Below, piece after piece: positions 1 to 64,000 of a DNA stretch of 64,000 nt. A program made the position numbers and the translations under genes. The stretch covers positions 207,291-271,290 of IMG/VR virus record IMGVR_UViG_3300034117_002447, one strand, 5' to 3'. Source of the stretch: a virus. Each line of letters opens with the position of its first letter. Within the stretch, counting starts at the first letter, position 1. The notes under the pieces were generated by a model that saw nothing but the letters and a program-made list of their open reading frames with translations, was not told where the DNA came from and ran no database searches.

Positions 1-597
1 GATCCATTAGAACCTGAGGTTCCAGAAGAACCTGAAGTACCGGATGTACCATTTGAACCATCTACTCCGCTTATACCTGAAGTACCAGAAGTACCTCGTG
101 TTCCAGAAGAACCTGAGCTACCATTTGAACCACTTGTTCCAGAAGAACCGTTTGAACCTGAAGTTCCACTTGATCCGTTTGAACCTGAAGTTCCAGAAGA
201 ACCATTAGAGCCTGAAGTACCAGCAGAACCTGAAGTTCCAGATACTCCATCTATACCGGAAGTACCAGAAGAACCGGCTGTTCCGGAACTTCCATTTGAT
301 CCTGAAGTACCGCTTGAGCCGTTTGAACCAGAAGTACCTGACGTTCCTGAGCTGCCGTTTGAACCTGAAGTTCCAGCTGTTCCAGAAGAACCATTAGAAC
401 CGCTTGTCCCAGAAGTACCTGAGCTACCATTAGAACCAGATGTTCCACTTGAGCCGTTTGAACCAGAAGTACCGGCGGTTCCTGAGGTTCCAGACGTACC
501 TGAAGTTCCTGAGGTTCCGCTTGTACCAGTCGATCCTGACGTTCCGGATGTTCCGCTTGTACCAGCAGTGCCTGATGAACCTGATGTTCCAGAAGAA
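1..597 (-). repeat. Gly-X-Y coding repeat, second block (continues past window edge)
   Basis: The same glycine-every-third-codon pattern resumes after the 175-residue non-collagen domain and is still running at position 1. One Gly-Ile-Asp-Gly-Val unit is visible near 249. Confidence 0.8.
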
Positions 598-3500
598 CTT
601 GAAATTTGGCCAGTTGAGGTTAACACAAAAGAGTAATTTTGAGTTCCCTCAGTGTACCAAGTCACATCATGATTTCCACTAGACTGATCGACTACGTATA
701 TTTTAACAATCATTCTATCCGTTGGATTAATAGTTGTTGTTGGTAGCACTACATCAACGTTAGCTTCAACTGGAATCGTTGAACTAATCCAACCTATAAG
801 AACTTGATTAGTTGGTATTACTGTTCCATAACTAACACCTGCACTATTTGCTAATTCAATAGTAACAAATGTGTCTGTATTAAATCCTGCGCCGTCTTTT
901 AAGAAATGTAAATGGAATCTTTGTGTTCCTCCTGGTATTACAGAAAATCCTAATTCAGGAGTTATAAATTGTTGTACTAATACTGGAGTAGTACCTGTTG
1001 TAGTTTTAAGTATTGATTGTTGAGCAGCGCCGGTCGGATTAATATTTAGGTCTCTATACGTACCTATTCCAGAAGCAACTGACTGATTAAAATAATAAAT
1101 TTGACCTGCCGATATTCCAGTAGCTCCACTAGTTCCTGAAGAACCAGATGTTCCACTTGAACCGGAAGTTCCAGAAGTTCCGCTTGTTCCAGAAGTTCCT
1201 GACGAACCTGAAGTTCCAGAAGTTCCGCTTGTACCCGCCGTGCCGGATGAACCTGATGTTCCCGAAGTTCCACTTGAACCAGAAGTTCCAGTAGTTCCAG
1301 AAGAACCTGATGTTCCAGCCGTTCCGCTTGATCCATTTGAACCAGATGTTCCTGACGAACCAGAAGTACCTGAGCTACCGTCTGAACCTGAAGTTCCAGA
1401 AGAACCATTTGTTCCTGAGACTCCGTCTATTCCAGAAGTACCTGAAGAACCATCTGATCCTGACGTTCCAGAAGAACCATTTGAACCTGATGTACCAGAT
1501 GTTCCTGACGAACCATTAGAACCACTTGTTCCAGAAGTACCTGAGCTACCATTTGAACCGGAAGTCCCTGATGTTCCAGAAGAACCGTTAGAACCTGATG
1601 TTCCTGACGAACCAGAAGTACCTGAGCTACCGTCTGAACCCGATGTTCCAGAAGAACCGTTTGAACCTGAAGTACCAGATGAACCGTTAGAACCTGATGT
1701 TCCTGACGAACCAGAAGTACCTGAGCTACCGGCTGAACCTGACGTACCAGAAGAACCATTTGTTCCTGAGACTCCGTCTATTCCACTAGTACCTGAAGAA
1801 CCATCTGAGCCTGAAGTTCCAGAAGAACCATTTGAACCTGATGTACCAGAGGTACCATTTGAACCTGAAGTTCCAGAAGAACCATTTGAACCAGAAGTAC
1901 CTGATGTTCCAGAAGAACCGTTTGAACCTGAAGTACCAGTTGAACCAGAAGTACCGGATGTTCCTGAAGAACCGTCTGAACCTGAAGTTCCTGAAGAACC
2001 GTTTGAACCTGATGTTCCAGAGCTACCATTTGAACCTGAAGTACCTGAAGTACCTGAGCTACCATCTGAGCCGGAAGTTCCGCTTGAGCCGTTTGTTCCT
2101 GAGACTCCATCTATTCCAGAAGTTCCAGAAGAACCGTCTGAACCTGATGTACCGCTTGAGCCGTTAGAGCCTGAAGTACCAGATGTACCAGATGTTCCCG
2201 AAGAACCGTTAGAACCTGAAGTACCTGAAGTTCCAGAAGAACCTGAAGTACCAGAGCTACCGTTTGAGCCTGAAGTACCTGAGCTACCGTCTGAGCCACT
2301 AGTACCAGAAGAACCATTTGAACCAGATGTTCCTGAAGTACCAGAGCTACCATTTGAACCGGAGGTACCTGATGTTCCAGAAGAACCTGAAGTACCTGAG
2401 CTACCATCTGAACCTGATGTTCCCGAAGAACCATTTGTTCCAGAAACTCCGTCTATTCCAGAAGTTCCAGAAGAACCGTCTGAACCGCTAGTACCGCTTG
2501 AGCCGTTTGAACCCGAAGTTCCAGAAGAACCGTTTGAACCTGAAGTTCCGCTTGTGCCGGAAGTTCCAGCTGAACCACTTGTTCCACTTGATCCGCTAGT
2601 ACCCGAGCTACCATTTGAGCCACTAGTACCTGAGCTACCATTTGAACCTGAAGTACCCGAAGTACCAGATGAACCAGAAGTACCGCTTGAGCCGTTTGAA
2701 CCTGAAGTTCCTGAAGTACCTGAAGAACCGTTAGAACCAGAAGTACCTGAGCTACCGTCTGAACCTGACGTACCTGCTGAACCTGAAGTTCCTGATACAC
2801 CATCTATTCCAGAAGTACCTGAAGAACCATCTGAACCTGAAGTTCCAGAAGAACCGTTTGAACCTGATGTACCGGATGTTCCAGAAGAACCGTTTGATCC
2901 TGAAGTTCCAGAAGAACCATCTGAACCTGACGTACCAGATGAACCATTTGTTCCTGAGACTCCATCTATTCCTGATGTACCTGAGCTACCGTCTGATCCT
3001 GAAGTACCTGAGGTACCATTTGAACCTGAAGTACCTGAGGTACCATTTGAACCGTTTGAACCTGAAGTTCCGTTTGAACCCGAAGTTCCAGAAGAACCAT
3101 CTGAACCGGACGTACCGGCAGAACCTGAAGTTCCTGATACTCCGTCTATTCCAGAAGTACCTGAGCTACCGTCTGATCCTGAAGTACCTGAGCTACCGTT
3201 TGATCCTGAAGTTCCAGAGCTACCATTTGAACCTGAAGTACCTGAGGTACCATTTGAACCTGAAGTACCGCTTGAGCCATCTGACCCTGAAGTTCCAGCC
3301 GAACCTGATGTTCCTGAGACTCCGTCTATTCCTGATGTTCCGGAAGATCCATTTGAACCAGAAGTTCCAGAAGAACCGTTTGAACCGGAAGTTCCAGAAG
3401 AACCATTTGAACCGGAAGTACCTGAGCTACCGTCTGAACCTGACGTACCTGCTGAACCTGAAGTTCCGGAAACTCCGTCTATTCCTGATGTTCCCGAAGA

Positions 3501-4916
3501 ACCGTCTGACCCTGAAGTTCCAGAGCTACCATTTGAGCCTGATGTACCGCTTGAGCCGTTAGAACCTGAAGTTCCAGAAGAACCGTTTGAGCCTGATGTT
3601 CCAGAGCTACCGTCTGAACCGCTTGTTCCAGAAGAACCGCTTGTTCCTGAGACTCCATCTATTCCTGAAGTACCTGAACTACCGTCTGAACCAGAAGTAC
3701 CTGAAGTACCGGCTGACCCTGAAGTACCTGATGTTCCCGAAGAACCTGAAGTACCTGAGCTACCGTCTGAACCTGAAGTTCCAGCTGAACCTGAAGTTCC
3801 GGAAACTCCATCTATTCCTGAAGTACCTGAGCTACCGTCTGAACCAGAAGTACCTGAAGAACCTGATGTACCAGTTGAACCAGAAGTACCTGATGTACCT
3901 GATGTACCTGAGCTACCGTCTGAACCTGAAGTTCCAGAAGAACCGTTTGTTCCAGAGACTCCATCTATTCCTGAAGTACCTGAGCTACCGTCTGAACCAG
4001 AAGTACCTGAAGAACCTGATGTACCAGTTGAACCAGAAGTACCTGATGTACCTGAGCTGCCGTCTGAACCTGAAGTTCCAGAAGAACCGTTTGTTCCAGA
4101 GACTCCATCTATTCCTGAAGTACCAGAGCTGCCATCTGCACCAGAAGTCCCAGCTGAACCAGACGTTCCACTTGAACCGTTTGAGCCGGATGTACCAGAA
4201 GTACCGGTTGAACCGGACGTACCTGAAGTACCTGACGTACCAGATGAACCGGCAGTACCGGAAGTTCCACTTGTTCCTGAAGTACCGGATGAACTAGTAA
4301 GTCCATCTTCTAATGTTGTACCAATATAGTAAAAACCTTTAATATATGGATCAACTGATCCATAAGTAGAAGTTAAATAAGTAACCATTGAATCTGATAA
4401 TAGTAGAATACCATTATCGTAATTAAAAACCCAACTTACTTCAGTGCCTGCATTATCAGTAGTTAAGATTTGGGTTCCGCCTGATGCAGGATTACCATTC
4501 CAAAATTCAGCGGTCCATCCAATTGAAGGAGCACCGCTTGCTTGCAATATCTTTTGAGGTTGAATCCAGTCTAGGATTTGTGTGTTAAAATCGTTAAGCG
4601 TCGAACAGGCTACCCATGTAGTATTATTACCTGAAATAACTTGACTTAATTCTACGGCATTTCCTGTAGAATATGCGTCTGCTACAATCGTTTCCAACGG
4701 TTGACCTGATGCTAATAGAGCAACAGCCGCTGATTTATTTGCAACTGGGTTTTGTTTAACAACATCGAACTGAGTTAAAACTCGAGCAGCTGATATATTA
4801 GGGTTAAACGCAAACTTTGCTTCGTACCAATTAAAATTAGAGGCAGAATCAATTACGTTTGCGGCTTGGACCTTAAATACGAGTTTTAATCTTTCATTAT
4901 CTGTATAGCCTGCCAT
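1..4916 (-). CDS. Giant collagen-like tail fibre protein (partial, C-terminus beyond window)
   Basis: The frame is open from ATG at 4916 to the left window edge (1638 codons, no stop). Residues 1 to about 210 form a non-repetitive N-terminal domain beginning [12 protein letters not shown], probably the attachment part. Residues about 211-1265 are about 350 uninterrupted Gly-X-Y triplets, mostly GTS, GSS, GSN and GSD. Residues about 1266-1440 are a beta-rich non-collagen domain ([13 protein letters not shown] onward, ending in STGQISSS). A second Gly-X-Y stretch then runs out of the window. X and Y are nearly all Ser, Thr, Asn, Asp or Ala, and proline is virtually absent, unlike most collagen-like proteins. 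It is probably a trimeric fibre or whisker on the virion, inferred from the repeat and from the late structural neighbours. It follows a 66-aa gene by 7 bp and belongs to the unit headed by the late promoter at 7053. Confidence 0.85.
1113..4286 (-). repeat. Gly-X-Y coding repeat, first block
   Basis: About 3.2 kb of 9-nt-periodic sequence encodes glycine at every third codon on the minus strand. A variant unit, Gly-Ile-Asp-Gly-Val-Ser-Gly-Thr-Asn (or close), recurs 13 times, near positions 1424, 1775, 2108, 2450, 2798, 2958, 3138, 3318, 3474, 3650, 3804, 3957 and 4100. It recurs every 143-180 bases in the part nearest the N-terminus and about every 340 bases further on. The low-complexity composition leaves long spurious open frames on the plus strand. 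Confidence 0.85.
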
Positions 4917-4923
4917 TTACTAA

Positions 4924-5124
4924 TTATATTATTTCGTTTTCTATTGATTCTTCCTGGTTTGCCTCATATAATTGACCTTCGTATTCTGCAACCATAATAT
5001 TAAATTCATTTATTGTTGTTTTAAATACGTTAACCATATCATCAGAAACTCGTATACTAAGAGAAACACTCTGCTTATCTTTATCTATTTTAACCTTAAG
5101 CTTTTTATCGAAACTTTTTTCCAT
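4924..5124 (-). CDS. Small hypothetical protein in fibre operon (66 aa)
   Basis: A complete small frame sits tightly between two fibre genes: 15 bp after the stop of the 627-aa gene and 7 bp before the collagen-like gene. The product is charged. A lysine-rich N-terminus (KSFDKKLKVKIDKDKQ) is followed by one beta/alpha segment and an acidic tail. There are no transmembrane segments or recognisable motifs. Its position suggests a small fibre-associated protein, chaperone or connector, but this is inference from context only. No function is assigned. Confidence 0.6.
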   Translation of the reverse strand: MEKSFDKKLKVKIDKDKQSVSLSIRVSDDMVNVFKTTINEFNIMVAEYEGQLYEANQEESIENEII

Positions 5125-5139
5125 ATTATTAATTTTTTT

Positions 5140-7023
5140 TTAGTTGAATGTTACAGTCACTGTATCGATTCTAATAGCTGAATTGTGGATTTTAAATTCT
5201 ACGTATATTCCGTTTGTTGCATTAAATCCTCCAAATGTTCCATTTATTGTATTTCCACTGGATGAACCTAATCGGATTTGACCATCAGTTGCACCATCAT
5301 CAAATGTTCCAAAATTATAACCTGAACCGTTTAGGATTAATGGATACGAAGTAGGTCCAAAAACTCCAACGGTTGCTCCTATTTTACGAACAGTTACAGT
5401 AAGAGCACCGCTAATTAAATCAGCTAGAGCAGATCCGCCTGCGAAAGTTCCAGCGAATACCATTGAAAAACTAGGAATTGGAACGCTTGACGAACTTAGT
5501 GTAGTATAAAATTTTCTATAGTACGATGCAGCTGCAGTAAGTGAAGAATAGTTTGGGTTTGAACCATTTAAGTCTGATTTAAAAGCAGCTAGATCGGGTT
5601 GAATTGTTGCAGTATTTGGTGCAGTTAAGAAATATTGATCAGGTCTAACGATTGTACCACCGACAACGCAAGCATTTCCGTTTGATAGACTTGCGGTAGA
5701 AACCCATGCAGTCGTGTAATCGCTTTGTAATCTAAAAGCCTCATCGTCAAATCGCTCTACGTATTGAGTGCTATTTCCACTAGTTGGATATGTGTCCACT
5801 AATATTGAATGAGTTGAAGAAGATTTAGTTCCGCCTGAAGACCATGGATCAAATAGTGAAGCAGTCGCGGCTGCAGTTGCTCCTCGATACCTAAAATTTG
5901 AAGAATTAATCGCCCAATTTAAAATATCATATTCAGCAGCTGTATTGTTGAAGAAATTGGTCCATCCAGTAAAAGTACCAGAAGTTGGTGACCATGCATA
6001 TTCAGCAATAGTTGGAACTCCGTACGATGGTGCAACAAATTGAAAATTAGTATTTGCGCCAAGAGCACGGCCTTGAGTATTTGCGTTTAGGTTATTAATT
6101 GCATCAACGTGTGCACTAAACTGTGAAGTTAGAGTGTAGTACTCAACACCGCTTAGATGCTTGGTTACAATATTTCCTAGAGTTTCTTCGATTGTACAAG
6201 TTGAACCGGCTCCAAAGCTTGGAGTAGATGCATTTGTATCAAAGAAAACTGCAGATTGTGTATAAGTGAAAGTTTGAGCACCATCACTAGTTGAATCAGT
6301 TAGGTTTGTAATAACTATATTGTATTTACCGCCGTCTATTAAACCTACGCCAGATAGTACTTGATCAATATCAACGGTTACGGTAATGTCAGCTTTTTGT
6401 TTTAAACTATCAGTTGCAAAACCGGCAATAATAATGTCAATACCGTCTGTACTTGAATATGTCCCGTCTGCAGTAACTCCCTGAGAAAATGTTGAAATAA
6501 TAGTGGTGCCATCTGCATCATATACATCAACGGTTACCGTAGCGTCTCCGCCTTGACCAGTTACCGCATTTGCTGTACTGAATGAGACTGTGCTACTAGT
6601 TGTCGTTGACTGATTTGTACCTGCCCAAGTTCCAGCCTTAAATGGAGTTCCTTCAGTCGTTGGATTGCTTATTCTAACCGTTGATCTAGCTAAAGTTTCT
6701 GATACTAATCCAGACGAGGTTCCGTCGTTTGTGCCAAAGTGACTTGCGAATGTTGGAGTAGGAACGTAAACATTTATTGTACTTGAATCTCCAGGTTTCT
6801 GAGCTCCAAGTATATCAATTCCAACAAAATTAACTTTTGAATAATTTCCGACAAGAACGCCTTCATCATAAAAATCAATTCCGCTAATTCCACTTGAGCC
6901 GGTATTTGGAGAATCATTCCAATATAAATTACCCGAATTATCTATTGCTAAAAATTTAGTCTTGGTGTTATCCTGGGATACTCCGCTAAGATCAACTTGT
7001 TTTATTTTAAGTTTGTGGGACAT
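5140..7023 (-). CDS. Putative tail fibre / virion surface protein (627 aa)
   Basis: The N-terminus (MSHKLKIKQVDLSGVSQDN, then FLAIDNSGNLYWNDS) resembles the start of fibre or baseplate-attached proteins. A single short GSSGISG segment at about residues 43-49 is a minimal Gly-X-Y hinge. The rest is rich in Ser, Thr, Gly and Asn with a beta-strand pattern and contains no enzyme motif that I recognise. A late-type promoter element lies 30 nt upstream of the ATG, and the gene heads the unit 7023 to 1, together with the 66-aa gene and the collagen-like fibre. The structural role is inferred from composition and neighbours; the receptor is unknown. Confidence 0.6.
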   Translation of the reverse strand: MSHKLKIKQVDLSGVSQDNTKTKFLAIDNSGNLYWNDSPNTGSSGISGIDFYDEGVLVGNYSKVNFVGIDILGAQKPGDSSTINVYVPTPTFASHFGTNDGTSSGLVSETLARSTVRISNPTTEGTPFKAGTWAGTNQSTTTSSTVSFSTANAVTGQGGDATVTVDVYDADGTTIISTFSQGVTADGTYSSTDGIDIIIAGFATDSLKQKADITVTVDIDQVLSGVGLIDGGKYNIVITNLTDSTSDGAQTFTYTQSAVFFDTNASTPSFGAGSTCTIEETLGNIVTKHLSGVEYYTLTSQFSAHVDAINNLNANTQGRALGANTNFQFVAPSYGVPTIAEYAWSPTSGTFTGWTNFFNNTAAEYDILNWAINSSNFRYRGATAAATASLFDPWSSGGTKSSSTHSILVDTYPTSGNSTQYVERFDDEAFRLQSDYTTAWVSTASLSNGNACVVGGTIVRPDQYFLTAPNTATIQPDLAAFKSDLNGSNPNYSSLTAAASYYRKFYTTLSSSSVPIPSFSMVFAGTFAGGSALADLISGALTVTVRKIGATVGVFGPTSYPLILNGSGYNFGTFDDGATDGQIRLGSSSGNTINGTFGGFNATNGIYVEFKIHNSAIRIDTVTVTFN

Positions 7024-7052
7024 TCGGTTTTAATTTACATTTTTCTACTACA

Positions 7053-7062
7053 GTTATTTATC
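7053..7062 (-). promoter_or_regulatory. Late promoter-like element (GATAAATAAC)
   Basis: On the minus strand the sequence reads GATAAATAAC, 30 nt upstream of the ATG at 7023. It matches the T4 late promoter core TATAAATA in 7 of 8 positions and recurs ahead of the other late units in this window. Confidence 0.7.
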
Positions 7063-7084
7063 ATCACTAGTAGATCCAAGTAAT

Positions 7085-8041
7085 CTATTTCCGTTTCTCC
7101 TTGGCATATAAAATAGCAGCAACGTATTTCCCAGATGCGCTTTCCGGATCAACGTACGATAGATCAGTATCAAATGGACTACTTGATCGAAAATCTGCTT
7201 TATAAAATAACGTATCTTTGGTTGAATCAGTTACTCCAGCATTGTGCATAATTGGGCACTTATTGTATGCATGGATATCAGAAGTTCCCCAACTAAAATC
7301 AAGTTCAGGAGTAACAATCGTCTGGGCTCCCATTTTCCATGCTCCCCAAAGAACTGACCACATATCAGCACACCACTTTTGAATTGGATTAAATTGAGCC
7401 GCTTCTTCTGTAGATAAATTAGAGCGGTCTTGATGCTCTCTATCACACATGTACTTGTAAATAGTCAATGTGTCCTCGGCTACTTCTTTCCAGAAATCGG
7501 CAGTTACACCTTTCATTAAGTATTGAGCACCGCCTGAGCCAGCCTCATTTGCTTCCACTAATTCCGGTGGAATTCCTGAAAGACTGCATAGATCTGTGAA
7601 AATATCTTCTGATTTGCTCTTAATGTACTTCGCACCAATGTATGAAATTGTGTCGCTTACGTACCAATAAAGATCTCCATGTAGGGCATCAAAGTTAGGA
7701 AGTTCTCTAAAAATAATATCAGAATCATGGTAAAAGACAGTTTCTCCACGAAGTTCCGGATGAGCTCTAAAGTGCTGTTCTAGAATATCAGGTCTTAGGA
7801 TCGGAATGTATCCATAATTTTCAGTTATTCTCTTTTTATAGAAAAAGAATCTTACCATTGGATATTTGGAAGCAAGAGCTCTACCTTCAGGCGAAGGTTC
7901 ATTATCATAGGCAAATAGAATATCTATCCAGTTAGGGTTTATTCCGCTCTTCATAAAATTATGAATTACTACCTCAACTTGCCAATGAAAATACGGGTGG
8001 TCCGGCTGAGCGGACATAAATATAGTCTTCTTAGTTAGCAT
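7085..8041 (-). CDS. Putative glycosyltransferase (GT-A-like, DxD)
   Basis: A 318-aa soluble enzyme-like protein among structural genes. The start MLTKKTIFMSAQPDHPYFHWQ, a first half of alternating strands and helices, and a VFYHDSDIIF segment (D106, D108) fit a GT-A glycosyltransferase whose DxD binds the metal-nucleotide sugar. The later Trp-rich segment (MWSVLWGAWKMG, about residues 227-239) and a conserved-looking MHNAGVTD near residue 265 resemble the acceptor half of such enzymes. There is no signal peptide or membrane segment. It lies 30 bp after the poly-threonine-linker protein and just upstream of the Ser/Thr-rich collagen-like fibre. I infer it may glycosylate one or both fibre proteins; a role in sugar modification of host surface or DNA is possible. 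The family call rests on the DxD context and fold pattern only. Confidence 0.55.
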   Translation of the reverse strand: MLTKKTIFMSAQPDHPYFHWQVEVVIHNFMKSGINPNWIDILFAYDNEPSPEGRALASKYPMVRFFFYKKRITENYGYIPILRPDILEQHFRAHPELRGETVFYHDSDIIFRELPNFDALHGDLYWYVSDTISYIGAKYIKSKSEDIFTDLCSLSGIPPELVEANEAGSGGAQYLMKGVTADFWKEVAEDTLTIYKYMCDREHQDRSNLSTEEAAQFNPIQKWCADMWSVLWGAWKMGAQTIVTPELDFSWGTSDIHAYNKCPIMHNAGVTDSTKDTLFYKADFRSSSPFDTDLSYVDPESASGKYVAAILYAKEKRK

Positions 8042-8071
8042 ACTAATTTATACTACTAATTGGCTTAAGGT

Positions 8072-10498
8072 TTATCCTCTAATGGTAGTAGTTGTAGTTA
8101 GATATTCAGTTACGTTAACTTCATACAGACACTCATCTAATATGATTTTCCACTTACCAATTGGGTCGATTGTAAATATACCTTCGATTATAGTATCAGA
8201 TCCGTCGATTGTTACAGTATACATACCTTCTGAAATAGGCGCGTTTATATTATCAAATATTTGAATTACTGAATACTCAGTTGTTGATAAAACAAACGAT
8301 ATAGTCTTAGCCTCACGGTCTTGATAATACTCAATTGATACAGATGGGCATCCAATTGTAGTAGTAGTGGTAGTTGATGGAGCAAGCGTAGTGGTTGTGG
8401 TCGTTGCCGCTAGCGTTGTAGTCGTAGTAGTAATTCCGCTATACAGTCCGCAATCTATCACAGTTAAAGTTTGAGCACCTGCATCAAATTCATAACAGAA
8501 TGTACATGTCGAGTTAATTGTTACTTTGAGAGGTCCATCGATTAGCGCTAAATTTTCAGCCGGAATTCTAGTTGTACCTGTGTAAATAATATCGGCAAAT
8601 TGCTGGATCGTATAAAGTAATCCTCCAGGCCCAGTAACTTGAAAAGTATATTGACTTTCGCCAGTCTGGGATGGAGTAACTGTGAATTCGCTACATGGAT
8701 CAATCGTCGTCGTTGTAGTAGTCGGAGCAATCGTCGTTGTAGTAGTCGGAGCGATTGTTGTAGTGGTAGTCGGCTCAATTGTCGTAGTAGTAGTCGGCTC
8801 AATTGTCGTAGTAGTAGTCGGAGCGATTGTTGTAGTGGTAGTCGGTGCAATCGTCGTAGTAGTCGGCGCAATTGTCGTCGTAGTGGTTGGAGCAGCGGTG
8901 GTAGTTGTTGTGGTAACTGCACCAAACTCAACGTTAACTACGTATTGGCAGCCTGCCGCATTGGTAAACGTGTACGTACCATATACGGTATTAATATTTG
9001 AAGATAAGTACTCAGAATCAGTTCTGTTAAATATCCATGAAAGACTTATGTTAACTCCATGCAATTCAGTCAGATTGTAGGTAGGTCCACCTGCTGACGC
9101 AAAGACTACTGAATACGGACCAGTTGGAGTTCCTATAAATGATATGACTGTTGCATTTAAGTTTTCAGCAACTGAGTAATTAATTGAGCCTGGAGCACAA
9201 GTCGTTGTTGTACTTGTTGGTGCGATCGTAGTAGTCAAGGTAGGCGAAACCGTTGTAGTTGTTGTAGTTGGAGTAGCCTGAAAAGGAATAGCGTAAAAAG
9301 GACTAAATGAGGTTACTTGCGCCCATATTTTTCTAGTTGCATAGTCAGGAGCATACGGTCCAGTTAAGACAGTTTCATCAACATAGACTCCATTTACATT
9401 ATGGAATATTCGAACTGTGTCAAATACCGGCTCAGTCATTGCTTGAGGTAGAGTAAATTCAAGAAGAGCTCCAATAGTTAATGGAGTTGAAATATCAAAT
9501 GCCATTGCTGCATTATTTAAGTAATAACCTGCCGGTAAAATACCAGATGGAGATAGAGTCGGCGCTGGTACAGAACATACTGTGATTGGCGCAGATTCTG
9601 TAGCGTTTGTATCTAACACAACCGATACTCCAACCTGTGGGTGATTCGTTGAACTTTGACCAGCTTGCACAATTTCGGTCGTACATAAAACGCCAGCTGC
9701 TCCGCAATAAGGATCAGCTGATGTGTAAATTAGAGTTACAAAATCGCCACCGTCTAGTCCATATCCAGCAACAGAAGTGTTCCAATAAAGTTCATCAGTT
9801 GAATCAACTGCCCCGTAATTACTTGCAGTAGTCCCATTGTCTTTACTAAAGTACGCTGGCGCTACTTTGGTGCCATCTCCTATGATTATTTGTTGGCCGT
9901 TAATGAACAATAAGTACTCACTAGTCGTGATCGGCGCGGGCATCGGAAGTAATCCTGGTGAAACTAAAGCAGAGTCTCCAGTAATTACATTTGGCGTTAC
10001 CGATCTGGTTACAGCCGCTCTACAAGAACCTGCACCGCCTCCGCTGAGTAGCGTCCAGCCAGTTGATACTAAATATCCATAAAATCCTTCAATTCGGCCG
10101 CCCTGTTGAGTAATGTAGATTACTTCTCCTGGAACTCCAGTTGGCGGAATTGCTCCGTATACTTTAAGTCGAAGCCTTTTACCTTCAACTACATCTTCCA
10201 TTACCGCATTTTTACCGGTGATTGCGCCAGTTGGGTAGAGTTTTATTACTTCAGGATACGACCCATTTTGTTGCTGTGCACCGTATACAGTTAGACCTTG
10301 CCTAACGATGATTGTGTTTGCTGAAATTCCTTCAATGTCAACTGAAACTCCACCAGTTTGATCGAAGTTAACGGCTGATAGAAACTCAGTTATTGCTGAC
10401 TTTATTGTGCTAAAATTAAAATTAGCCAAATCAACAACGCTAGTTAAGCTAGCACCGTTAATTGATTTTACACTTGAAATTTTTAATTGAATTGACAT
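8072..10498 (-). CDS. Fibre/adhesin-like virion protein with mucin-like poly-Thr linkers (808 aa)
   Basis: The N-terminal part (residues 1-400) begins MSIQLKISSVKSINGAS and contains beta-rich structural sequence. Thr/Pro-rich linkers of the type (T)4-6-I-A/E-P follow at about residues 406-435, 529-600 and 686-715, with a short one at the C-terminus. They separate three small beta-sandwich-like modules of about 90 residues (starting near INYSVAENLN, EFTVTPSQTG and SVSIEYYQDR). Several modules carry paired cysteines. The linkers look like O-glycosylated stalks. A late promoter element lies 27 nt upstream, and the glycosyltransferase-like gene is the next gene in the same unit. Its role as a stalked surface adhesin or decoration protein is inferred from architecture. 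Confidence 0.6.
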   Translation of the reverse strand: MSIQLKISSVKSINGASLTSVVDLANFNFSTIKSAITEFLSAVNFDQTGGVSVDIEGISANTIIVRQGLTVYGAQQQNGSYPEVIKLYPTGAITGKNAVMEDVVEGKRLRLKVYGAIPPTGVPGEVIYITQQGGRIEGFYGYLVSTGWTLLSGGGAGSCRAAVTRSVTPNVITGDSALVSPGLLPMPAPITTSEYLLFINGQQIIIGDGTKVAPAYFSKDNGTTASNYGAVDSTDELYWNTSVAGYGLDGGDFVTLIYTSADPYCGAAGVLCTTEIVQAGQSSTNHPQVGVSVVLDTNATESAPITVCSVPAPTLSPSGILPAGYYLNNAAMAFDISTPLTIGALLEFTLPQAMTEPVFDTVRIFHNVNGVYVDETVLTGPYAPDYATRKIWAQVTSFSPFYAIPFQATPTTTTTTVSPTLTTTIAPTSTTTTCAPGSINYSVAENLNATVISFIGTPTGPYSVVFASAGGPTYNLTELHGVNISLSWIFNRTDSEYLSSNINTVYGTYTFTNAAGCQYVVNVEFGAVTTTTTTAAPTTTTTIAPTTTTIAPTTTTTIAPTTTTTIEPTTTTTIEPTTTTTIAPTTTTTIAPTTTTTTIDPCSEFTVTPSQTGESQYTFQVTGPGGLLYTIQQFADIIYTGTTRIPAENLALIDGPLKVTINSTCTFCYEFDAGAQTLTVIDCGLYSGITTTTTTLAATTTTTTLAPSTTTTTTIGCPSVSIEYYQDREAKTISFVLSTTEYSVIQIFDNINAPISEGMYTVTIDGSDTIIEGIFTIDPIGKWKIILDECLYEVNVTEYLTTTTTIRG
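8698..8910 (-). repeat. Tandem ACT-rich repeat coding Thr5-Ile-(Ala/Glu)-Pro units
   Basis: About 210 bases of imperfect 24-base units encode eight consecutive poly-Thr/Ile/Pro blocks on the minus strand. Shorter copies occur at about 8352-8440 and 9195-9280. The repeat gives a long Val-rich spurious frame on the plus strand. Confidence 0.8.
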
Positions 10499-10524
10499 CG
10501 TTATTTAAAGTATCTAACTTTTTA

Positions 10525-10536
10525 GTTATTTATTAA
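10525..10536 (-). promoter_or_regulatory. Late promoter-like element (TTAATAAATAAC)
   Basis: The minus strand reads TTAATAAATAAC, 27 nt upstream of the ATG at 10498. It is the head of the two-gene unit adhesin-like protein plus glycosyltransferase. Confidence 0.7.
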
Positions 10537-10552
10537 CTTGAAAGAAGAATCG

Positions 10553-11905
10553 TTATTTTATTGGATTTTTACTGCCTTTTGCTGTACCTGAAAGAACTTC
10601 TGTTTTACTATCAACTTCTGCATCTAGTGCAATAATACCTGATCTAACGATACACTCATTTAGATTAGCATAGATGACACTTTCTGGAGAACTTTTGATA
10701 TAACTAAGGTCTATTCGATTAACGCTACCTTTTTCAAACATACACTCGTCTAGGTGACAGTATCGGATATCGTTTCCGGTTAGGATTCGACATTCGGTTA
10801 TATGTGATGATCTTACTTTGCAGCCATAAAGCATACAGTCTGTAATCTCTGCCTCAATTGAGCAATTTATCAAGTCAAGCCCTTTAATTCCAAATCCTTC
10901 CTTTAACGAAGAATCTTTTAATTGAACTCTCTCCGTATCAGTATCATAGTTAATAGAACCTTTAGTCATTTGGCCAAAAGTAATTAAGTCAAATAGGCTA
11001 TCTCTAACCTTTAGGTAATTTGCTTCAAGAATACGAGGGTCATCTTTTAAGTCAACGTAAAGATCGATATTTGGAAAATTCTTAGTGAAATTTTCGTATG
11101 ACTTTAGAGCAAGAGTGTTATCTCTTTGTTTTTTCAAAACATCGTGAACTTTTTTCTGTTCATCAATTGAGTATTGGTAATTAGATTGAAGCGTGTTGTA
11201 CAGAGACTCGGCTATGTAGTTAACTAAGTTAGTTGCACTAGATCTCTTATTTTGATAGTCGGCTCCACCTGCGTATCTAACTTCAACGTAACCGTCTTTT
11301 AACTTATCGAAATTAATTCCAAAGTATTTAGATTGAGGGTAATTAAATTCAAGTGGACTGCTGGGTTTTGAATAGGCGATTGACGTCTCAGCTAGGAACT
11401 TATTTTTAGGGTAAATATTTGTTACTGGATTCTTGTAAATCTTTTGAATTCTAGATTTAGCAGAAGGCCACATGTCAAAGATTTTCTCCTCATTTAGTCC
11501 AAGAATGTACTTAAAAACATTTAGATTCTGAAGACGCTCTCTTAAACCAAGATCAAATTCATTTAGTGACATATTAATATGCAGTCCAGTACGTTCGGTC
11601 GTGAATCCATTTTCATCGATAAAATTCATAACTTTATACATAACGTGAATTGCTTCATTATATGGCATTACTCCAGTAATAAGCTCATTCATTTTAAATC
11701 CGCCTGAAAAATCTGGCTCTAATTTGAATTCTGAGTAACTTACGGCAATATCTGAATTGTATTCGTTTGTGCTGATTACTTTTTTGCCAAGTAATACTTC
11801 CAATTTTTCAGCAAGCTCAGCCCTACCGATTGGAGAAAAGAATTCAAATTCGAATCCAATATTTACGTTGTCAAAAAGACGTTGTTGATTTAGATCTTTA
11901 TACAT
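10553..11905 (-). CDS. Amidoligase-like protein (COOH-NH2 ligase superfamily)
   Basis: The N-terminal half shows the pattern of the phage/bacterial amidoligase family related to glutamine synthetase: GFEFEF at residues 17-22, KLEPDFSGG at 61-69 followed by NELITG (E74), and TGLHINMS at 106-113 (H109), then a basic YVEVRYAGG near residue 230. Family members are predicted to form amide bonds using ATP. From about residue 340 the sequence changes to short repeats (NCSIEAEITDCML, SHITECRIL, YCHLDECMF) resembling a pentapeptide/beta-helix repeat domain. It is translated 5 bp after the upstream 690-aa virion protein, so it shares the late unit. The substrate is unknown; modification of a virion protein or of cell wall is possible. 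Motif-based call, not confirmed. Confidence 0.55.
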   Translation of the reverse strand: MYKDLNQQRLFDNVNIGFEFEFFSPIGRAELAEKLEVLLGKKVISTNEYNSDIAVSYSEFKLEPDFSGGFKMNELITGVMPYNEAIHVMYKVMNFIDENGFTTERTGLHINMSLNEFDLGLRERLQNLNVFKYILGLNEEKIFDMWPSAKSRIQKIYKNPVTNIYPKNKFLAETSIAYSKPSSPLEFNYPQSKYFGINFDKLKDGYVEVRYAGGADYQNKRSSATNLVNYIAESLYNTLQSNYQYSIDEQKKVHDVLKKQRDNTLALKSYENFTKNFPNIDLYVDLKDDPRILEANYLKVRDSLFDLITFGQMTKGSINYDTDTERVQLKDSSLKEGFGIKGLDLINCSIEAEITDCMLYGCKVRSSHITECRILTGNDIRYCHLDECMFEKGSVNRIDLSYIKSSPESVIYANLNECIVRSGIIALDAEVDSKTEVLSGTAKGSKNPIK

Positions 11906-11910
11906 AATTG

Positions 11911-13983
11911 TTATTTGTTTATTGCAATGAATGGTACATTTAGTCGAGGTCGAGCATTATCAATTATAGCTAGAGTAGATTCGTCTCTAACGAATAGCTG
12001 ACTCACTATAAATTCGTGATCCTCTGACTGAACCATTGTATTAAATAGTCTAACATTTGCAATTGAATAATTAGCAGAAGGTAGAGCCCAATTTTGAGTA
12101 GTTACAAAGCTAAATGTTCCAGGTTTAGCTGAGCCGTTAAATACTAAGTCAAGTCGATTGTAGTTTTTAATATTCGCTGGGTCCTGATTAAATTCATATA
12201 CGTTAACTTCAAGCTGGCCGTATTGAGCGGATACTGGAACGATTATTGAATACCATTCATCGTATAACAATTCGCCAACAGTAAATGAGTATTGACTGCT
12301 ATTAATTCTTACGTGAATCGTTACGCTAGGTAATCCAGAAACGTCAGTTATTCCACAGGAGATGACTAAGCCTTTACTATTGATGTTATCATATCCATCA
12401 AATATTCGGATGGTCTGTGATCCTGCATTGAATTTAACTAGCGCGCTAAATGTCATATTTGGAGTAACTTCAGTTGAGGCAACTGCTTTATAGACAACTG
12501 CATGCTCGGATTGCTTGAATTGAAATTTGCCAACAAAACTTTGGGTTAAATCTTGAAATCTAGAGGTTAGGCTCAGGTCTCGATAACCTTCAACTACCAC
12601 ATATTTGCCTAAGTGATCAAGGAAAGAATCTTTGGGCCCATTCATTTTAACTGAGACTAATTTACCAGTAGAATCTAGGTAACTGTCTCCAGTATTTAAT
12701 TGGTTATTCAGCCATGCACTGTAAATTGAACTGCTTTCGTATGCCCAAATTTCGTAAGGTTTTGCAGTAGTTTTTAGGTACTGATCTTCCTTTGTGTTTG
12801 AGGTAGTAGTTATGTAATTTTGCAAGACTGGTTTAACTGCACTCATATCGTAATAGTACTCGATTAATGGAGCATAGTTAAAAGTTTTATCCAAAATTTT
12901 ATTATCAAGATCTGGGTGTAGTGATCTACGAGTCTCATCGAATTTGTGCGAAATCGTTTTAAACTGTTGTTTATCCAGAGCATCATTTGTCTGAACTTCA
13001 GCTTGTACACCGAATAGTTCATCGCTTGTCATAATAATATTGTCAAGGAATATTCGATCAGGCTCTTTCATTAGCATATCGATATTTGGATGAAATTTAG
13101 TTAATTGAATTTTCCAGTAAAGAGGCTCCATCATGAATCCTCTAAACAGATAAGATCCTTGAATTTCGTACATTCGATTGGTTAATGGAAAGTACATGTA
13201 ATCTCTTTTACGAGGTTGTGTGTTTGGTCCAAAAATAGACTGAAAGTAGATATTATCGATATGAATCTCAAATGGTATTTCAAAATCTACACCAAACTCA
13301 GTAAAGTTAGGTTTATTATCTGGGAATACATTATTTGGAACTACTACTTTAACACATTTTCGATCCAGTGTTTTAAATAGAGTCCACTCTTTAAATATAA
13401 AATCTCCGCCATCTCTATCCGGCTCAGTTTTAAAGTAAACTACTTCATGGCCAAACAATTTATTTGTTTGTAGGCTCAATTCCTTAGAGATTCCGATCGC
13501 ACTTCCAACTTCATAAGGTTTAAATGAAGCTTCTCTCTCAGCGATTAGAGCTGGACAGCGTTCAGCTGAACAGTAAACGGTCGGTGTGTATAGAGTTACA
13601 TCAATGTGAGTGCTTTGAACTCTAAATTTAATATTGTTAACGATTAATGGAGAGGTAAGCGCATCGTAATTAATTCCGTTATCGTATTCGTACTTGACCT
13701 CAAAGAAGACGTCGCTATTTGCAAAGTCTAGCACGTTAATTTCAGAAAGATCGTCTGGGCTAAAGGAATACCAAAGTGACCAGTTTCCACGGTTTAACGA
13801 ATATCTAAATTTACGATTAATATTAGTAGAGACCGCTGTTCCAAGCTCAAGCGATTCATCGAATCCCACGATTTTCACAGCCCCAGGTAAAGGTTCGCCA
13901 GTAGAAAATATTCTATAATTTTTACTGTACGCAACCGAGTTCTTATCAGGTTCCGGAATTATCTTGTAGGTGACTACTTGCAT
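11911..13983 (-). CDS. Putative baseplate/tail structural protein (690 aa)
   Basis: A large late gene headed by a late promoter element 16 nt upstream of its ATG. The first 130 residues (MQVVTYKIIPEPDKNSVAYS) look like a beta-sandwich. A long middle region is rich in aromatic and charged residues, and the C-terminal part from about residue 490 (FSALVKFNAGSQTIRIFDGY, then WYSIIVPVSAQYGQ and SIANVRLFNTMVQSEDHEF) has the strand order of a laminin-G/concanavalin-like domain, common in tail and fibre proteins. No enzymatic motif was seen. The function is inferred from size, position and the C-terminal fold pattern. Confidence 0.55.
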   Translation of the reverse strand: MQVVTYKIIPEPDKNSVAYSKNYRIFSTGEPLPGAVKIVGFDESLELGTAVSTNINRKFRYSLNRGNWSLWYSFSPDDLSEINVLDFANSDVFFEVKYEYDNGINYDALTSPLIVNNIKFRVQSTHIDVTLYTPTVYCSAERCPALIAEREASFKPYEVGSAIGISKELSLQTNKLFGHEVVYFKTEPDRDGGDFIFKEWTLFKTLDRKCVKVVVPNNVFPDNKPNFTEFGVDFEIPFEIHIDNIYFQSIFGPNTQPRKRDYMYFPLTNRMYEIQGSYLFRGFMMEPLYWKIQLTKFHPNIDMLMKEPDRIFLDNIIMTSDELFGVQAEVQTNDALDKQQFKTISHKFDETRRSLHPDLDNKILDKTFNYAPLIEYYYDMSAVKPVLQNYITTTSNTKEDQYLKTTAKPYEIWAYESSSIYSAWLNNQLNTGDSYLDSTGKLVSVKMNGPKDSFLDHLGKYVVVEGYRDLSLTSRFQDLTQSFVGKFQFKQSEHAVVYKAVASTEVTPNMTFSALVKFNAGSQTIRIFDGYDNINSKGLVISCGITDVSGLPSVTIHVRINSSQYSFTVGELLYDEWYSIIVPVSAQYGQLEVNVYEFNQDPANIKNYNRLDLVFNGSAKPGTFSFVTTQNWALPSANYSIANVRLFNTMVQSEDHEFIVSQLFVRDESTLAIIDNARPRLNVPFIAINK

Positions 13984-13998
13984 TAATTTTGTCTTTTT

Positions 13999-14008
13999 GT
14001 TATTTATC
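13999..14008 (-). promoter_or_regulatory. Late promoter-like element (GATAAATAAC)
   Basis: The minus strand reads GATAAATAAC, 16 nt upstream of the ATG at 13983. It is arranged back to back with a plus-strand copy at 14035, so this 80-bp gap is a divergent late promoter region. Confidence 0.7.
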
Positions 14009-14034
14009 GCAGAGTATTACGGTTTTAGACTAAA

Positions 14035-14042
14035 ATAAATAA
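14035..14042 (+). promoter_or_regulatory. Late promoter-like element (ATAAATAA)
   Basis: ATAAATAA preceded by AAA, 21 nt upstream of the ATG at 14063. It is the plus-strand partner of the divergent element at 13999. Confidence 0.6.
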
Positions 14043-14062
14043 TAAGAAAATCGGGGTTACAC

Positions 14063-14854
14063 ATGAAGCCTTTGAACCCGAAGCTTGTCCTAGACCCTAT
14101 GTGGCTATGCCAAGCGAATTTTGTCGATCTGGAATACTACACGTACATTCTAATGGACGCAAAACAAAAGTATCTCAATCAGCTTGAGACTGATTTCTCT
14201 AACTTTTACGAAATTGCATTTCACTACCTAAATATCAATACTATTATAGCTGATAAGAAGGTCTACGATTCACATTTAAACGCAGTTAGGGCACATCAAA
14301 ACTTAATGGTTATAGTATCTCAATTGGCCCAATCGAATGACTCTAATGGTAAGGAAATCGTTCGAATGGCGTCAGCTATTCTATCTGAGGTAATGACGGT
14401 TTACTTAAGAAAACAGATTCCTGTATTGGAGCACCTAAACTTTCATTTGACTAATACTGCTCTACATAAACAGGCTGTGATCTATATTGTATGTAAATCA
14501 GAAAAGCTTGACCGGTACGAGATTTTTAAACTAAATACTAAAAGCAATAGACCGTTAGGCTACTCAATTAGCCGAAAGGCTGTATTGCATCTTCCGGGAT
14601 TAAAGAATAATGAGTTCAAGGATAGGCTTCTGGTTGAGATGCCGACTCTCACTGATTTTCAACCGGATAAAAACGTTATTGTTGTATCTGGCACGGACCA
14701 AGTTGTAATATCGGATGGAATTTGTCTGACTAAGGACATTATTTTACTAAATAAGATAATGAACCTTAGCCATGGATTTGATGCTAATGTATTACTGGAC
14801 TATGAACGTATGCTTGATAAAAAGAAAGCTATTCCGTTTAAGCTTAAGGTTTAA
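14063..14854 (+). CDS. Hypothetical protein, lone plus-strand gene in the late block (263 aa)
   Basis: I do not recognise this protein. It is soluble and mostly helical in the first 150 residues (including DAKQKYLNQLETDFSNFYE and IVRMASAILSEVMTVYLRKQ), then mixed beta (VIYIVCKSEKLDRYEIFKL). It has a late promoter element of its own. Its stop codon overlaps that of the convergent 784-aa gene: the four bases TTAA at 14851-14854 serve both. As the only plus-strand gene between 1 and 35 kb it may be a separately regulated assembly factor or a later insertion. No domain can be assigned. Confidence 0.65.
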   Translation: MKPLNPKLVLDPMWLCQANFVDLEYYTYILMDAKQKYLNQLETDFSNFYEIAFHYLNINTIIADKKVYDSHLNAVRAHQNLMVIVSQLAQSNDSNGKEIVRMASAILSEVMTVYLRKQIPVLEHLNFHLTNTALHKQAVIYIVCKSEKLDRYEIFKLNTKSNRPLGYSISRKAVLHLPGLKNNEFKDRLLVEMPTLTDFQPDKNVIVVSGTDQVVISDGICLTKDIILLNKIMNLSHGFDANVLLDYERMLDKKKAIPFKLKV

Positions 14855-17205
14855 GCGGTCGCGTCATACGATCCAGAGATTCGAATAGTTACGTTACCTC
14901 CATATTCTCCGTTTGAGGTGTTTAGCGGAGCGCGAGCAGCTCGGTTAAATAGCGAAAATTGGCTTAGTCGATTAGTAACAGTTGAGCCTTCATTTGCTGG
15001 AAAAGCGTGTTGTGACTGCAGATAAATCCATCCTCTCGCGGCATCACCATTAGAAATAAGGCTTCCTAAATAATTAGAGTATGTTTGTATATACGAGATT
15101 CCAGTATAGTCAGGCTGAGGATCCGGTAAAGTAGTTATATCAGTAACGGTCACTTGTGCATTTAGATGACCGTGTGCACTTGCTGAAAATGGTAATGAAA
15201 GCCCTAACCCAGTGTATGTATAGTAGCCTGAACCTGATGTCATGTCGTCAGCTGGCCAAGAGTTGAGGTCTAGTGTATAAATTGAATTAAAATGAACGCG
15301 TCTACCTATTTTAGTGTATGTGAATGACTGAGACAGCTGAAAGCCTGAAAATGAGTTAGCCGTCGCGTATGAATGATAATTGGTTGGAAGTATGAGTTTA
15401 CCACCACTAAGAGTTTCATATCGTCCTAAGAATAGAGCATTAGTAACGGTACCCTCCTCGTAATCATCTAGCGTATTTGCATCCGCTGATGGAATTTGTG
15501 TAGCTGGAAAAGGGATTCCTTGATTAAGACGATCACCTTTGATCTTAATTGCATTATTAAGACGTAGCTCTTTAGTGGCGTCTACTGTTAATATTGCTAA
15601 GTCTGTAACCGGCGCCGCAATCGTAAATGAGTTGCCGCTAGTAGGAACGCCAGTTATTCCAGTACCTCCGTATGTAGTAACTGCGCCGGTTGAGCTAATG
15701 ACTTGAATGGGGTTTCTAAACTCAAATACTGAACTGGTACTCCCTATTTTAAAGGTAATATTATTGTTGGCTGAGTTAAAACCTGCTCCCCAATAGGCAG
15801 CAGCTGATCCGCCACCAAAACTTGCGTTTCTCTTAAAAAATAATCCATCGATTGAAATTGTACTGGCTGACTCAGTGTCCGTTAAGATTCGATAGTTCGT
15901 AAACTTCATTTCAATTGAACGACCGTCAGCTTGAAGAGCCTCAGCTCGGTTAATTTTCCAAATTTGCTCACTACTTCTTCTTGGAGCAAATGACTCAGGC
16001 GAAGCAGTTATTCCGCTCGAAGATAAGTCGTATTCCGCTCTTAGAAAATAGGTTCCAGGATTAGCTTCATTACCAAAAGAAGTTCCGTACGATAATCGAT
16101 ATTTACGCATTCGTAGATTTTCAAAACTTGGACTAATTACGTAAGATTCGCCAGCTGAGCCTGAAGTATATGAAGTGGAAAGGGCATCAATTGATCCTAA
16201 TTCTAATTGATGTCGGTATCCTTTACTTGTTGTTGCAAATTCCTTAGCCTCAGTTGCGGTTCCATTAAAATAAGAGTATAATGATAGGTTTGAAGTAGCT
16301 GGAAACATCTTCTCAGTAGAAGAAGGGTACGTTATTAATTTATGCGGAGAGGTTCCTGAACCAGTAGAAGTTAAATTTATTGGATTTGTGTTAGTAACAT
16401 CAGCGGCAGTTTCACATAATTGAATAACTGTATCGCTAATCTTAAGAACAAAATATCCATTGAAATTAGAAAGTCCGCCTATTGCAGTTCCACCTTCCGC
16501 TGAGTATGTAACAAATTGGCCATCCACTAATCCGTGATTTGACGTAAATGTAATTTCTTCAGTTGACGTATTAACCGCGGTTGCTGGAGCAAAGGTCTTA
16601 GCGGTTGACGAGTTTGCACTAATTACGATATTTGATCCATCGAATATTACAGATTTAGAGTTTAACTCATTAAAGTTATAAAGAACAGTTTGATAGTTAA
16701 CTCCTGCTCCAGGAGTTGCATAACTTGGATCAGTTGATGTTGCACTATTTGTTAAATCAGACCCAGACGATACTCTAGCTTTCAGTATTCTAGAGGTAGG
16801 AGTTAATCTTACAAATGGCGAAATATTTGAACTTAGGGCAGTTTGTACAAGAGTATTAAAATTCGCTAATTCTAACCAACCGTTTCCACCGGATACTTTC
16901 TTTAATATAGTGTCGGCTGTTATTAAAATATCGCCCAAAACCATAGCAGACGGATAGGATCCGCCAGTCGGTGCAGTTACTGGTGCAATCGCAGCAGATA
17001 ACCCATAAGTTACTGAGCCCTGCGGTCCAGTAAGTCCAATTGGCCCAATTGGACCGGCTGCTCCAGTTAAACCAGCAGGTCCAGTAGGACCAGTTTGGCC
17101 AATCCCTAATGCGATTAGCTGGTTAAAGTTGAAATTTAATTTACTAGATAAGTCAGATTGACTATCAAGTGCGGATACTTCCCTTAGATTTATAATGACT
17201 GCCAT
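14851..17205 (-). CDS. Tail fibre/baseplate protein with short collagen-like segment (784 aa)
   Basis: The N-terminus MAVIINLREVSALDSQSDLS continues into LNFNFNQLIALG, then a classical Gly-X-Y segment with proline (about residues 36-64; QTGPTGPAGLTGAAGPIGP). The rest is beta-rich, Ser/Thr/Asn-rich structural sequence ending in VTIRISGSYDATA. The start codon overlaps the stop of the upstream 2277-aa gene (TAATG on the minus strand), suggesting translational coupling. It is the last gene of the long late unit headed at 30934. The proline-containing collagen segment differs clearly from the proline-free repeats of the giant fibre at the left edge. Structural role inferred. Confidence 0.65.
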   Translation of the reverse strand: MAVIINLREVSALDSQSDLSSKLNFNFNQLIALGIGQTGPTGPAGLTGAAGPIGPIGLTGPQGSVTYGLSAAIAPVTAPTGGSYPSAMVLGDILITADTILKKVSGGNGWLELANFNTLVQTALSSNISPFVRLTPTSRILKARVSSGSDLTNSATSTDPSYATPGAGVNYQTVLYNFNELNSKSVIFDGSNIVISANSSTAKTFAPATAVNTSTEEITFTSNHGLVDGQFVTYSAEGGTAIGGLSNFNGYFVLKISDTVIQLCETAADVTNTNPINLTSTGSGTSPHKLITYPSSTEKMFPATSNLSLYSYFNGTATEAKEFATTSKGYRHQLELGSIDALSTSYTSGSAGESYVISPSFENLRMRKYRLSYGTSFGNEANPGTYFLRAEYDLSSSGITASPESFAPRRSSEQIWKINRAEALQADGRSIEMKFTNYRILTDTESASTISIDGLFFKRNASFGGGSAAAYWGAGFNSANNNITFKIGSTSSVFEFRNPIQVISSTGAVTTYGGTGITGVPTSGNSFTIAAPVTDLAILTVDATKELRLNNAIKIKGDRLNQGIPFPATQIPSADANTLDDYEEGTVTNALFLGRYETLSGGKLILPTNYHSYATANSFSGFQLSQSFTYTKIGRRVHFNSIYTLDLNSWPADDMTSGSGYYTYTGLGLSLPFSASAHGHLNAQVTVTDITTLPDPQPDYTGISYIQTYSNYLGSLISNGDAARGWIYLQSQHAFPANEGSTVTNRLSQFSLFNRAARAPLNTSNGEYGGNVTIRISGSYDATA

Positions 17206-20200
17206 TAAATGAACTTAATTTTTATTTTTGGAACTAATTTAACTCCAGTATTCGGTTTTATCAAAATCGATCCTTCAATTACATTAGATTTGGTATTATT
17301 TATTCGGACTGATCGAATTAAGTCGTAACCTAAGTCTCCGAGTAAATCATACTCAACCGATTCGAATGAAACTAAGTTATTATTGATCGTTCTATCATCT
17401 AATTCATAAAATTCAAATGCTTCTACTTGATATAATTTTGTTAAGTTAGTTGAGCAATATTGAGATAAGTATTCTTCAAATGTAAGCTGATCTAGGAATA
17501 CTGGGTCTGTTGTAATTTGAGAACCGTTTGAATATTTAAAGAACTTTAAAAATTGGTCACGAAGTCCGTTATTTGATAAGTGCTTAGTTATTAAATCTGG
17601 TATATTTAATTTGAATTTAATCTCAGTTGCAAATTGAGAATACACAATATTTGCTTGAGTAGCGGACGATGCTAAAAAGTCAGTATTGTTTAATTCAATT
17701 GAAGTAAAGTCTTCCATTATGAATTGCATAGGAACATTTAATAACTTGGAAATAAATGAATAATCTTCAGTAACTCGACGTGTTCCTGGAACCTTTACGT
17801 AATCTGTTTTATTAGAGTATTCGAAATGATATCCGTAATCCCAACTCGAAGATAACATATTAAAGTCAGTTCGACTAATCGGAGTCTCTCCGATATATGG
17901 ATAAACGGATGAGTATTTTTGACTGTTTTCAAGATCAAGAATTGAAGATTTTGAGTATTTCACAAATTCATAGTCCTTTATAATAAAGAAATTATCGACG
18001 TATGGATTTAGGCAAACATTTGCTCCATGTAAAATATTATCATTTATTGAAAATTCATATTTGAATCCAGCTACAGGTTTTGTCAATACTTCATATTCGG
18101 AAGAATATCGGTTGACAGAATACTCTTGAGATGGGACTTCTGAATAAGCGAATCCAGCCACTCCATTAATTTGACCTGAGTTAACTTCAACTTGGTCAAG
18201 TTTTACAATTGTCGATTTATTAATTTGGTCAGCTTGTACAATTTCAATCGCCATTGTTTTGTATGGAGTTAATATTCCATCAGTATACGACTCCCAACTA
18301 ATAACGCCTTGACTCTTTTCAGTTAAGTTTAAAAATTTAGCGAATGATAAATTTTCAAATACTTTTTCAAAATATTTTACTCCACCGAATATTTGGAATT
18401 GATTAATGTCTTCTATCCAATATGAAGTTGTGTTATTTGGCACTGGGTTTGCTGAATATACGTATTGTACTAAATCGCCAAGCCCAGTTGGGAGTGGAAT
18501 GATTGTGTATGGTTGTCCGCTGATATTGGTGATATTAACGACATCTTGTAGAGCACCATCTACTCCATCAATCGTTAAGGCTGAATTGCCTAGTGCTGCG
18601 GTCGTTACGGATACACCGGCTGCAAGTTTAAGAAGCACGCTTTTTTCACCCGCTTTAATTATATAAAGAGGTGCAAAATCATTACTAATTCGATTTATTT
18701 CAGAATCAGCTAATGCGTCATAACTTTCTAAGCCTGGAAGTAATGATGTGCGTATTGACTCGATAACTAGAGTTGATGGATTTAAGTTAAGGCCGCTCGC
18801 GGATAAATTAACTCCCCTAGACAGTTTAATGGTGGAATATGCAGTAGCTTTAGTGTTATACTTTTTATCCTTTGCATAGTAAAGGAATGAGTGAGTTAAA
18901 TTAGAAACGCTGTTTGAGTTAAAGGATATTCGATAGTCTCCAAAAAGAGAATCCATGTAAGATACTTTATGATACACTGAGAAAGTGCTGTTTTGAGTTG
19001 GCACTGACCAGTCGGCTCTAAATAATATAGGTTCGTCATACGACGCTGATCCTAACGATCCGCTTATGTACGTTACGTCAAAATCGTATACTCCATTACT
19101 TGATGAAAGTGTGGATGGATCTACCTCGTACACAGCTTCATTGTATACGATACTTGAAATATCGCTATAAATTAAACTAAATCGAGTATTAGTTGATAAT
19201 AATTCGTCAAGTATTTCTGTTTGGTTAATACCACCACCATCATTAAACTGGAAATATCCAGTTACAGATTGAGCTGGAGTAGCTGAGGTGCTTGATAATG
19301 CAAAATGAGTAACCGTTGCCCCGATTGGATCATCGTCTGCAATAATCGTACCTACTATTCCGGAAACTTGGTTTACCCATGCATCTTCGAATACTCCCTG
19401 GATTCTAACGCCTGAGTATACTCCACTTGTTAATATAATTGGCGTAGACTGATCGACTTTTGCATAAATTCGAGTTCCTAATTTATCACCAGTAGAAATT
19501 AGTGAATTACTAACAGCCTCGTATACTGGAGACCCTAATGTTGCTAATATCGTTGACTTATTTCCATATACGACTTGTATTGTGTCGCCTGGACTTGCTG
19601 AGATGGCAGAACTTCCGGAAATTAGGTTATTGTACTCAAGCAATGACGCTGCTGTAATTTCTTGGTCAATTTGGTAATTTACCGGAGAAGACATAACTGA
19701 ACCGGTGAATAGATTAGCTTGCGTTACTTGGTCGTTTGTACCAGCTGACCAATTACTAGATAAAATAGTTTCAGGTAATAGCTCTTTATGTCCCAATACT
19801 AATTCAATAACCACAGTAATCGATTTTGAATTAGTGTTCTCAATTACTCGATATTTAACAGGTTGTCTATTAATAGTAGGATCTTCCTTAACCGGTTTTA
19901 ATATTACGCTAAACTTATAATCTTCAAATCGTAGAGTATCTGAAACAGCTGAGCCGTTTTGAGCTAACTCATAAAATCTAAACATTGCCCCTTTAAAAAG
20001 AGTCTCATACTGTTTATTAAACTGATTTTTATTAAGAATCGAATATCTATACTGAGGTCTAGCTATTTGAATTGAATTAATAACCGGCACATACGTAAAA
20101 TATTGCTCAAAGTAATTAGAATCAGAAATTAGTGAGTTTATATTTAAGTTTTCATTAAAATACGAATAATTATTTCTAATTGATTTAATATCATCTGAGT

Positions 20201-23200
20201 ATCCAAAGTCCGACTCTATATAAAACCACTCATGTGTCATTTTCTCAGGGGTAGGAGAAGTCTCTCTATGAGATGGCCCAAAATTGTCTTTTCCAAATAA
20301 CAAGTCTGAGTTTAGTCGGTATGGATTATCTCGACTATCACTAGAGTCTGCAATTCCCCATTTAGCAATGTATGGAATTACCCGACCATCTGTTGCAAAA
20401 TCAGAAATGAAATTTTCCAAGTTTGCATGATACTCACTAGATAAACTGCCAGACAAAAACTTTTCACGATACGGATATGTAGCTAAACTCGTAGAGGCTG
20501 ACGTATGATCCGCTTTTAAGCTGAATGGGCCTATATAGTCAAATGCGTCCTCGGTCTCGTCAAAGTAAGGAATATCGAGACGATTACTAAAGGCTGAATC
20601 TCCTGGGTCAAGCGTAGTTAGCGGCAATTTATTTCCATATATTAGGATAACGTCGCCGTCTATATTTTCAAAGTATGAAATTAAATCAGTATTTTGCCAT
20701 ATTAAATTACGTTCGCCACTTGCTGCAATATCAGTAGAATCGTAGATTGTTCCGTTTATTGAAATTGCACCGGTACCTATTGCTTTATACGTATACTTAG
20801 TAAAGTCAAGGACCTTTGCTCCAGCTGGAATGTAAAAATCTTTATATAAGTCAATTAGTAAATTTCTAGAATAGTCACTAGAATAAGTTGAGAAATTAAA
20901 ATCCATTGTCTCAAATATGGAAAGAACTCCTACGGTTGGTCTAAATAATTTACGAATTTCAATTTTTCCGTATTTGACATTAACTGTCTCGTCGTCAGTT
21001 AACTGAATGGTTGCCTTTGTGTTAAAATTAGAAATTGCTGATAGCTTAGCATCACTAGATAACCCATTAGTAATTAAGTCAGAGGCGTTGCATAATCGAC
21101 TAATGCTTGACCAGTTTTGATCAGTTTTAATTACTAGAGTATCTAGTAATTGAGTTAACTTGGAAATATTTCCAATATCAATTATTGCATGGGATTTATT
21201 TAAAAATCCACCATCTGCGTAAACAATATCAGTAGTTACTGAATTATTTAATTTGACAAAATTGTAACTACTTGAAACTGGAAGAACTTTAACTTTTAAT
21301 TCACCGTATGCATCTCCGAATCGATTTGTTTGTAGAAACGATGTAGTGTTTAAAGTTACTCCACTAATTGATGTATTATTTAGAATATCTGAGATATCGG
21401 ATATTGATTGTGCGATTTGATCGAGATCACGGTCGCCATTAACGTAGATAGTTGATATCCCTGCTGAATAGGCTAAAGTATACGGTGTAGTAATAGGTAA
21501 ATAATTTCGAGTAAATACAAGCTCATCGTATTTTCCATTTAGGTCTAGTGAATCAATAACTGATCCACTTGGGTGGTAGATTCGAATTTTATCTAAGTGG
21601 TTTGGCTTTGAAATAATTTCAATTGATATAGTTGATTTAGAGTCTTTCGTTGAAATCTCTGCAATCTCTTGAGTAACTAATTCTTTTGGGCCAAATGTTA
21701 AACCTAAATCAAATGAAGTATTGTCTATTTTAAAGTCAACAATACTACCAGATTGATTCCAATCTTCTGAATTTATTAAGTGAATATCTCCGTCTTTTGT
21801 TTTTAAGTATGGAAAGAATAATGTGTCTTTTGATGTACGGTTATTAGTTAGATCAGATAAGTCTTGCGTAAGATTCATACCTCTTAGTTTAACCCCAGTT
21901 GGATTAGTTAATAAAAATGATATGTCATCTGTTTGTTTATAGTTGATTGGTATCAACTGATCATTATCGATTCCAACATTTGCTAAATTAAGCAGTCCTC
22001 CAGTTGTAACTTCCTGAAATTTAGTAAATCCTCCAGCTACATAAATATGAGATTCATCATGAACCACTATATCAGTAACGGATTGAGGACTAAGGCCGGT
22101 TGAAGTATTAAATGAAAAATCAAGTTCTCCATTTTTAAATATTCTAGCAATTCCTCTAGCTGGAACTCCTTTATATGACGTGAATGCTCCACCTATGTAA
22201 AAATTTCCATTTAAGTCTAGTGATATTTTAGAAATGGTGCCATTTGCTCCAGTTTGATAATTAAATGCTAGATCGATTGCACCAGCCTCAGTTAATTTAA
22301 TTAATCGATTAACTGTATTTGAATTATAACTGGTGAATCCACCGGCTACATAAACTTCGCCTACTTCGTCTAACACAATATCATTTACAGTAGAGACATT
22401 ATTGAAACCAGTTCCATATACAAAAGTTGAATCGATAGTGGCGGTGTTCGTTAACTGAACAATGCCGTTTGCGGTGGTTCCTTTGTAGCTAGTAAAATCC
22501 CCAATTACAATAACTTTATTCGAGGAATTTACTATTAGTTTCTTAACTAGTCCGGCGCCTCCACTAAATCCAGTAGAGCCGACATCAAACGACGAGTCAG
22601 CGACTCCGTCTAAATTAATTTTAACTAGTCCAACTGATGGTAATACATCTCCACTATTTGTGTATTCGGTAAAAGTACCTCCAACGTAAATGTCCTGTGA
22701 TGGAGTTATGTGGATTGTACGTACAGTTGAGTCAAATGAAAAATCAGTCGATTCGATTGAACCGTCTGTATTTAATTTTATAAAATTGCTAATTGGTGTT
22801 CCATTATACGATAGCATTTCTCCACCAACGTATACTTTTCCAAATTTATCAAGTTCAATTGATTCAACTTTAGCTGGGGAAAAACCACTTCCGTAATGAA
22901 ATGAAAAGTCAATTTCGCCAGTTGAGTTAAGACGGATTATTCCATTTGCTGGATATCCATTATAACTAGTGAATGTTCCACCAATATACATTTTATCGGT
23001 AGCTGGATCAACTGTTATTGTTTTAACTGTGCCTCCACCTATTTCTGAACTAGCAAGAGCAGTTGATATGTCTATTGAATCTGATGCTGTGATTTTTGAA
23101 TTAAACATTGCAGTTAAGTCAATATCAAATGTTTCTAAATCAATATCGTTGCAATAGAATCCAAAATACCTATTAAATTCGTAAGGGTTAGACGTATCGT

Positions 23201-24038
23201 CATTAAATAAAAATTCCAGATTTAAAATACTAGGGTGAACTATATTATTTCTCTCAAATCCTTGAGTTATAAATTGCTCAACTTTTAATAATGGAAGAGC
23301 TCTAGTTAAGACCGTACTTAATTGCTCAGGAAGTTCAACGTATGTTCCAGTTTTAATAGAAGGACCTCGGTATATCGAAAACCCGTCCGCTTTATAATTA
23401 ACATAAAGTGGATTTTTTGTAAACATTGGATTCTTCTTTATGTTTTCCAAGTATTTTCCTATCTTGGAAGTAGGCCCCATGTCAAATACTTTAACGACGG
23501 TCGCATTTTTAAATAAGTCAGTTGCGAAATCCTCAGGTTTAACAATACCGTCTAGGTCCTTTCCTTGGCCAGCTGTATAGTTAGAAGGCCCAGGAACTTT
23601 AAATATTACGAATTTAGTCGGAATGATTTGGTCTACGTATAATGGAGCTAAGTAAGTAAATTTCTCAGAGTATTGTCTACTTGATAAGTACTTCGCGCCA
23701 CTTGTATACAAGTCAAAGTCATATTGATCTTTTAGATCTTTAGCTGTCGCGGTTTTCCCAATAGTTGAACCAACTTCATAGGCAATAGTGGATGGAGTTT
23801 TTCCATTATCATAGAACTTATATAAATTAACTTCATGGCTTGAATTCTCATTTATTGAGAATCGTTTGTATTTTTGATTCGCTAATTTTTCGTTAGCGTC
23901 AATTGAATTAAACCACAGATCTCCAACTGAATCAACGGTTAACTTTAAATTAGTTGTTAATTTAGGGTTAGTTCGTAATAATTGAAAACTGACATTTCTC
24001 TCAGCTAATTGAGTGTATGTTAAATTTGGATTCGCCAC
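17205..24038 (-). CDS. Giant baseplate/tail protein with seven-repeat beta-propeller (2277 aa)
   Basis: The largest gene in the window. Residues about 337-684 contain seven tandem repeats of about 45-55 residues of the delta-60/DUF5122 type, each with an I-x-V/L-D-x-x-G-x-(I/V)-Y-(V/I)-(G/A)-G-x-F-T-x-Y core followed by a G-x-(I/V)-x-(K/R)-(L/I) strand. Seven copies are expected to close one beta-propeller. Flanking regions are long, aromatic- and Ser-rich, with no enzyme motif. The ATG is 15 bp after the 1199-aa gene, and the stop overlaps the start of the 784-aa gene. It is probably a peripheral baseplate or fibre-network component, with the propeller as a binding module (inference). Confidence 0.65.
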   Translation of the reverse strand: MANPNLTYTQLAERNVSFQLLRTNPKLTTNLKLTVDSVGDLWFNSIDANEKLANQKYKRFSINENSSHEVNLYKFYDNGKTPSTIAYEVGSTIGKTATAKDLKDQYDFDLYTSGAKYLSSRQYSEKFTYLAPLYVDQIIPTKFVIFKVPGPSNYTAGQGKDLDGIVKPEDFATDLFKNATVVKVFDMGPTSKIGKYLENIKKNPMFTKNPLYVNYKADGFSIYRGPSIKTGTYVELPEQLSTVLTRALPLLKVEQFITQGFERNNIVHPSILNLEFLFNDDTSNPYEFNRYFGFYCNDIDLETFDIDLTAMFNSKITASDSIDISTALASSEIGGGTVKTITVDPATDKMYIGGTFTSYNGYPANGIIRLNSTGEIDFSFHYGSGFSPAKVESIELDKFGKVYVGGEMLSYNGTPISNFIKLNTDGSIESTDFSFDSTVRTIHITPSQDIYVGGTFTEYTNSGDVLPSVGLVKINLDGVADSSFDVGSTGFSGGAGLVKKLIVNSSNKVIVIGDFTSYKGTTANGIVQLTNTATIDSTFVYGTGFNNVSTVNDIVLDEVGEVYVAGGFTSYNSNTVNRLIKLTEAGAIDLAFNYQTGANGTISKISLDLNGNFYIGGAFTSYKGVPARGIARIFKNGELDFSFNTSTGLSPQSVTDIVVHDESHIYVAGGFTKFQEVTTGGLLNLANVGIDNDQLIPINYKQTDDISFLLTNPTGVKLRGMNLTQDLSDLTNNRTSKDTLFFPYLKTKDGDIHLINSEDWNQSGSIVDFKIDNTSFDLGLTFGPKELVTQEIAEISTKDSKSTISIEIISKPNHLDKIRIYHPSGSVIDSLDLNGKYDELVFTRNYLPITTPYTLAYSAGISTIYVNGDRDLDQIAQSISDISDILNNTSISGVTLNTTSFLQTNRFGDAYGELKVKVLPVSSSYNFVKLNNSVTTDIVYADGGFLNKSHAIIDIGNISKLTQLLDTLVIKTDQNWSSISRLCNASDLITNGLSSDAKLSAISNFNTKATIQLTDDETVNVKYGKIEIRKLFRPTVGVLSIFETMDFNFSTYSSDYSRNLLIDLYKDFYIPAGAKVLDFTKYTYKAIGTGAISINGTIYDSTDIAASGERNLIWQNTDLISYFENIDGDVILIYGNKLPLTTLDPGDSAFSNRLDIPYFDETEDAFDYIGPFSLKADHTSASTSLATYPYREKFLSGSLSSEYHANLENFISDFATDGRVIPYIAKWGIADSSDSRDNPYRLNSDLLFGKDNFGPSHRETSPTPEKMTHEWFYIESDFGYSDDIKSIRNNYSYFNENLNINSLISDSNYFEQYFTYVPVINSIQIARPQYRYSILNKNQFNKQYETLFKGAMFRFYELAQNGSAVSDTLRFEDYKFSVILKPVKEDPTINRQPVKYRVIENTNSKSITVVIELVLGHKELLPETILSSNWSAGTNDQVTQANLFTGSVMSSPVNYQIDQEITAASLLEYNNLISGSSAISASPGDTIQVVYGNKSTILATLGSPVYEAVSNSLISTGDKLGTRIYAKVDQSTPIILTSGVYSGVRIQGVFEDAWVNQVSGIVGTIIADDDPIGATVTHFALSSTSATPAQSVTGYFQFNDGGGINQTEILDELLSTNTRFSLIYSDISSIVYNEAVYEVDPSTLSSSNGVYDFDVTYISGSLGSASYDEPILFRADWSVPTQNSTFSVYHKVSYMDSLFGDYRISFNSNSVSNLTHSFLYYAKDKKYNTKATAYSTIKLSRGVNLSASGLNLNPSTLVIESIRTSLLPGLESYDALADSEINRISNDFAPLYIIKAGEKSVLLKLAAGVSVTTAALGNSALTIDGVDGALQDVVNITNISGQPYTIIPLPTGLGDLVQYVYSANPVPNNTTSYWIEDINQFQIFGGVKYFEKVFENLSFAKFLNLTEKSQGVISWESYTDGILTPYKTMAIEIVQADQINKSTIVKLDQVEVNSGQINGVAGFAYSEVPSQEYSVNRYSSEYEVLTKPVAGFKYEFSINDNILHGANVCLNPYVDNFFIIKDYEFVKYSKSSILDLENSQKYSSVYPYIGETPISRTDFNMLSSSWDYGYHFEYSNKTDYVKVPGTRRVTEDYSFISKLLNVPMQFIMEDFTSIELNNTDFLASSATQANIVYSQFATEIKFKLNIPDLITKHLSNNGLRDQFLKFFKYSNGSQITTDPVFLDQLTFEEYLSQYCSTNLTKLYQVEAFEFYELDDRTINNNLVSFESVEYDLLGDLGYDLIRSVRINNTKSNVIEGSILIKPNTGVKLVPKIKIKFI

Positions 24039-24053
24039 TATTTAATTTTTATT

Positions 24054-27000
24054 TTAAGCAGAAGCACTTATCCCAGTTGAGTTAATCGATAATTGACTTA
24101 CTGGAGTAACTACTGCTGTTTCTTTCTCGTATTGTGTTTTAACAGTTACATCAAATGAGAAAACTGAATTTAATGAGTAAATATCAATTCCTATTTTCTT
24201 AGAGTACTTAACATTTTTTAATCCAGCTGGAACAGCTGAACGCCATCCGCCTACATAGCCTAGGGCATCAGATGCTCGGAATTGGAAGATTAATGGAATC
24301 TTAATTGCTGAGTCTGCTCCGAACTCCAACATTTTTTGTGAACCTGCTGGGCTTAATCCGTCTACTGATATATTAGCATGAGAAGATGGTGCAATTGATA
24401 AGTAAGCACCACATGTGTACTTACCAATTAAGTAAGCGTCTTCTATTAAATATCCATTTTTTATAGGATATTGGTTTTCTCTCATGTTTGCACTTGTAAC
24501 TGGGGCAGTAACGTTTACTGGAGCAGCATCACTGTACACTGCTTGTTGGTAATGTAGTGCGCCGAACGCGTTTGTTCCCTCAGCTTCAGTTATCTCAGAG
24601 TGAATTGCTTGGCTAAACGGTAAATACAGTTGATTAGTTGCGCCAGTCGAATACGCTGGTCTAGCAATAGTCAATGTTGTATTATTCCAAGCGATATTGT
24701 ATGCACCGCCTACTTTAATGTATGGGTGGTCTTTATGAATACAGAATTCGCTTAGTTTTCCTCCGCCGATTGGAGCTTGGTTTGCATCAAGAGTTCCATT
24801 CCAAACTTTAGGATTAGCACTAGTTGCATATCCTGGAATAGTGGTTAGAGTTGGGTTAAATGGTAAATAGTGTCCGTATACGTAAGGTACAGTTACTGCA
24901 CTGACGGTTCTTCCATTATATGCATAATTTCCGGAAACGGCATTTGAATAAGTAACGCCGACTGCTAAATTATCTCCAGAGTACAGAGTATTTGCAAGAG
25001 TTACGTTTTTATATCTAGAATAAACAAATTGGCTCTTTACTTGAGACGACTGGTATGCATCCTTTTGAATAAACGATCCTAATACTGAAGTAGTTGAATT
25101 GTTAATTGCAATAGGAGCTGTGTCATATCTTAGGTTAGTATGATAATTTACCGTAGGGTAGGCAGTTGGATCAGATAGAGTTGCGGTTTCTCCAATTCCC
25201 CCGTTTAATGTTGAAATTAATTGAAGAGGAGTTTGTGAAGTATTTTGCAGTTGAATTAAGTATTGAACTGCTACTACTTTACCGTGGTTATATGCAACTG
25301 GAGTTACGCTAGTATCTTTGATTAAATCTTTGTAGTATCCAGCGAATAGTTCAAGGCTTTGACCGTTAGTTAAAGTCTTGGTATTACCTACTTGATCAAC
25401 GATACTTACAGTTAATGCACCAGCACCAGTAGATAAGGCCGTCTGTACAGCGGAAAGAGAATCTGATATAGATTTCAATTTAGTGTATAGATCAACAATA
25501 TTTCCATCAGTTGCAAAGAATCCACTTGCAATATCTTCTGATTTATGAGCGTAGTACTTATCTCTAGTAGTAAATGAAGTTCCTAAGTGAATGTCTAATC
25601 CCTTTGAGTTAAGCTCTTCTTGAAATGATATTTTAGTTTCTTCAGCAAATGCCTGTTGAGAAACAATTGTTGCATCTTCGGCAGTTTCGATATTTGCTGG
25701 AAATTCAACTAAAATACTATCAGACCATGCGGATTCAACTGGTGAATCAGGCCATCCAGCTTCAGATAAACTCTTTATTCTAATTTCAAGAACTTCTCCT
25801 TTTTTAATTGGAATATCTAATTGGTTTGAATTTACTTCGTTTGGATCAGAGATATTTTCATCTGCCCATTCATAGAATCCAGTCGCTGAATTATAAATTT
25901 TAGCTCTAGACTTAGATTTGAATTCTGTCCATGGAGAAAATGCTCCAGTAACTTTATTTCCGCTTGCGTCAACAAACTCAAGTTGATCAGCAGGTTTAGT
26001 GCTTCCAGTTTTACTTAGTGTTCGATATGCTATTTTAAACTGAGCTACTTGTTGAACTCCATGTAAAGTAGTTCTAGGTTCAGGTATTGCCCAAAATCCT
26101 CTAACACTATACATTGGATTAGTTATAAAGCTGGGAGTTGATTTAATTGAGGTGGTAATATCTGAAATTAAACTTTGCTGACTTTTAGTCAAAGTCAATC
26201 GCTTATCCGCAAAATTAGTTAAGTCCTTTTGTAGTTTTAGTCGCTGTGCTTCATTTAATGAAGCGTTTGTGTTTAAATTAGCTCTAGTATCAGAAATCTG
26301 AGTATCAATTTCCCTAATTTGAGAAGAGGCTTGCTCTTTTGCTGAAATTTTTTGCTTAATACCTAACGTATTATCAGCGTCTTGAATGTGCTGATCAGTT
26401 TGAATAACTTTAAAATTTTCCGCAGCGATAGTTACGGTATTTGGAGTATCTCCTAGAGCTGAAGGTAATTTTTTCTCTTTAGCATAACTTAGGAATAACA
26501 TACCGAAATCAGAAACGAATGTCTGGTAAAAATCAGTTAGCGTCATTTGTTTTCCGTTATTCATTGTAATCTGTAACTCATTGGTTAAGATTCCAAATCC
26601 TTGCGAAAATTGATCAGTCGTGACGGCTAGTCGGTCGCTTATTGGTTTTAAGAAGATAATATTTCTTTCGTTATAACCTAGGTTTAATTGAACTAATGAA
26701 GACCTAGTTAAAATAGGTTTCATTCTTAGTTGGGCTGCGCCGACTGCTAATCCATCAACTCCAAAAGTATTTTCCAGAATAATGGTTTTTGAGTTTGAGT
26801 CAACTGACTTAATTTTATACTCTGAATTATTTGAGCTGATTAAGATATTTCCAGCCTGTAGAGTTTTTTCAACGTCTCCACTAGTTGCTAAACTTGTGTA
26901 TTTTAAAGAGCTTAAACGATACTTACGAACCTGCTCAGTTAAAGTTTGTCCGCCAATTACGGCAGTAGATGAATCTTCTAAAATATCTAAAATATCAAAT

Positions 27001-27653
27001 GTTCCCCTAACTGTATTTGTTGCTGGCGGTAGAGTCAATTCGCTTGAATCTTCGAAATAATCGATAGCCCTAGTCCCTAAATCGCTAATTACTGCAGAAT
27101 ATGAAAGGTTATTTATGCCTTTGTAATTTGTATCAAAATATGCAATTTCAGTAGCAGATGTTGAAGTAATGATCAATCGCCTAACTTCAAAACGGTTAAT
27201 ATCTGGATCAGTTGTTAAAGTTGCTGTGTCGATATTAATATACAATAATGGATTTAAGAATGATTCAAAAAACCAGTTAGTTTTGTAATTAAAACTTGAA
27301 GGTACGGCAACTCCAGTATTAGTAACATTTTCTAGATCAGAGATTACTGAAGAAATATCTTTTAATTCAAATGTTCTAAGATTTCCATCTGCATCCTTTA
27401 CTCCTAATTGATTTGCATTGCCGCTTAGTAATTCAGTAATTTTAGCATCAAGGTTGGAAACTCTATTGTCTAGATAGGTAAATGACGGGATTGTGAACAC
27501 TTGAGTAGAACCGTCTTGTAAAGTTTGATTTACATTGACGCTTTTTGCGGTTGTGGAAAGTGATGTAGAAAGTTTTAATAAAAACTCCTGCATATTGTTA
27601 ACATCAACTCCAAGTTCTGCTAAGTAATCCGTTAATGATGATTTGTCTGCCAT
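24054..27653 (-). CDS. Putative baseplate/tail structural protein with coiled coil (1199 aa)
   Basis: The start MADKSSLTDYLAELGVDVNN is 5 bp downstream of the preceding gene. Residues about 421-498 form a Gln/Lys/Leu heptad region (KISAKEQASSQIREIDTQIS) predicted to be a coiled coil. It is followed at about 520-650 by fibronectin-III-like sequence (FKIAYRTLSKTG, LEIRIKSLSEAGWPDS). The C-terminal half is beta-rich and repetitive in Thr/Ser/Asn. No catalytic motif was seen. Middle gene of the 30910-to-14851 late unit. Trimeric baseplate or long-fibre role inferred from the coiled coil and neighbours. Confidence 0.6.
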   Translation of the reverse strand: MADKSSLTDYLAELGVDVNNMQEFLLKLSTSLSTTAKSVNVNQTLQDGSTQVFTIPSFTYLDNRVSNLDAKITELLSGNANQLGVKDADGNLRTFELKDISSVISDLENVTNTGVAVPSSFNYKTNWFFESFLNPLLYINIDTATLTTDPDINRFEVRRLIITSTSATEIAYFDTNYKGINNLSYSAVISDLGTRAIDYFEDSSELTLPPATNTVRGTFDILDILEDSSTAVIGGQTLTEQVRKYRLSSLKYTSLATSGDVEKTLQAGNILISSNNSEYKIKSVDSNSKTIILENTFGVDGLAVGAAQLRMKPILTRSSLVQLNLGYNERNIIFLKPISDRLAVTTDQFSQGFGILTNELQITMNNGKQMTLTDFYQTFVSDFGMLFLSYAKEKKLPSALGDTPNTVTIAAENFKVIQTDQHIQDADNTLGIKQKISAKEQASSQIREIDTQISDTRANLNTNASLNEAQRLKLQKDLTNFADKRLTLTKSQQSLISDITTSIKSTPSFITNPMYSVRGFWAIPEPRTTLHGVQQVAQFKIAYRTLSKTGSTKPADQLEFVDASGNKVTGAFSPWTEFKSKSRAKIYNSATGFYEWADENISDPNEVNSNQLDIPIKKGEVLEIRIKSLSEAGWPDSPVESAWSDSILVEFPANIETAEDATIVSQQAFAEETKISFQEELNSKGLDIHLGTSFTTRDKYYAHKSEDIASGFFATDGNIVDLYTKLKSISDSLSAVQTALSTGAGALTVSIVDQVGNTKTLTNGQSLELFAGYYKDLIKDTSVTPVAYNHGKVVAVQYLIQLQNTSQTPLQLISTLNGGIGETATLSDPTAYPTVNYHTNLRYDTAPIAINNSTTSVLGSFIQKDAYQSSQVKSQFVYSRYKNVTLANTLYSGDNLAVGVTYSNAVSGNYAYNGRTVSAVTVPYVYGHYLPFNPTLTTIPGYATSANPKVWNGTLDANQAPIGGGKLSEFCIHKDHPYIKVGGAYNIAWNNTTLTIARPAYSTGATNQLYLPFSQAIHSEITEAEGTNAFGALHYQQAVYSDAAPVNVTAPVTSANMRENQYPIKNGYLIEDAYLIGKYTCGAYLSIAPSSHANISVDGLSPAGSQKMLEFGADSAIKIPLIFQFRASDALGYVGGWRSAVPAGLKNVKYSKKIGIDIYSLNSVFSFDVTVKTQYEKETAVVTPVSQLSINSTGISASA

Positions 27654-27658
27654 TTAGT

Positions 27659-29839
27659 TTATCTTATTATTTTATCAACCGCAAACGTTAAAGTTTCAGC
27701 ATTTGTACAAACAATTTCTATAATAGGCTTAGCAGTTCTTCCGTAGTTTGTTGGAAAATCCGCAGCGGTTAATGTTGCTATAAGTACGCTGTTTGCTGAC
27801 AGTGCATTTGTGATGTTTTGTGAATCAGTTTTTAGTGTTATTGTGTACGGCCCAGGAATAATTGGAGAGTCACATACTACTTTAAGTAGCTGACCCTTCT
27901 TCCAAGTATTAATAGAATCATCTATGTAAATCGTTAAATCTTGAGAAAGATTAAATGGAATTGGGCTACTTGATCCATTTAATTTTAGATGTCGGATTTG
28001 AGTTGATGAGATTCCTAATGAAACGGTTTTTACGCCTAATGCATTTGTACTAAAGTCGACTTCGGTTATATCTGAATAGCCTTGAACGTTTGATCCTATT
28101 GTAATTTGACCTGGGATAAGTTTTCCAAGAGAAATTCCGTAACCTGGCTTGAATGCATCCATATTATATGATATTTGCAATGAAGTTGTTCCTGTTAAAA
28201 TCTCGTCTATTCTATCATTTGTGCTCCCGATTAAATCCATAATTGCAGTTGACTCGGCAAAGGCTGCACTTGATGCAGAAACAGTTGTTTCCAATACGGC
28301 GATTCTTTTAGCTAAGCTAGACATCGCAGTTGAATTTAATAATGCGTCTTTTGCGGTATCGACGTTAACTCTTAAATTCTCAAGAGCCGCTAATTTATCG
28401 TTAAATTTAGTTTGAAGCTGTCTAATTTCAGTCAATACATCGGTAAACAAGTTCAATGAAAATGTATTGTAGTCATTAATTGATTTTTCAACTGAAACAT
28501 CTTCAATTGAAGTATCAAATTTAAGGTTTACTTTGAATGCAAACGAGTTACCATTAGTTTTATTAATAGTATCCGGTTTGTTTTTGGTGATCATTGGGAT
28601 AATAAATTCACTTCCGCTTTGAACCACTCGGTTTAGGAAGTAAACTCCATATAAGTTAGAAACGCTAACTGGTTCGGTGCCGGCTACCGCGTTTGGCGCT
28701 GGATCATATACGTCATAGTAAACTAAAATTGCATTAAATTCAAAATCCTCATTTCCAACGCTGTCATTTAGTTGAGAGAATGATTTGATTGTTGTATTTT
28801 GAGAAGCAATTAAGTAGTCAGTTAAGTCAAAATCAATAGTCATACCGTCGTGGGTTGATCTAAGGTACTCGACTGTTCTGGTATTTAAACCTGCAGTGTA
28901 GGTCTTTTTGATTCTTTGAGTTTTTGGAGCAGAGCTTCCAGTATTGTAAGGTGTTCCAAAGTATGCAGCCTGATCAGTGTAATATGAATTATTGACAGAT
29001 GATGCTCCCCACCAGAATCCGGTAGCAACCGGTGTAGTATTTAAAATATTCGAAGTATATGTAGTTACCGCGTTTGAATCTAAGTCATAAAACGCTTCTA
29101 ACCCCATTCCAGCAAATGGATGAGTGTCTGTGTAGTGTCTACCGTTTAAGTATTCCGCGTCAAGTGGATCCCCTGGCGTATTTACGATTACCATTCCTGG
29201 ACCGTAATTCTCGTCAGGCTTTGACTTGAATAAGACAGTTGGAGTAGTTCCAACATTAGTTGGCACGTGAATGTACAATTCGCTGTATGAATTATCTTTG
29301 CTGCGAACTGAGTTAACTACATCAATTTCTCCAATATACTTAACTACTCGGTCATAGGTAGAAGTAGTTGGATCGTACCAGTCTTCTGCCCATCTTTTTT
29401 CACTAACCGGTAGTGATTGATTAACTTCAGTTGAGTTAGCGTCTCTCCAACGAACTGCTCCAAGCTCCTTTAACCACTTCCAAAAAACTCTTTCGGAAAC
29501 ATTTAGCTTTTTTTCTCGATTGTATGACGATTGTGAAATCAGCAAACTCTCGAAATTTAGAGCGTAATTTTGGAAACTTTGAGCTAGGTTAATATTTTCA
29601 TTTACTGATAAATTATTAATGATTGGAGTTTCACCTTGCGCAATAAACTGTACTTTGTTATCAGTTTCCATAGTAGTTGGTATACCTATTTCTGGAATAC
29701 GTAACAGGGCGAATTTAGAAAACTTAAACTTATTTGTATTATTGTTAAATGTTAAGCTTAAGTCTTCAATCGCACTTTGAAAAGAATAGAACATTCCTTT
29801 CTGGGTTTGAATTGGTTTTATTAATGGTGCAACTGCCAT
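27659..29839 (-). CDS. Putative baseplate/tail structural protein (726 aa)
   Basis: It begins MAVAPLIKPIQTQKGMFYSF. Residues 1-460 are beta-rich and aromatic. Residues about 468-550 contain a helical coiled-coil-like stretch (LTEIRQLQTKFNDKLAALEN and LAKRIAVLETTVSASSAAFA). A small C-terminal beta domain follows. It sits 12 bp after the 352-aa gene and 5 bp before the 1199-aa gene, so it is co-transcribed and probably co-assembled with them. Not recognised as a particular T4 gene product. Confidence 0.6.
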   Translation of the reverse strand: MAVAPLIKPIQTQKGMFYSFQSAIEDLSLTFNNNTNKFKFSKFALLRIPEIGIPTTMETDNKVQFIAQGETPIINNLSVNENINLAQSFQNYALNFESLLISQSSYNREKKLNVSERVFWKWLKELGAVRWRDANSTEVNQSLPVSEKRWAEDWYDPTTSTYDRVVKYIGEIDVVNSVRSKDNSYSELYIHVPTNVGTTPTVLFKSKPDENYGPGMVIVNTPGDPLDAEYLNGRHYTDTHPFAGMGLEAFYDLDSNAVTTYTSNILNTTPVATGFWWGASSVNNSYYTDQAAYFGTPYNTGSSAPKTQRIKKTYTAGLNTRTVEYLRSTHDGMTIDFDLTDYLIASQNTTIKSFSQLNDSVGNEDFEFNAILVYYDVYDPAPNAVAGTEPVSVSNLYGVYFLNRVVQSGSEFIIPMITKNKPDTINKTNGNSFAFKVNLKFDTSIEDVSVEKSINDYNTFSLNLFTDVLTEIRQLQTKFNDKLAALENLRVNVDTAKDALLNSTAMSSLAKRIAVLETTVSASSAAFAESTAIMDLIGSTNDRIDEILTGTTSLQISYNMDAFKPGYGISLGKLIPGQITIGSNVQGYSDITEVDFSTNALGVKTVSLGISSTQIRHLKLNGSSSPIPFNLSQDLTIYIDDSINTWKKGQLLKVVCDSPIIPGPYTITLKTDSQNITNALSANSVLIATLTAADFPTNYGRTAKPIIEIVCTNAETLTFAVDKIIR

Positions 29840-29851
29840 AGTAGTTAGTTA

Positions 29852-30910
29852 TTAGTTTGTTATTTCAATGTTGTGTGAGCTTGTGATAACGAATCTTGAA
29901 CTTACGAAATTAAGGCCAGACATTGTATTTTCGAACTTGGTTAAAGTTACACTAGAACCAAATAGTCTAGAACTAGTAGTTGAAGCTTGCACGTTTGTAT
30001 TATAAGTGGTGATATGTTGCACTGGTGTTCCAGCTGCTAATTGGCCGATTGCTGTACTCGCAGTAGTTTGTGCAACTAGGGTTCCTGAATTAATTAATCC
30101 TGGAGTACCGTTTGCAAGTAGAGTAAATCCTGGAAGAATTTTAATGTCTCCCCAGTTAGTTGTTGCAATTGTAGCTGAACTTGAATTTATGTATTCTTTA
30201 ACAATCACAGTGAAGCTTTGTCCATTGTCTGGGCGGCTTGCAACGTCTTCGTAAACAAATAAGATAATCGGCTTACTTGAAGATGGGCTGTTATCTGCAC
30301 ATTTAATTGTGACATAGATGAATTGCTTGCTTGTTTTACTTAGTTTAAGAACTCCGTAATAGTAGTCAGTACTACTAACATTAATTGCGGTAGTTGTAAC
30401 AACTGTATTAGTTGAACCTTCCGTACTTTGGGTGATTGCTTGCGCTGGAAAACTAACTTCTCCGTAAAACTGAGACTTAACAGAAGTACTTAAGTTACCT
30501 ACGTAAAATCCATCTGCTGTTACACTAGCTAATGGAATACCTACGCCCAATCGAGTGATTGCCATTGCATTTGCTGCTCCAGTCATATCGATTGTTCCAC
30601 CGGCTTGAATAATTAACTTATCAATTGATAGAATTGACTTGCCAGCACTTTTTGTTAGACTTCCAATTGTATTGGTTGAGTCCATGAAAGTTATTCCATT
30701 TCCTAGAATAACATTGTTTGTTTTTACTTGGTTAACGTAATTGTCTACCCCGATGTACTTATTAACTAAGTCGATTTCAAGAGTGTTAATAACGTCCTCA
30801 AGTTTTGACTTTACCACAGTGACATTGGCGTTAAGTATTAGACGCATGTCTGAGATAAAAGTAGTCTCAAGTAGAGTTTGAGTGTTTAAGGATACATTAG
30901 TAAATGCCAT
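29852..30910 (-). CDS. Putative fibre/baseplate protein (352 aa)
   Basis: The first gene of the five-gene late unit, with a late promoter element 24 nt upstream. The N-terminal helix (LETTFISDMRLILNANVTVV) leads into a segment resembling fibre shaft repeats (ILGNGITFMDSTNTIG, LIIQAGGTIDMTGAANAM), then a Ser/Thr-rich beta domain that ends in VITSSHNIEITN. Composition fits a virion fibre or baseplate spike; no specific family recognised. Confidence 0.55.
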   Translation of the reverse strand: MAFTNVSLNTQTLLETTFISDMRLILNANVTVVKSKLEDVINTLEIDLVNKYIGVDNYVNQVKTNNVILGNGITFMDSTNTIGSLTKSAGKSILSIDKLIIQAGGTIDMTGAANAMAITRLGVGIPLASVTADGFYVGNLSTSVKSQFYGEVSFPAQAITQSTEGSTNTVVTTTAINVSSTDYYYGVLKLSKTSKQFIYVTIKCADNSPSSSKPIILFVYEDVASRPDNGQSFTVIVKEYINSSSATIATTNWGDIKILPGFTLLANGTPGLINSGTLVAQTTASTAIGQLAAGTPVQHITTYNTNVQASTTSSRLFGSSVTLTKFENTMSGLNFVSSRFVITSSHNIEITN

Positions 30911-30933
30911 TGTTTAAGAATTTTTTGTCTTTT

Positions 30934-30945
30934 TTATTTATTAAG
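30934..30945 (-). promoter_or_regulatory. Late promoter-like element (TTAATAAATAA)
   Basis: The minus strand reads CTTAATAAATAA, 24 nt upstream of the ATG at 30910. It heads the unit of five giant structural genes (30910 to 14851). Confidence 0.7.
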
Positions 30946-30961
30946 CAAACCCAAGGGAACC

Positions 30962-33900
30962 TTACATTAAGGCTTTCCTACGATTTAACGTGTTTTCTAT
31001 ATGATCTTGGTAATCGTGAACTGTTCTTGGATCAAACGCATTAAATTCTTTAGTTAATTCATATACGTTGTTATTGACATCGGTTACTTTTACTGAAAGC
31101 AAATAGTCTCCAGGTTCAGAAAATCTCCAAATAAAAGTAGAGTTAGCTTTAATTTGAACCACAGTTTCTCCAAATAACGATAGTGTCCAAATACACTCCT
31201 TTTTGGAATCAATGTTAGATACTGCTGCAAACACTGGATGGTGTAGTGGAATAGTTATTCCGTCTAATCCGATTTTTAGGTTAGAGAAGTTAAAGCTGTT
31301 CTCGTCATAGTTTGACGGTAGGTACCCTCTCATTTCAACTTCTGGTACTTGATTATTTGTAAATTCTACAAATTTCTTGTTTATCCAATAATTAATATCT
31401 GATGCATTTGCGTCAACTGGTTTAACGTATTCAAACTTCCAATCGCTAACTGATACAGCTGAACCTGAACTTGAACTGGTTGTGATTACTATTGAGTTTG
31501 GACTATTTTGGATAACTGTTCCAGTTATCCATCTACTCGGATTAGATATACTTGAAGCTTTGATTGTAACTCCATTCGTAAAGGTAAACGCCCTAGCCAG
31601 AGTTAAAGTAATGTTAGTTGGAAAACTCGTTGGGATAGTCGCTGTTGTATTTGAAGTAACAGTTTCGCCAGTTCTTTTTAAACAATCGTCAAACGGAGAA
31701 TCTAAGAATAAAAGGTCTTCGTCTAATTCACGTGAAACTGTTGCTAATTGAGTATTAATTGAATCGATTAGCCCGTTTGAATAAACTCCAAATGGATAAC
31801 AGAAAGTATAAATTCGGTAATATTCTCCAGAGTCATCAGTTACTCTAATGATTCGGTGTAGAGTTACATCCTGTCTTTTTGCATGAGCGTGAATTTTTCC
31901 GTTAACTAAAACATACCGATATTCGCTAACATGTGGATTAGTTGACGCATTTAACTGGTTAGTTAAATCTTCACTTGTTGAATAAGAAGATACTACATAG
32001 CTATTATGAACGTCCCAATCCGCAAAATTAATAAATTCCAAAACTCCCATAGTAGGTAAATCCAATATGAATCCATTAAGTCTATCTGGAACATACGATA
32101 AATCAATCATTCGATTCATTTTTAAGTCCTTAATCATTGCATTTTCGTAATCGCCTAATGATGGTTGGCCAAATGCATGTGATCCAGTACCCCACTGTGA
32201 TTTAAGTAAGTTAGTAGATGTTGAAATATCTTCGAAACCTATTCCATCTGTAAATATTTGAACTTCATTTTGTGGATTACCTACTCCAAAATTATTTGAA
32301 TATGTGAACCAGTCTAAATAGTGAGAACTTAAAGTAGACGAAGTTTCTCCAGTCTGAACAATATTTGCGAATTGTAAGTAGATTGGATTGTTTTGAATTT
32401 GTCCTATCGTTACATTATGAAGATCTCTAAATCTATATGAATTTTTATCTTGAATCTTAGCAAAAACTTCAATAACCGGCTCCTCAGTCAATACAGTAAC
32501 CGTTAGGTGGCTTACGTTTTGTCCTCCTTGTAAATCATATACATTTGAAGTTATTACGTAGGTCCCAATGTGAGGCAAAATATGAGGAAGCTTAACTAAA
32601 TCAGCTAATAGTCCTCTCCATGAAAAATTATAACCTTGCGGTCCAGTAATGGTCCATTCAATTTCATATCCGTTACGGTATCTGATATTTCCGATTGTGA
32701 AATGCGAGTTTGCAAAGTCAATAAACTTAGATCCGTCTAGTCCTCCCAATGTAAAATCGGGAATATACGCCTCTAATGAAACTGGGCAACCTACTTTTCC
32801 ATCGATATCATCAACGCTTTGCATTGGATTACTTTGGCCGTGATACGCAAACTCATAATTCCGTAAGTTTAGATAATAATCCTGAATTCCAGTTAATAGA
32901 GATGGAATACTTGTTACTGGATACTGTTGGTTAAACTCGTATGGGTTTATGTTTGATGTATTAAAACTTATTTCTGGAAATTCAGAGGTTGAGTTTGTTT
33001 TATGATACAGGGTTTTAATATCTCTAATCTGTAATAACTGAGAAGTTGTAACCGGCTGATTTATTACTAAATTATAGTCGTCGTTTATTTCTAATGAGTT
33101 GATGTAGGTAACATCTGACCAATTACGAAGATTAAATTTGTCAAAATATATGAATTCTCCAATAATGTCCTTAATTACAACATTTACTGGAAGTATTTCT
33201 GTTTTTAATTTAGTTGAAAGGCGATTTAATTTATAGAAAATTTCATCTACTTCAAAATCTGTGGTAAATTCAACTTCTGGAACACCATCATCATCATAAT
33301 TATCACTAGCTACGGAAAATTCGTAAGCTAAAGCTAGGAATTCAGTCTTTTTAAACTTGCCGCCTTTTTTAATTTGGCCATTTAGGTCAACTAGGTTAAT
33401 TGAGTCAATTGAACCAGCTGTCATTAGGTCAGTAACATCAACCATTGCAAACTTATTGTAATACGGTGAGTTTGTATCAGCATCTTTCCAATACTCCTTT
33501 ACTCGCAGTACGTCACGATAGCCCAAAATGTCAATTAAGTTAATTAATCCTTTGTAAGTTCCAACATACGGGTAAATTTGATCTCTATTTACTAGAATCT
33601 CTTTTCGGGCTTGGTTAATTTGCTTCCAGTCAGGAAGACCTTCTTTTAAGTCATAATCTTTAAGTAGAAGGGCATCCTCTCTGTTAAATTTAATACCAAA
33701 GTTAGTTAACCAAATTCGGAAACGCTCGTCTTCGTCCTCGCCTTCTCCATAAAAATAAATGGATGCGATTTTTGTGGTAGTTGATGAAGTTTCGTAATAA
33801 AGTTCAAGAGTTCGATTGTATGATACCTCTTCAGCTGGAGAAAAACTCACATTTAATTGAAGAGGGTAAGTTAAGTCAAGATTTGTGGTACCTGATGGCA

Positions 33901-34231
33901 AAAGATCCTCATAGTCAATAGTAATACCAGTTTGTCTTGTGATATACGTGGTAGAATCAGTATGTGAGTCCTCTTTAGCTACGGTAAATAGGAAAAAATT
34001 ATCGGAATTTTCAGAAGTTATCCATTTTGCAATAATCTTTGAACCTGGCTCCATAACTGGGAACCGGTAACCGCTATTTGTACTTTCTAGAATAAAAAGG
34101 TTAGATACATCGTATAGAGCAGTTGAAATAGGAAGAAAATAGTCAGCACCTTCCCATACTCCATCCGAGTTCTGTGAAAAGTTGTACGATTCACCATTTT
34201 TATCAAAAAATAAGAGATTATTAATATTCAT
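30962..34231 (-). CDS. Putative baseplate protein with PKD/Ig-like domains (1089 aa)
   Basis: The first 250 residues include a mixed beta domain followed by a helical, charged segment (FRIWLTNFGIKFNREDALLL, then YVGTYKGLINLIDILGYRD, about residues 185-250) of the sort found in large-phage baseplate proteins. Two PKD/Ig-like beta-sandwiches are visible. One is at about residues 520-587 (ending HIGTYVITSNVYDLQGG). The other is at about 1000-1064 (FSEPGDYLLSVKVTDVNNN, the typical closing strands). It has its own late promoter element 23 nt upstream and is separated by 51 bp from the next unit. Baseplate assignment is inferred from context and size. Confidence 0.6.
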   Translation of the reverse strand: MNINNLLFFDKNGESYNFSQNSDGVWEGADYFLPISTALYDVSNLFILESTNSGYRFPVMEPGSKIIAKWITSENSDNFFLFTVAKEDSHTDSTTYITRQTGITIDYEDLLPSGTTNLDLTYPLQLNVSFSPAEEVSYNRTLELYYETSSTTTKIASIYFYGEGEDEDERFRIWLTNFGIKFNREDALLLKDYDLKEGLPDWKQINQARKEILVNRDQIYPYVGTYKGLINLIDILGYRDVLRVKEYWKDADTNSPYYNKFAMVDVTDLMTAGSIDSINLVDLNGQIKKGGKFKKTEFLALAYEFSVASDNYDDDGVPEVEFTTDFEVDEIFYKLNRLSTKLKTEILPVNVVIKDIIGEFIYFDKFNLRNWSDVTYINSLEINDDYNLVINQPVTTSQLLQIRDIKTLYHKTNSTSEFPEISFNTSNINPYEFNQQYPVTSIPSLLTGIQDYYLNLRNYEFAYHGQSNPMQSVDDIDGKVGCPVSLEAYIPDFTLGGLDGSKFIDFANSHFTIGNIRYRNGYEIEWTITGPQGYNFSWRGLLADLVKLPHILPHIGTYVITSNVYDLQGGQNVSHLTVTVLTEEPVIEVFAKIQDKNSYRFRDLHNVTIGQIQNNPIYLQFANIVQTGETSSTLSSHYLDWFTYSNNFGVGNPQNEVQIFTDGIGFEDISTSTNLLKSQWGTGSHAFGQPSLGDYENAMIKDLKMNRMIDLSYVPDRLNGFILDLPTMGVLEFINFADWDVHNSYVVSSYSTSEDLTNQLNASTNPHVSEYRYVLVNGKIHAHAKRQDVTLHRIIRVTDDSGEYYRIYTFCYPFGVYSNGLIDSINTQLATVSRELDEDLLFLDSPFDDCLKRTGETVTSNTTATIPTSFPTNITLTLARAFTFTNGVTIKASSISNPSRWITGTVIQNSPNSIVITTSSSSGSAVSVSDWKFEYVKPVDANASDINYWINKKFVEFTNNQVPEVEMRGYLPSNYDENSFNFSNLKIGLDGITIPLHHPVFAAVSNIDSKKECIWTLSLFGETVVQIKANSTFIWRFSEPGDYLLSVKVTDVNNNVYELTKEFNAFDPRTVHDYQDHIENTLNRRKALM

Positions 34232-34253
34232 ACGCTAATGCTAGCTCTTTACC

Positions 34254-34266
34254 TTTATTTATTAAG
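34254..34266 (-). promoter_or_regulatory. Late promoter-like element (CTTAATAAATAAA)
   Basis: The minus strand reads CTTAATAAATAAA, 23 nt upstream of the ATG at 34231. It lies between the end of the late sigma factor gene and the 1089-aa structural gene. Confidence 0.7.
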
Positions 34267-34280
34267 CCAGACAACTGGAA

Positions 34281-34700
34281 TTAAATAGTAAAGATCTCGC
34301 TCTCGCCTGAGTGGCTTAACGAAACAAATTCTACTTTTTCACCCTTGCCTATGTGCTTATAGATTTTCTTGTACTCTTTAGCATACCCGTTTTTAGAGAT
34401 CTGAGTAAAGTATGCAAATGCATTATTTGATTTTTCCTCATTAAAGTTTCTCCAATATCGCAACAGGTCCAATAGAGCTGACTGAATACAGTCTTCTTTA
34501 TCAAGTGGATTACTGAACCTAAGTTTTAGGATCGCTCTATTTGCCAGGATTATAAAATAGTTAATTGCAATTGGGGATAATTCACCAGCTGTGTGCTGGT
34601 ATCCAGTCTCTTCGTTTAGTAGACCGTGTTTACACCTAATTATTTCATTTGTAAAATCCCGGTTGTTGATGTAGTACTTACTTTCTCTAGCTTTTGACAT
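34281..34700 (-). CDS. 55: T4 gp55-like late sigma factor
   Basis: A 139-aa protein aligning by eye with T4 gp55: YYINNRDFTNEIIRCK matches the gp55 N-terminus, then AINYFIILANRAILKLRF, the sigma region-2-like KEDCIQSALLDLLRYWRNF, and FNEEKSNNAFAYFTQISKNG matching the gp55 DETKYKNPHAYITQ segment. T4 gp55 is 185 aa; this one lacks most of the C-terminal extension, although its short tail is hydrophobic and acidic (SESEIFTI-like ending) as needed for sliding-clamp contact. It is expected to direct host RNA polymerase to the ATAAATAA promoters found throughout this window. It lies 4 bp downstream of the RuvC-like gene, with which it is probably co-transcribed from the 35.4 kb divergent region. 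Confidence 0.82.
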   Translation of the reverse strand: MSKARESKYYINNRDFTNEIIRCKHGLLNEETGYQHTAGELSPIAINYFIILANRAILKLRFSNPLDKEDCIQSALLDLLRYWRNFNEEKSNNAFAYFTQISKNGYAKEYKKIYKHIGKGEKVEFVSLSHSGESEIFTI

Positions 34701-34704
34701 TTGG

Positions 34705-35370
34705 TTATGATTCTTTTAGTGACGTGTATATTTTAAGAACTGCTAAGTACGAGTCAATCATATCCATATACGGGGATCCAATTACCTCTTTTTTAACAAT
34801 TTGATCTTCGTATTTAAGTAGTACTTGATGAAGACTACTGCCTTCGGCCAGCATAGGAGTTTCCTTAAATTGTTCGTACACGTCAAACTTACCGGCATTT
34901 CCTTTTGCTCCAATTGCATTTTTTAGTTCCCCAGGAGAAAATATGAATAGACTCTCTTGATTATTATTTAATAAATTGTCAAGTACTTTCTTTCTTAACA
35001 TGCCAGTAGATTGAGCAATATCAATTAGTGCATTGCCTTGAGCACCGTATGCTATACCTTCAATTGAAATGATTCGGTTAGGCTCATCTTTAATAACTTC
35101 TTCCACTCTATCGATTAATGTATCGACTAGTAGCGAATAATTAGCTAATTTAGCCCTTTCTACTCCAGAATAGGTATCATATTTAAAGTTCTTAGGGGGG
35201 AGAAAAATAAACTCTAGCTCAGGAAATTCTAATTGAGTGTCCTCTAGTAACTTCCGGTGGGCTTTAGTCGTATTGGAATTGACACACGCGATCCAGCGAA
35301 AACTTTTAAAGTCTTTGCAAATACAAACAGCTGGAAACTGTATTGAGAAATCTATTCCTATTACTACCAA
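34705..35370 (-). CDS. RuvC-like Holliday junction resolvase
   Basis: A 221-aa protein with the RNase H-fold acidic set of RuvC nucleases: D7 in VIGIDFS, E104 in ISIEGIAYG, and D203/D206 in YMDMIDSYLAVL, plus the helix ALIDIAQSTGMLR and a Lys-rich GAKGNAGKFDV before the last motif. It would resolve branched recombination and replication DNA before packaging, a job done in T4 by the unrelated endonuclease VII (gp49). It is the first gene after the divergent intergenic region and sits just ahead of the late sigma gene. Assigned from motifs and length. Confidence 0.75.
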   Translation of the reverse strand: MVVIGIDFSIQFPAVCICKDFKSFRWIACVNSNTTKAHRKLLEDTQLEFPELEFIFLPPKNFKYDTYSGVERAKLANYSLLVDTLIDRVEEVIKDEPNRIISIEGIAYGAQGNALIDIAQSTGMLRKKVLDNLLNNNQESLFIFSPGELKNAIGAKGNAGKFDVYEQFKETPMLAEGSSLHQVLLKYEDQIVKKEVIGSPYMDMIDSYLAVLKIYTSLKES

Positions 35371-35475
35371 GAGTCATTCTAAGTGATTTGAAGTATTCTA
35401 CTGAATAAAAAGATTAAGTTTTTTGAAACCTTTGTAAAATGTACTGTAGAATAAGGGTGTTGGGAGGGTATAGAG

Positions 35476-35566
35476 CTTAGAGTCTTAGGAACTTAGTCTA
35501 CTTATATTATTAATATAAAGAATTAAGTAAACTTACTACCTTAATCCTAAGCACTTAGCTACTTAG
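35476..35566. repeat. Clustered CTTAG repeats in divergent intergenic region
   Basis: CTTAG occurs at 35476, 35484, 35492, 35554 and 35562, and inverted (CTAAG) at 35547; neighbours within each cluster are exactly 8 bp apart. ACTTAGTC occurs twice (35491 and 35561). Between the clusters lies a perfect 7-bp inverted repeat, TATATTA-T-TAATATA (35503-35517). The region separates the minus-strand RuvC/sigma pair from the plus-strand exonuclease-GroEL genes. It is likely an operator, divergent promoter or origin-like site; function unproven. Confidence 0.55.
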
Positions 35567-35574
35567 TCCTGATT

Positions 35575-35583
35575 TTTAGTATA
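35575..35583 (+). promoter_or_regulatory. Early/middle promoter-like motif (TTTAGTATA)
   Basis: TTTAGTATATTT ends about 26 nt upstream of the exonuclease ATG at 35610. The same TTTAGTATA(A/T)T core precedes the gp32-like gene at 48946. Confidence 0.4.
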
Positions 35584-35609
35584 TTTCAACTAATTCATAA
35601 AATTAAAAT

Positions 35610-36353
35610 ATGTTTGATCCACATCAATTAGAAAAAATGCTGTTCTTCGATATAGAAACAGCTGGAACAGTTAGCCATTCTGGAGATCTTTCAGAGAAAA
35701 TGCAAGAACTTTGGGCAAATCGTTCGGAAATCCTTAGAAATCAATTGGGTGCAAAGTATCCAGACAATAAAGATAAATCAGACGATGAGCTTTATCAAAT
35801 GAAATCAGCTCTTCACGCTGAATTCGGTAGAGTTGTCTGTATTTCCTTCGGTAAAATTAAATGGGTGGACGGCGAACCCGTAGCTCAAATAGTTTCCTAC
35901 TCTGGAGAAGATGAAGAAGACATTTTACGTCAAGCCTTTAAGGTAATTGGTGGTCTTGGGAAAACTGGTGCTAAATTAACTGGCCATAACGTTAAAAGAT
36001 TCGATGTTCCATATCTTTGCAAAAGAGCATTTATACTAGGAGTAGAAACACCAATACCTCTTCAAGTATGGGATAAAAAACCTTGGGAAACTTCAATTAT
36101 TGATACTTCTGAGCTTTGGTCATTTGGTGCATGGCAAGAAGGATTCACTTCACTCGACTTATTAGCCACTATTCTAGGAGTCGATTCACCGAAAGACGAT
36201 ATCAAAGGTGATCAAGTTCATGAGAATTACTGGGCCGGTAATATCGAAAGAATTAAAGAATACTGCCAAAAAGACGTAATTACGTTAATTCAGATAGCTT
36301 TAAAGCTTTCTAACCTAAACCAAATTGAAAAATCTGGTATAATAATAAAGTAA
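35610..36353 (+). CDS. DnaQ/PolB-type 3'-5' exonuclease
   Basis: A 247-aa stand-alone exonuclease with the three DEDDy motifs: FFDIET (D14, E16), TGHNVKRFDVPYL (D132) and EYCQKDVITLI (Y218, D222). It matches the family of predicted 3'-5' exonucleases related to the DNA polymerase B proofreading domain. It should remove 3' nucleotides from DNA, probably in repair or proofreading. It is the first plus-strand gene after the divergent region, 16 bp before groEL. The phage polymerase fragment at 56 kb keeps its own exonuclease domain, so this is an additional activity. Confidence 0.8.
   Translation: MFDPHQLEKMLFFDIETAGTVSHSGDLSEKMQELWANRSEILRNQLGAKYPDNKDKSDDELYQMKSALHAEFGRVVCISFGKIKWVDGEPVAQIVSYSGEDEEDILRQAFKVIGGLGKTGAKLTGHNVKRFDVPYLCKRAFILGVETPIPLQVWDKKPWETSIIDTSELWSFGAWQEGFTSLDLLATILGVDSPKDDIKGDQVHENYWAGNIERIKEYCQKDVITLIQIALKLSNLNQIEKSGIIIK
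36337..36343 (+). promoter_or_regulatory. Promoter-like GTATAAT upstream of groEL
   Basis: GTATAAT ends 26 nt before the groEL start, inside the last codons of the exonuclease gene. The same element precedes the S1-like gene and the gp32-like gene at similar distances. Confidence 0.4.
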
Positions 36354-36369
36354 AATAACCACACAATAA

Positions 36370-37953
<1,584 letters not shown>

Positions 37954-37972
37954 ATTTAAGATTAGCCATCGA

Positions 37973-38012
37973 AGAACGGCGCTTGTTGAGTAATACTCGC
38001 AGGCGCTGCTCT
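37973..38012 (+). terminator. Long hairpin between groEL and the 1452-aa gene
   Basis: A stem with loop AAT (37992-37994): GAGT/ACTC closes the loop, then after one bulged base GGCGC pairs with GCGCT, giving about 13 pairs, with a further AGA/TCT extension. It is the most GC-rich short stretch nearby. A short TTTT follows at 38014. It may be a terminator for groEL, an RNA processing site or a regulatory RNA element; a weak late-like ATAAAATAA (38031) follows before the next start. Confidence 0.45.
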
Positions 38013-38052
38013 GTTTTAGAAGGGCGATAGATAAAATAAAGCAAAACCCTAA

Positions 38053-41000
38053 GTGGATAAAACATTTAAGGAAATATTAACAGATATTAAATGCGGAAAG
38101 CTAGCATCCCCAGCGTTTACGGAAGATGATTTAGCTAAAGTAAAAGCCTGTATTCCTGAACCAATAGCTCAACCTACTAAAGAGGTAAAAGTTACAGTTC
38201 CATCAGAGAGCTCATGCGTTAACGATGGATTAATCCAGGTTAAAAAGATCCTAACCGAACAGCTTTCGAAACAAGATGTAGTTGTTGAACTTGGAACAAT
38301 TAAAGGTAAAGTAGAAGAAGCACTAGATCATTACAAAGTCATTTCTAATTATTATAAGGCTAGGGTTGAATTCTTTACTTCCACCATAAGTACAGTTGAA
38401 CCTCTCACCTCCCAGTATCTGTATTGGACGGACGAGTATGATAGAACTAAAGCAATTGAAGATAAAATAATTGAGGACTATAATTCAACGTTTCAGTCGT
38501 TTGACTATGTAAATTATGGAATCAAGTTAGTAGTTTCACTAACTGATTCTCAATTTAAAACTATCACTACGTATAATTCAACTGTCTTATCTAATCTTAT
38601 TACCCAAACCTATTTTAACTATATTGTCAATACTCCAATATACCTCAAGTATTATACAGCTAGAAAAAATAGAATCTTAGCAGAAGAGCGTCAACTTCTT
38701 TCTAAGCAAGGAGCAGCAAATGCACTATCTCAAAGTATTCAAAACTATCCAGCCTTAAGCGATAGTTCAACAGTTGAGTCCACTTTAAATTCGCTAACTT
38801 CAAAAATAAGCGGTCAATTAATACCTATTTTTTCAGATACTGAATCTTCTCTAACTGGAGGACTTATTGCTCCAGCTAGAACGGCTGTGTTTTCAATGAG
38901 ATTAATCGATTTAGATTTTACTAAATTAACGGTCCCTAAATTATTGGAAAATGGAGAAACTTCTCAAGTTGAAAAAACATTAGTTATACGCAATAGCCCA
39001 TACCTAAAAAATTCTCCATTCTCTAATTCAGTTGCTACTAGTTGTCAGTCAATTCCATTTGAGCAATACAAACAGAATAGAGACTATGATTTTATCTCTG
39101 GTGCTTTATACAACTTAACTGCTAGCGGATATAGAGGGCTTTATAAAAAATTAGCCAATCCGATTTCAAATCTATATACACCAGAGGAAAGAGGATTAAC
39201 TGTTGATCCAACTAAAATTGATCCGTTAATAAAAGACGTTGAAAACGCGCCAGTTTCTTTAAAAGAAGGAGACATCACGTTTTATATAAGTAGTCAAGAA
39301 GCCTACTCTACCTTCTATGATACTGCTAATAAAAGTTTACCTGATAGAATTAAGAAAGAAAAGGAGCAGGTGTTTCCAGCGGAAATAGCACCAACTTTAA
39401 CCTCCCTATCTACTATTGCAAAAAGAGAAGTTGCTGACTTTTTTAGAAGGACTACTGACGCATCAATTAAATTAGCTAGACCGACTTCATATAGGGCAGG
39501 AGCTTCAACTGTTTATACACAAGGAGTATTCAAGTATTCTACGCTAGACACCGTGATTTCTCAAAGGTTAGCGTACTATCAAAAAGCATACGATGAAGCT
39601 GCTCTAAAAATACAGGCTTGTCAAAAAGATATCGCTAACTTAGATCTACTAATAAAAGAAAATTCAATGGACCCCAAGGTTCTTGAAGTTAAAATTTCCA
39701 AGATAAAATGTTTTAGCGAAGCAGCTAAGTCAAAAGCCGTTGCCAAAGATTGTGAAGCTGAAACTCTCGCGAAATTAGGAAAAGATCCTCTCTTTATTAG
39801 AACATTAAATGGAAATGATTCTAAATTACCTGACATGAATAACCCATGTTATTGGAAAGAGTTTGCAAAAGCGTTAAACAAAGTAAGTTTATTACCTATT
39901 CCTGATCTAAGCTCTCCATTATTTAGATATTATCCAATTAACAATATTATTCCAACTCCACTTGGTATAGTAATGATTCCTATACCTCAAAAGTGGACTC
40001 CGTTATTTTCTTTATCTACTCCGCTTGGCACAATTGTTACATTTATAACAATGCCAGTCGTAATTGTTGGAATCCCATTACCATCAGTTTACGTGTTATA
40101 CATAGCACCGGATGGTAGAAAATACATGCTAGTTGCTCCAAATATTCCATTCCTACTAATCCCAGGTGGATCTAAAGTTGGATTTGAGGTAGACAACAGC
40201 CCAGCTTCTCAGAACCCATTAGGTATAAATCCAACTGACCCATTTAAAGGACAGCTTACTAAAGGCTCTCTAAGTATACCAATTACAATTTCAGCAAAAG
40301 CATCAAAGGCAATTAGAGTTGCAACCGTCGCCGCGGCTGTTGCATTAGGAAAGGGCATTGACATAAAGAATGGAGCAGGAGCAGTGTTAGGACAAATTGA
40401 TCCTGTGACTTATCTTGCTAAATATACTGGGCTTTCTGAGAAATTAGCGGACGCCCTCGATATGGAAGCGTCCAATGATTTTACAAAACAAGTAAACGAA
40501 TTTAAGAGATCAATTAACAAGCAATTCGATAGACTTGGGGAAATTCAAATTACCGCGATAACTAAGTTAAAGGAAAAGACTAGAAACGAGAGAGACTCTC
40601 AAGTTAAAGGCGCTGAGTCTGAAGAAAACTTAGCAAAGAAGCGCGAAACTAAAAAGAAGGCTCGATCGCTTGATCCAATAACACTACAGTCTAAAATTGA
40701 TGGAGTGCTAGAAGATTTCAATAAGTACATTGATAAAATCAAATTAGGAACAATTTCATTCCCTAACGATCCGACTAAATTAAATCCACCTCTACCTAAT
40801 GCAGTTAGTGCGATGCAGCCAATTGTTGAACAAGCCGCAAAAGGCGAACTTAATCTTGACCTCGACTCAGTTAACTTTATTGCAAAGATTAAAAGAATGG
40901 CTGCTCAAGTAGATACCTCAAAATTAAAATCAAAAAAATCGTTTAATCTAAACAAGCAAGAAGATATTGTTGAATTTAAAAAAGCGATAAAAGAGTACAC

Positions 41001-42411
41001 AAAAGAGGCAATGGATTATCTGCAAGGAGTAAAGTCCCCAGCAGATGACATTGATCCAAATTTAAGTGATGAAGAAAAAGCAAGAATAAAAAAAGCAGCC
41101 GATCTTAGAAAGGCTCGCTTAAAGTCGGCACTGGCGTTTACTTCGCTATCAATAGTCTCACCGAGTTTAAAATTATTTGATCCATTTGCCCCATGCTGCT
41201 CAACTGAAGAGACTTCACTTGAATTACCAGCGTCTCCTCAAATATTAGCCGCGATTGCAATATTTAATGCGTTATTAGATGCAGTACTAAGCGGATTAAC
41301 CGTTGAATCACTAAAAGCCTTACTTGGAGATTCTCTATCTAATATTGGAATATCTAGCATAACAAGCCTATTTGATTCTATACTTTCAGCATTTCCACCA
41401 ATTGTTTTACCTAATAAAGCAGATTTAGTTGCAATTTCACAAGCAATGCTTATTCCAGTATTAACTGCATTACACGTCCCACAAGCACCAAATCCTTTGG
41501 GACTACCCTTTCCGATTCAAGTATCAATTCCATTAGACGCACTAATTAAGCCTCTTCTTAAATCAGCAATTGCTTACCTTCTTGAACTAATTTTAAGAAT
41601 GCTAGCCGATGCTGGAAATTTATTAACGTCCGGAGCCGGATCGGCTGCTTCTACGACAGTCGGTGAGATACTTCAATTAATACCATGTGGAAATTCACAA
41701 ACCGCTACTGTAACTACAACCGCCGCTTCAAAATTCGTCACAATTACTTTACCTAATGGATTTAAACTTAAGCTTCCTAAAATTCCAATGATTCCATTAG
41801 ACATAGTCAGTTATTTTTCATTACTTACCTCTACTGACTTGGTTGAATTAATCAGAAGCTTAATTAATACGGCAATCGACGGAATATTGCAACCGGTTAA
41901 GTCTATCGTTGAGCCAATTCTTGGATTAACTAAATCCTTAAAGGATCTATCGTTTAACATCATTGAATCAGCGAATCCATACATTCTTCCAATTAAATTA
42001 ATTATAATGGCGCTTCAATTACAGATACCTAATTCAACAAAGGTTAGACTCACTAATTTAGATGCAATGGATTTGATTAAAGCCGCCTATATTCCAGTTA
42101 TCACTGCTACTGAACCAGTCGTAAAAGAGATAGCATACTTGGGCGCAATCATATCGTGTTCTTTTCTAAGTAAGCCCGGCGTTCAGTTAGCTAGAGTAGC
42201 ATCAAGCCCATTTTTTAACCAGGATGATCTTCCGCCTTGGGAAAGATTAACTCATAAAAATCCATTATTTGCAATATTTCTGGATGAGTTAGCTTGGAGA
42301 TCAAGCCTACTTTCAACCGGCACCTTAATATTCCAAAGTAAAATGCCAGGGCTGTATCCAACCACCTGGGCACCAAGTATATTTGTTGATCCAGGAATTC
42401 ATACAATTTAA
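38053..42411 (+). CDS. Very large probable virion protein, unknown function (1452 aa)
   Basis: It opens with GTG (MDKTFKEILTDIKCGKLASP). The first 600 residues are helical with Tyr-rich and coiled-coil-like parts. Residues about 640-710 are strongly hydrophobic and beta/Pro-rich (TPLGTIVTFITMPVVIVGIP). A charged Lys/Glu-rich region with coiled-coil character follows at about 820-1020. The last 400 residues again contain long hydrophobic helices (ILAAIAIFNALLDAVLSGL, LLKSAIAYLLELILRMLA). Alternating amphipathic and hydrophobic blocks could fit a baseplate/tail hub, ejected protein or membrane-active protein. I do not recognise a family. It lies alone between groEL and the S1-like gene; an ATAAAATAA just upstream could be a degenerate late promoter. 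Confidence 0.6.
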   Translation: MDKTFKEILTDIKCGKLASPAFTEDDLAKVKACIPEPIAQPTKEVKVTVPSESSCVNDGLIQVKKILTEQLSKQDVVVELGTIKGKVEEALDHYKVISNYYKARVEFFTSTISTVEPLTSQYLYWTDEYDRTKAIEDKIIEDYNSTFQSFDYVNYGIKLVVSLTDSQFKTITTYNSTVLSNLITQTYFNYIVNTPIYLKYYTARKNRILAEERQLLSKQGAANALSQSIQNYPALSDSSTVESTLNSLTSKISGQLIPIFSDTESSLTGGLIAPARTAVFSMRLIDLDFTKLTVPKLLENGETSQVEKTLVIRNSPYLKNSPFSNSVATSCQSIPFEQYKQNRDYDFISGALYNLTASGYRGLYKKLANPISNLYTPEERGLTVDPTKIDPLIKDVENAPVSLKEGDITFYISSQEAYSTFYDTANKSLPDRIKKEKEQVFPAEIAPTLTSLSTIAKREVADFFRRTTDASIKLARPTSYRAGASTVYTQGVFKYSTLDTVISQRLAYYQKAYDEAALKIQACQKDIANLDLLIKENSMDPKVLEVKISKIKCFSEAAKSKAVAKDCEAETLAKLGKDPLFIRTLNGNDSKLPDMNNPCYWKEFAKALNKVSLLPIPDLSSPLFRYYPINNIIPTPLGIVMIPIPQKWTPLFSLSTPLGTIVTFITMPVVIVGIPLPSVYVLYIAPDGRKYMLVAPNIPFLLIPGGSKVGFEVDNSPASQNPLGINPTDPFKGQLTKGSLSIPITISAKASKAIRVATVAAAVALGKGIDIKNGAGAVLGQIDPVTYLAKYTGLSEKLADALDMEASNDFTKQVNEFKRSINKQFDRLGEIQITAITKLKEKTRNERDSQVKGAESEENLAKKRETKKKARSLDPITLQSKIDGVLEDFNKYIDKIKLGTISFPNDPTKLNPPLPNAVSAMQPIVEQAAKGELNLDLDSVNFIAKIKRMAAQVDTSKLKSKKSFNLNKQEDIVEFKKAIKEYTKEAMDYLQGVKSPADDIDPNLSDEEKARIKKAADLRKARLKSALAFTSLSIVSPSLKLFDPFAPCCSTEETSLELPASPQILAAIAIFNALLDAVLSGLTVESLKALLGDSLSNIGISSITSLFDSILSAFPPIVLPNKADLVAISQAMLIPVLTALHVPQAPNPLGLPFPIQVSIPLDALIKPLLKSAIAYLLELILRMLADAGNLLTSGAGSAASTTVGEILQLIPCGNSQTATVTTTAASKFVTITLPNGFKLKLPKIPMIPLDIVSYFSLLTSTDLVELIRSLINTAIDGILQPVKSIVEPILGLTKSLKDLSFNIIESANPYILPIKLIIMALQLQIPNSTKVRLTNLDAMDLIKAAYIPVITATEPVVKEIAYLGAIISCSFLSKPGVQLARVASSPFFNQDDLPPWERLTHKNPLFAIFLDELAWRSSLLSTGTLIFQSKMPGLYPTTWAPSIFVDPGIHTI

Positions 42412-42430
42412 AACTCTAGGCAGTTTCTGT

Positions 42431-42437
42431 GTATAAT
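42431..42437 (+). promoter_or_regulatory. Promoter-like GTATAAT upstream of S1-like gene
   Basis: TGTGTATAATTTA in the 58-bp gap after the 1452-aa gene; the hexamer TATAAT matches a sigma-70 -10 box and lies 33 nt before the ATG at 42470. Confidence 0.45.
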
Positions 42438-42469
42438 TTATTAGTTAACTTTTTTAATCTAACAAAAAC

Positions 42470-43651
42470 ATGCAAAAAAACGAAAACGTCCAAGAAGTTA
42501 TTGATTTTGACTTACTGTTTAGCCAGGGAAATTCCCGAGTAAACAAAAGCATTAAATTAACTCCAGCGGATAAAAAAGCGGGCTTAAAGATTTTCTGTAA
42601 AGAACCTTATGCCCAAGAGCTTTACGACAAGTACTATTCATCAAATACATTCGGCGCAACCGCAAATAAAGACTTTGAAATAGGTCATGTTTGTAAAGTA
42701 ACTGCCAAGAAAATTGATTTTGAAAACAAACAAATCGAAGTTCAAGATGATGATTCCTTGTCTACTATCTTTGTTCCATTTAGAGAATTTAGCGAAGAGC
42801 CTTCTTTGTTATTACAGAATGAAACAAGTGCAAAGTTCAAAGTTGTTATCTACAAAGCCGATGCCGGCGATTATTTAGGATCAGAAAAACGTTGCGCTGC
42901 TCTTTCTTACCGAGACGATCTTAACGAGTTCTTAAAAGAAGAAAAATGGTTCTATGTTAAGGTTACTAACCTAGTTAAAGGAGGTTACCTTGCACTGTAT
43001 AAAGGAACAGTTAAATGTTTCCTACCTGGATCACATGCTGCTGCAAACGTTATTCGAGACTTCAATGAATACTTGAATAAAGAGATTCCAGTAATGATTG
43101 AGAACTACGATCAAACAAATGATCTATTCATTGTTTCATACAAGAAATATATTAAACAAACTTTACCTCAAAGAGTTCACGAACTTAAATTTGGAGAAAA
43201 GTACACAGGTATTTTAACTAACAAACCTTATGATTTCGGAATGTTCGTTGAATTCCAAAACTATTTTACCGGGCTATTACACAAAACTGAATTTGCAAAT
43301 TACGAAGAATTCAGTAAAGGTTATAAATCCGGAGATTCAATTGATTTCTATATCAAAGATATCGTAATCAAGAAAGGAGAGCCTAGAATTATTTTAACTG
43401 ATTCATTAGAGAAAGTAGGAGAAGAGCAGTTAACTTGGCAAAACCTAAAAGACCGAATCGAAGGTCAAACATTAAATTTCACACTTAACAAACAAACTTT
43501 TGTTTTAGAAATTGAGTTACCTGATTCAGATACAGTTTTTACAACTGACGTAAATCACCTTAAAGGTAGAACCAAGGTGAGCGATTCAGGCCAAATCCAA
43601 GTCTACAAAGTAGATGCGATTAGAAAGCAATTAAAGTTCGAATTCGTCTAA
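42470..43651 (+). CDS. S1 RNA-binding domain protein (ribosomal protein S1-like)
   Basis: A 393-aa protein with at least three OB/S1-type segments: residues about 68-135 (FEIGHVCKVTAKKIDFENKQ), 155-225 (WFYVKVTNLVKGGYLALYKG then CFLPGSHA) and 236-310 (FGEKYTGILTNKPYDFGMFV then FTGLLHKTEF). The last is the clearest S1 domain. The architecture resembles a shortened ribosomal protein S1. S1-type proteins bind single-stranded mRNA and help start translation; the genes in this window lack Shine-Dalgarno motifs, so recruitment of ribosomes to phage mRNA is a reasonable inference. RNA stability or antitermination roles are alternatives. It has its own promoter-like element and ends 200 bp before nrdB. 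Confidence 0.78.
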   Translation: MQKNENVQEVIDFDLLFSQGNSRVNKSIKLTPADKKAGLKIFCKEPYAQELYDKYYSSNTFGATANKDFEIGHVCKVTAKKIDFENKQIEVQDDDSLSTIFVPFREFSEEPSLLLQNETSAKFKVVIYKADAGDYLGSEKRCAALSYRDDLNEFLKEEKWFYVKVTNLVKGGYLALYKGTVKCFLPGSHAAANVIRDFNEYLNKEIPVMIENYDQTNDLFIVSYKKYIKQTLPQRVHELKFGEKYTGILTNKPYDFGMFVEFQNYFTGLLHKTEFANYEEFSKGYKSGDSIDFYIKDIVIKKGEPRIILTDSLEKVGEEQLTWQNLKDRIEGQTLNFTLNKQTFVLEIELPDSDTVFTTDVNHLKGRTKVSDSGQIQVYKVDAIRKQLKFEFV

Positions 43652-43661
43652 TTTTATAAGT

Positions 43662-43727
43662 TGCGTGGTATTATAGTTTCGATATAAATAATCCAGATGG
43701 ATAACTCGAAATTTAAAATACCACGCA
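43662..43727 (+). promoter_or_regulatory. Nested inverted repeats upstream of nrdB (possible RNA element)
   Basis: An 11-bp perfect inverted repeat TGCGTGGTATT (43662-43672) / AATACCACGCA (43717-43727) encloses a second, 6-bp one, TTTCGA (43677-43682) / TCGAAA (43706-43711). The inner loop holds a late promoter-like TATAAATAAT. It could be a leader-RNA structure, an operator or a terminator of the S1-like gene (ATTTT follows). Confidence 0.45.
43684..43691 (+). promoter_or_regulatory. Possible late promoter-like ATAAATAA upstream of nrdB
   Basis: GATATAAATAAT contains the exact T4 late core TATAAATA (43683-43690). It lies 160 nt before nrdB and inside a nested inverted repeat, so its use is uncertain. 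Confidence 0.35.
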
Positions 43728-43834
43728 TTTTACTGTTCGCTGTTCACCTGGCTAACCATATCAAGCATTTTGCAACCACTATTAGCCGACAGACGACACC
43801 ATATTCGATTATTCAATCACTTACACACACTTAA
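43697..43834 (+). CDS. Possible 45-aa peptide upstream of nrdB
   Basis: A short complete frame beginning [20 protein letters not shown] and ending SLTHT, in the otherwise empty 200 bp between the S1-like gene and nrdB. A hydrophobic patch (ILLFAVHLA) could be membrane-seeking. It starts inside the nested inverted repeat and has no A-rich leader like the neighbours, so it may be fortuitous or a leader peptide. Weakly supported. Confidence 0.2.
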
Positions 43835-43851
43835 TTAAAAAAATTACAAAA

Positions 43852-44814
43852 ATGGAACCTATTTTAACAGAGAATCCAAACCGCTTCGTTGTCTTCCCAA
43901 TTCAGCATCATGATATTTGGGAATTTTACAAGAAGTCAGAAGCGTCATTTTGGACAGCAGAGGAAATTGACTTAGCAGCAGACTTAGTCGACTGGAGAAA
44001 AAACCTTAACGATGGTGAACGCCATTTTATTAAACATATATTGGCATTTTTTGCCGCAAGCGACGGAATCGTTAATGAAAATTTAGCTGAGAACTTTGTA
44101 AAAGACGTCCAGTATCCAGAAGCAAAATTCTTCTATGGCTTTCAAATCATGATGGAAAATATCCATTCTGAAACATATTCTCTGTTAATCGATACGTATA
44201 TTACTGATCAAGACGAGAAAATGCACCTATTACGAGCAATTGACACAATCCCAGCCGTTCAGAAAAAAGCTGAATGGGCACTAAGATGGATCAAGAACTC
44301 AACTTTCCAAGAAAGACTCGTTGCATTTGCTGCAGTTGAAGGAATATTCTTTTCAGGTTCATTCTGTTCTATTTTTTGGCTTAAGAAAAGAGGCCTAATG
44401 CCAGGACTAAGTTTTTCTAATGAACTTATTTCCAGAGATGAAGGTTCTCATACAGACTTTGCAGTTCACCTACACAATCATCACATTGTAGATAAAGTGT
44501 CACCAGATCGAATTAAAGAAATTATATTATCTGCCCTTGAGATTGAGAAAGAGTTTATAATTGAGGCTCTTCCAGTTAAACTAATCGGCATGAATTCAGA
44601 TTTGATGGCTCAGTATTTAGAATTTGTAACAGACAGACTATTATCTGATTTAGGTTGTGAACCTGTATTTAATTCAATAAATCCCTTTGACTTCATGGTT
44701 AACATCGCACTAAACGGAAAAACTAACTTTTTCGAAAAAAGAGTAGGCGAATACCAAAAAGCAGGGGTAAAAACCGGAGATAACACCGGATTTTCATTAG
44801 ACGCAGACTTTTAA
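43852..44814 (+). CDS. nrdB: Class Ia ribonucleotide reductase small subunit
   Basis: A 320-aa radical-generating subunit. The diiron ligands are all present: D71 ([10 protein letters not shown]), E102 and H105 ([10 protein letters not shown]), E162 (VEGIFFSG), E196 and H199 (SRDEGSH); the radical tyrosine is Y109. The sequence is close to the eukaryote-like/Bacteroidota type ([32 protein letters not shown]). It makes the tyrosyl radical used by NrdA to reduce ribonucleoside diphosphates for phage DNA synthesis. Start ATG follows an A-rich leader; nrdA follows after 14 bp in the same transcript. Order is nrdB-nrdA. Confidence 0.95.
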
Positions 44815-44828
44815 AAATACGAAACTAC

Positions 44829-47258
44829 ATGAAGGTAATAAAAAGAGATGGGCATAGCGAAACGCTAAAGCTCGATAAAATAACAAACCGTATTAAAAAG
44901 CAAACATACGGATTGGATACAGACTACGTTGACTCACTTGAAGTAGCCACTAAAGTAGTATCTGGAATATACGATGGAATTAACACACAGCAACTTGATC
45001 TACTCGCGGCTGAAACTGCTGCTGCTCTAGCTCATATTCACCCAGACTACTCAATCTTAGCTGCAAGAATTGCAATTACCCGATTGCACAAAACGACCCA
45101 CAAGTCATTTAGTGATACAATTGACCACCTATATAATTACATAGATCCAAAGACTGGAAAGGTGGCAGGCATTATCTCTGATGAAACCTATGCTGCTGTA
45201 CAGAAGAATAAGAATACGCTAAACGAAGCAATCATTCATGATCGCGATCTTAACTTTGACTACTTTGGATTTAAGACATTAGAGCGTAGTTACTTATTAA
45301 AGACATACGGCCAGCCGGCTGAAACTCCTCAACATTTATACATGAGGGTAGCTGTAGGTATTTGGGGAACAGACATTCAAAACGTATTAAAAACGTATGA
45401 GCTTCTGTCAACTCACAAAATGACTCATGCCACTCCAACCCTGTTTAACGCTGGAACCAAACGTCCACAATTATCTTCATGCTTCTTATTAACTATGCAT
45501 GAAGATTCAATTTCAGGAATTTACAAAACTCTATCTGATGTAGCTGCAATTTCACAAAATGCTGGAGGCATCGGCTTATCGGTTTCAAATATTAGAGCTA
45601 CTGGTTCTTATATCAAAGGAACAAACGGTACGTCAAATGGAATTATTCCAATGCTAAAGGTTTACAATGAGACTGCTCGTTATGTAGATCAAGGCGGAGG
45701 AAAACGTAAAGGCTCTTTTGCTATTTACTTGGAGCCATGGCATGCAGATATTGAAGATTTCTTGGATTTACGTAAAAACCACGGTAAAGAAGAGCGTAGA
45801 GCTCGAGATCTTTTCTTAGCTATGTGGACACCAGATCTTTTCATGAAGAGAGTTGAAGAGGATGGCGATTGGACACTATTCTGTCCAGCTGAAATTGACT
45901 GCGAGCTTTGGGAAATGTACGGAGAGGAATTCGAGAGTAATTACGAAAGACTTGAAGCTGAAGGAAAAGGTCGTCATACTATGAAGGCTAGAACCCTATG
46001 GCAAAAAATCCTTGAATCACAAGTTGAGACAGGCACGCCATATATTCTTTTCAAAGATTCAGCTAATCGTAAATCAAATCAAAAGAATTTAGGAACAATC
46101 AAATCTTCTAACTTATGTACTGAAATTATAGAGTACACCTCAAAAGAAGAACAGGCTGTTTGTAACTTAGCGTCTATTCCAGTAAATCAATTTATTACAA
46201 TCGGAAAGCGTACAGGTAAACTAAGAAAACCTAATTGTGAGTACGACTATGAGGCTCTATATGATGTAGCATATCAAACAACACTAAATCTAAATAAAGT
46301 AATTGACGTAAACTTCTACCCTACTGCAGAAACTAAAGCATCTAACGAGAAACACCGCCCAATTGGAATAGGTATTCAAGGTTTAGCTGATACTTTTGCA
46401 ATAATGGGAATTGAATTTGGCGGAGAAGCCTCAAAGAAATTAAACTCTGAGATATTTGAAACAATCTACTTCGCTGCAATGGAAGCATCAATTGATCTTG
46501 CAAAGAAGGATGGGGCATACGCCTCATACGAAGGTTCTCCATTAAGCTCAGGACAATTTCAGTTTAACTTATGGGGAGTAACGGATGACCAATTATCAGG
46601 TCGTTGGAATTGGGTAGCTCTTCGTAGAAAACTTATGAAGCATGGATCCCGAAATTCTCTATTGCTTGCGCCAATGCCAACTGCCTCTACTGCCCAAATC
46701 ATGGGTAACAATGAAGCATTCGAGGCATTCACTTCGAATATAGGAACTCGTCGAACTTTAGCTGGAGAATTTATTGTAGTTAATAAACATCTAGTTAGAG
46801 ATCTAGCTGAACTAGGACTTTGGGGAGATTCTATGAGAAATCGAGTAATCTTGGAAAAAGGTTCTGTTCAAAATATCGTTGAGATTCCAGAGGAATTAAG
46901 AGCTGTTTATAAAACAGTTTGGGAAATTTCTCAAAAGACCATCATCGACATGTCAGCTGATCGTGGTAAATTTATTTGTCAATCACAATCTCTGAATTTA
47001 TTCTTTAGAGACGTAAATACTGCAAAATTAACATCAGCTCACTTCCATTCTTGGAAAAGCGGATTAAAGACAGGAATGTATTATCTTAGAACTGAAGCTG
47101 CGAGTTCGGCAATTGCTGGACTAGGAGTAAATATGGCTACTGGAAAAGTTGCTCCAACTGTCCAAATTGCACCAGTATTTGAAGCGCTTAATACAAGTGC
47201 GGAAGATATAGTATGTTCTCTTGATAACCCAGATGCATGCGAAGCTTGCGGATCATAA
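44829..47258 (+). CDS. nrdA: Class Ia ribonucleotide reductase large subunit
   Basis: An 809-aa catalytic subunit. An N-terminal ATP-cone (MKVIKRDGHSETLKLDKITN) implies allosteric activity control. The catalytic set is visible: SSCFLL and AVCNLAS cysteines, SNLCTEI with the thiyl cysteine, Asn and Glu, and the substrate-site segment LLAPMPTASTAQIMGNNEAF. The C-terminal CEACGS supplies the redox cysteine pair reduced by thioredoxin/glutaredoxin. It forms the holoenzyme with NrdB immediately upstream. A strong hairpin terminator follows 22 bp after the stop. Confidence 0.95.
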   Translation: MKVIKRDGHSETLKLDKITNRIKKQTYGLDTDYVDSLEVATKVVSGIYDGINTQQLDLLAAETAAALAHIHPDYSILAARIAITRLHKTTHKSFSDTIDHLYNYIDPKTGKVAGIISDETYAAVQKNKNTLNEAIIHDRDLNFDYFGFKTLERSYLLKTYGQPAETPQHLYMRVAVGIWGTDIQNVLKTYELLSTHKMTHATPTLFNAGTKRPQLSSCFLLTMHEDSISGIYKTLSDVAAISQNAGGIGLSVSNIRATGSYIKGTNGTSNGIIPMLKVYNETARYVDQGGGKRKGSFAIYLEPWHADIEDFLDLRKNHGKEERRARDLFLAMWTPDLFMKRVEEDGDWTLFCPAEIDCELWEMYGEEFESNYERLEAEGKGRHTMKARTLWQKILESQVETGTPYILFKDSANRKSNQKNLGTIKSSNLCTEIIEYTSKEEQAVCNLASIPVNQFITIGKRTGKLRKPNCEYDYEALYDVAYQTTLNLNKVIDVNFYPTAETKASNEKHRPIGIGIQGLADTFAIMGIEFGGEASKKLNSEIFETIYFAAMEASIDLAKKDGAYASYEGSPLSSGQFQFNLWGVTDDQLSGRWNWVALRRKLMKHGSRNSLLLAPMPTASTAQIMGNNEAFEAFTSNIGTRRTLAGEFIVVNKHLVRDLAELGLWGDSMRNRVILEKGSVQNIVEIPEELRAVYKTVWEISQKTIIDMSADRGKFICQSQSLNLFFRDVNTAKLTSAHFHSWKSGLKTGMYYLRTEAASSAIAGLGVNMATGKVAPTVQIAPVFEALNTSAEDIVCSLDNPDACEACGS

Positions 47259-47280
47259 ATCCTTAAACTATACTGACTTA

Positions 47281-47306
47281 AATAGGAGCCTAGCGCTCCT
47301 ATTTTT
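47281..47306 (+). terminator. Rho-independent terminator after nrdA
   Basis: A 9-bp stem AATAGGAGC / GCTCCTATT with a five-base loop is followed by TTTTT. It ends the nrdB-nrdA transcript and directly precedes the late promoter element at 47311. Confidence 0.85.
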
Positions 47307-47310
47307 GTTT

Positions 47311-47319
47311 ATAAATAAC
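47311..47319 (+). promoter_or_regulatory. Late promoter-like element (TATAAATAAC)
   Basis: TTTATAAATAACAG contains the exact T4 late core TATAAATA, immediately after the nrdA terminator and 18 nt upstream of the ATG at 47338. It marks a late unit embedded among early genes. Confidence 0.75.
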
Positions 47320-47337
47320 AGTAACAAATAGACTATT

Positions 47338-47907
47338 ATGGAAATACTTAACTTTAGTAAATTTAAACTGTTATTGGAAGCAGAAGGCGATCCAGAAACA
47401 GAGCCTGCAGCGGAACCGGTTGAACCACCCGCTGACGAAACTCCAGCTGAACCTGCTCCACCAGCAGATGCTCCAGCCGATGCTCCAGCACCATCATCTC
47501 CTGATCCAATGGCTGATCCTTTTGCTAGTGCAGCACTTCCGCCCGATCCAAATGCTCCAGTTGCTTCTTCTGGTACAGGTTCTACTCGAATCGTATTCTT
47601 AGATAAAGACAAGTCATGGCATTCGGAATTCACAGACGGTGGTGGAGTTAAGAGATACAAAGAATATGAATTGGCTCAAGCTGATCTAGATAAATGGATC
47701 ACCGATAACAACTTCACAGATAAAAAAGAACAGATTACAGTCGCTCTTACTGGAACAAAGGCTTTACCTGAAGACATATACGATAAATTAAAATCAGCAC
47801 TATCTTCTGATAAACTAGGGAAGGATCGTGGAGATATTGATATTAACTATGACGATAAGTCAATTCCATCTACTAGTGATCTCGATGTAATCTTCTTAAA
47901 GAAATGA
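47338..47907 (+). CDS. Probable internal head protein with capsid-targeting N-terminus (189 aa)
   Basis: The N-terminus MEILNFSKFKLLLEAEGD fits the T4 capsid-targeting pattern (F/Y-x-x-F ... L-x-E, with cleavage expected after LLE before A). Residues about 18-80 are an acidic, Pro/Ala-rich low-complexity stretch; the C-terminal 110 residues form a small alpha/beta domain (RIVFLDKDKSWHSEFTDG, LPEDIYDKLKSALSSDK). It is headed by an exact late promoter and overlaps the next gene by 4 bp. I infer a protein packaged into the prohead and processed by the phage prohead protease; its role after packaging is unknown. The C-terminal domain is not recognised. Confidence 0.6.
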   Translation: MEILNFSKFKLLLEAEGDPETEPAAEPVEPPADETPAEPAPPADAPADAPAPSSPDPMADPFASAALPPDPNAPVASSGTGSTRIVFLDKDKSWHSEFTDGGGVKRYKEYELAQADLDKWITDNNFTDKKEQITVALTGTKALPEDIYDKLKSALSSDKLGKDRGDIDINYDDKSIPSTSDLDVIFLKK

Positions 47908-48629
47908 TAAAAAGATTTAGTCAATTTATATACGAATCAAAATACGACACGCTATCATCTTCTTATGCGAGCGATGTATTTTCATTTATCAAAAAAACAG
48001 CCGGCTCAACAATAGGCAAACCTAAAACTGAGAGTTTTACCTACTCTGAACCTATTGAATTTGACTTAACTGTTAAAATAGTTAGAGTGGTCGACTTTGA
48101 TCCTTCTGAAACTACTGATTTTAATGGACTTCCTTGGGAAACCATTAATTTCGAAGAGAATGGATTTGTAGTTGATGCAAACGTGTATATCCCAGCTGAA
48201 TCTGATCCAGACTCTCCAGAGATAGACCTAGTTATTTACATTAGCCCTGACGCTGAACCTTCTAAATACCAAGACTTAAACTTTAAAATAGTTGATACAC
48301 TTAGACACGAATTGGAGCACCTTTTACAAAAAGGAGTAAACAAGAAAGTCGGTCACATTGTAAAAACCTCAAAAAAAGTTAGAGATGGTGCTCAAGACAA
48401 TTACAAGTATTTTCTTTTACCTGATGAAATACCAGCAATGGTCTCAGGGATGCACGCAGCTGCTGTTAAAAAGAGAGTCCCAATAGATTCAGAATTCAAT
48501 TCATACTTACGGCCTTTCGTTTCTTCCGGCGTAATCTCTAAATCAGAATTCGAAGAAGTAATGCAAACCTGGATACGATTTACTAAGAAATCATTCCCAG
48601 ATGCAATATTTTCAACCAAATATCAATAA
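47904..48629 (+). CDS. Zinc-metallopeptidase-like protein with capsid-targeting N-terminus (241 aa)
   Basis: H135-E136-L-E-H139 (LRHELEHLLQKG) is a zincin HExxH motif; E175 in LLPDEIPAMVSGM is a good candidate for the third ligand, in the arrangement of phage and bacterial peptidases with a downstream E-x-P-A helix. The N-terminus MIKRFSQFIYESKYD matches the T4 capsid-targeting sequence (F-x-x-F-I-x-E, predicted cut before S). It overlaps the preceding putative internal protein by 4 bp in the same late unit. I infer a peptidase carried inside the capsid and either delivered with DNA or acting in the head; this is not the gp21-type serine prohead protease. Confidence 0.6.
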   Translation: MIKRFSQFIYESKYDTLSSSYASDVFSFIKKTAGSTIGKPKTESFTYSEPIEFDLTVKIVRVVDFDPSETTDFNGLPWETINFEENGFVVDANVYIPAESDPDSPEIDLVIYISPDAEPSKYQDLNFKIVDTLRHELEHLLQKGVNKKVGHIVKTSKKVRDGAQDNYKYFLLPDEIPAMVSGMHAAAVKKRVPIDSEFNSYLRPFVSSGVISKSEFEEVMQTWIRFTKKSFPDAIFSTKYQ

Positions 48630-48683
48630 TATTTAAAACCGGGTGAAGTTTCGTAATATAAGATACAAAAATACTTATTGATT

Positions 48684-48872
48684 ATGACACCAGAATGGTT
48701 AACACAATTAAAGGACCAAGTTGCTCAACTTGAAGCAGAAGCGGTTAAATTCTACGAAAAAGGAAATAAATCTGCGGGTACTAGAACTCGTGGTCTTCTT
48801 CAAGAAATTAAAGCTACTTGCCAAGAGGGAAGAACTCACGTTCAATCTTCTAAGACAGCTCCAAAAGCTTAA
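48684..48872 (+). CDS. Histone H1-like / Hc1-type DNA-binding protein (62 aa)
   Basis: The sequence QLEAEAVKFYEKGNKSAGTR followed by TRGLLQEIKATCQEG closely resembles the small Bacteroidota Hc1/histone-H1-like proteins, whose hallmark is LExDxxKFYxKGNKAAGTRARK-LQELK. The length fits the family. It is expected to bind and compact DNA or influence transcription, either on the phage genome or on the host nucleoid. ATG at 48684 is preferred over an in-frame TTG six bases upstream. It is monocistronic and followed at once by a strong terminator. One of the best host indicators in the window. Confidence 0.75.
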   Translation: MTPEWLTQLKDQVAQLEAEAVKFYEKGNKSAGTRTRGLLQEIKATCQEGRTHVQSSKTAPKA

Positions 48873-48896
48873 TTTTAGATTAAAAGTTCACATTAG

Positions 48897-48928
48897 AGGG
48901 CGGGTATTAAAACTCGCCCTATTTTTTT
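48897..48928 (+). terminator. Rho-independent terminator after Hc1-like gene
   Basis: Stem AGGGCGGGT / ACTCGCCCT (one G-T pair) with loop ATTAAA is followed by ATTTTTTT. Confidence 0.88.
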
Positions 48929-48950
48929 GGAAACCTCTCACACTTATTTA

Positions 48951-48957
48951 GTATAAT
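48951..48957 (+). promoter_or_regulatory. Promoter-like TTTAGTATAAT upstream of gp32-like gene
   Basis: TTTAGTATAATTC lies between the Hc1 terminator and the SSB gene; the TATAAT hexamer ends 26 nt before the ATG at 48984. Confidence 0.5.
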
Positions 48958-48983
48958 TCTATAAATTAAAATCATTTTTGAAC

Positions 48984-50039
48984 ATGGAAGATCTATTCAA
49001 TCTCAATCTCGATGATTTCTCAGGTAAATCATCAGCAAACGCTCGCAAAGTCGACGAAAACATGTACAATCCGGGTCCAGACCAAGGTCAGAACGGAATC
49101 TACAAATCAGTAATCCGTTTTATCCCATGGGTAACGGATCCTAGTAAAAGCCGCTACAAGAAGTACGCAGCAAAACTTATCAACCCTCTAACAAATGAGA
49201 AGTTGTACGTTGACTGCCCTTCTACTACTGGCGCATCATCAATTCTTTGGACATTGGACTTGGAATTAAAACGTTTGAAAAACGAAGAACCTTCAATTGT
49301 TGAAGAAATTCAGAAGTACTTCAATCGTTACTACAATTATTACTCTTGTGTTTACATCAAGAAAGACCCTCAATTTCCACAATTGGAAGGCAAAATCAAA
49401 GTTTATTCTTACGGATACACTATTGATAACTTGATTCAACAAGAGATCAATCCAGAAAATGAGTTAGTAACAACTCAAAAAATCAATCCATTCTCTCTTA
49501 CTACTGGTAAGGACTTCGTATTAGTTATTAAACGTAAAACGAAAGCATGGAGAGATTTCAGTTCAAGTAAATTCATGAATGAAGTTAGTCCTTTGATTAT
49601 CTCTCATGCAGGAAAAGAGATCGCAGTATCTAATGAGCCTAAAGTAATGCAATTTACTAGTGAGTTCTTTAAAAAGAACTCACCGGACATGAGTCAATAC
49701 TTCTTAAAAGAGTGGACTGACCATGAGTATGAAAAAGTTGCAGAATTTATCAAAGCAATCGTTCCTTACAAACAAATCATCGATAACTTAGTTGCAAACA
49801 CTAAAGATGAGAGAATGAAGAAACACTTTACTAACTCTGCTCCAGTTAATCGTTCTCAAGCACCAATGGGAGAATCTTTGGAATATACGCCAGCTGCGCC
49901 AGCTACATCAAGCTCTAATATGTCAATTGAATTAGACGATGATTTTGGTTCAATAACGGAAAGTCCAGCTCCAGTAAAATCTGCGCCAGCTGCTCCAGCT
50001 AAAGCAGATGACTTAGACGATTTATTCAAAGATCTATAA
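48984..50039 (+). CDS. 32: gp32-like single-stranded DNA-binding protein
   Basis: A 351-aa protein. The core fits the T4 gp32 OB-fold: SVIRFIPWVTDPSKSRYKKY near residue 42, YSCVYIKKDPQFPQLEGKIK matching the gp32 [20 protein letters not shown] region, and KTKAWRDFSSSKF. The C-terminus is the expected acidic tail (ADDLDDLFKDL) after a Pro/Ala linker, used to contact replication partners. The H-C-C-C zinc ligands of T4 gp32 are not evident: only DCP and YSC cysteines remain in that region. It covers ssDNA during replication and recombination with UvsX and the helicase. ATG at 48984 is preferred to the upstream in-frame TTG. Confidence 0.85.
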   Translation: MEDLFNLNLDDFSGKSSANARKVDENMYNPGPDQGQNGIYKSVIRFIPWVTDPSKSRYKKYAAKLINPLTNEKLYVDCPSTTGASSILWTLDLELKRLKNEEPSIVEEIQKYFNRYYNYYSCVYIKKDPQFPQLEGKIKVYSYGYTIDNLIQQEINPENELVTTQKINPFSLTTGKDFVLVIKRKTKAWRDFSSSKFMNEVSPLIISHAGKEIAVSNEPKVMQFTSEFFKKNSPDMSQYFLKEWTDHEYEKVAEFIKAIVPYKQIIDNLVANTKDERMKKHFTNSAPVNRSQAPMGESLEYTPAAPATSSSNMSIELDDDFGSITESPAPVKSAPAAPAKADDLDDLFKDL

Positions 50040-50058
50040 AAAATAACAACATACAAAC

Positions 50059-50364
50059 ATGGCAAGTTCTAAAAAACAAACCGCGACTGTAGTTGAAGAA
50101 ATCAAGAGTGCACCGGCTGACCAAGTTCAGCCGGATGCTGCTCCGATTGCAACACTACTTTCTTCAATCAGTTATACTAATCAAGCTGATTACGATAACT
50201 TCTTAGCTAATTTAACACCAGAACATTCAGTAATCGTTTTGATTTCCGCAGCTAATCACTGTCAGTCAAAGGGTATATTTACATTGGATGAAGCTGAGTT
50301 AATTGCTAAGTCAATTAAAACACTAAGTGTTCAGCCGGAACAAGCTGACGCTCCAAAACCTTAA
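50059..50364 (+). CDS. Small hypothetical protein between SSB and nuclease genes (101 aa)
   Basis: A real gene by spacing: 19 bp after the SSB gene, with a good A-rich leader, and 3 bp before the rnh-like gene. The first 35 residues are Lys/Ala/Pro-rich and probably disordered. The rest is a helical domain (TNQADYDNFLANLTPEHSVI, FTLDEAELIAKSIKTL). Position suggests a replication accessory factor; T4 has gp59 (helicase loader) near 32 and rnh, but the sequence shows no recognisable similarity and it is half the size. Function unknown. Confidence 0.6.
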   Translation: MASSKKQTATVVEEIKSAPADQVQPDAAPIATLLSSISYTNQADYDNFLANLTPEHSVIVLISAANHCQSKGIFTLDEAELIAKSIKTLSVQPEQADAPKP

Positions 50365-50367
50365 ACT

Positions 50368-51477
50368 ATGAATTTAATCATTGACGGAAATGCGTTTCTG
50401 AATGTCGCAGTAAGTATCGCAAAAAATATATTAGCTAACGATAAGAGAGTTGGCGAAAAGTATTATGTCAATGACTTATTAAATGACGATAAGTTTATTC
50501 TAAAGCAGGTAAGCAAAGATACATTTAGACAATTTTCTGTAAATTACTTTGGCAGCATTCTTGCTCCATTTAAGGAAAACATCAGTTCAGTATTTTTTGT
50601 ATTTGACTCTAAGAGTTGGAGAAAGAAATATATCAAAGAACATTTTGAAACACACGGAGAAGGGGATTTCAGTTATAAAGGTCAAAGAAAATACGATGAT
50701 AAAATTTATCTGTTCTTTGAATACTTTCAAAATGAAATTCTAAGTACAATATCTGACGATTATGGAGTTGTAGTAAACCGTGTTCCTGGAGCAGAAGGTG
50801 ATGATTTAATTGCTTACATTTGCGAAAATTTAAAAGAAGATATTTGTATTTGGTCAGTAGACAAAGACTTAACCCAGTTACTTGAAAGTGACAAACGTAA
50901 AGTTATTTTGATTATGCCTAAGCAAATGACGAAATACAAAAAGATCTACACAACTGAAGATTTCGGTAAAGTTGAACCCGCTGAAGTTGACCTTTTTAAT
51001 TTTGATATTGACTCAATAGACAATTCAGCTGTAACTAACATAATCAACGACTTAACTCAAAAGGACTATCAACACTTAACCGTTGATCCAACTTTAGATA
51101 TCTTAGTTAAGTGTTTAGCGGGTGATGCATCAGACAATATTCCAAGAGTCCATCCCAAGATGACAGCCTCTAAAGTAACAAAAATTGTCGAATACGTAAA
51201 GCAATCGCTTCAATGGAAAGACGTTATTTACTTCATTGATTCAGGTGATCTAGGTTTCATGGATTTATTACGTGAAGTAACATGTGAAGTCCTTAAAATA
51301 AAGGAACCTGGTGAATGGCTGACGATCGAGAACAACCTTAATCGTAACAAGACCTTAATCAGATTAAGTACAGCAGTTTTTCCAAAAGACGTACTTGATG
51401 CAATTAAAGAAAACGTTGACTTGACTACTCGTAGAAAATTCAATTACTACCAATTCAAAAAAAATTACAAGAATTAA
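50368..51477 (+). CDS. rnh: rnh-like 5'-3' exonuclease / flap endonuclease
   Basis: A 369-aa PIN/FEN-family nuclease. Metal-binding acidic motifs are in order: LIIDGNAFL (D6), FFVFDSKSW, PGAEGDDLIAYI, WSVDKDLTQLL, and the helix-hairpin-helix region LVKCLAGDASDNIPRV. It corresponds to T4 RNase H, which removes RNA primers and 5' flaps on the lagging strand. It lies directly downstream of the SSB gene, as the T4 genes rnh and 32 are near neighbours. The stop overlaps the GroES-like start (TAATG). Confidence 0.87.
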   Translation: MNLIIDGNAFLNVAVSIAKNILANDKRVGEKYYVNDLLNDDKFILKQVSKDTFRQFSVNYFGSILAPFKENISSVFFVFDSKSWRKKYIKEHFETHGEGDFSYKGQRKYDDKIYLFFEYFQNEILSTISDDYGVVVNRVPGAEGDDLIAYICENLKEDICIWSVDKDLTQLLESDKRKVILIMPKQMTKYKKIYTTEDFGKVEPAEVDLFNFDIDSIDNSAVTNIINDLTQKDYQHLTVDPTLDILVKCLAGDASDNIPRVHPKMTASKVTKIVEYVKQSLQWKDVIYFIDSGDLGFMDLLREVTCEVLKIKEPGEWLTIENNLNRNKTLIRLSTAVFPKDVLDAIKENVDLTTRRKFNYYQFKKNYKN

Positions 51478-51809
51478 TGAGTACACCAATCAAAGGAGGA
51501 TTTATTCCTCTATTCGAAAGAATATTAGTTTTACCGGACTCAGTAGAGTCTAAAACTGAAACAGGCATCATTTTATCAGTTGATGCTAGAAAAAGACCCA
51601 ATACCGGAGTAGTAATTGCAGTAGGCCATCTGGTTTCCAGTAATTCAGGTTGCCCAATCAAAGAAGGCGATCGAGTTTTATATCAACGATACTCAGGACT
51701 TGACGTCCAGTGGGACGGTACTAACTACCACATCATTATGGCAAACGATCTTGTCGCCATTATAAACAAAGACGAGACTACACAATTTGAACTTAAAGAA
51801 AATGCTTAA
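51477..51809 (+). CDS. groES: GroES-like co-chaperonin (gp31-type)
   Basis: A 110-aa protein with the GroES beta-barrel pattern: FIPLFERILVLPD at the start, a mobile-loop-like segment ESKTETGIILSV (residues about 24-35), NTGVVIAVG, and IKEGDRVLYQRYSGLDVQWD matching the GroES GDKVLFxKYAG segment, ending NDLVAII. Length is near T4 gp31 (111 aa). It should cap GroEL, most simply the phage GroEL at 36370. The start is coupled to the preceding nuclease gene (TAATG), and the 3' end overlaps the HAD gene by 8 bp. Confidence 0.85.
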   Translation: MSTPIKGGFIPLFERILVLPDSVESKTETGIILSVDARKRPNTGVVIAVGHLVSSNSGCPIKEGDRVLYQRYSGLDVQWDGTNYHIIMANDLVAIINKDETTQFELKENA

Positions 51810-52374
51810 GAAATTTAAACAATTCGTAAACGAAGGTAAAGAGGGTAAATATCGAGTGTTCTGTGATTTAGATGGAGTCCTTGTCGATTTTGATAGAGGC
51901 TTTCAAGATATTGAAGAAAACACTGAAAATCTTTCACCTAAGGAATACGAAAAGAAAAACGGAAAGAACTCAATTTGGCCATTACTGGATAAGTTAGGAG
52001 CAGACTTCTGGGCTAACCTACAATGGACCAAAGACGGCAGAGAATTATGGGATTACTTACAAAGATATGACCCAATTTTATTATCTGCACCAAGCCGTAG
52101 TCCTGAGTGTCTTATTGGTAAGACTCGTTGGGTAAATTCAAATTTAGGAATTGACCAAGAGCCAGTAACTGACCCAGCGGATATGACTCCTGATACTAGG
52201 CTTGTTCTAGATCAAGACAAATGGAAGTACGCAACTAGCGAAAAAGACATTCTAATCGACGATTTTAAAAAGAAATTGGAGAAATGGATTGAGCACGGCG
52301 GAACGGGTATCTTACATAACGATTCAACTGATACAGTTAGAGTTATGGAAGAGATCATGACCGGTCGTGACTAA
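51802..52374 (+). CDS. HAD-superfamily 5'(3')-nucleotidase-like protein with capsid-targeting N-terminus
   Basis: A 190-aa protein. Motif I is CDLDGVLVDF (D22, D24), then LLSAPSR as motif II and DILIDDFKKKLEKWIEHGG as the last acidic motif, as in 5'(3')-deoxyribonucleotidases and related phage HAD phosphatases. The first residues MLKKFKQFVNEGKEG match the capsid-targeting pattern (F-x-x-F-V-x-E before G). ATG at 51802 is chosen over an upstream in-frame TTG because it lies in the ATGCTTAA overlap with the GroES-like gene and gives the motif at the exact N-terminus. It may recycle nucleotides, or act as a packaged enzyme. Confidence 0.72.
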   Translation: MLKKFKQFVNEGKEGKYRVFCDLDGVLVDFDRGFQDIEENTENLSPKEYEKKNGKNSIWPLLDKLGADFWANLQWTKDGRELWDYLQRYDPILLSAPSRSPECLIGKTRWVNSNLGIDQEPVTDPADMTPDTRLVLDQDKWKYATSEKDILIDDFKKKLEKWIEHGGTGILHNDSTDTVRVMEEIMTGRD

Positions 52375-52379
52375 TAGTT

Positions 52380-52426
52380 CTTGGACTTAAACCAAGTGGT
52401 GGAATTCGACTTCCAAGTCGGCCCTA
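52380..52426 (+). other. tRNA 3'-half-like sequence (possible tRNA-Leu(UAA) relic)
   Basis: CTTGG-ACTTAAA-CCAAG (52380-52396) resembles an anticodon arm of tRNA-Leu(UAA). After three bases TGGAA-TTCGAC-TTCCA (52400-52415) resembles a T arm, then seven bases, a C and CTA as an acceptor end. There is no 5' half: the HAD gene ends six bases before. U33 is missing and the T loop is one base short, so it is not a functional tRNA. Confidence 0.3.
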
Positions 52427-52428
52427 AC

Positions 52429-52461
52429 AAAAAAAGGACTCTATTACTAGAGTCCTTTTTT
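52429..52461. terminator. Bidirectional terminator between convergent genes
   Basis: GGACTCTA / TAGAGTCC (8 bp, loop TTAC) is flanked by A7 on the left and T6 on the right, so it can stop both the plus-strand HAD transcript and the minus-strand sheath transcript. Confidence 0.9.
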
Positions 52462-52479
52462 ATTTTATTAATGTATTCC

Positions 52480-55400
52480 TTAGAATGAAGGAGTAAATCC
52501 TGTTGAGTTAGAAGCCAATTGACCTCCAGCTCTTGTGATTGTAATACGATTGATGAACTTGTGAATACCTCTTGGGAAGTCAACGATAATATCGATGATA
52601 CCTGCATTGTTTTCAAGAACTTCAGGACCGTTATTTGAATCATCAAATACAATATCGAAAGTTGCAATACCTCTAGCGTCTTGAACTGCAGTTAAGTAGT
52701 TTTTAACTAGAGTTTTAACTCTTAATCGTGTAGTAGGATCATTGAATTCAAATAAGAAGTTCAATAAGATTCTCTCAACGTCTCTTTCGATTGTTACTAA
52801 TGCCTCTCTAACGTGAACGTTATTAAGTGCTGATCTTACTCTTTGATAACCTGTGTTATTAGAGAAAATCATTACTCCAAAACCTCTACGTCTAACAATT
52901 AAGTTAAATCCAACAGGCTCTAAGTAAGCGCGATCGTCATCAGTTAAATCGTATTCAAGTCCAGTAACTTCAGCTTCTGTAATAATACCTCTTTTACCAG
53001 CAACGATAGAGAAAGTATTTCCACTTGAGTATTTCTTCATGTACGTGTTAGCAACGAACGCTGCAGGCGGAATAGATTTGTTTTTACCTCCTTCGAAAAT
53101 TAACAAGTTAGGCATAAAGTATGCAGCGTAAGTAGAGATTGCAATACCATTTTTATCTCCAGTTGCAAATCCAAAAGTAAATGCTGGGTTAGAAGATAAA
53201 TTACCACCAGTTGAAATGTATTCAGCTGATACTAAGTTAGTATTAAAATCAATAAAGCTTGGGTCACTTGATTTTTCGTATTGTGCTAAAGATGGAGCAT
53301 TACAGATAGCTAACGCTTTTCCGTGATTTGCTGCAAGTTGAACAAGTTGTTGTTTTGATGCATTTGAAATTTGACCTTCATACGAATCAATAATATAACG
53401 ATAATCAAGAGTCTCATTATCCGCTAGAGTTGATGCAATATTAGTTGAATCAAACATATAGTCAAGAATTTCATCTTGTCTAGAAGCTGTACCGTTTGGA
53501 TAAAGAGCAGTCTCATCAACTACCATTGCTGGAACGTGGAAACCTCGTAAATTAGTTACGTAATTTTTAATTCCTTTATAAACCTTAACGGTTTGACCAG
53601 TAAGATCAATTCCTTGAACATTAGCATCGTATGCATTATCTACCGTAATCGTGTACTTTAAAGTTTTAGTAGGAGTACTAGAAGGTCCAACTGGAACTGA
53701 TATTAGTTGAGCGTAAACTGATTTAATTTTTAAAACTCGATCTCTAATTACATTATCACCATTCGCATCAGTTGCGATCTTAGCTTTAATGTATTGACCT
53801 GGTACAAAGAACCCATCAATTAATGCTCTGCGTGCTGAGTCGTACGCTAAATTAACAGTTTCTTTCTTAGCCACATTTCCATAAAGATTCGTATTCAATG
53901 TGAACACTAATTGATTTGGAGAAAAATACTGATAGTTATTTGCTCCAACTGTATTAAAGAAAGCTGAACTAGTTAAGTCAAACTCATAATTAAATTGGTT
54001 AACTACCGTTGATTTAATGTGTAATAATTCAAGCGCTCCATCTGTGATGTATTGAGCATCTACTTGATTAGTTCTAGTTATATCCGAATATGCTGTAAAT
54101 TCAATATACTTAATTTGACCAGTAGTTTGAGTTTTAACTAAGTTGTCAGTTCCTAAATATAGAGTAGTAGGAGTACTAGACGGTGCAGCTAAATAGTGTA
54201 AAGTATCTCCAGCTTTAACAAATCCATTTGCCCATGCTTCATATAATTTACTTCCTTGAGTAGCCGTAATATAGAGGTCTCCACCTGTATTCATTGTGTA
54301 TGTTTCACCAGCTGCTAAAGTAGTTGAGTGAGCAAGACCGTCTAACTCAAAGTAGTATTCGTATCCAGCTGATTTTTTGTAACTTAACACGTCGATTAGA
54401 GCAATTGGATCAGTTCCGCTTATTCCATTATCTACAGTGTATAGTGTTTTACTACCATCAGTTGTATTAAGCTCACCAAATCCGTGACCTACTAAATCAA
54501 TACGCTGTTGTGCAATAGGTTCAGTTGAACTACCGCTATTAAACGTAGAGCTAGTTAAGTCAATTAAGTCTACTTTTTTGTAGTCAATTGCACAAAATAC
54601 GTTAGAGCTACTGAATTTTCTATTAAACAGTGTATCTAATGATGCAGTTGATCCAGCCAAATCCTTAAAGTCAGGAATGATTGCTCCAATTGTACGATTA
54701 ACTACAACAACATCTCTTAGTGATAAAAAGTCGTCCAGTTTAGAAAGAATGATTCCGTTTGCTGTAAAGTACTGTCTGTAAATAGGGTCAGTCGACAAAC
54801 GAATATAGTCAGTCCAATCACCATCAACTACTGCAAGCTCAACAAAGTAATCTGCAACATAATCGTCCGGGTGTAAAAATTCTGGAACTTCTACTCGGTC
54901 TCCTAATAGTTGATAGTATTCTTTAACTTTAATATCATAACCAGTAGTATCAGCAATTCTTGCCCATGCAGTAACTGCTTTCTTAGAAAGATTTACTAAA
55001 CTTAAGATTTTGTTAGCATCCTTGTCTATTGTTCCAGTCGCAGGGAACGTATCACCTAACGCAAGATTTTTGTATTTGTTAACCGCATCAACATCAGCGA
55101 ACCACAATTTTTGAGTATTATAGAATCTTGAAATGCTATCTTGATAAAGATTTGCCGACCACGTTGAATTGTTAGATGCTGACTCAGTATTAAATGTTGT
55201 AAAGTATGCAACATCTGTGTCAGCAATCGGTAACAAGTTTAAAGCGTAAACTGGGCCTTGACGTAAAGCAACATCAATAGTTCTGTGGAAAAAGCTTCCG
55301 TTTTTTTCCAATTTAGTGTCAGTCTCACCATATACAGCGGATAGTGAACGATTGTCATTCACTAATACTACTGAATTGATAGGTCCTTTTTTGCTAGAGC

Positions 55401-55512
55401 CGATTACTAATCTTCCAGTTGAAAGAGGTAAGCTAAGGTTAGTGCTTTCGTCAATTTCTACCGTATAGACACCACTTGCTTTGTATCGGTTCAGATTTAA
55501 TTTTTCTGCCAT
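52480..55512 (-). CDS. 18: gp18-like contractile tail sheath protein
   Basis: A 1010-aa protein. The N-terminal part is typical of sheath proteins (KASGVYTVEIDESTNLSLPL, then RLVIGSSKKGPINSVVLV and AVYGETD with DVALRQGPVYALNL). The C-terminal part has the conserved sheath domain (LNNVHVREALVTIERDVERI, FEFNDPTTRLRVKTLVKNYL, ending in a beta-strand exchange segment). T4 gp18 is 659 aa; about 350 extra residues lie in the middle, presumably surface-exposed insertion domains. It polymerises around the tail tube and contracts on infection. It is an isolated minus-strand late gene with a tandem late promoter region upstream, set among plus-strand replication genes. Confidence 0.9.
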   Translation of the reverse strand: MAEKLNLNRYKASGVYTVEIDESTNLSLPLSTGRLVIGSSKKGPINSVVLVNDNRSLSAVYGETDTKLEKNGSFFHRTIDVALRQGPVYALNLLPIADTDVAYFTTFNTESASNNSTWSANLYQDSISRFYNTQKLWFADVDAVNKYKNLALGDTFPATGTIDKDANKILSLVNLSKKAVTAWARIADTTGYDIKVKEYYQLLGDRVEVPEFLHPDDYVADYFVELAVVDGDWTDYIRLSTDPIYRQYFTANGIILSKLDDFLSLRDVVVVNRTIGAIIPDFKDLAGSTASLDTLFNRKFSSSNVFCAIDYKKVDLIDLTSSTFNSGSSTEPIAQQRIDLVGHGFGELNTTDGSKTLYTVDNGISGTDPIALIDVLSYKKSAGYEYYFELDGLAHSTTLAAGETYTMNTGGDLYITATQGSKLYEAWANGFVKAGDTLHYLAAPSSTPTTLYLGTDNLVKTQTTGQIKYIEFTAYSDITRTNQVDAQYITDGALELLHIKSTVVNQFNYEFDLTSSAFFNTVGANNYQYFSPNQLVFTLNTNLYGNVAKKETVNLAYDSARRALIDGFFVPGQYIKAKIATDANGDNVIRDRVLKIKSVYAQLISVPVGPSSTPTKTLKYTITVDNAYDANVQGIDLTGQTVKVYKGIKNYVTNLRGFHVPAMVVDETALYPNGTASRQDEILDYMFDSTNIASTLADNETLDYRYIIDSYEGQISNASKQQLVQLAANHGKALAICNAPSLAQYEKSSDPSFIDFNTNLVSAEYISTGGNLSSNPAFTFGFATGDKNGIAISTYAAYFMPNLLIFEGGKNKSIPPAAFVANTYMKKYSSGNTFSIVAGKRGIITEAEVTGLEYDLTDDDRAYLEPVGFNLIVRRRGFGVMIFSNNTGYQRVRSALNNVHVREALVTIERDVERILLNFLFEFNDPTTRLRVKTLVKNYLTAVQDARGIATFDIVFDDSNNGPEVLENNAGIIDIIVDFPRGIHKFINRITITRAGGQLASNSTGFTPSF

Positions 55513-55533
55513 CGAGTTTGCGTATTATTTTAA

Positions 55534-55549
55534 GTTATTTATTTATCGC
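55534..55549 (-). promoter_or_regulatory. Late promoter-like element for tail sheath (GATAAATAAATAAC)
   Basis: The minus strand reads GCGATAAATAAATAAC, two overlapping ATAAATAA registers, 22 nt upstream of the sheath ATG. Confidence 0.75.
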
Positions 55550-55598
55550 ATTAGTCCCAAATTCATAACTTTTGAACTTGGTCTAGTTGTTGCTACTG

Positions 55599-55608
55599 TT
55601 ATTTATCA
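55599..55608 (-). promoter_or_regulatory. Second late promoter-like element for tail sheath (GATAAATAAC)
   Basis: The minus strand reads GATAAATAAC, about 87 nt upstream of the sheath ATG. Two copies for one gene fit the high demand for sheath protein. Confidence 0.6.
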
Positions 55609-55676
55609 GTATTATTCTAACTAAACTTAAACCTTTTTCACTTTTAGGGTAAAAGATCCTGTAAAACTACATAAAT

Positions 55677-56156
55677 ATGGCAAATACAGACAACTCGTGT
55701 GCAAAATTAGAAATTAAAGATCACTGGTCAGACAGAACAGAAGTGAACGAAGACACATTAGGCCAAATCATGGACATTCAGGCTGATACACAAAAGAATG
55801 TTTACGGGTATGACTTTGCCAACATGAATCTTAGGGAGCTTATGACCTTTTGGCACATGAATAACCATGCAATGATAGATGAGATCCACGAAGCAACCGA
55901 TGCATTAGGTGGAATCAATGACGGTTCAGGTAATGCTATTTGGAAGCGTTGGAAATCCGCACATGAAGGCTACTCAGATAAAAAGTTCTCAGATTTATCA
56001 GAGTCTGATCAGCTTGAGTGCAAATTTGAAATAATTGATATGCTACACTTCTTTATGAACTATGCAGTATCAGTAGGAATGACTTCTCAGGAAATGTTCA
56101 ATATGTACATGTCTAAGAATGAGGAGAACAAGGCTCGCCAACAGAGAGGTTATTAA
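55677..56156 (+). CDS. All-alpha dUTPase/dCTPase (T4 gp56-like)
   Basis: A 159-aa helical pyrophosphatase. Metal-binding acidic helices are IDEIHEATDALGG (E69, E72, D75) and FEIIDMLHFFMNYAV (E118, D121), with the intervening WKRWKS substrate-binding segment; the layout matches dimeric dUTPases and T4 gp56. It hydrolyses dUTP (and perhaps dCTP) to the monophosphate, keeping uracil or unmodified cytosine out of phage DNA and feeding dTMP synthesis. It lies immediately upstream of the polymerase gene. Confidence 0.8.
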   Translation: MANTDNSCAKLEIKDHWSDRTEVNEDTLGQIMDIQADTQKNVYGYDFANMNLRELMTFWHMNNHAMIDEIHEATDALGGINDGSGNAIWKRWKSAHEGYSDKKFSDLSESDQLECKFEIIDMLHFFMNYAVSVGMTSQEMFNMYMSKNEENKARQQRGY

Positions 56157-56174
56157 TTTAGTAAAATATACAAT

Positions 56175-57557
56175 ATGATTGTAAGTACAGAATTTCACAC
56201 AGAAGACTCAGCTCTTCTAATCTCATATTATAAACCAGATGGAAATATCGGATTCATGAAGAAACCAATACTTCCGCATGACCTGTACAACTGGAATCTA
56301 ACGCCAACTCCAACTGAACATAGAAATTGGGATGGAAGATTCCTAAAGAAGGTTCAAGGAAAATGGTTAAGTCGATTTAGGCTTGAAGAGTTAACTCAAA
56401 CTAGGTTAGCCGAAACTGAGCTCGCTTCAATTTATTCAGATGATAGCCCAAAGAAATACTATCTGGATATTGAGATTCAGCTTATTTCTCAAGATTTCCC
56501 AGATCCAGCTAAAGCCGCAATGCCGGTTAATATGATTACTTTCGTAAATGAAGATAACGTATGTTTCGTAATGTCAACTATGCGAGATCTTGCACCTGAT
56601 GTAGTTACTCGACTAGAAGACGAAGTAAATGATTATTTTAAAGCGCATGAGCAAACGTTCGTAGTTAAGCACCTATTCTTTGAACATGAAGAAGACTTAA
56701 TGAAAACTTTCTTTCACAAAGTTCTTCCAAAGATTCCTTTCTTAACAGGCTGGAACGTAATTGGATTTGACTGGTTGTATTTAATTAATCGTTGTAAGAA
56801 TTTAGGAATTGAACCAATGTTAAACATGCCTTCTAAAACCCTAATCGGCAAGGCCAAAATGCCAGTTCACTTAGGACTTCTGGATTACATGGAAGTGTTT
56901 ATGAATACTAAACCTTACAAAGTAGTTGAGAATTACAAGTTAGATTACATTGCAAATTTAGTATTAGGAACAACTAAATTACATAGTGAATATGCAACAA
57001 TGATGGAAGCTCAGCAAGACGTTGAGAACTTTACAAAGTATAACATTATCGATACAATTCTAGTTAAACTAATTGAAGATAAGCTTGGATTGCTTGATGT
57101 AGCCTTCGCTATCTCCAAGTTTGCAAAGGTCGATGTATCAAAAGTATTCTCTGCAGTATTCATTACTGAAACTCTAATGTGTCGTGAATTCTTAGAAAGA
57201 GGTTTGTATATGGCAAACGACCGAAGAGAATTAGAAGAAGATGCAACTTACGATGGAGCATACGTCGCTAAGCCTGAACCTGGATATTACAAATACGTTT
57301 CATGTTTTGACTTTGCCTCAATGTATCCCAATATCCAAATCCAATTTAATATTTCACCAGATTCATACGGTGGAAAAATTAAAGCTGGTCAAGAACCTAC
57401 GATTGATCAGGTCTTAACCAAGAACGACACGTTATTTACTAAGAAATACGATTCAGCTGCTCGAACTATTTTAACAAGACTATACAATGGTCGTGTTGAT
57501 ACTAAGGACGAAATGAAAAAATTAGAAGAACAATTGTCCAGTGATAAAGTGGCTTAA
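56175..57557 (+). CDS. 43: Family B DNA polymerase, N-terminal part (exonuclease + motif A; split gene)
   Basis: 460 aa against about 900 for T4 gp43. The N-terminal domain and 3'-5' exonuclease are present: YYLDIEIQ (D98, E100) and TGWNVIGFDWLYLINR. The palm motif A is SCFDFASMYPNIQIQFNISP, about residues 375-395. The frame then enters the fingers (ARTILTRLYNGRVDTKDEMK) and stops at LSSDKVA. Motif B (K-x3-N-S-x-Y-G) and motif C (D-T-D) are absent, and the next genes do not encode them. The rest must be in a separate ORF elsewhere, or the gene is broken. The stop is followed by an unrelated gene with a normal leader, so this looks like a genuine split rather than a sequencing frameshift. Confidence 0.82.
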   Translation: MIVSTEFHTEDSALLISYYKPDGNIGFMKKPILPHDLYNWNLTPTPTEHRNWDGRFLKKVQGKWLSRFRLEELTQTRLAETELASIYSDDSPKKYYLDIEIQLISQDFPDPAKAAMPVNMITFVNEDNVCFVMSTMRDLAPDVVTRLEDEVNDYFKAHEQTFVVKHLFFEHEEDLMKTFFHKVLPKIPFLTGWNVIGFDWLYLINRCKNLGIEPMLNMPSKTLIGKAKMPVHLGLLDYMEVFMNTKPYKVVENYKLDYIANLVLGTTKLHSEYATMMEAQQDVENFTKYNIIDTILVKLIEDKLGLLDVAFAISKFAKVDVSKVFSAVFITETLMCREFLERGLYMANDRRELEEDATYDGAYVAKPEPGYYKYVSCFDFASMYPNIQIQFNISPDSYGGKIKAGQEPTIDQVLTKNDTLFTKKYDSAARTILTRLYNGRVDTKDEMKKLEEQLSSDKVA

Positions 57558-57576
57558 AAAAATAAAAAACATAATT

Positions 57577-58221
57577 ATGAATTACGATATCGAAACGATG
57601 ATGGCTATTAAGAGTAGCTTTCAATCAAATGAGTTTCAATGGATTAAAACAAATGATCCACGAAAAGCTGGTACTATTGTAACCGTTAGGGACGTACTGC
57701 CTGGACGAAACGGTCGATTTCTAGCAGTCCTATCTGATGGAAGTCAAATGGACACAGATGCAGTTTCATCAGACTTAATGATGATCACTGACGACCAGCC
57801 TAGATTATCAATGGCTGAAATCCAGTCAATTAACTACATACCTTCCTTAACTGAAGATATTCAAGTTGCTCCCGAAATTCCTGCTGAATTTGCTAATACG
57901 GTAAAAGAGATTGCACCAGTAGCTAGACCTGCTGAACCAGTTAATCAAACAGCTCTTCGTCAACAAGTTCAAGTAGATCCAAGCGATCTATTTGGAATGT
58001 TTTCATTGGAGGATACTGACCTAAACTTAGCAGTTAGGATTAAACTTCCAAGTAAGAGTCTATTGAAAATGATGTACACTAATTCCAAGAACAAAGAGGA
58101 GTTTTTGACTAAACTGTCAAACTATATAAATAACAGCATAACCGTTGATGCGATTAAGAAAACTATGAAGAAGACTTTAAGCGCATCACCTAAACAAAAA
58201 GGAGTAGCCGCAAATGACTAA
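57577..58221 (+). CDS. Hypothetical protein downstream of polymerase fragment (214 aa)
   Basis: Not recognised. ATG at 57577 (MNYDIETMMAIKSSFQSNEF) is preferred; an upstream GTG would overlap the polymerase end and has no leader. Residues 1-75 form a small beta domain (AGTIVTVRDVLPGRNGRFLA, SDGSQM) that looks like an SH3/KOW-type barrel. A Pro/Ala-rich linker of about 50 residues and a Lys-rich helical C-terminal domain (LLKMMYTNSKNKEEFLTKLS) follow. It overlaps the next gene by 8 bp. Its place at the polymerase split suggests a replication-associated role or an insertion; neither is demonstrated. Confidence 0.6.
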   Translation: MNYDIETMMAIKSSFQSNEFQWIKTNDPRKAGTIVTVRDVLPGRNGRFLAVLSDGSQMDTDAVSSDLMMITDDQPRLSMAEIQSINYIPSLTEDIQVAPEIPAEFANTVKEIAPVARPAEPVNQTALRQQVQVDPSDLFGMFSLEDTDLNLAVRIKLPSKSLLKMMYTNSKNKEEFLTKLSNYINNSITVDAIKKTMKKTLSASPKQKGVAAND

Positions 58222-58771
58222 TAACGAAACTAGAACCCAAATCGGAAAATTTAAGGTGTTAACTTTAAAAAAGGACCAACATTCAGCCGATTACTTATCA
58301 GATGATCTAGATTATATCTGCATTATTCCATTTGAATTAAGCCCAGATACTAAGTCAATTAAGTCAATATTTTTACTCGAGTCTCCGAATATGGTAAATG
58401 GCCAAACCGGTAATTCATTAGTAATTGACACAGTTAACCCAGATCTAGATAAAACTCCATACGACTCAGTATGTCGAGCTTTAATTGAGGAAGCTGGTTT
58501 AAATATCGATGAGGTTGGACTTACTGAAGACAGTATTTTTTACTTGGGAGATATTTCAATGAATTCTCCAATGTCGCTAAAGATGCACTGTTACGGAGTT
58601 AACCTAACTTCAAAGAACGACATTTCTTTTACTCGAAACCTATCAAAGGACCACTTCACTAAAGATAATTCTAATATAGTGAAAGTCGGATTTCACCAAG
58701 TAGTAAATGGAGACTACTCAGACACAACGGTCCTTTCTGGATCATTTTTATTAATTTCATACTTTAACTAA
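58214..58771 (+). CDS. Nudix-like protein with altered Nudix box (185 aa)
   Basis: The segment YDSVCRALIEEAGLNID (about residues 83-99) matches the second half of a Nudix box R-E-U-x-E-E-x-G-U, but the first Glu is Ala (R-A-L-I-E-E-A-G-L). Surrounding strands (DYICIIPFELSPDTKSIKSI, NSLVIDTVNP) fit the Nudix fold, and YLGDISMNSPMSLKMHCYGV is the usual strand after the box. It would hydrolyse nucleoside diphosphate derivatives if active; the substitution may reduce or change activity. It overlaps the previous gene by 8 bp. Confidence 0.5.
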   Translation: MTNNETRTQIGKFKVLTLKKDQHSADYLSDDLDYICIIPFELSPDTKSIKSIFLLESPNMVNGQTGNSLVIDTVNPDLDKTPYDSVCRALIEEAGLNIDEVGLTEDSIFYLGDISMNSPMSLKMHCYGVNLTSKNDISFTRNLSKDHFTKDNSNIVKVGFHQVVNGDYSDTTVLSGSFLLISYFN

Positions 58772-58775
58772 ACCC

Positions 58776-58807
58776 ATTTTAGTATCCCTTGTAAAAGATA
58801 CTAAAAT
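58776..58807. promoter_or_regulatory. Perfect 11-bp inverted repeat upstream of uvsX
   Basis: ATTTTAGTATC (58776-58786) and GATACTAAAAT (58797-58807), with a 10-base spacer CCTTGTAAAA, 13 nt before the uvsX ATG. It contains the TTTAGTAT motif seen at other early genes. It could be an operator, promoter with dyad or terminator of the preceding genes (TTTTT follows). Confidence 0.55.
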
Positions 58808-58819
58808 AATTTTTACAAC

Positions 58820-60010
58820 ATGGCAAAAACAACAATGGACGCTTTCGCTAAGTTTAACGACTTGCTCGAAAAGAAAGTAAAATCAAAAATTGAGATTCGC
58901 GGATTCTCTGACATCGAAGAGTACATCCCGACTGGAAACTACTTATTAAATGCTCAAATGTCAGGATCCCTTTTTGGAGGTTATCCTAACACTCGTAGTA
59001 TTGGAATTGCTGGAGACTCAGGTTCAGGTAAAACATTCTTATGTTTAAATGCAGTTCGTGAGTTGCAGAAGAAAGACTACATGGTAATCTATATTGACAC
59101 CGAAGGTGCAATCGATTCAAGTGATTACGTTAAATTTGGAGTAGACTTAACTAAATTAAAATATTTACGTATGGGCCTTATCAGCGAAGTTAAATTCTTC
59201 GTTCATGACCTAATTGAAACAATTAAAGAAAATCCAGGACTTAAGCTTGCTCTATTTGTAGATTCAGTAGGAATGTTGGATACTGATAAAAGTCAACGTG
59301 ATATGGATGCAGGTAAAAATGCAGCAGATATGGGATTACGTGCAAAAGAGATGAGATCCCTATTCAAGTCATTAACGTTAGATCTTTCAAATTATAAAGT
59401 TCCGTTTATCTTTACTAACCACACATACGCTTCAATGGATCAATATACTCCAAAAGGTATGTCAGGCGGTGGAGGTCCAGAGTTCTCTGCCTCAATTATC
59501 TTGATGTTAAGTAAAGGAACCCTTAGGGATGAAGCTAAAACAACTACTGGAATTATCGTTAGATCTAAAACTAAGAAGAATCGTTTAGCTAGACCAATTG
59601 ATATTGAGTTCCATATCTCTTTCCATAAAGGTATGAATCAGTTTGTTGGACTGGAACAATACGTAAACTGGGAAAATTGTGGAGTCGGTCGTGGTAATAA
59701 GTTAACCGAGAAAGAATTCTCAAAACTTAAACCTGATGAGGCTGACTTATGTTCAGCGTTTCAATTAAACGGTGAGACTTTTTATTTCCTACCTAAGAAA
59801 CTTGGAAAAACCTACATCATTAGACATAATGGCGATGCCGTTCCAGTAAAAGAATTTTTCTCTGATCGACTATTCACCAAGGAAGTCTTAACTGAACTGG
59901 ATGAGAAAGTTATTAAACCTACTTTTAAATTCCCAGAAACACAAGACGGAATAGACGAGATTGAAATAGATGAATTAGAAGACTTAACTAGTTCAGAAGA
60001 TGCAGATTAA
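58820..60010 (+). CDS. uvsX: UvsX/RecA-like recombinase
   Basis: A 396-aa strand-exchange ATPase. Walker A is AGDSGSGKT (residues about 64-72), with YIDTEGAID and the Walker B strand LALFVDSVGML; a DNA-binding-loop region (PKGMSGGGGPEFSA) follows. It resembles T4 UvsX (391 aa). It forms filaments on ssDNA for recombination-dependent replication with the gp32-like protein and the gp41-like helicase. The acidic C-terminus (DEIEIDELEDLTSSED) fits the family. It is headed by an inverted repeat and overlaps the next gene by 11 bp. Confidence 0.9.
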   Translation: MAKTTMDAFAKFNDLLEKKVKSKIEIRGFSDIEEYIPTGNYLLNAQMSGSLFGGYPNTRSIGIAGDSGSGKTFLCLNAVRELQKKDYMVIYIDTEGAIDSSDYVKFGVDLTKLKYLRMGLISEVKFFVHDLIETIKENPGLKLALFVDSVGMLDTDKSQRDMDAGKNAADMGLRAKEMRSLFKSLTLDLSNYKVPFIFTNHTYASMDQYTPKGMSGGGGPEFSASIILMLSKGTLRDEAKTTTGIIVRSKTKKNRLARPIDIEFHISFHKGMNQFVGLEQYVNWENCGVGRGNKLTEKEFSKLKPDEADLCSAFQLNGETFYFLPKKLGKTYIIRHNGDAVPVKEFFSDRLFTKEVLTELDEKVIKPTFKFPETQDGIDEIEIDELEDLTSSEDAD

Positions 60011-60341
60011 TTTACAGCAAACAATCCCACTTAAATACTTACTAGAATCTCACATCGCTCTGCCTAGTTATCCAACTGGGCAGGACTTTGTGTTCGATAT
60101 TCTGTCCTACATAGTCAAAGTCACAATTTCAAAATCAAAGGAATTTGATCAAACTGACATTAAATTCTCTACTAAAACGTTGAAATACGTATTTGGGGAT
60201 AAAATGAATGATGAAGAGTTTAGAGATAAGATAAAACTTATCATGAAAACTTTGATAGAAGATGATATACTTATAAAAAAAGGAGAATTCATTACAATCA
60301 ATGAATCTGAATTTTTAAAATATTACACAATAGCCAATTAA
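60000..60341 (+). CDS. Small protein between uvsX and helicase genes (113 aa)
   Basis: Starts inside the last codons of uvsX (ATG at 60000) and ends 5 bp before the helicase gene, so it is translationally linked to both. Predicted mainly helical with a beta-wing-like ending (LIEDDILIKKGEFITINESE), suggesting a winged-helix DNA-binding domain. T4 has a gene of similar size (40) at the same place between uvsX and 41, but no sequence similarity can be claimed by eye. Function unknown. Confidence 0.6.
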   Translation: MQINLQQTIPLKYLLESHIALPSYPTGQDFVFDILSYIVKVTISKSKEFDQTDIKFSTKTLKYVFGDKMNDEEFRDKIKLIMKTLIEDDILIKKGEFITINESEFLKYYTIAN

Positions 60342-60346
60342 AAAAT

Positions 60347-61885
60347 ATGATGATAGACTTCAAAGAGAACATTGAGCTTCTCGAAAAAATAATCTTTAAT
60401 TTTGTCCTAACTGAAGACGATAATGATATTATCATTAAGCCTAAGAATTACGATTCAATGGACAAGAGGGAGGTTATTCCATTAATCAAAGCTCACTACT
60501 TTAACGACGACACTTTACAAAGAGTGTACCGTCTCGCAAAGAAGTTTTTCGTCGAATATTCAAAGATCCCAACTCGTAATGAACTTCGTGAACTTATTAA
60601 TCTAGCGAATCTAGATATTCCTGATTCTAAATACAAAGCTCTATTCGAAGTAGACTTGACTACTTACAATTACGATTTCTTATTTAAGTACACAAAAGCC
60701 TTCATCTTTTACAAAAATCTAAACGGTTCAGTAATTGATGTTCTTTCGTATTTAAAAACAACTGACATTAACCCAGAGAATGTTGAGCTAATAACTAACG
60801 AAGTTCGTGAAAAATTTAATCAAAAATTAAACGTATCATTTACTAGTGCCGAATCAGGCCTAGACTTCTTTACTCCAATTGATCACGTTCAGCTATCTAA
60901 AATTGGAAATCCTACAGGTTTCCCATTCTTTGATAAGACACTAGGCGGTGGATGGAATCCTAAAACGCTAGTAGTTTTTCAAGGGCGTCCAAAAGTAGGA
61001 AAGTCAATGGTCCTTTCTAATATTGCAGGTCGAGCATTTGTTGCCGGATGTCATGTCGGAATTGCAACTCTTGAGTTATCTGACCGTAAATACATGAAGC
61101 GACTTGGGTCAATGATTCTAGATATTCCATTTAAAAATTATGATGCCCTACTAGATAACACTCAAGTCGGAGAAGTAACTCAACGGATCGCTGATCTTAG
61201 AAGCAAATCTTCTCACCTAGGCGAATTAGTAGTTAAAGAATTTCCAACCGGAACTGCCTCAGCGATTGATGTAGAAAATTATTTCCTAAAAGTTCAGCAA
61301 AATACTGGAAAGAAATTTACAGTAGTCGTAGTTGACTATATTAACTTAATGAGACCGATGCGAGAGCAAGGAAACGTTTACGAAAAGATCAAAGTAATCT
61401 CTGAGGAATTAAGAGCTGTTGCTATTCGAAATGAATGGTGTATTATTACAGCAACTCAAATTAAAAGAGATGCAGTAGACGATCAAGACTTAAGCATGTC
61501 AGATATCGCAGAATCATTTGGGCTTGTACATACAGTAGATTCTCTATTCGGTTTGATTAGAGGACCTATGGAAAAACGAATGAAGATTAAGTTAATTGCA
61601 AACCGTGATGGTGGATACACCGAAAGTTTCAAAATGTATCGAATGAGTTATGAATTTGCAAAACTAACTGAAGAATACGATCCAGCTAGCGAGTTCTACT
61701 CAGATGATGATGATACTCAATCTCTGGAAAATCAAATGCGAACTCAATACAATACAGTTCACACAACAACAATGCCACCGAATTTAATTCCATACGACTT
61801 AGCAATAAGCCCTGACTATCCAGCGCCAGTAGCTAATCCAGGGAAATCTTCTGCTGAGTACGATGACTTATTAAATTCAATATAA
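60347..61885 (+). CDS. 41: gp41-like replicative DNA helicase (DnaB family)
   Basis: 512 aa. The C-terminal RecA-like ATPase shows Walker A QGRPKVGKSMVLSN at about residue 216, IATLELSDRKYMKRLGSMI, Walker B VVVVDYINLMRP, and TATQIKRDAVDDQDLSMSDI-type motifs of DnaB helicases. The N-terminal 180 residues are helical as in the gp41/DnaB interaction domain. It unwinds the replication fork as a hexamer. Downstream of uvsX and its small partner, the same order as T4 uvsX-40-41. The C-terminal tail (about 45 residues, Pro-rich) is disordered and ends DLLNSI. Confidence 0.87.
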   Translation: MMIDFKENIELLEKIIFNFVLTEDDNDIIIKPKNYDSMDKREVIPLIKAHYFNDDTLQRVYRLAKKFFVEYSKIPTRNELRELINLANLDIPDSKYKALFEVDLTTYNYDFLFKYTKAFIFYKNLNGSVIDVLSYLKTTDINPENVELITNEVREKFNQKLNVSFTSAESGLDFFTPIDHVQLSKIGNPTGFPFFDKTLGGGWNPKTLVVFQGRPKVGKSMVLSNIAGRAFVAGCHVGIATLELSDRKYMKRLGSMILDIPFKNYDALLDNTQVGEVTQRIADLRSKSSHLGELVVKEFPTGTASAIDVENYFLKVQQNTGKKFTVVVVDYINLMRPMREQGNVYEKIKVISEELRAVAIRNEWCIITATQIKRDAVDDQDLSMSDIAESFGLVHTVDSLFGLIRGPMEKRMKIKLIANRDGGYTESFKMYRMSYEFAKLTEEYDPASEFYSDDDDTQSLENQMRTQYNTVHTTTMPPNLIPYDLAISPDYPAPVANPGKSSAEYDDLLNSI

Positions 61886-61901
61886 AAAAATCATAACTAT
61901 T

Positions 61902-62579
61902 TTGATACCAAAACAAACAGATGAAGATTTCTTAGATTTACATGAAGACGACAATAATATCGATCAGGAACTCGAATTAGGTCTTGAAGATGAGTATGAC
62001 CGTTTAAACAACGGAATATCCGATGATGACTATGACGAAGACGAATTGGAAAGACGTCGATCTGCTTACTCAGACCTAAAGAAGACTGATAAAATCTTTA
62101 ATAATACTTATAATTTAGGATTAGAATTTACTGAAGAAGACGAAGATAATGCTGGATCTTCAAGAGGAAGTTCTGAAATTAAATTAGATAGCAGCTCAGC
62201 CGATTACCACTTAACTGATCCCAGTCGATACGCCGAACATGTGGATCTAGGGATCGTCCGTAAAGATATAAATTCATTCATCCAAGGTAATTCAGAGGTT
62301 CTAGCGATACTTGGTGATGAACCTGAAAAGAAGAAATTTACTAAACCTGAGATGAATCTTCTATTTAATTTAATTCTATCAGGTTTAAGTAAAGGAGTAA
62401 GCCTAAACGTATTCATTAGTCCAATTCATGTACTTGATTCAATATCTAGTACCGTTAACATGGAATACAAAAAAATATTTGACATGTTGACTTATGAAAA
62501 TAAGGAACTTCTTCTTATTGAGCTAAACAGCAAATATGGATTCCTTGATAGTATGGGTAAGAACTATAAAATGTTTTAA
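61902..62579 (+). CDS. Acidic hypothetical protein between helicase and gp47 genes (225 aa)
   Basis: No ATG exists at the start of the frame; TTG at 61902 (MIPKQTDEDFLDLHEDDNNI) is the most plausible start, 16 bp after the helicase stop. The first 100 residues are extremely acidic (EDEYDRLNN, SDDDYDEDELERR) and probably disordered, while the C-terminal 100 residues are helical (FTKPEMNLLFNLILSGLSKG, YKKIFDMLTYENKELLLIEL). Could be a DNA mimic or a replication adapter; no family recognised. Ends one base before the gp47-like ATG. Confidence 0.6.
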   Translation: MIPKQTDEDFLDLHEDDNNIDQELELGLEDEYDRLNNGISDDDYDEDELERRRSAYSDLKKTDKIFNNTYNLGLEFTEEDEDNAGSSRGSSEIKLDSSSADYHLTDPSRYAEHVDLGIVRKDINSFIQGNSEVLAILGDEPEKKKFTKPEMNLLFNLILSGLSKGVSLNVFISPIHVLDSISSTVNMEYKKIFDMLTYENKELLLIELNSKYGFLDSMGKNYKMF

Positions 62580-62580
62580 G

Positions 62581-63693
62581 ATGAAATTAAACAATATTAG
62601 AAAAATAACACTAGTTGGTGATTTACACCTAGGAATTAAAAACAATTCAGTAGAGTGGCTCCAAATACAAAAGGACTTTTTACTGGATTTTTTAATTAGT
62701 GAAGTTGACAAAGATTTCGATGAAGATCGAGATGTTCTGTTTTTAGAAGGAGATATTTTCCATTCACGCGAATCAATTAATGTTAGAATTCACGATGAGG
62801 CTTTAACTATCTTTAAGAAATTGTCTGAGAAGTTTAAGAGAGGTATTTACATTATTATTGGAAACCATGATGTCTACTATAAAGACCGAAATGTGGTTCA
62901 CTCACTAAAGGCGATTTCGCATATTGCAGATAACATTCATGTGTTTGAAAACCCGGAAATCTTAACGATTAATGGAACTCAAAATTTCCTAATGTTACCT
63001 TGGGTAGAAGACACTAATAGAATCAATCAAATAATAACCGATCATCAGGATCTATGTGAATACATCGTATGCCATGCCGATATTAAAGGATTACGTTTTA
63101 ATAAGTGGACTAAAGTTGAGCACGGAGTAGAGGTTGACATGTTAACTTCATACAAGCGCGTTTACGCAGGTCATATTCATCATAGACAAGAATTTAAAAA
63201 TGTTCTATACACTGGAACCCCATATCAAATGGATCGAGGCGATAGAGATAATCAAAAAGGTTTTTATCAATTAGACCTAAGCGGCTCTAATCTAATTGAA
63301 ACATTCGTTCTTAATACTCAATCTCCTACCTATAAAAAGTTTGATATTTATGAATTATTGGAAATGCCAGCAGATCAAGTTATTTCTCATTTTCAAAATT
63401 CATTCGTTGATGTGATGATTAGCGTTAATTTCGTAAACAAATTTCCAGTAACAAGATTTCTTGAATTAATTTCAAAATCAAAACATAGAAAGGTTGAATT
63501 TTTTACGTATGTTGACGATATCGCTGACGATAAGACGTCAGTAGACTTTAATCCAGAAGATCAGTTTAATGTTATTGATATTTTTAAAAGTTTCATTAAA
63601 TCTAGAGACTACTCACAGACCTTTAAGACGGACTTAGCTCGAAAGTTTATAGAAGTACATGGACTGGTAAAACAAGAAAGAGGCGATGAATAG
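62581..63693 (+). CDS. 47: gp47-like recombination nuclease (Mre11/SbcD family)
   Basis: 370 aa from ATG at 62581; a longer upstream frame is rejected because it overlaps the previous gene. Calcineurin-type phosphoesterase motifs are in order: LVGDLHLG (D14, H16), LEGDIFHSRE (D58), IIGNHDVYY (N95, H96), YIVCHADIKG, and VYAGHIHHRQE. It forms the gp46-gp47 complex that degrades host DNA and resects ends for recombination. A gp46-like ATPase partner is not in the window. Overlaps the next gene by 8 bp. Confidence 0.88.
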   Translation: MKLNNIRKITLVGDLHLGIKNNSVEWLQIQKDFLLDFLISEVDKDFDEDRDVLFLEGDIFHSRESINVRIHDEALTIFKKLSEKFKRGIYIIIGNHDVYYKDRNVVHSLKAISHIADNIHVFENPEILTINGTQNFLMLPWVEDTNRINQIITDHQDLCEYIVCHADIKGLRFNKWTKVEHGVEVDMLTSYKRVYAGHIHHRQEFKNVLYTGTPYQMDRGDRDNQKGFYQLDLSGSNLIETFVLNTQSPTYKKFDIYELLEMPADQVISHFQNSFVDVMISVNFVNKFPVTRFLELISKSKHRKVEFFTYVDDIADDKTSVDFNPEDQFNVIDIFKSFIKSRDYSQTFKTDLARKFIEVHGLVKQERGDE

Positions 63694-64000
63694 ACCAAAT
63701 ATTTTAGAATCAATATCAATCCAAAAAATAGGATCTGAGTTTTGCGTTTTTACTAATCGTCAGATTTTTAGAGACTCAGTTATTGAAGTTTGTGCCTGGT
63801 TGCCGGTTACACAAAGGACCCAAATTCTTTTAAGTAAAAATGATCAATTCTTAACCAATAAACTATTCCCTAACCCTGATGGAATCGAAAAGGAGAGAGA
63901 GATTGCGAGCCGACTTGCTGAGCTTGACCTACAGGAAAGGCTTGATCAAGGCTTAATTTCTCAAGCTCAATTCAAAGCAATTTTATTAGATGTTGTTAAT
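63686..64000 (+). CDS. Hypothetical protein, partial (runs off right edge)
   Basis: ATG at 63686 overlaps the end of the gp47-like gene, and the frame is open for 105 codons to the window end (MNRPNILESISIQKIGSEFC to FKAILLDVVN). The N-terminal part is beta-like, followed by a charged helix (GIEKEREIASRLAELDLQER). It has no Walker A motif, so it is not the start of a gp46-like ATPase. Function unknown. Confidence 0.6.
   Translation, partial: MNRPNILESISIQKIGSEFCVFTNRQIFRDSVIEVCAWLPVTQRTQILLSKNDQFLTNKLFPNPDGIEKEREIASRLAELDLQERLDQGLISQAQFKAILLDVVN

Follow-up and report, generated by a model that had tools for sequence, protein, structure and literature searches.

Locus and domain organization

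The window, i.e., the whole stretch of 64,000 nucleotides that was analyzed, forms the end part of a virus record of 271,290 bp, a jumbo-phage contig. At 42470-43651 on the plus strand, an open reading frame starting with ATG encodes a protein of 393 aa. The features assigned to this gene and its upstream region were as follows (window positions).

42408..42437, +: weak sigma-70-like match TTAAAA-18-TATAAT upstream of S1
42445..42469, +: A-rich leader without Shine-Dalgarno site, ttaacttttttaatctaacaaaaac-ATG
42470..43651, +: bS1-like protein of 393 aa with four OB folds (ORF, bS1 profiles, AlphaFold2, Foldseek)
42470..42559, +: N-terminal tail, residues 1-30 (pLDDT <50 at residues 1-21, AlphaFold2)
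42506..42520, +: F13-D-L-L-F17, putative uS2 anchor at the position of F-[DNE]-W of relatives (compare E. coli F5xxLF9; PMC4288201)
42560..42649, +: phage-specific helical segment KxFCxEPYAQELYDxY, lying between tail and OB1 (alignment, AlphaFold2)
42680..42886, +: OB1, bS1 domain 1-like (bS1 profiles, AlphaFold2)
42947..43138, +: OB2, bS1 domain 2-like, K170-G-G-Y173...F184-L-P-G-S, mRNA-pincer residues kept
43199..43399, +: OB3, bS1 domain 3-like, canonical S1 RNA-binding OB with F256, F259, H271, and R306
43469..43645, +: OB4, degenerate fourth OB fold (alignment, AlphaFold2)

The AlphaFold2 model of the 393-aa protein had a mean pLDDT of 81 and a pTM of 0.54, with residues 1-21 disordered and four OB barrels at residues 74-138, 160-223, 244-310, and 334-392. 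Pfam recognized a single S1 domain (PF00575, residues 242-299, E 1.5e-6). The first-pass annotation, which was made from the letters alone, had described three S1/OB segments; these segments were real but undercounted, the degenerate fourth appearing in the model. In the alignment, OB4 carried no S1 RNA-contact signature, and bS1 domains 5-6 were absent from the protein.

The sigma-70-like match upstream was considered weak because the region was not enriched in such matches relative to shuffles. At window position 43683, shortly after the end of S1 and ahead of nrdB, a T4-late-promoter-like TATAAATA was observed; the raw count of matches to TATAAATA/TATAATA on the plus strand of the window was six. 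Near the S1 gene, no structured RNA was matched in Rfam.

Phage context and gene neighborhood

The description of the gene as phage-encoded was borne out by the record, as the same contig carries genes for a tail sheath, a T4-gp55-like late sigma factor, NrdBA, GroEL/ES, a DnaB-type helicase, and DNA polymerase. According to the tail sheath and NrdA, the relatives of this phage are Flavobacterium phage MaF61, Tenacibaculum phage pT24, Lak phages, and Mahaphages, and on the basis of these relatives a Bacteroidota host is likely. The S1 gene was absent from two cultured phages, MaF61 and pT24, which are related by tail sheath. On the contig itself, neither a bS21 or IF3 partner nor a second S1-domain protein was found.

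In the clade of the window phage, the order groEL, 1452-aa protein, S1, nrdB, and nrdA is widely kept. The 1452-aa protein of unknown function (window 38053-42411) lies upstream of S1 throughout this clade and evolves faster than its neighbors, its identity being 23-67% compared with 82-94% for nrdB. In some close relatives, S1 is not followed by nrdB and the close nrdA; an ORF approximately 24% identical to nrdA, perhaps of another reductase class, takes their place. These ORFs were located as follows.

L022:3571-6222: ORF ~24% identical to nrdA
L028:6207-8834: ORF ~24% identical to nrdA
L029:6255-8834: ORF ~24% identical to nrdA
L033:6402-9020: ORF ~24% identical to nrdA

Several other genes of the window were also recorded. 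Phage-borne GroEL (phrog_5725, 1e-158) and GroES are encoded at 36370-37953 and 51477-51809, the exonuclease-like and polymerase-like parts of DNA polymerase are two genes approximately 20 kb apart (35610-36353 and 56175-57557), and a long repetitive protein of 1029 aa with six phrog_31248 matches lies at 1240-4329, where open frames are found on the opposite strand too.

In the case of the clade whose S1 proteins carry an F-x-W tail motif, S1 lies between tail-like genes and gp25/gp6-like genes within a baseplate-like gene block, these identities being a reading of sequence fragments and not a database result. An Amidoligase_2-like gene (PF12224) lies directly 3' of S1, mostly overlapping it, in >50 loci (L049-L101, e.g., L050:6157-7563). 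The two genes are not always together, as Lak-C1 is without the amidoligase. The homologue in the window is located in the structural module at 10553-11905 on the minus strand, 31 kb from S1. The baseplate-like block suggests late expression of S1 in the F-x-W clade.

Identity of the protein as bS1

The NCBIfam bS1 models paired residues ~67-302 with bS1 domains 1-3, one after the other, at up to 5e-23, while the PNPase model reached 2e-3. All bS1 models stayed far below the NCBIfam rpsA equivalog cut-offs of 368 bits and more, the window protein scoring 80 bits. When the 393-aa sequence was compared with solved structures, the top matches were all bS1, and a family profile of 29 relatives matched bS1 at 2e-38. 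The non-bS1 matches of this profile were Rrp5 (3e-11), GSP13 (1e-7), and PNPase (2e-6), mainly over a single OB. Structural comparison gave the same answer: Foldseek ranked bS1 of 30S complexes first, the best match being chain B of 9gut, the bS1 of a 30S complex for mRNA delivery, with E 5e-19 over 379 columns. When a relative with 33% identity was modelled in the same way, bS1 was again at the top. The overall TM-scores of the window model were low, as expected from a flexible domain chain, and the mutual placement of domains in the model is unreliable.

A closer relationship to Tex- or RNase E-like proteins, raised earlier as the outcome that would speak against a translation factor, was not seen among the top sequence and fold matches. 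Tex, RNase E, PNPase, and NusA were ruled out as identities, their matches being confined to single OB folds and many orders weaker; moreover, the 393-aa protein contains no catalytic domain of the Tex, RNase E, PNPase, or GSP13 type. Judged from its sequence, the protein is a genuine, conserved, phage-borne short bS1 of bS1 descent.

Conservation was strongest in OB2-OB3 and weakest in OB4 and the N-terminal tail among the 29 family members compared. In OB3, F/Y256, F259, H271, and R/K306 were kept in 29/29 members; F256, F259, H271, and R306 are what we take to be the RNA-contact set of S1 domains. In OB2, K170 was kept in 26 members and Y/F173 and F184 in all 29, and these positions correspond to K117, F120, and F130 of E. 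coli S1, which hold mRNA (PMC10123108). The dN/dS ratio against relatives of 66-82% aa identity was 0.08-0.14 (~0.1), with dS saturated for three pairs. The S1 gene is under purifying selection, and its OB matches are beyond chance.

A phage family of S1 proteins

Relatives of the S1 protein occur in Lak phages, Mahaphages, and phage genomes of 462-735 kb, and an IMG/VR scan with an alignment query found them encoded in at least 593 of the 599 pattern matches listed. In a tree of OB2-OB3, all 36 phage proteins fell on one side of a branch with support of 100/99, the other side consisting of 33 rows from bacteria and one phage-labelled fragment. By this tree, the phage family forms a single clade separate from every bacterial bS1 in the sample and is phage-only as far as sampled, although its exact attachment is unsure because of long branches. 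A recent capture of a host gene was rejected, as the phage clade lies away from Bacteroidota bS1. However, a tree joining phage and Bacteroidia bS1 was not rejected (p-AU 0.076), and thus the family may be of old Bacteroidota origin.

N-terminal tail and putative uS2 anchor

The N-terminal segment of E. coli S1, itself disordered, becomes folded on uS2 via Phe5 and Phe9. Ribosome binding requires this segment, which as a free peptide also attaches to 30S, in competition with S1 (PMC4288201). In the phage family, F-x-W was found in 41 of 65 distinct N-termini, compared with 2.2 in composition shuffles (maximum 8, 2000 runs), the counts being non-independent observations because the phages carrying the motif are related. 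Among other proteins of the same phage loci, F-[DNE]-W occurred in 1 of 376. The tails of host bS1 carried F-[DN]-W in 28/28 closer Bacteroidota sequences and in 0/21 more distant ones; the label Bacteroidia for the closer set was taken from similarity and named Bacteroidales loci. The Lak tail SFNWTPYEDGW, for example, stands beside the host tail DFNWDAYENGE.

The window protein carries FDLLF instead of FDW. In its subclade, F-x-W is replaced by [FL]-x-x-[LIM]-F, which resembles the spacing of FAQLF in E. coli and Proteus, and one relative of 61% identity (L006) has no aromatic residue at the anchor position. The second uS2 contact of E. coli S1 is Lys43 in an OB1 loop, which enters the zinc pocket of uS2. 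A manual alignment placed Leu97 of the window OB1 at this position, while alignments placed Lys there in L034, L035, L037, and the Mahaphages L013-L016. By analogy, we infer that the phage tail may be functionally equivalent to the uS2 anchor of E. coli.

Translation leaders of phage and host

The genes of the window showed an A content of 0.49 over positions -20 to -1, with Shine-Dalgarno-like 4-mers in 3% versus 4.5% in shuffles, which agrees with the A-rich leaders noticed in the first-pass annotation and indicates no Shine-Dalgarno excess. In 327 Bacteroidales genes, leader A was 0.40, peaking at 0.51/0.50 at -13/-12, with nearly no Shine-Dalgarno excess; the S1-phage loci peaked at 0.57/0.56 at the same positions. 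Phage leaders were more A-rich overall than those of the host (0.49 vs 0.40), in a more AT-rich genome. The pattern of A at -12/-13 without Shine-Dalgarno sites was described in F. johnsoniae, with bS1 as its suggested but unproven reader (PMC6847099).

As this pattern is common to phage and host, a special phage leader was rejected, and A-rich leaders alone cannot separate phage from host mRNA. The earlier proposal of an S1-like translation factor was supported as to bS1 descent and the features linked to docking and RNA binding, which were kept. A role of A-rich leaders in singling out phage mRNAs was not supported in the form proposed. The leaders themselves fit an S1-dependent system.

Proposed role during infection

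We consider it fairly probable that the protein is a minimal, phage-adapted bS1 that takes the place of host bS1 on 30S or competes with it there. The disordered N-terminal tail would dock on uS2 of the host 30S, the docking site of host bS1, OB1 and OB2 would follow the platform at the mRNA exit, and single-stranded mRNA leaders would be bound by OB3. Domains 1-3 of E. coli S1 retain its activities on 30S (PMC3858243) and by themselves suffice for docking and mRNA unfolding. A short S1 can therefore work, and the phage protein could serve initiation by itself. In an infected cell it would thus substitute for host bS1, supplement it, or outcompete it, and phage mRNAs would stay translated. From these comparisons we infer docking on uS2, displacement of host bS1, and a benefit to phage mRNAs. 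Several observations count against a minimal bS1, namely, FDLLF in place of FDW, the missing aromatic residue of L006, Leu97 at the Lys43 position, the degenerate OB4, the absence of domains 5-6, and the position of the family outside Bacteroidota bS1 in the OB2-OB3 tree.

The same docking could instead shut off the host. A dominant-negative S1 on uS2 would block host bS1 and lower S1-dependent host translation, while the weakly structured, A-rich phage mRNAs would need S1 less. The N-terminal domain or tail peptide of E. coli S1 alone inhibits bulk translation (PMC4288201), and the degenerate OB4 and missing domains 5-6 are in line with a blocker. However, a pure blocker needs neither the invariant RNA-contact residues of OB3 nor OB2-OB3 as the most conserved region, and E. 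coli domains 1-3 are active by themselves; host shut-off was thus regarded as unlikely. Slightly less likely still is a factor of bS1 descent that acts off the ribosome as an RNA chaperone or stability factor, protecting phage mRNA or serving a phage RNase or polymerase as cofactor. Such a role would have precedents in Q-beta replicase and T4 RegB, in which bS1 acts (named in PMC13157829), and would suit an old and diverged family whose window member has lost the OB1 lysine anchor, but the anchor-like tail motif is strongly enriched, and OB1-OB2, mainly docking domains in E. coli, are kept. A late-expressed OB-fold protein of virion structure or assembly, which the probable baseplate block and the following Amidoligase_2-like gene of the F-x-W clade would favor, is very improbable given the canonical S1 RNA-binding residues, the bS1-specific domain order, and the location of S1 beside nrdBA, outside the baseplate-like block, in the clade of the window; moreover, that gene order may only mean late expression.

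Returning to the minimal bS1, a broader proposal is made tentatively and seems doubtful at present: a very large Bacteroidia phage family may have retained a reduced bS1 with a tail that mimics the Bacteroidia-specific F-[DN]-W uS2 anchor, leading to a phage-type 30S with altered mRNA choice. If true, a phage-type 30S would be built during infection in a host class without Shine-Dalgarno pairing. For the choice of start codons without Shine-Dalgarno pairing in Bacteroidia, bS1 is a candidate reader of A-rich leaders (PMC6847099). A widespread, near-minimal phage S1 with an anchor-like peptide matched to the host class would be a tool for probing the role of bS1 in Bacteroidia and for asking whether ribosome remodeling by phages, proposed in the case of bS21, extends to S1. 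The conserved, ribosome-anchor-like end peptide of this phage family makes the replacement idea directly testable.

Comparison with known S1 proteins

With bacterial bS1 (rpsA; E. coli and Bacteroidia types), the phage protein shares the colinear OB1-OB2-OB3, the KGG[FY]...F[LM]PGS of domain 2 and the S1 RNA-contact residues of domain 3, and a disordered N-terminal tail with an aromatic motif. Unlike bacterial bS1, it has four OB folds, not six, with OB4 degenerate, carries its own insert before OB1, and belongs to a separate clade; unlike E. coli bS1, it has Leu as the Lys43 equivalent. Bacteroidetes bS1 has six OB domains (PMC6705787), while the number can be below six in other phyla.

Among viral proteins, UniProt A0A6J5NIG6 (BFVD), "30S ribosomal protein S1 [uncultured Caudovirales phage]", was 41% identical over 387 columns, with a TM of 0.78. 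It was already named S1, in name only. Microcystis phage PhiMa05 also carries a bS1, with a proposed role on the host ribosome, which groups with Vampirovibrio-type bacterial proteins (PMC13157829) and is a separate, apparently recent capture; the family of the window protein, in contrast, has diverged and had only phage members in the sampling.

The rpS1 of huge phages was reported by Al-Shayeb et al. (2020), with up to six S1 domains, a link to missing Shine-Dalgarno sites, and a model of ribosome hijacking (PMC7162821). The same authors cautioned that a true rpS1 is hard to confirm, S1 domains being common (PMC7162821), and Mizuno et al. (2019) excluded S1 for the same reason (PMC6375957). 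The Lak and Mahaphage genomes among these huge phages encode homologues of the window protein, with 21-26% global identity and a best local identity of at most 31%. A phage genome of >200 kb (here, 271 kb), no Shine-Dalgarno sites, and the hijack proposal are common to both. The general idea of a phage rpS1 has been known since 2020 (PMC7162821); the present analysis contributes the assignment to bS1 domains, the form with four OB folds, the tail resembling an anchor, and the control with host leaders.
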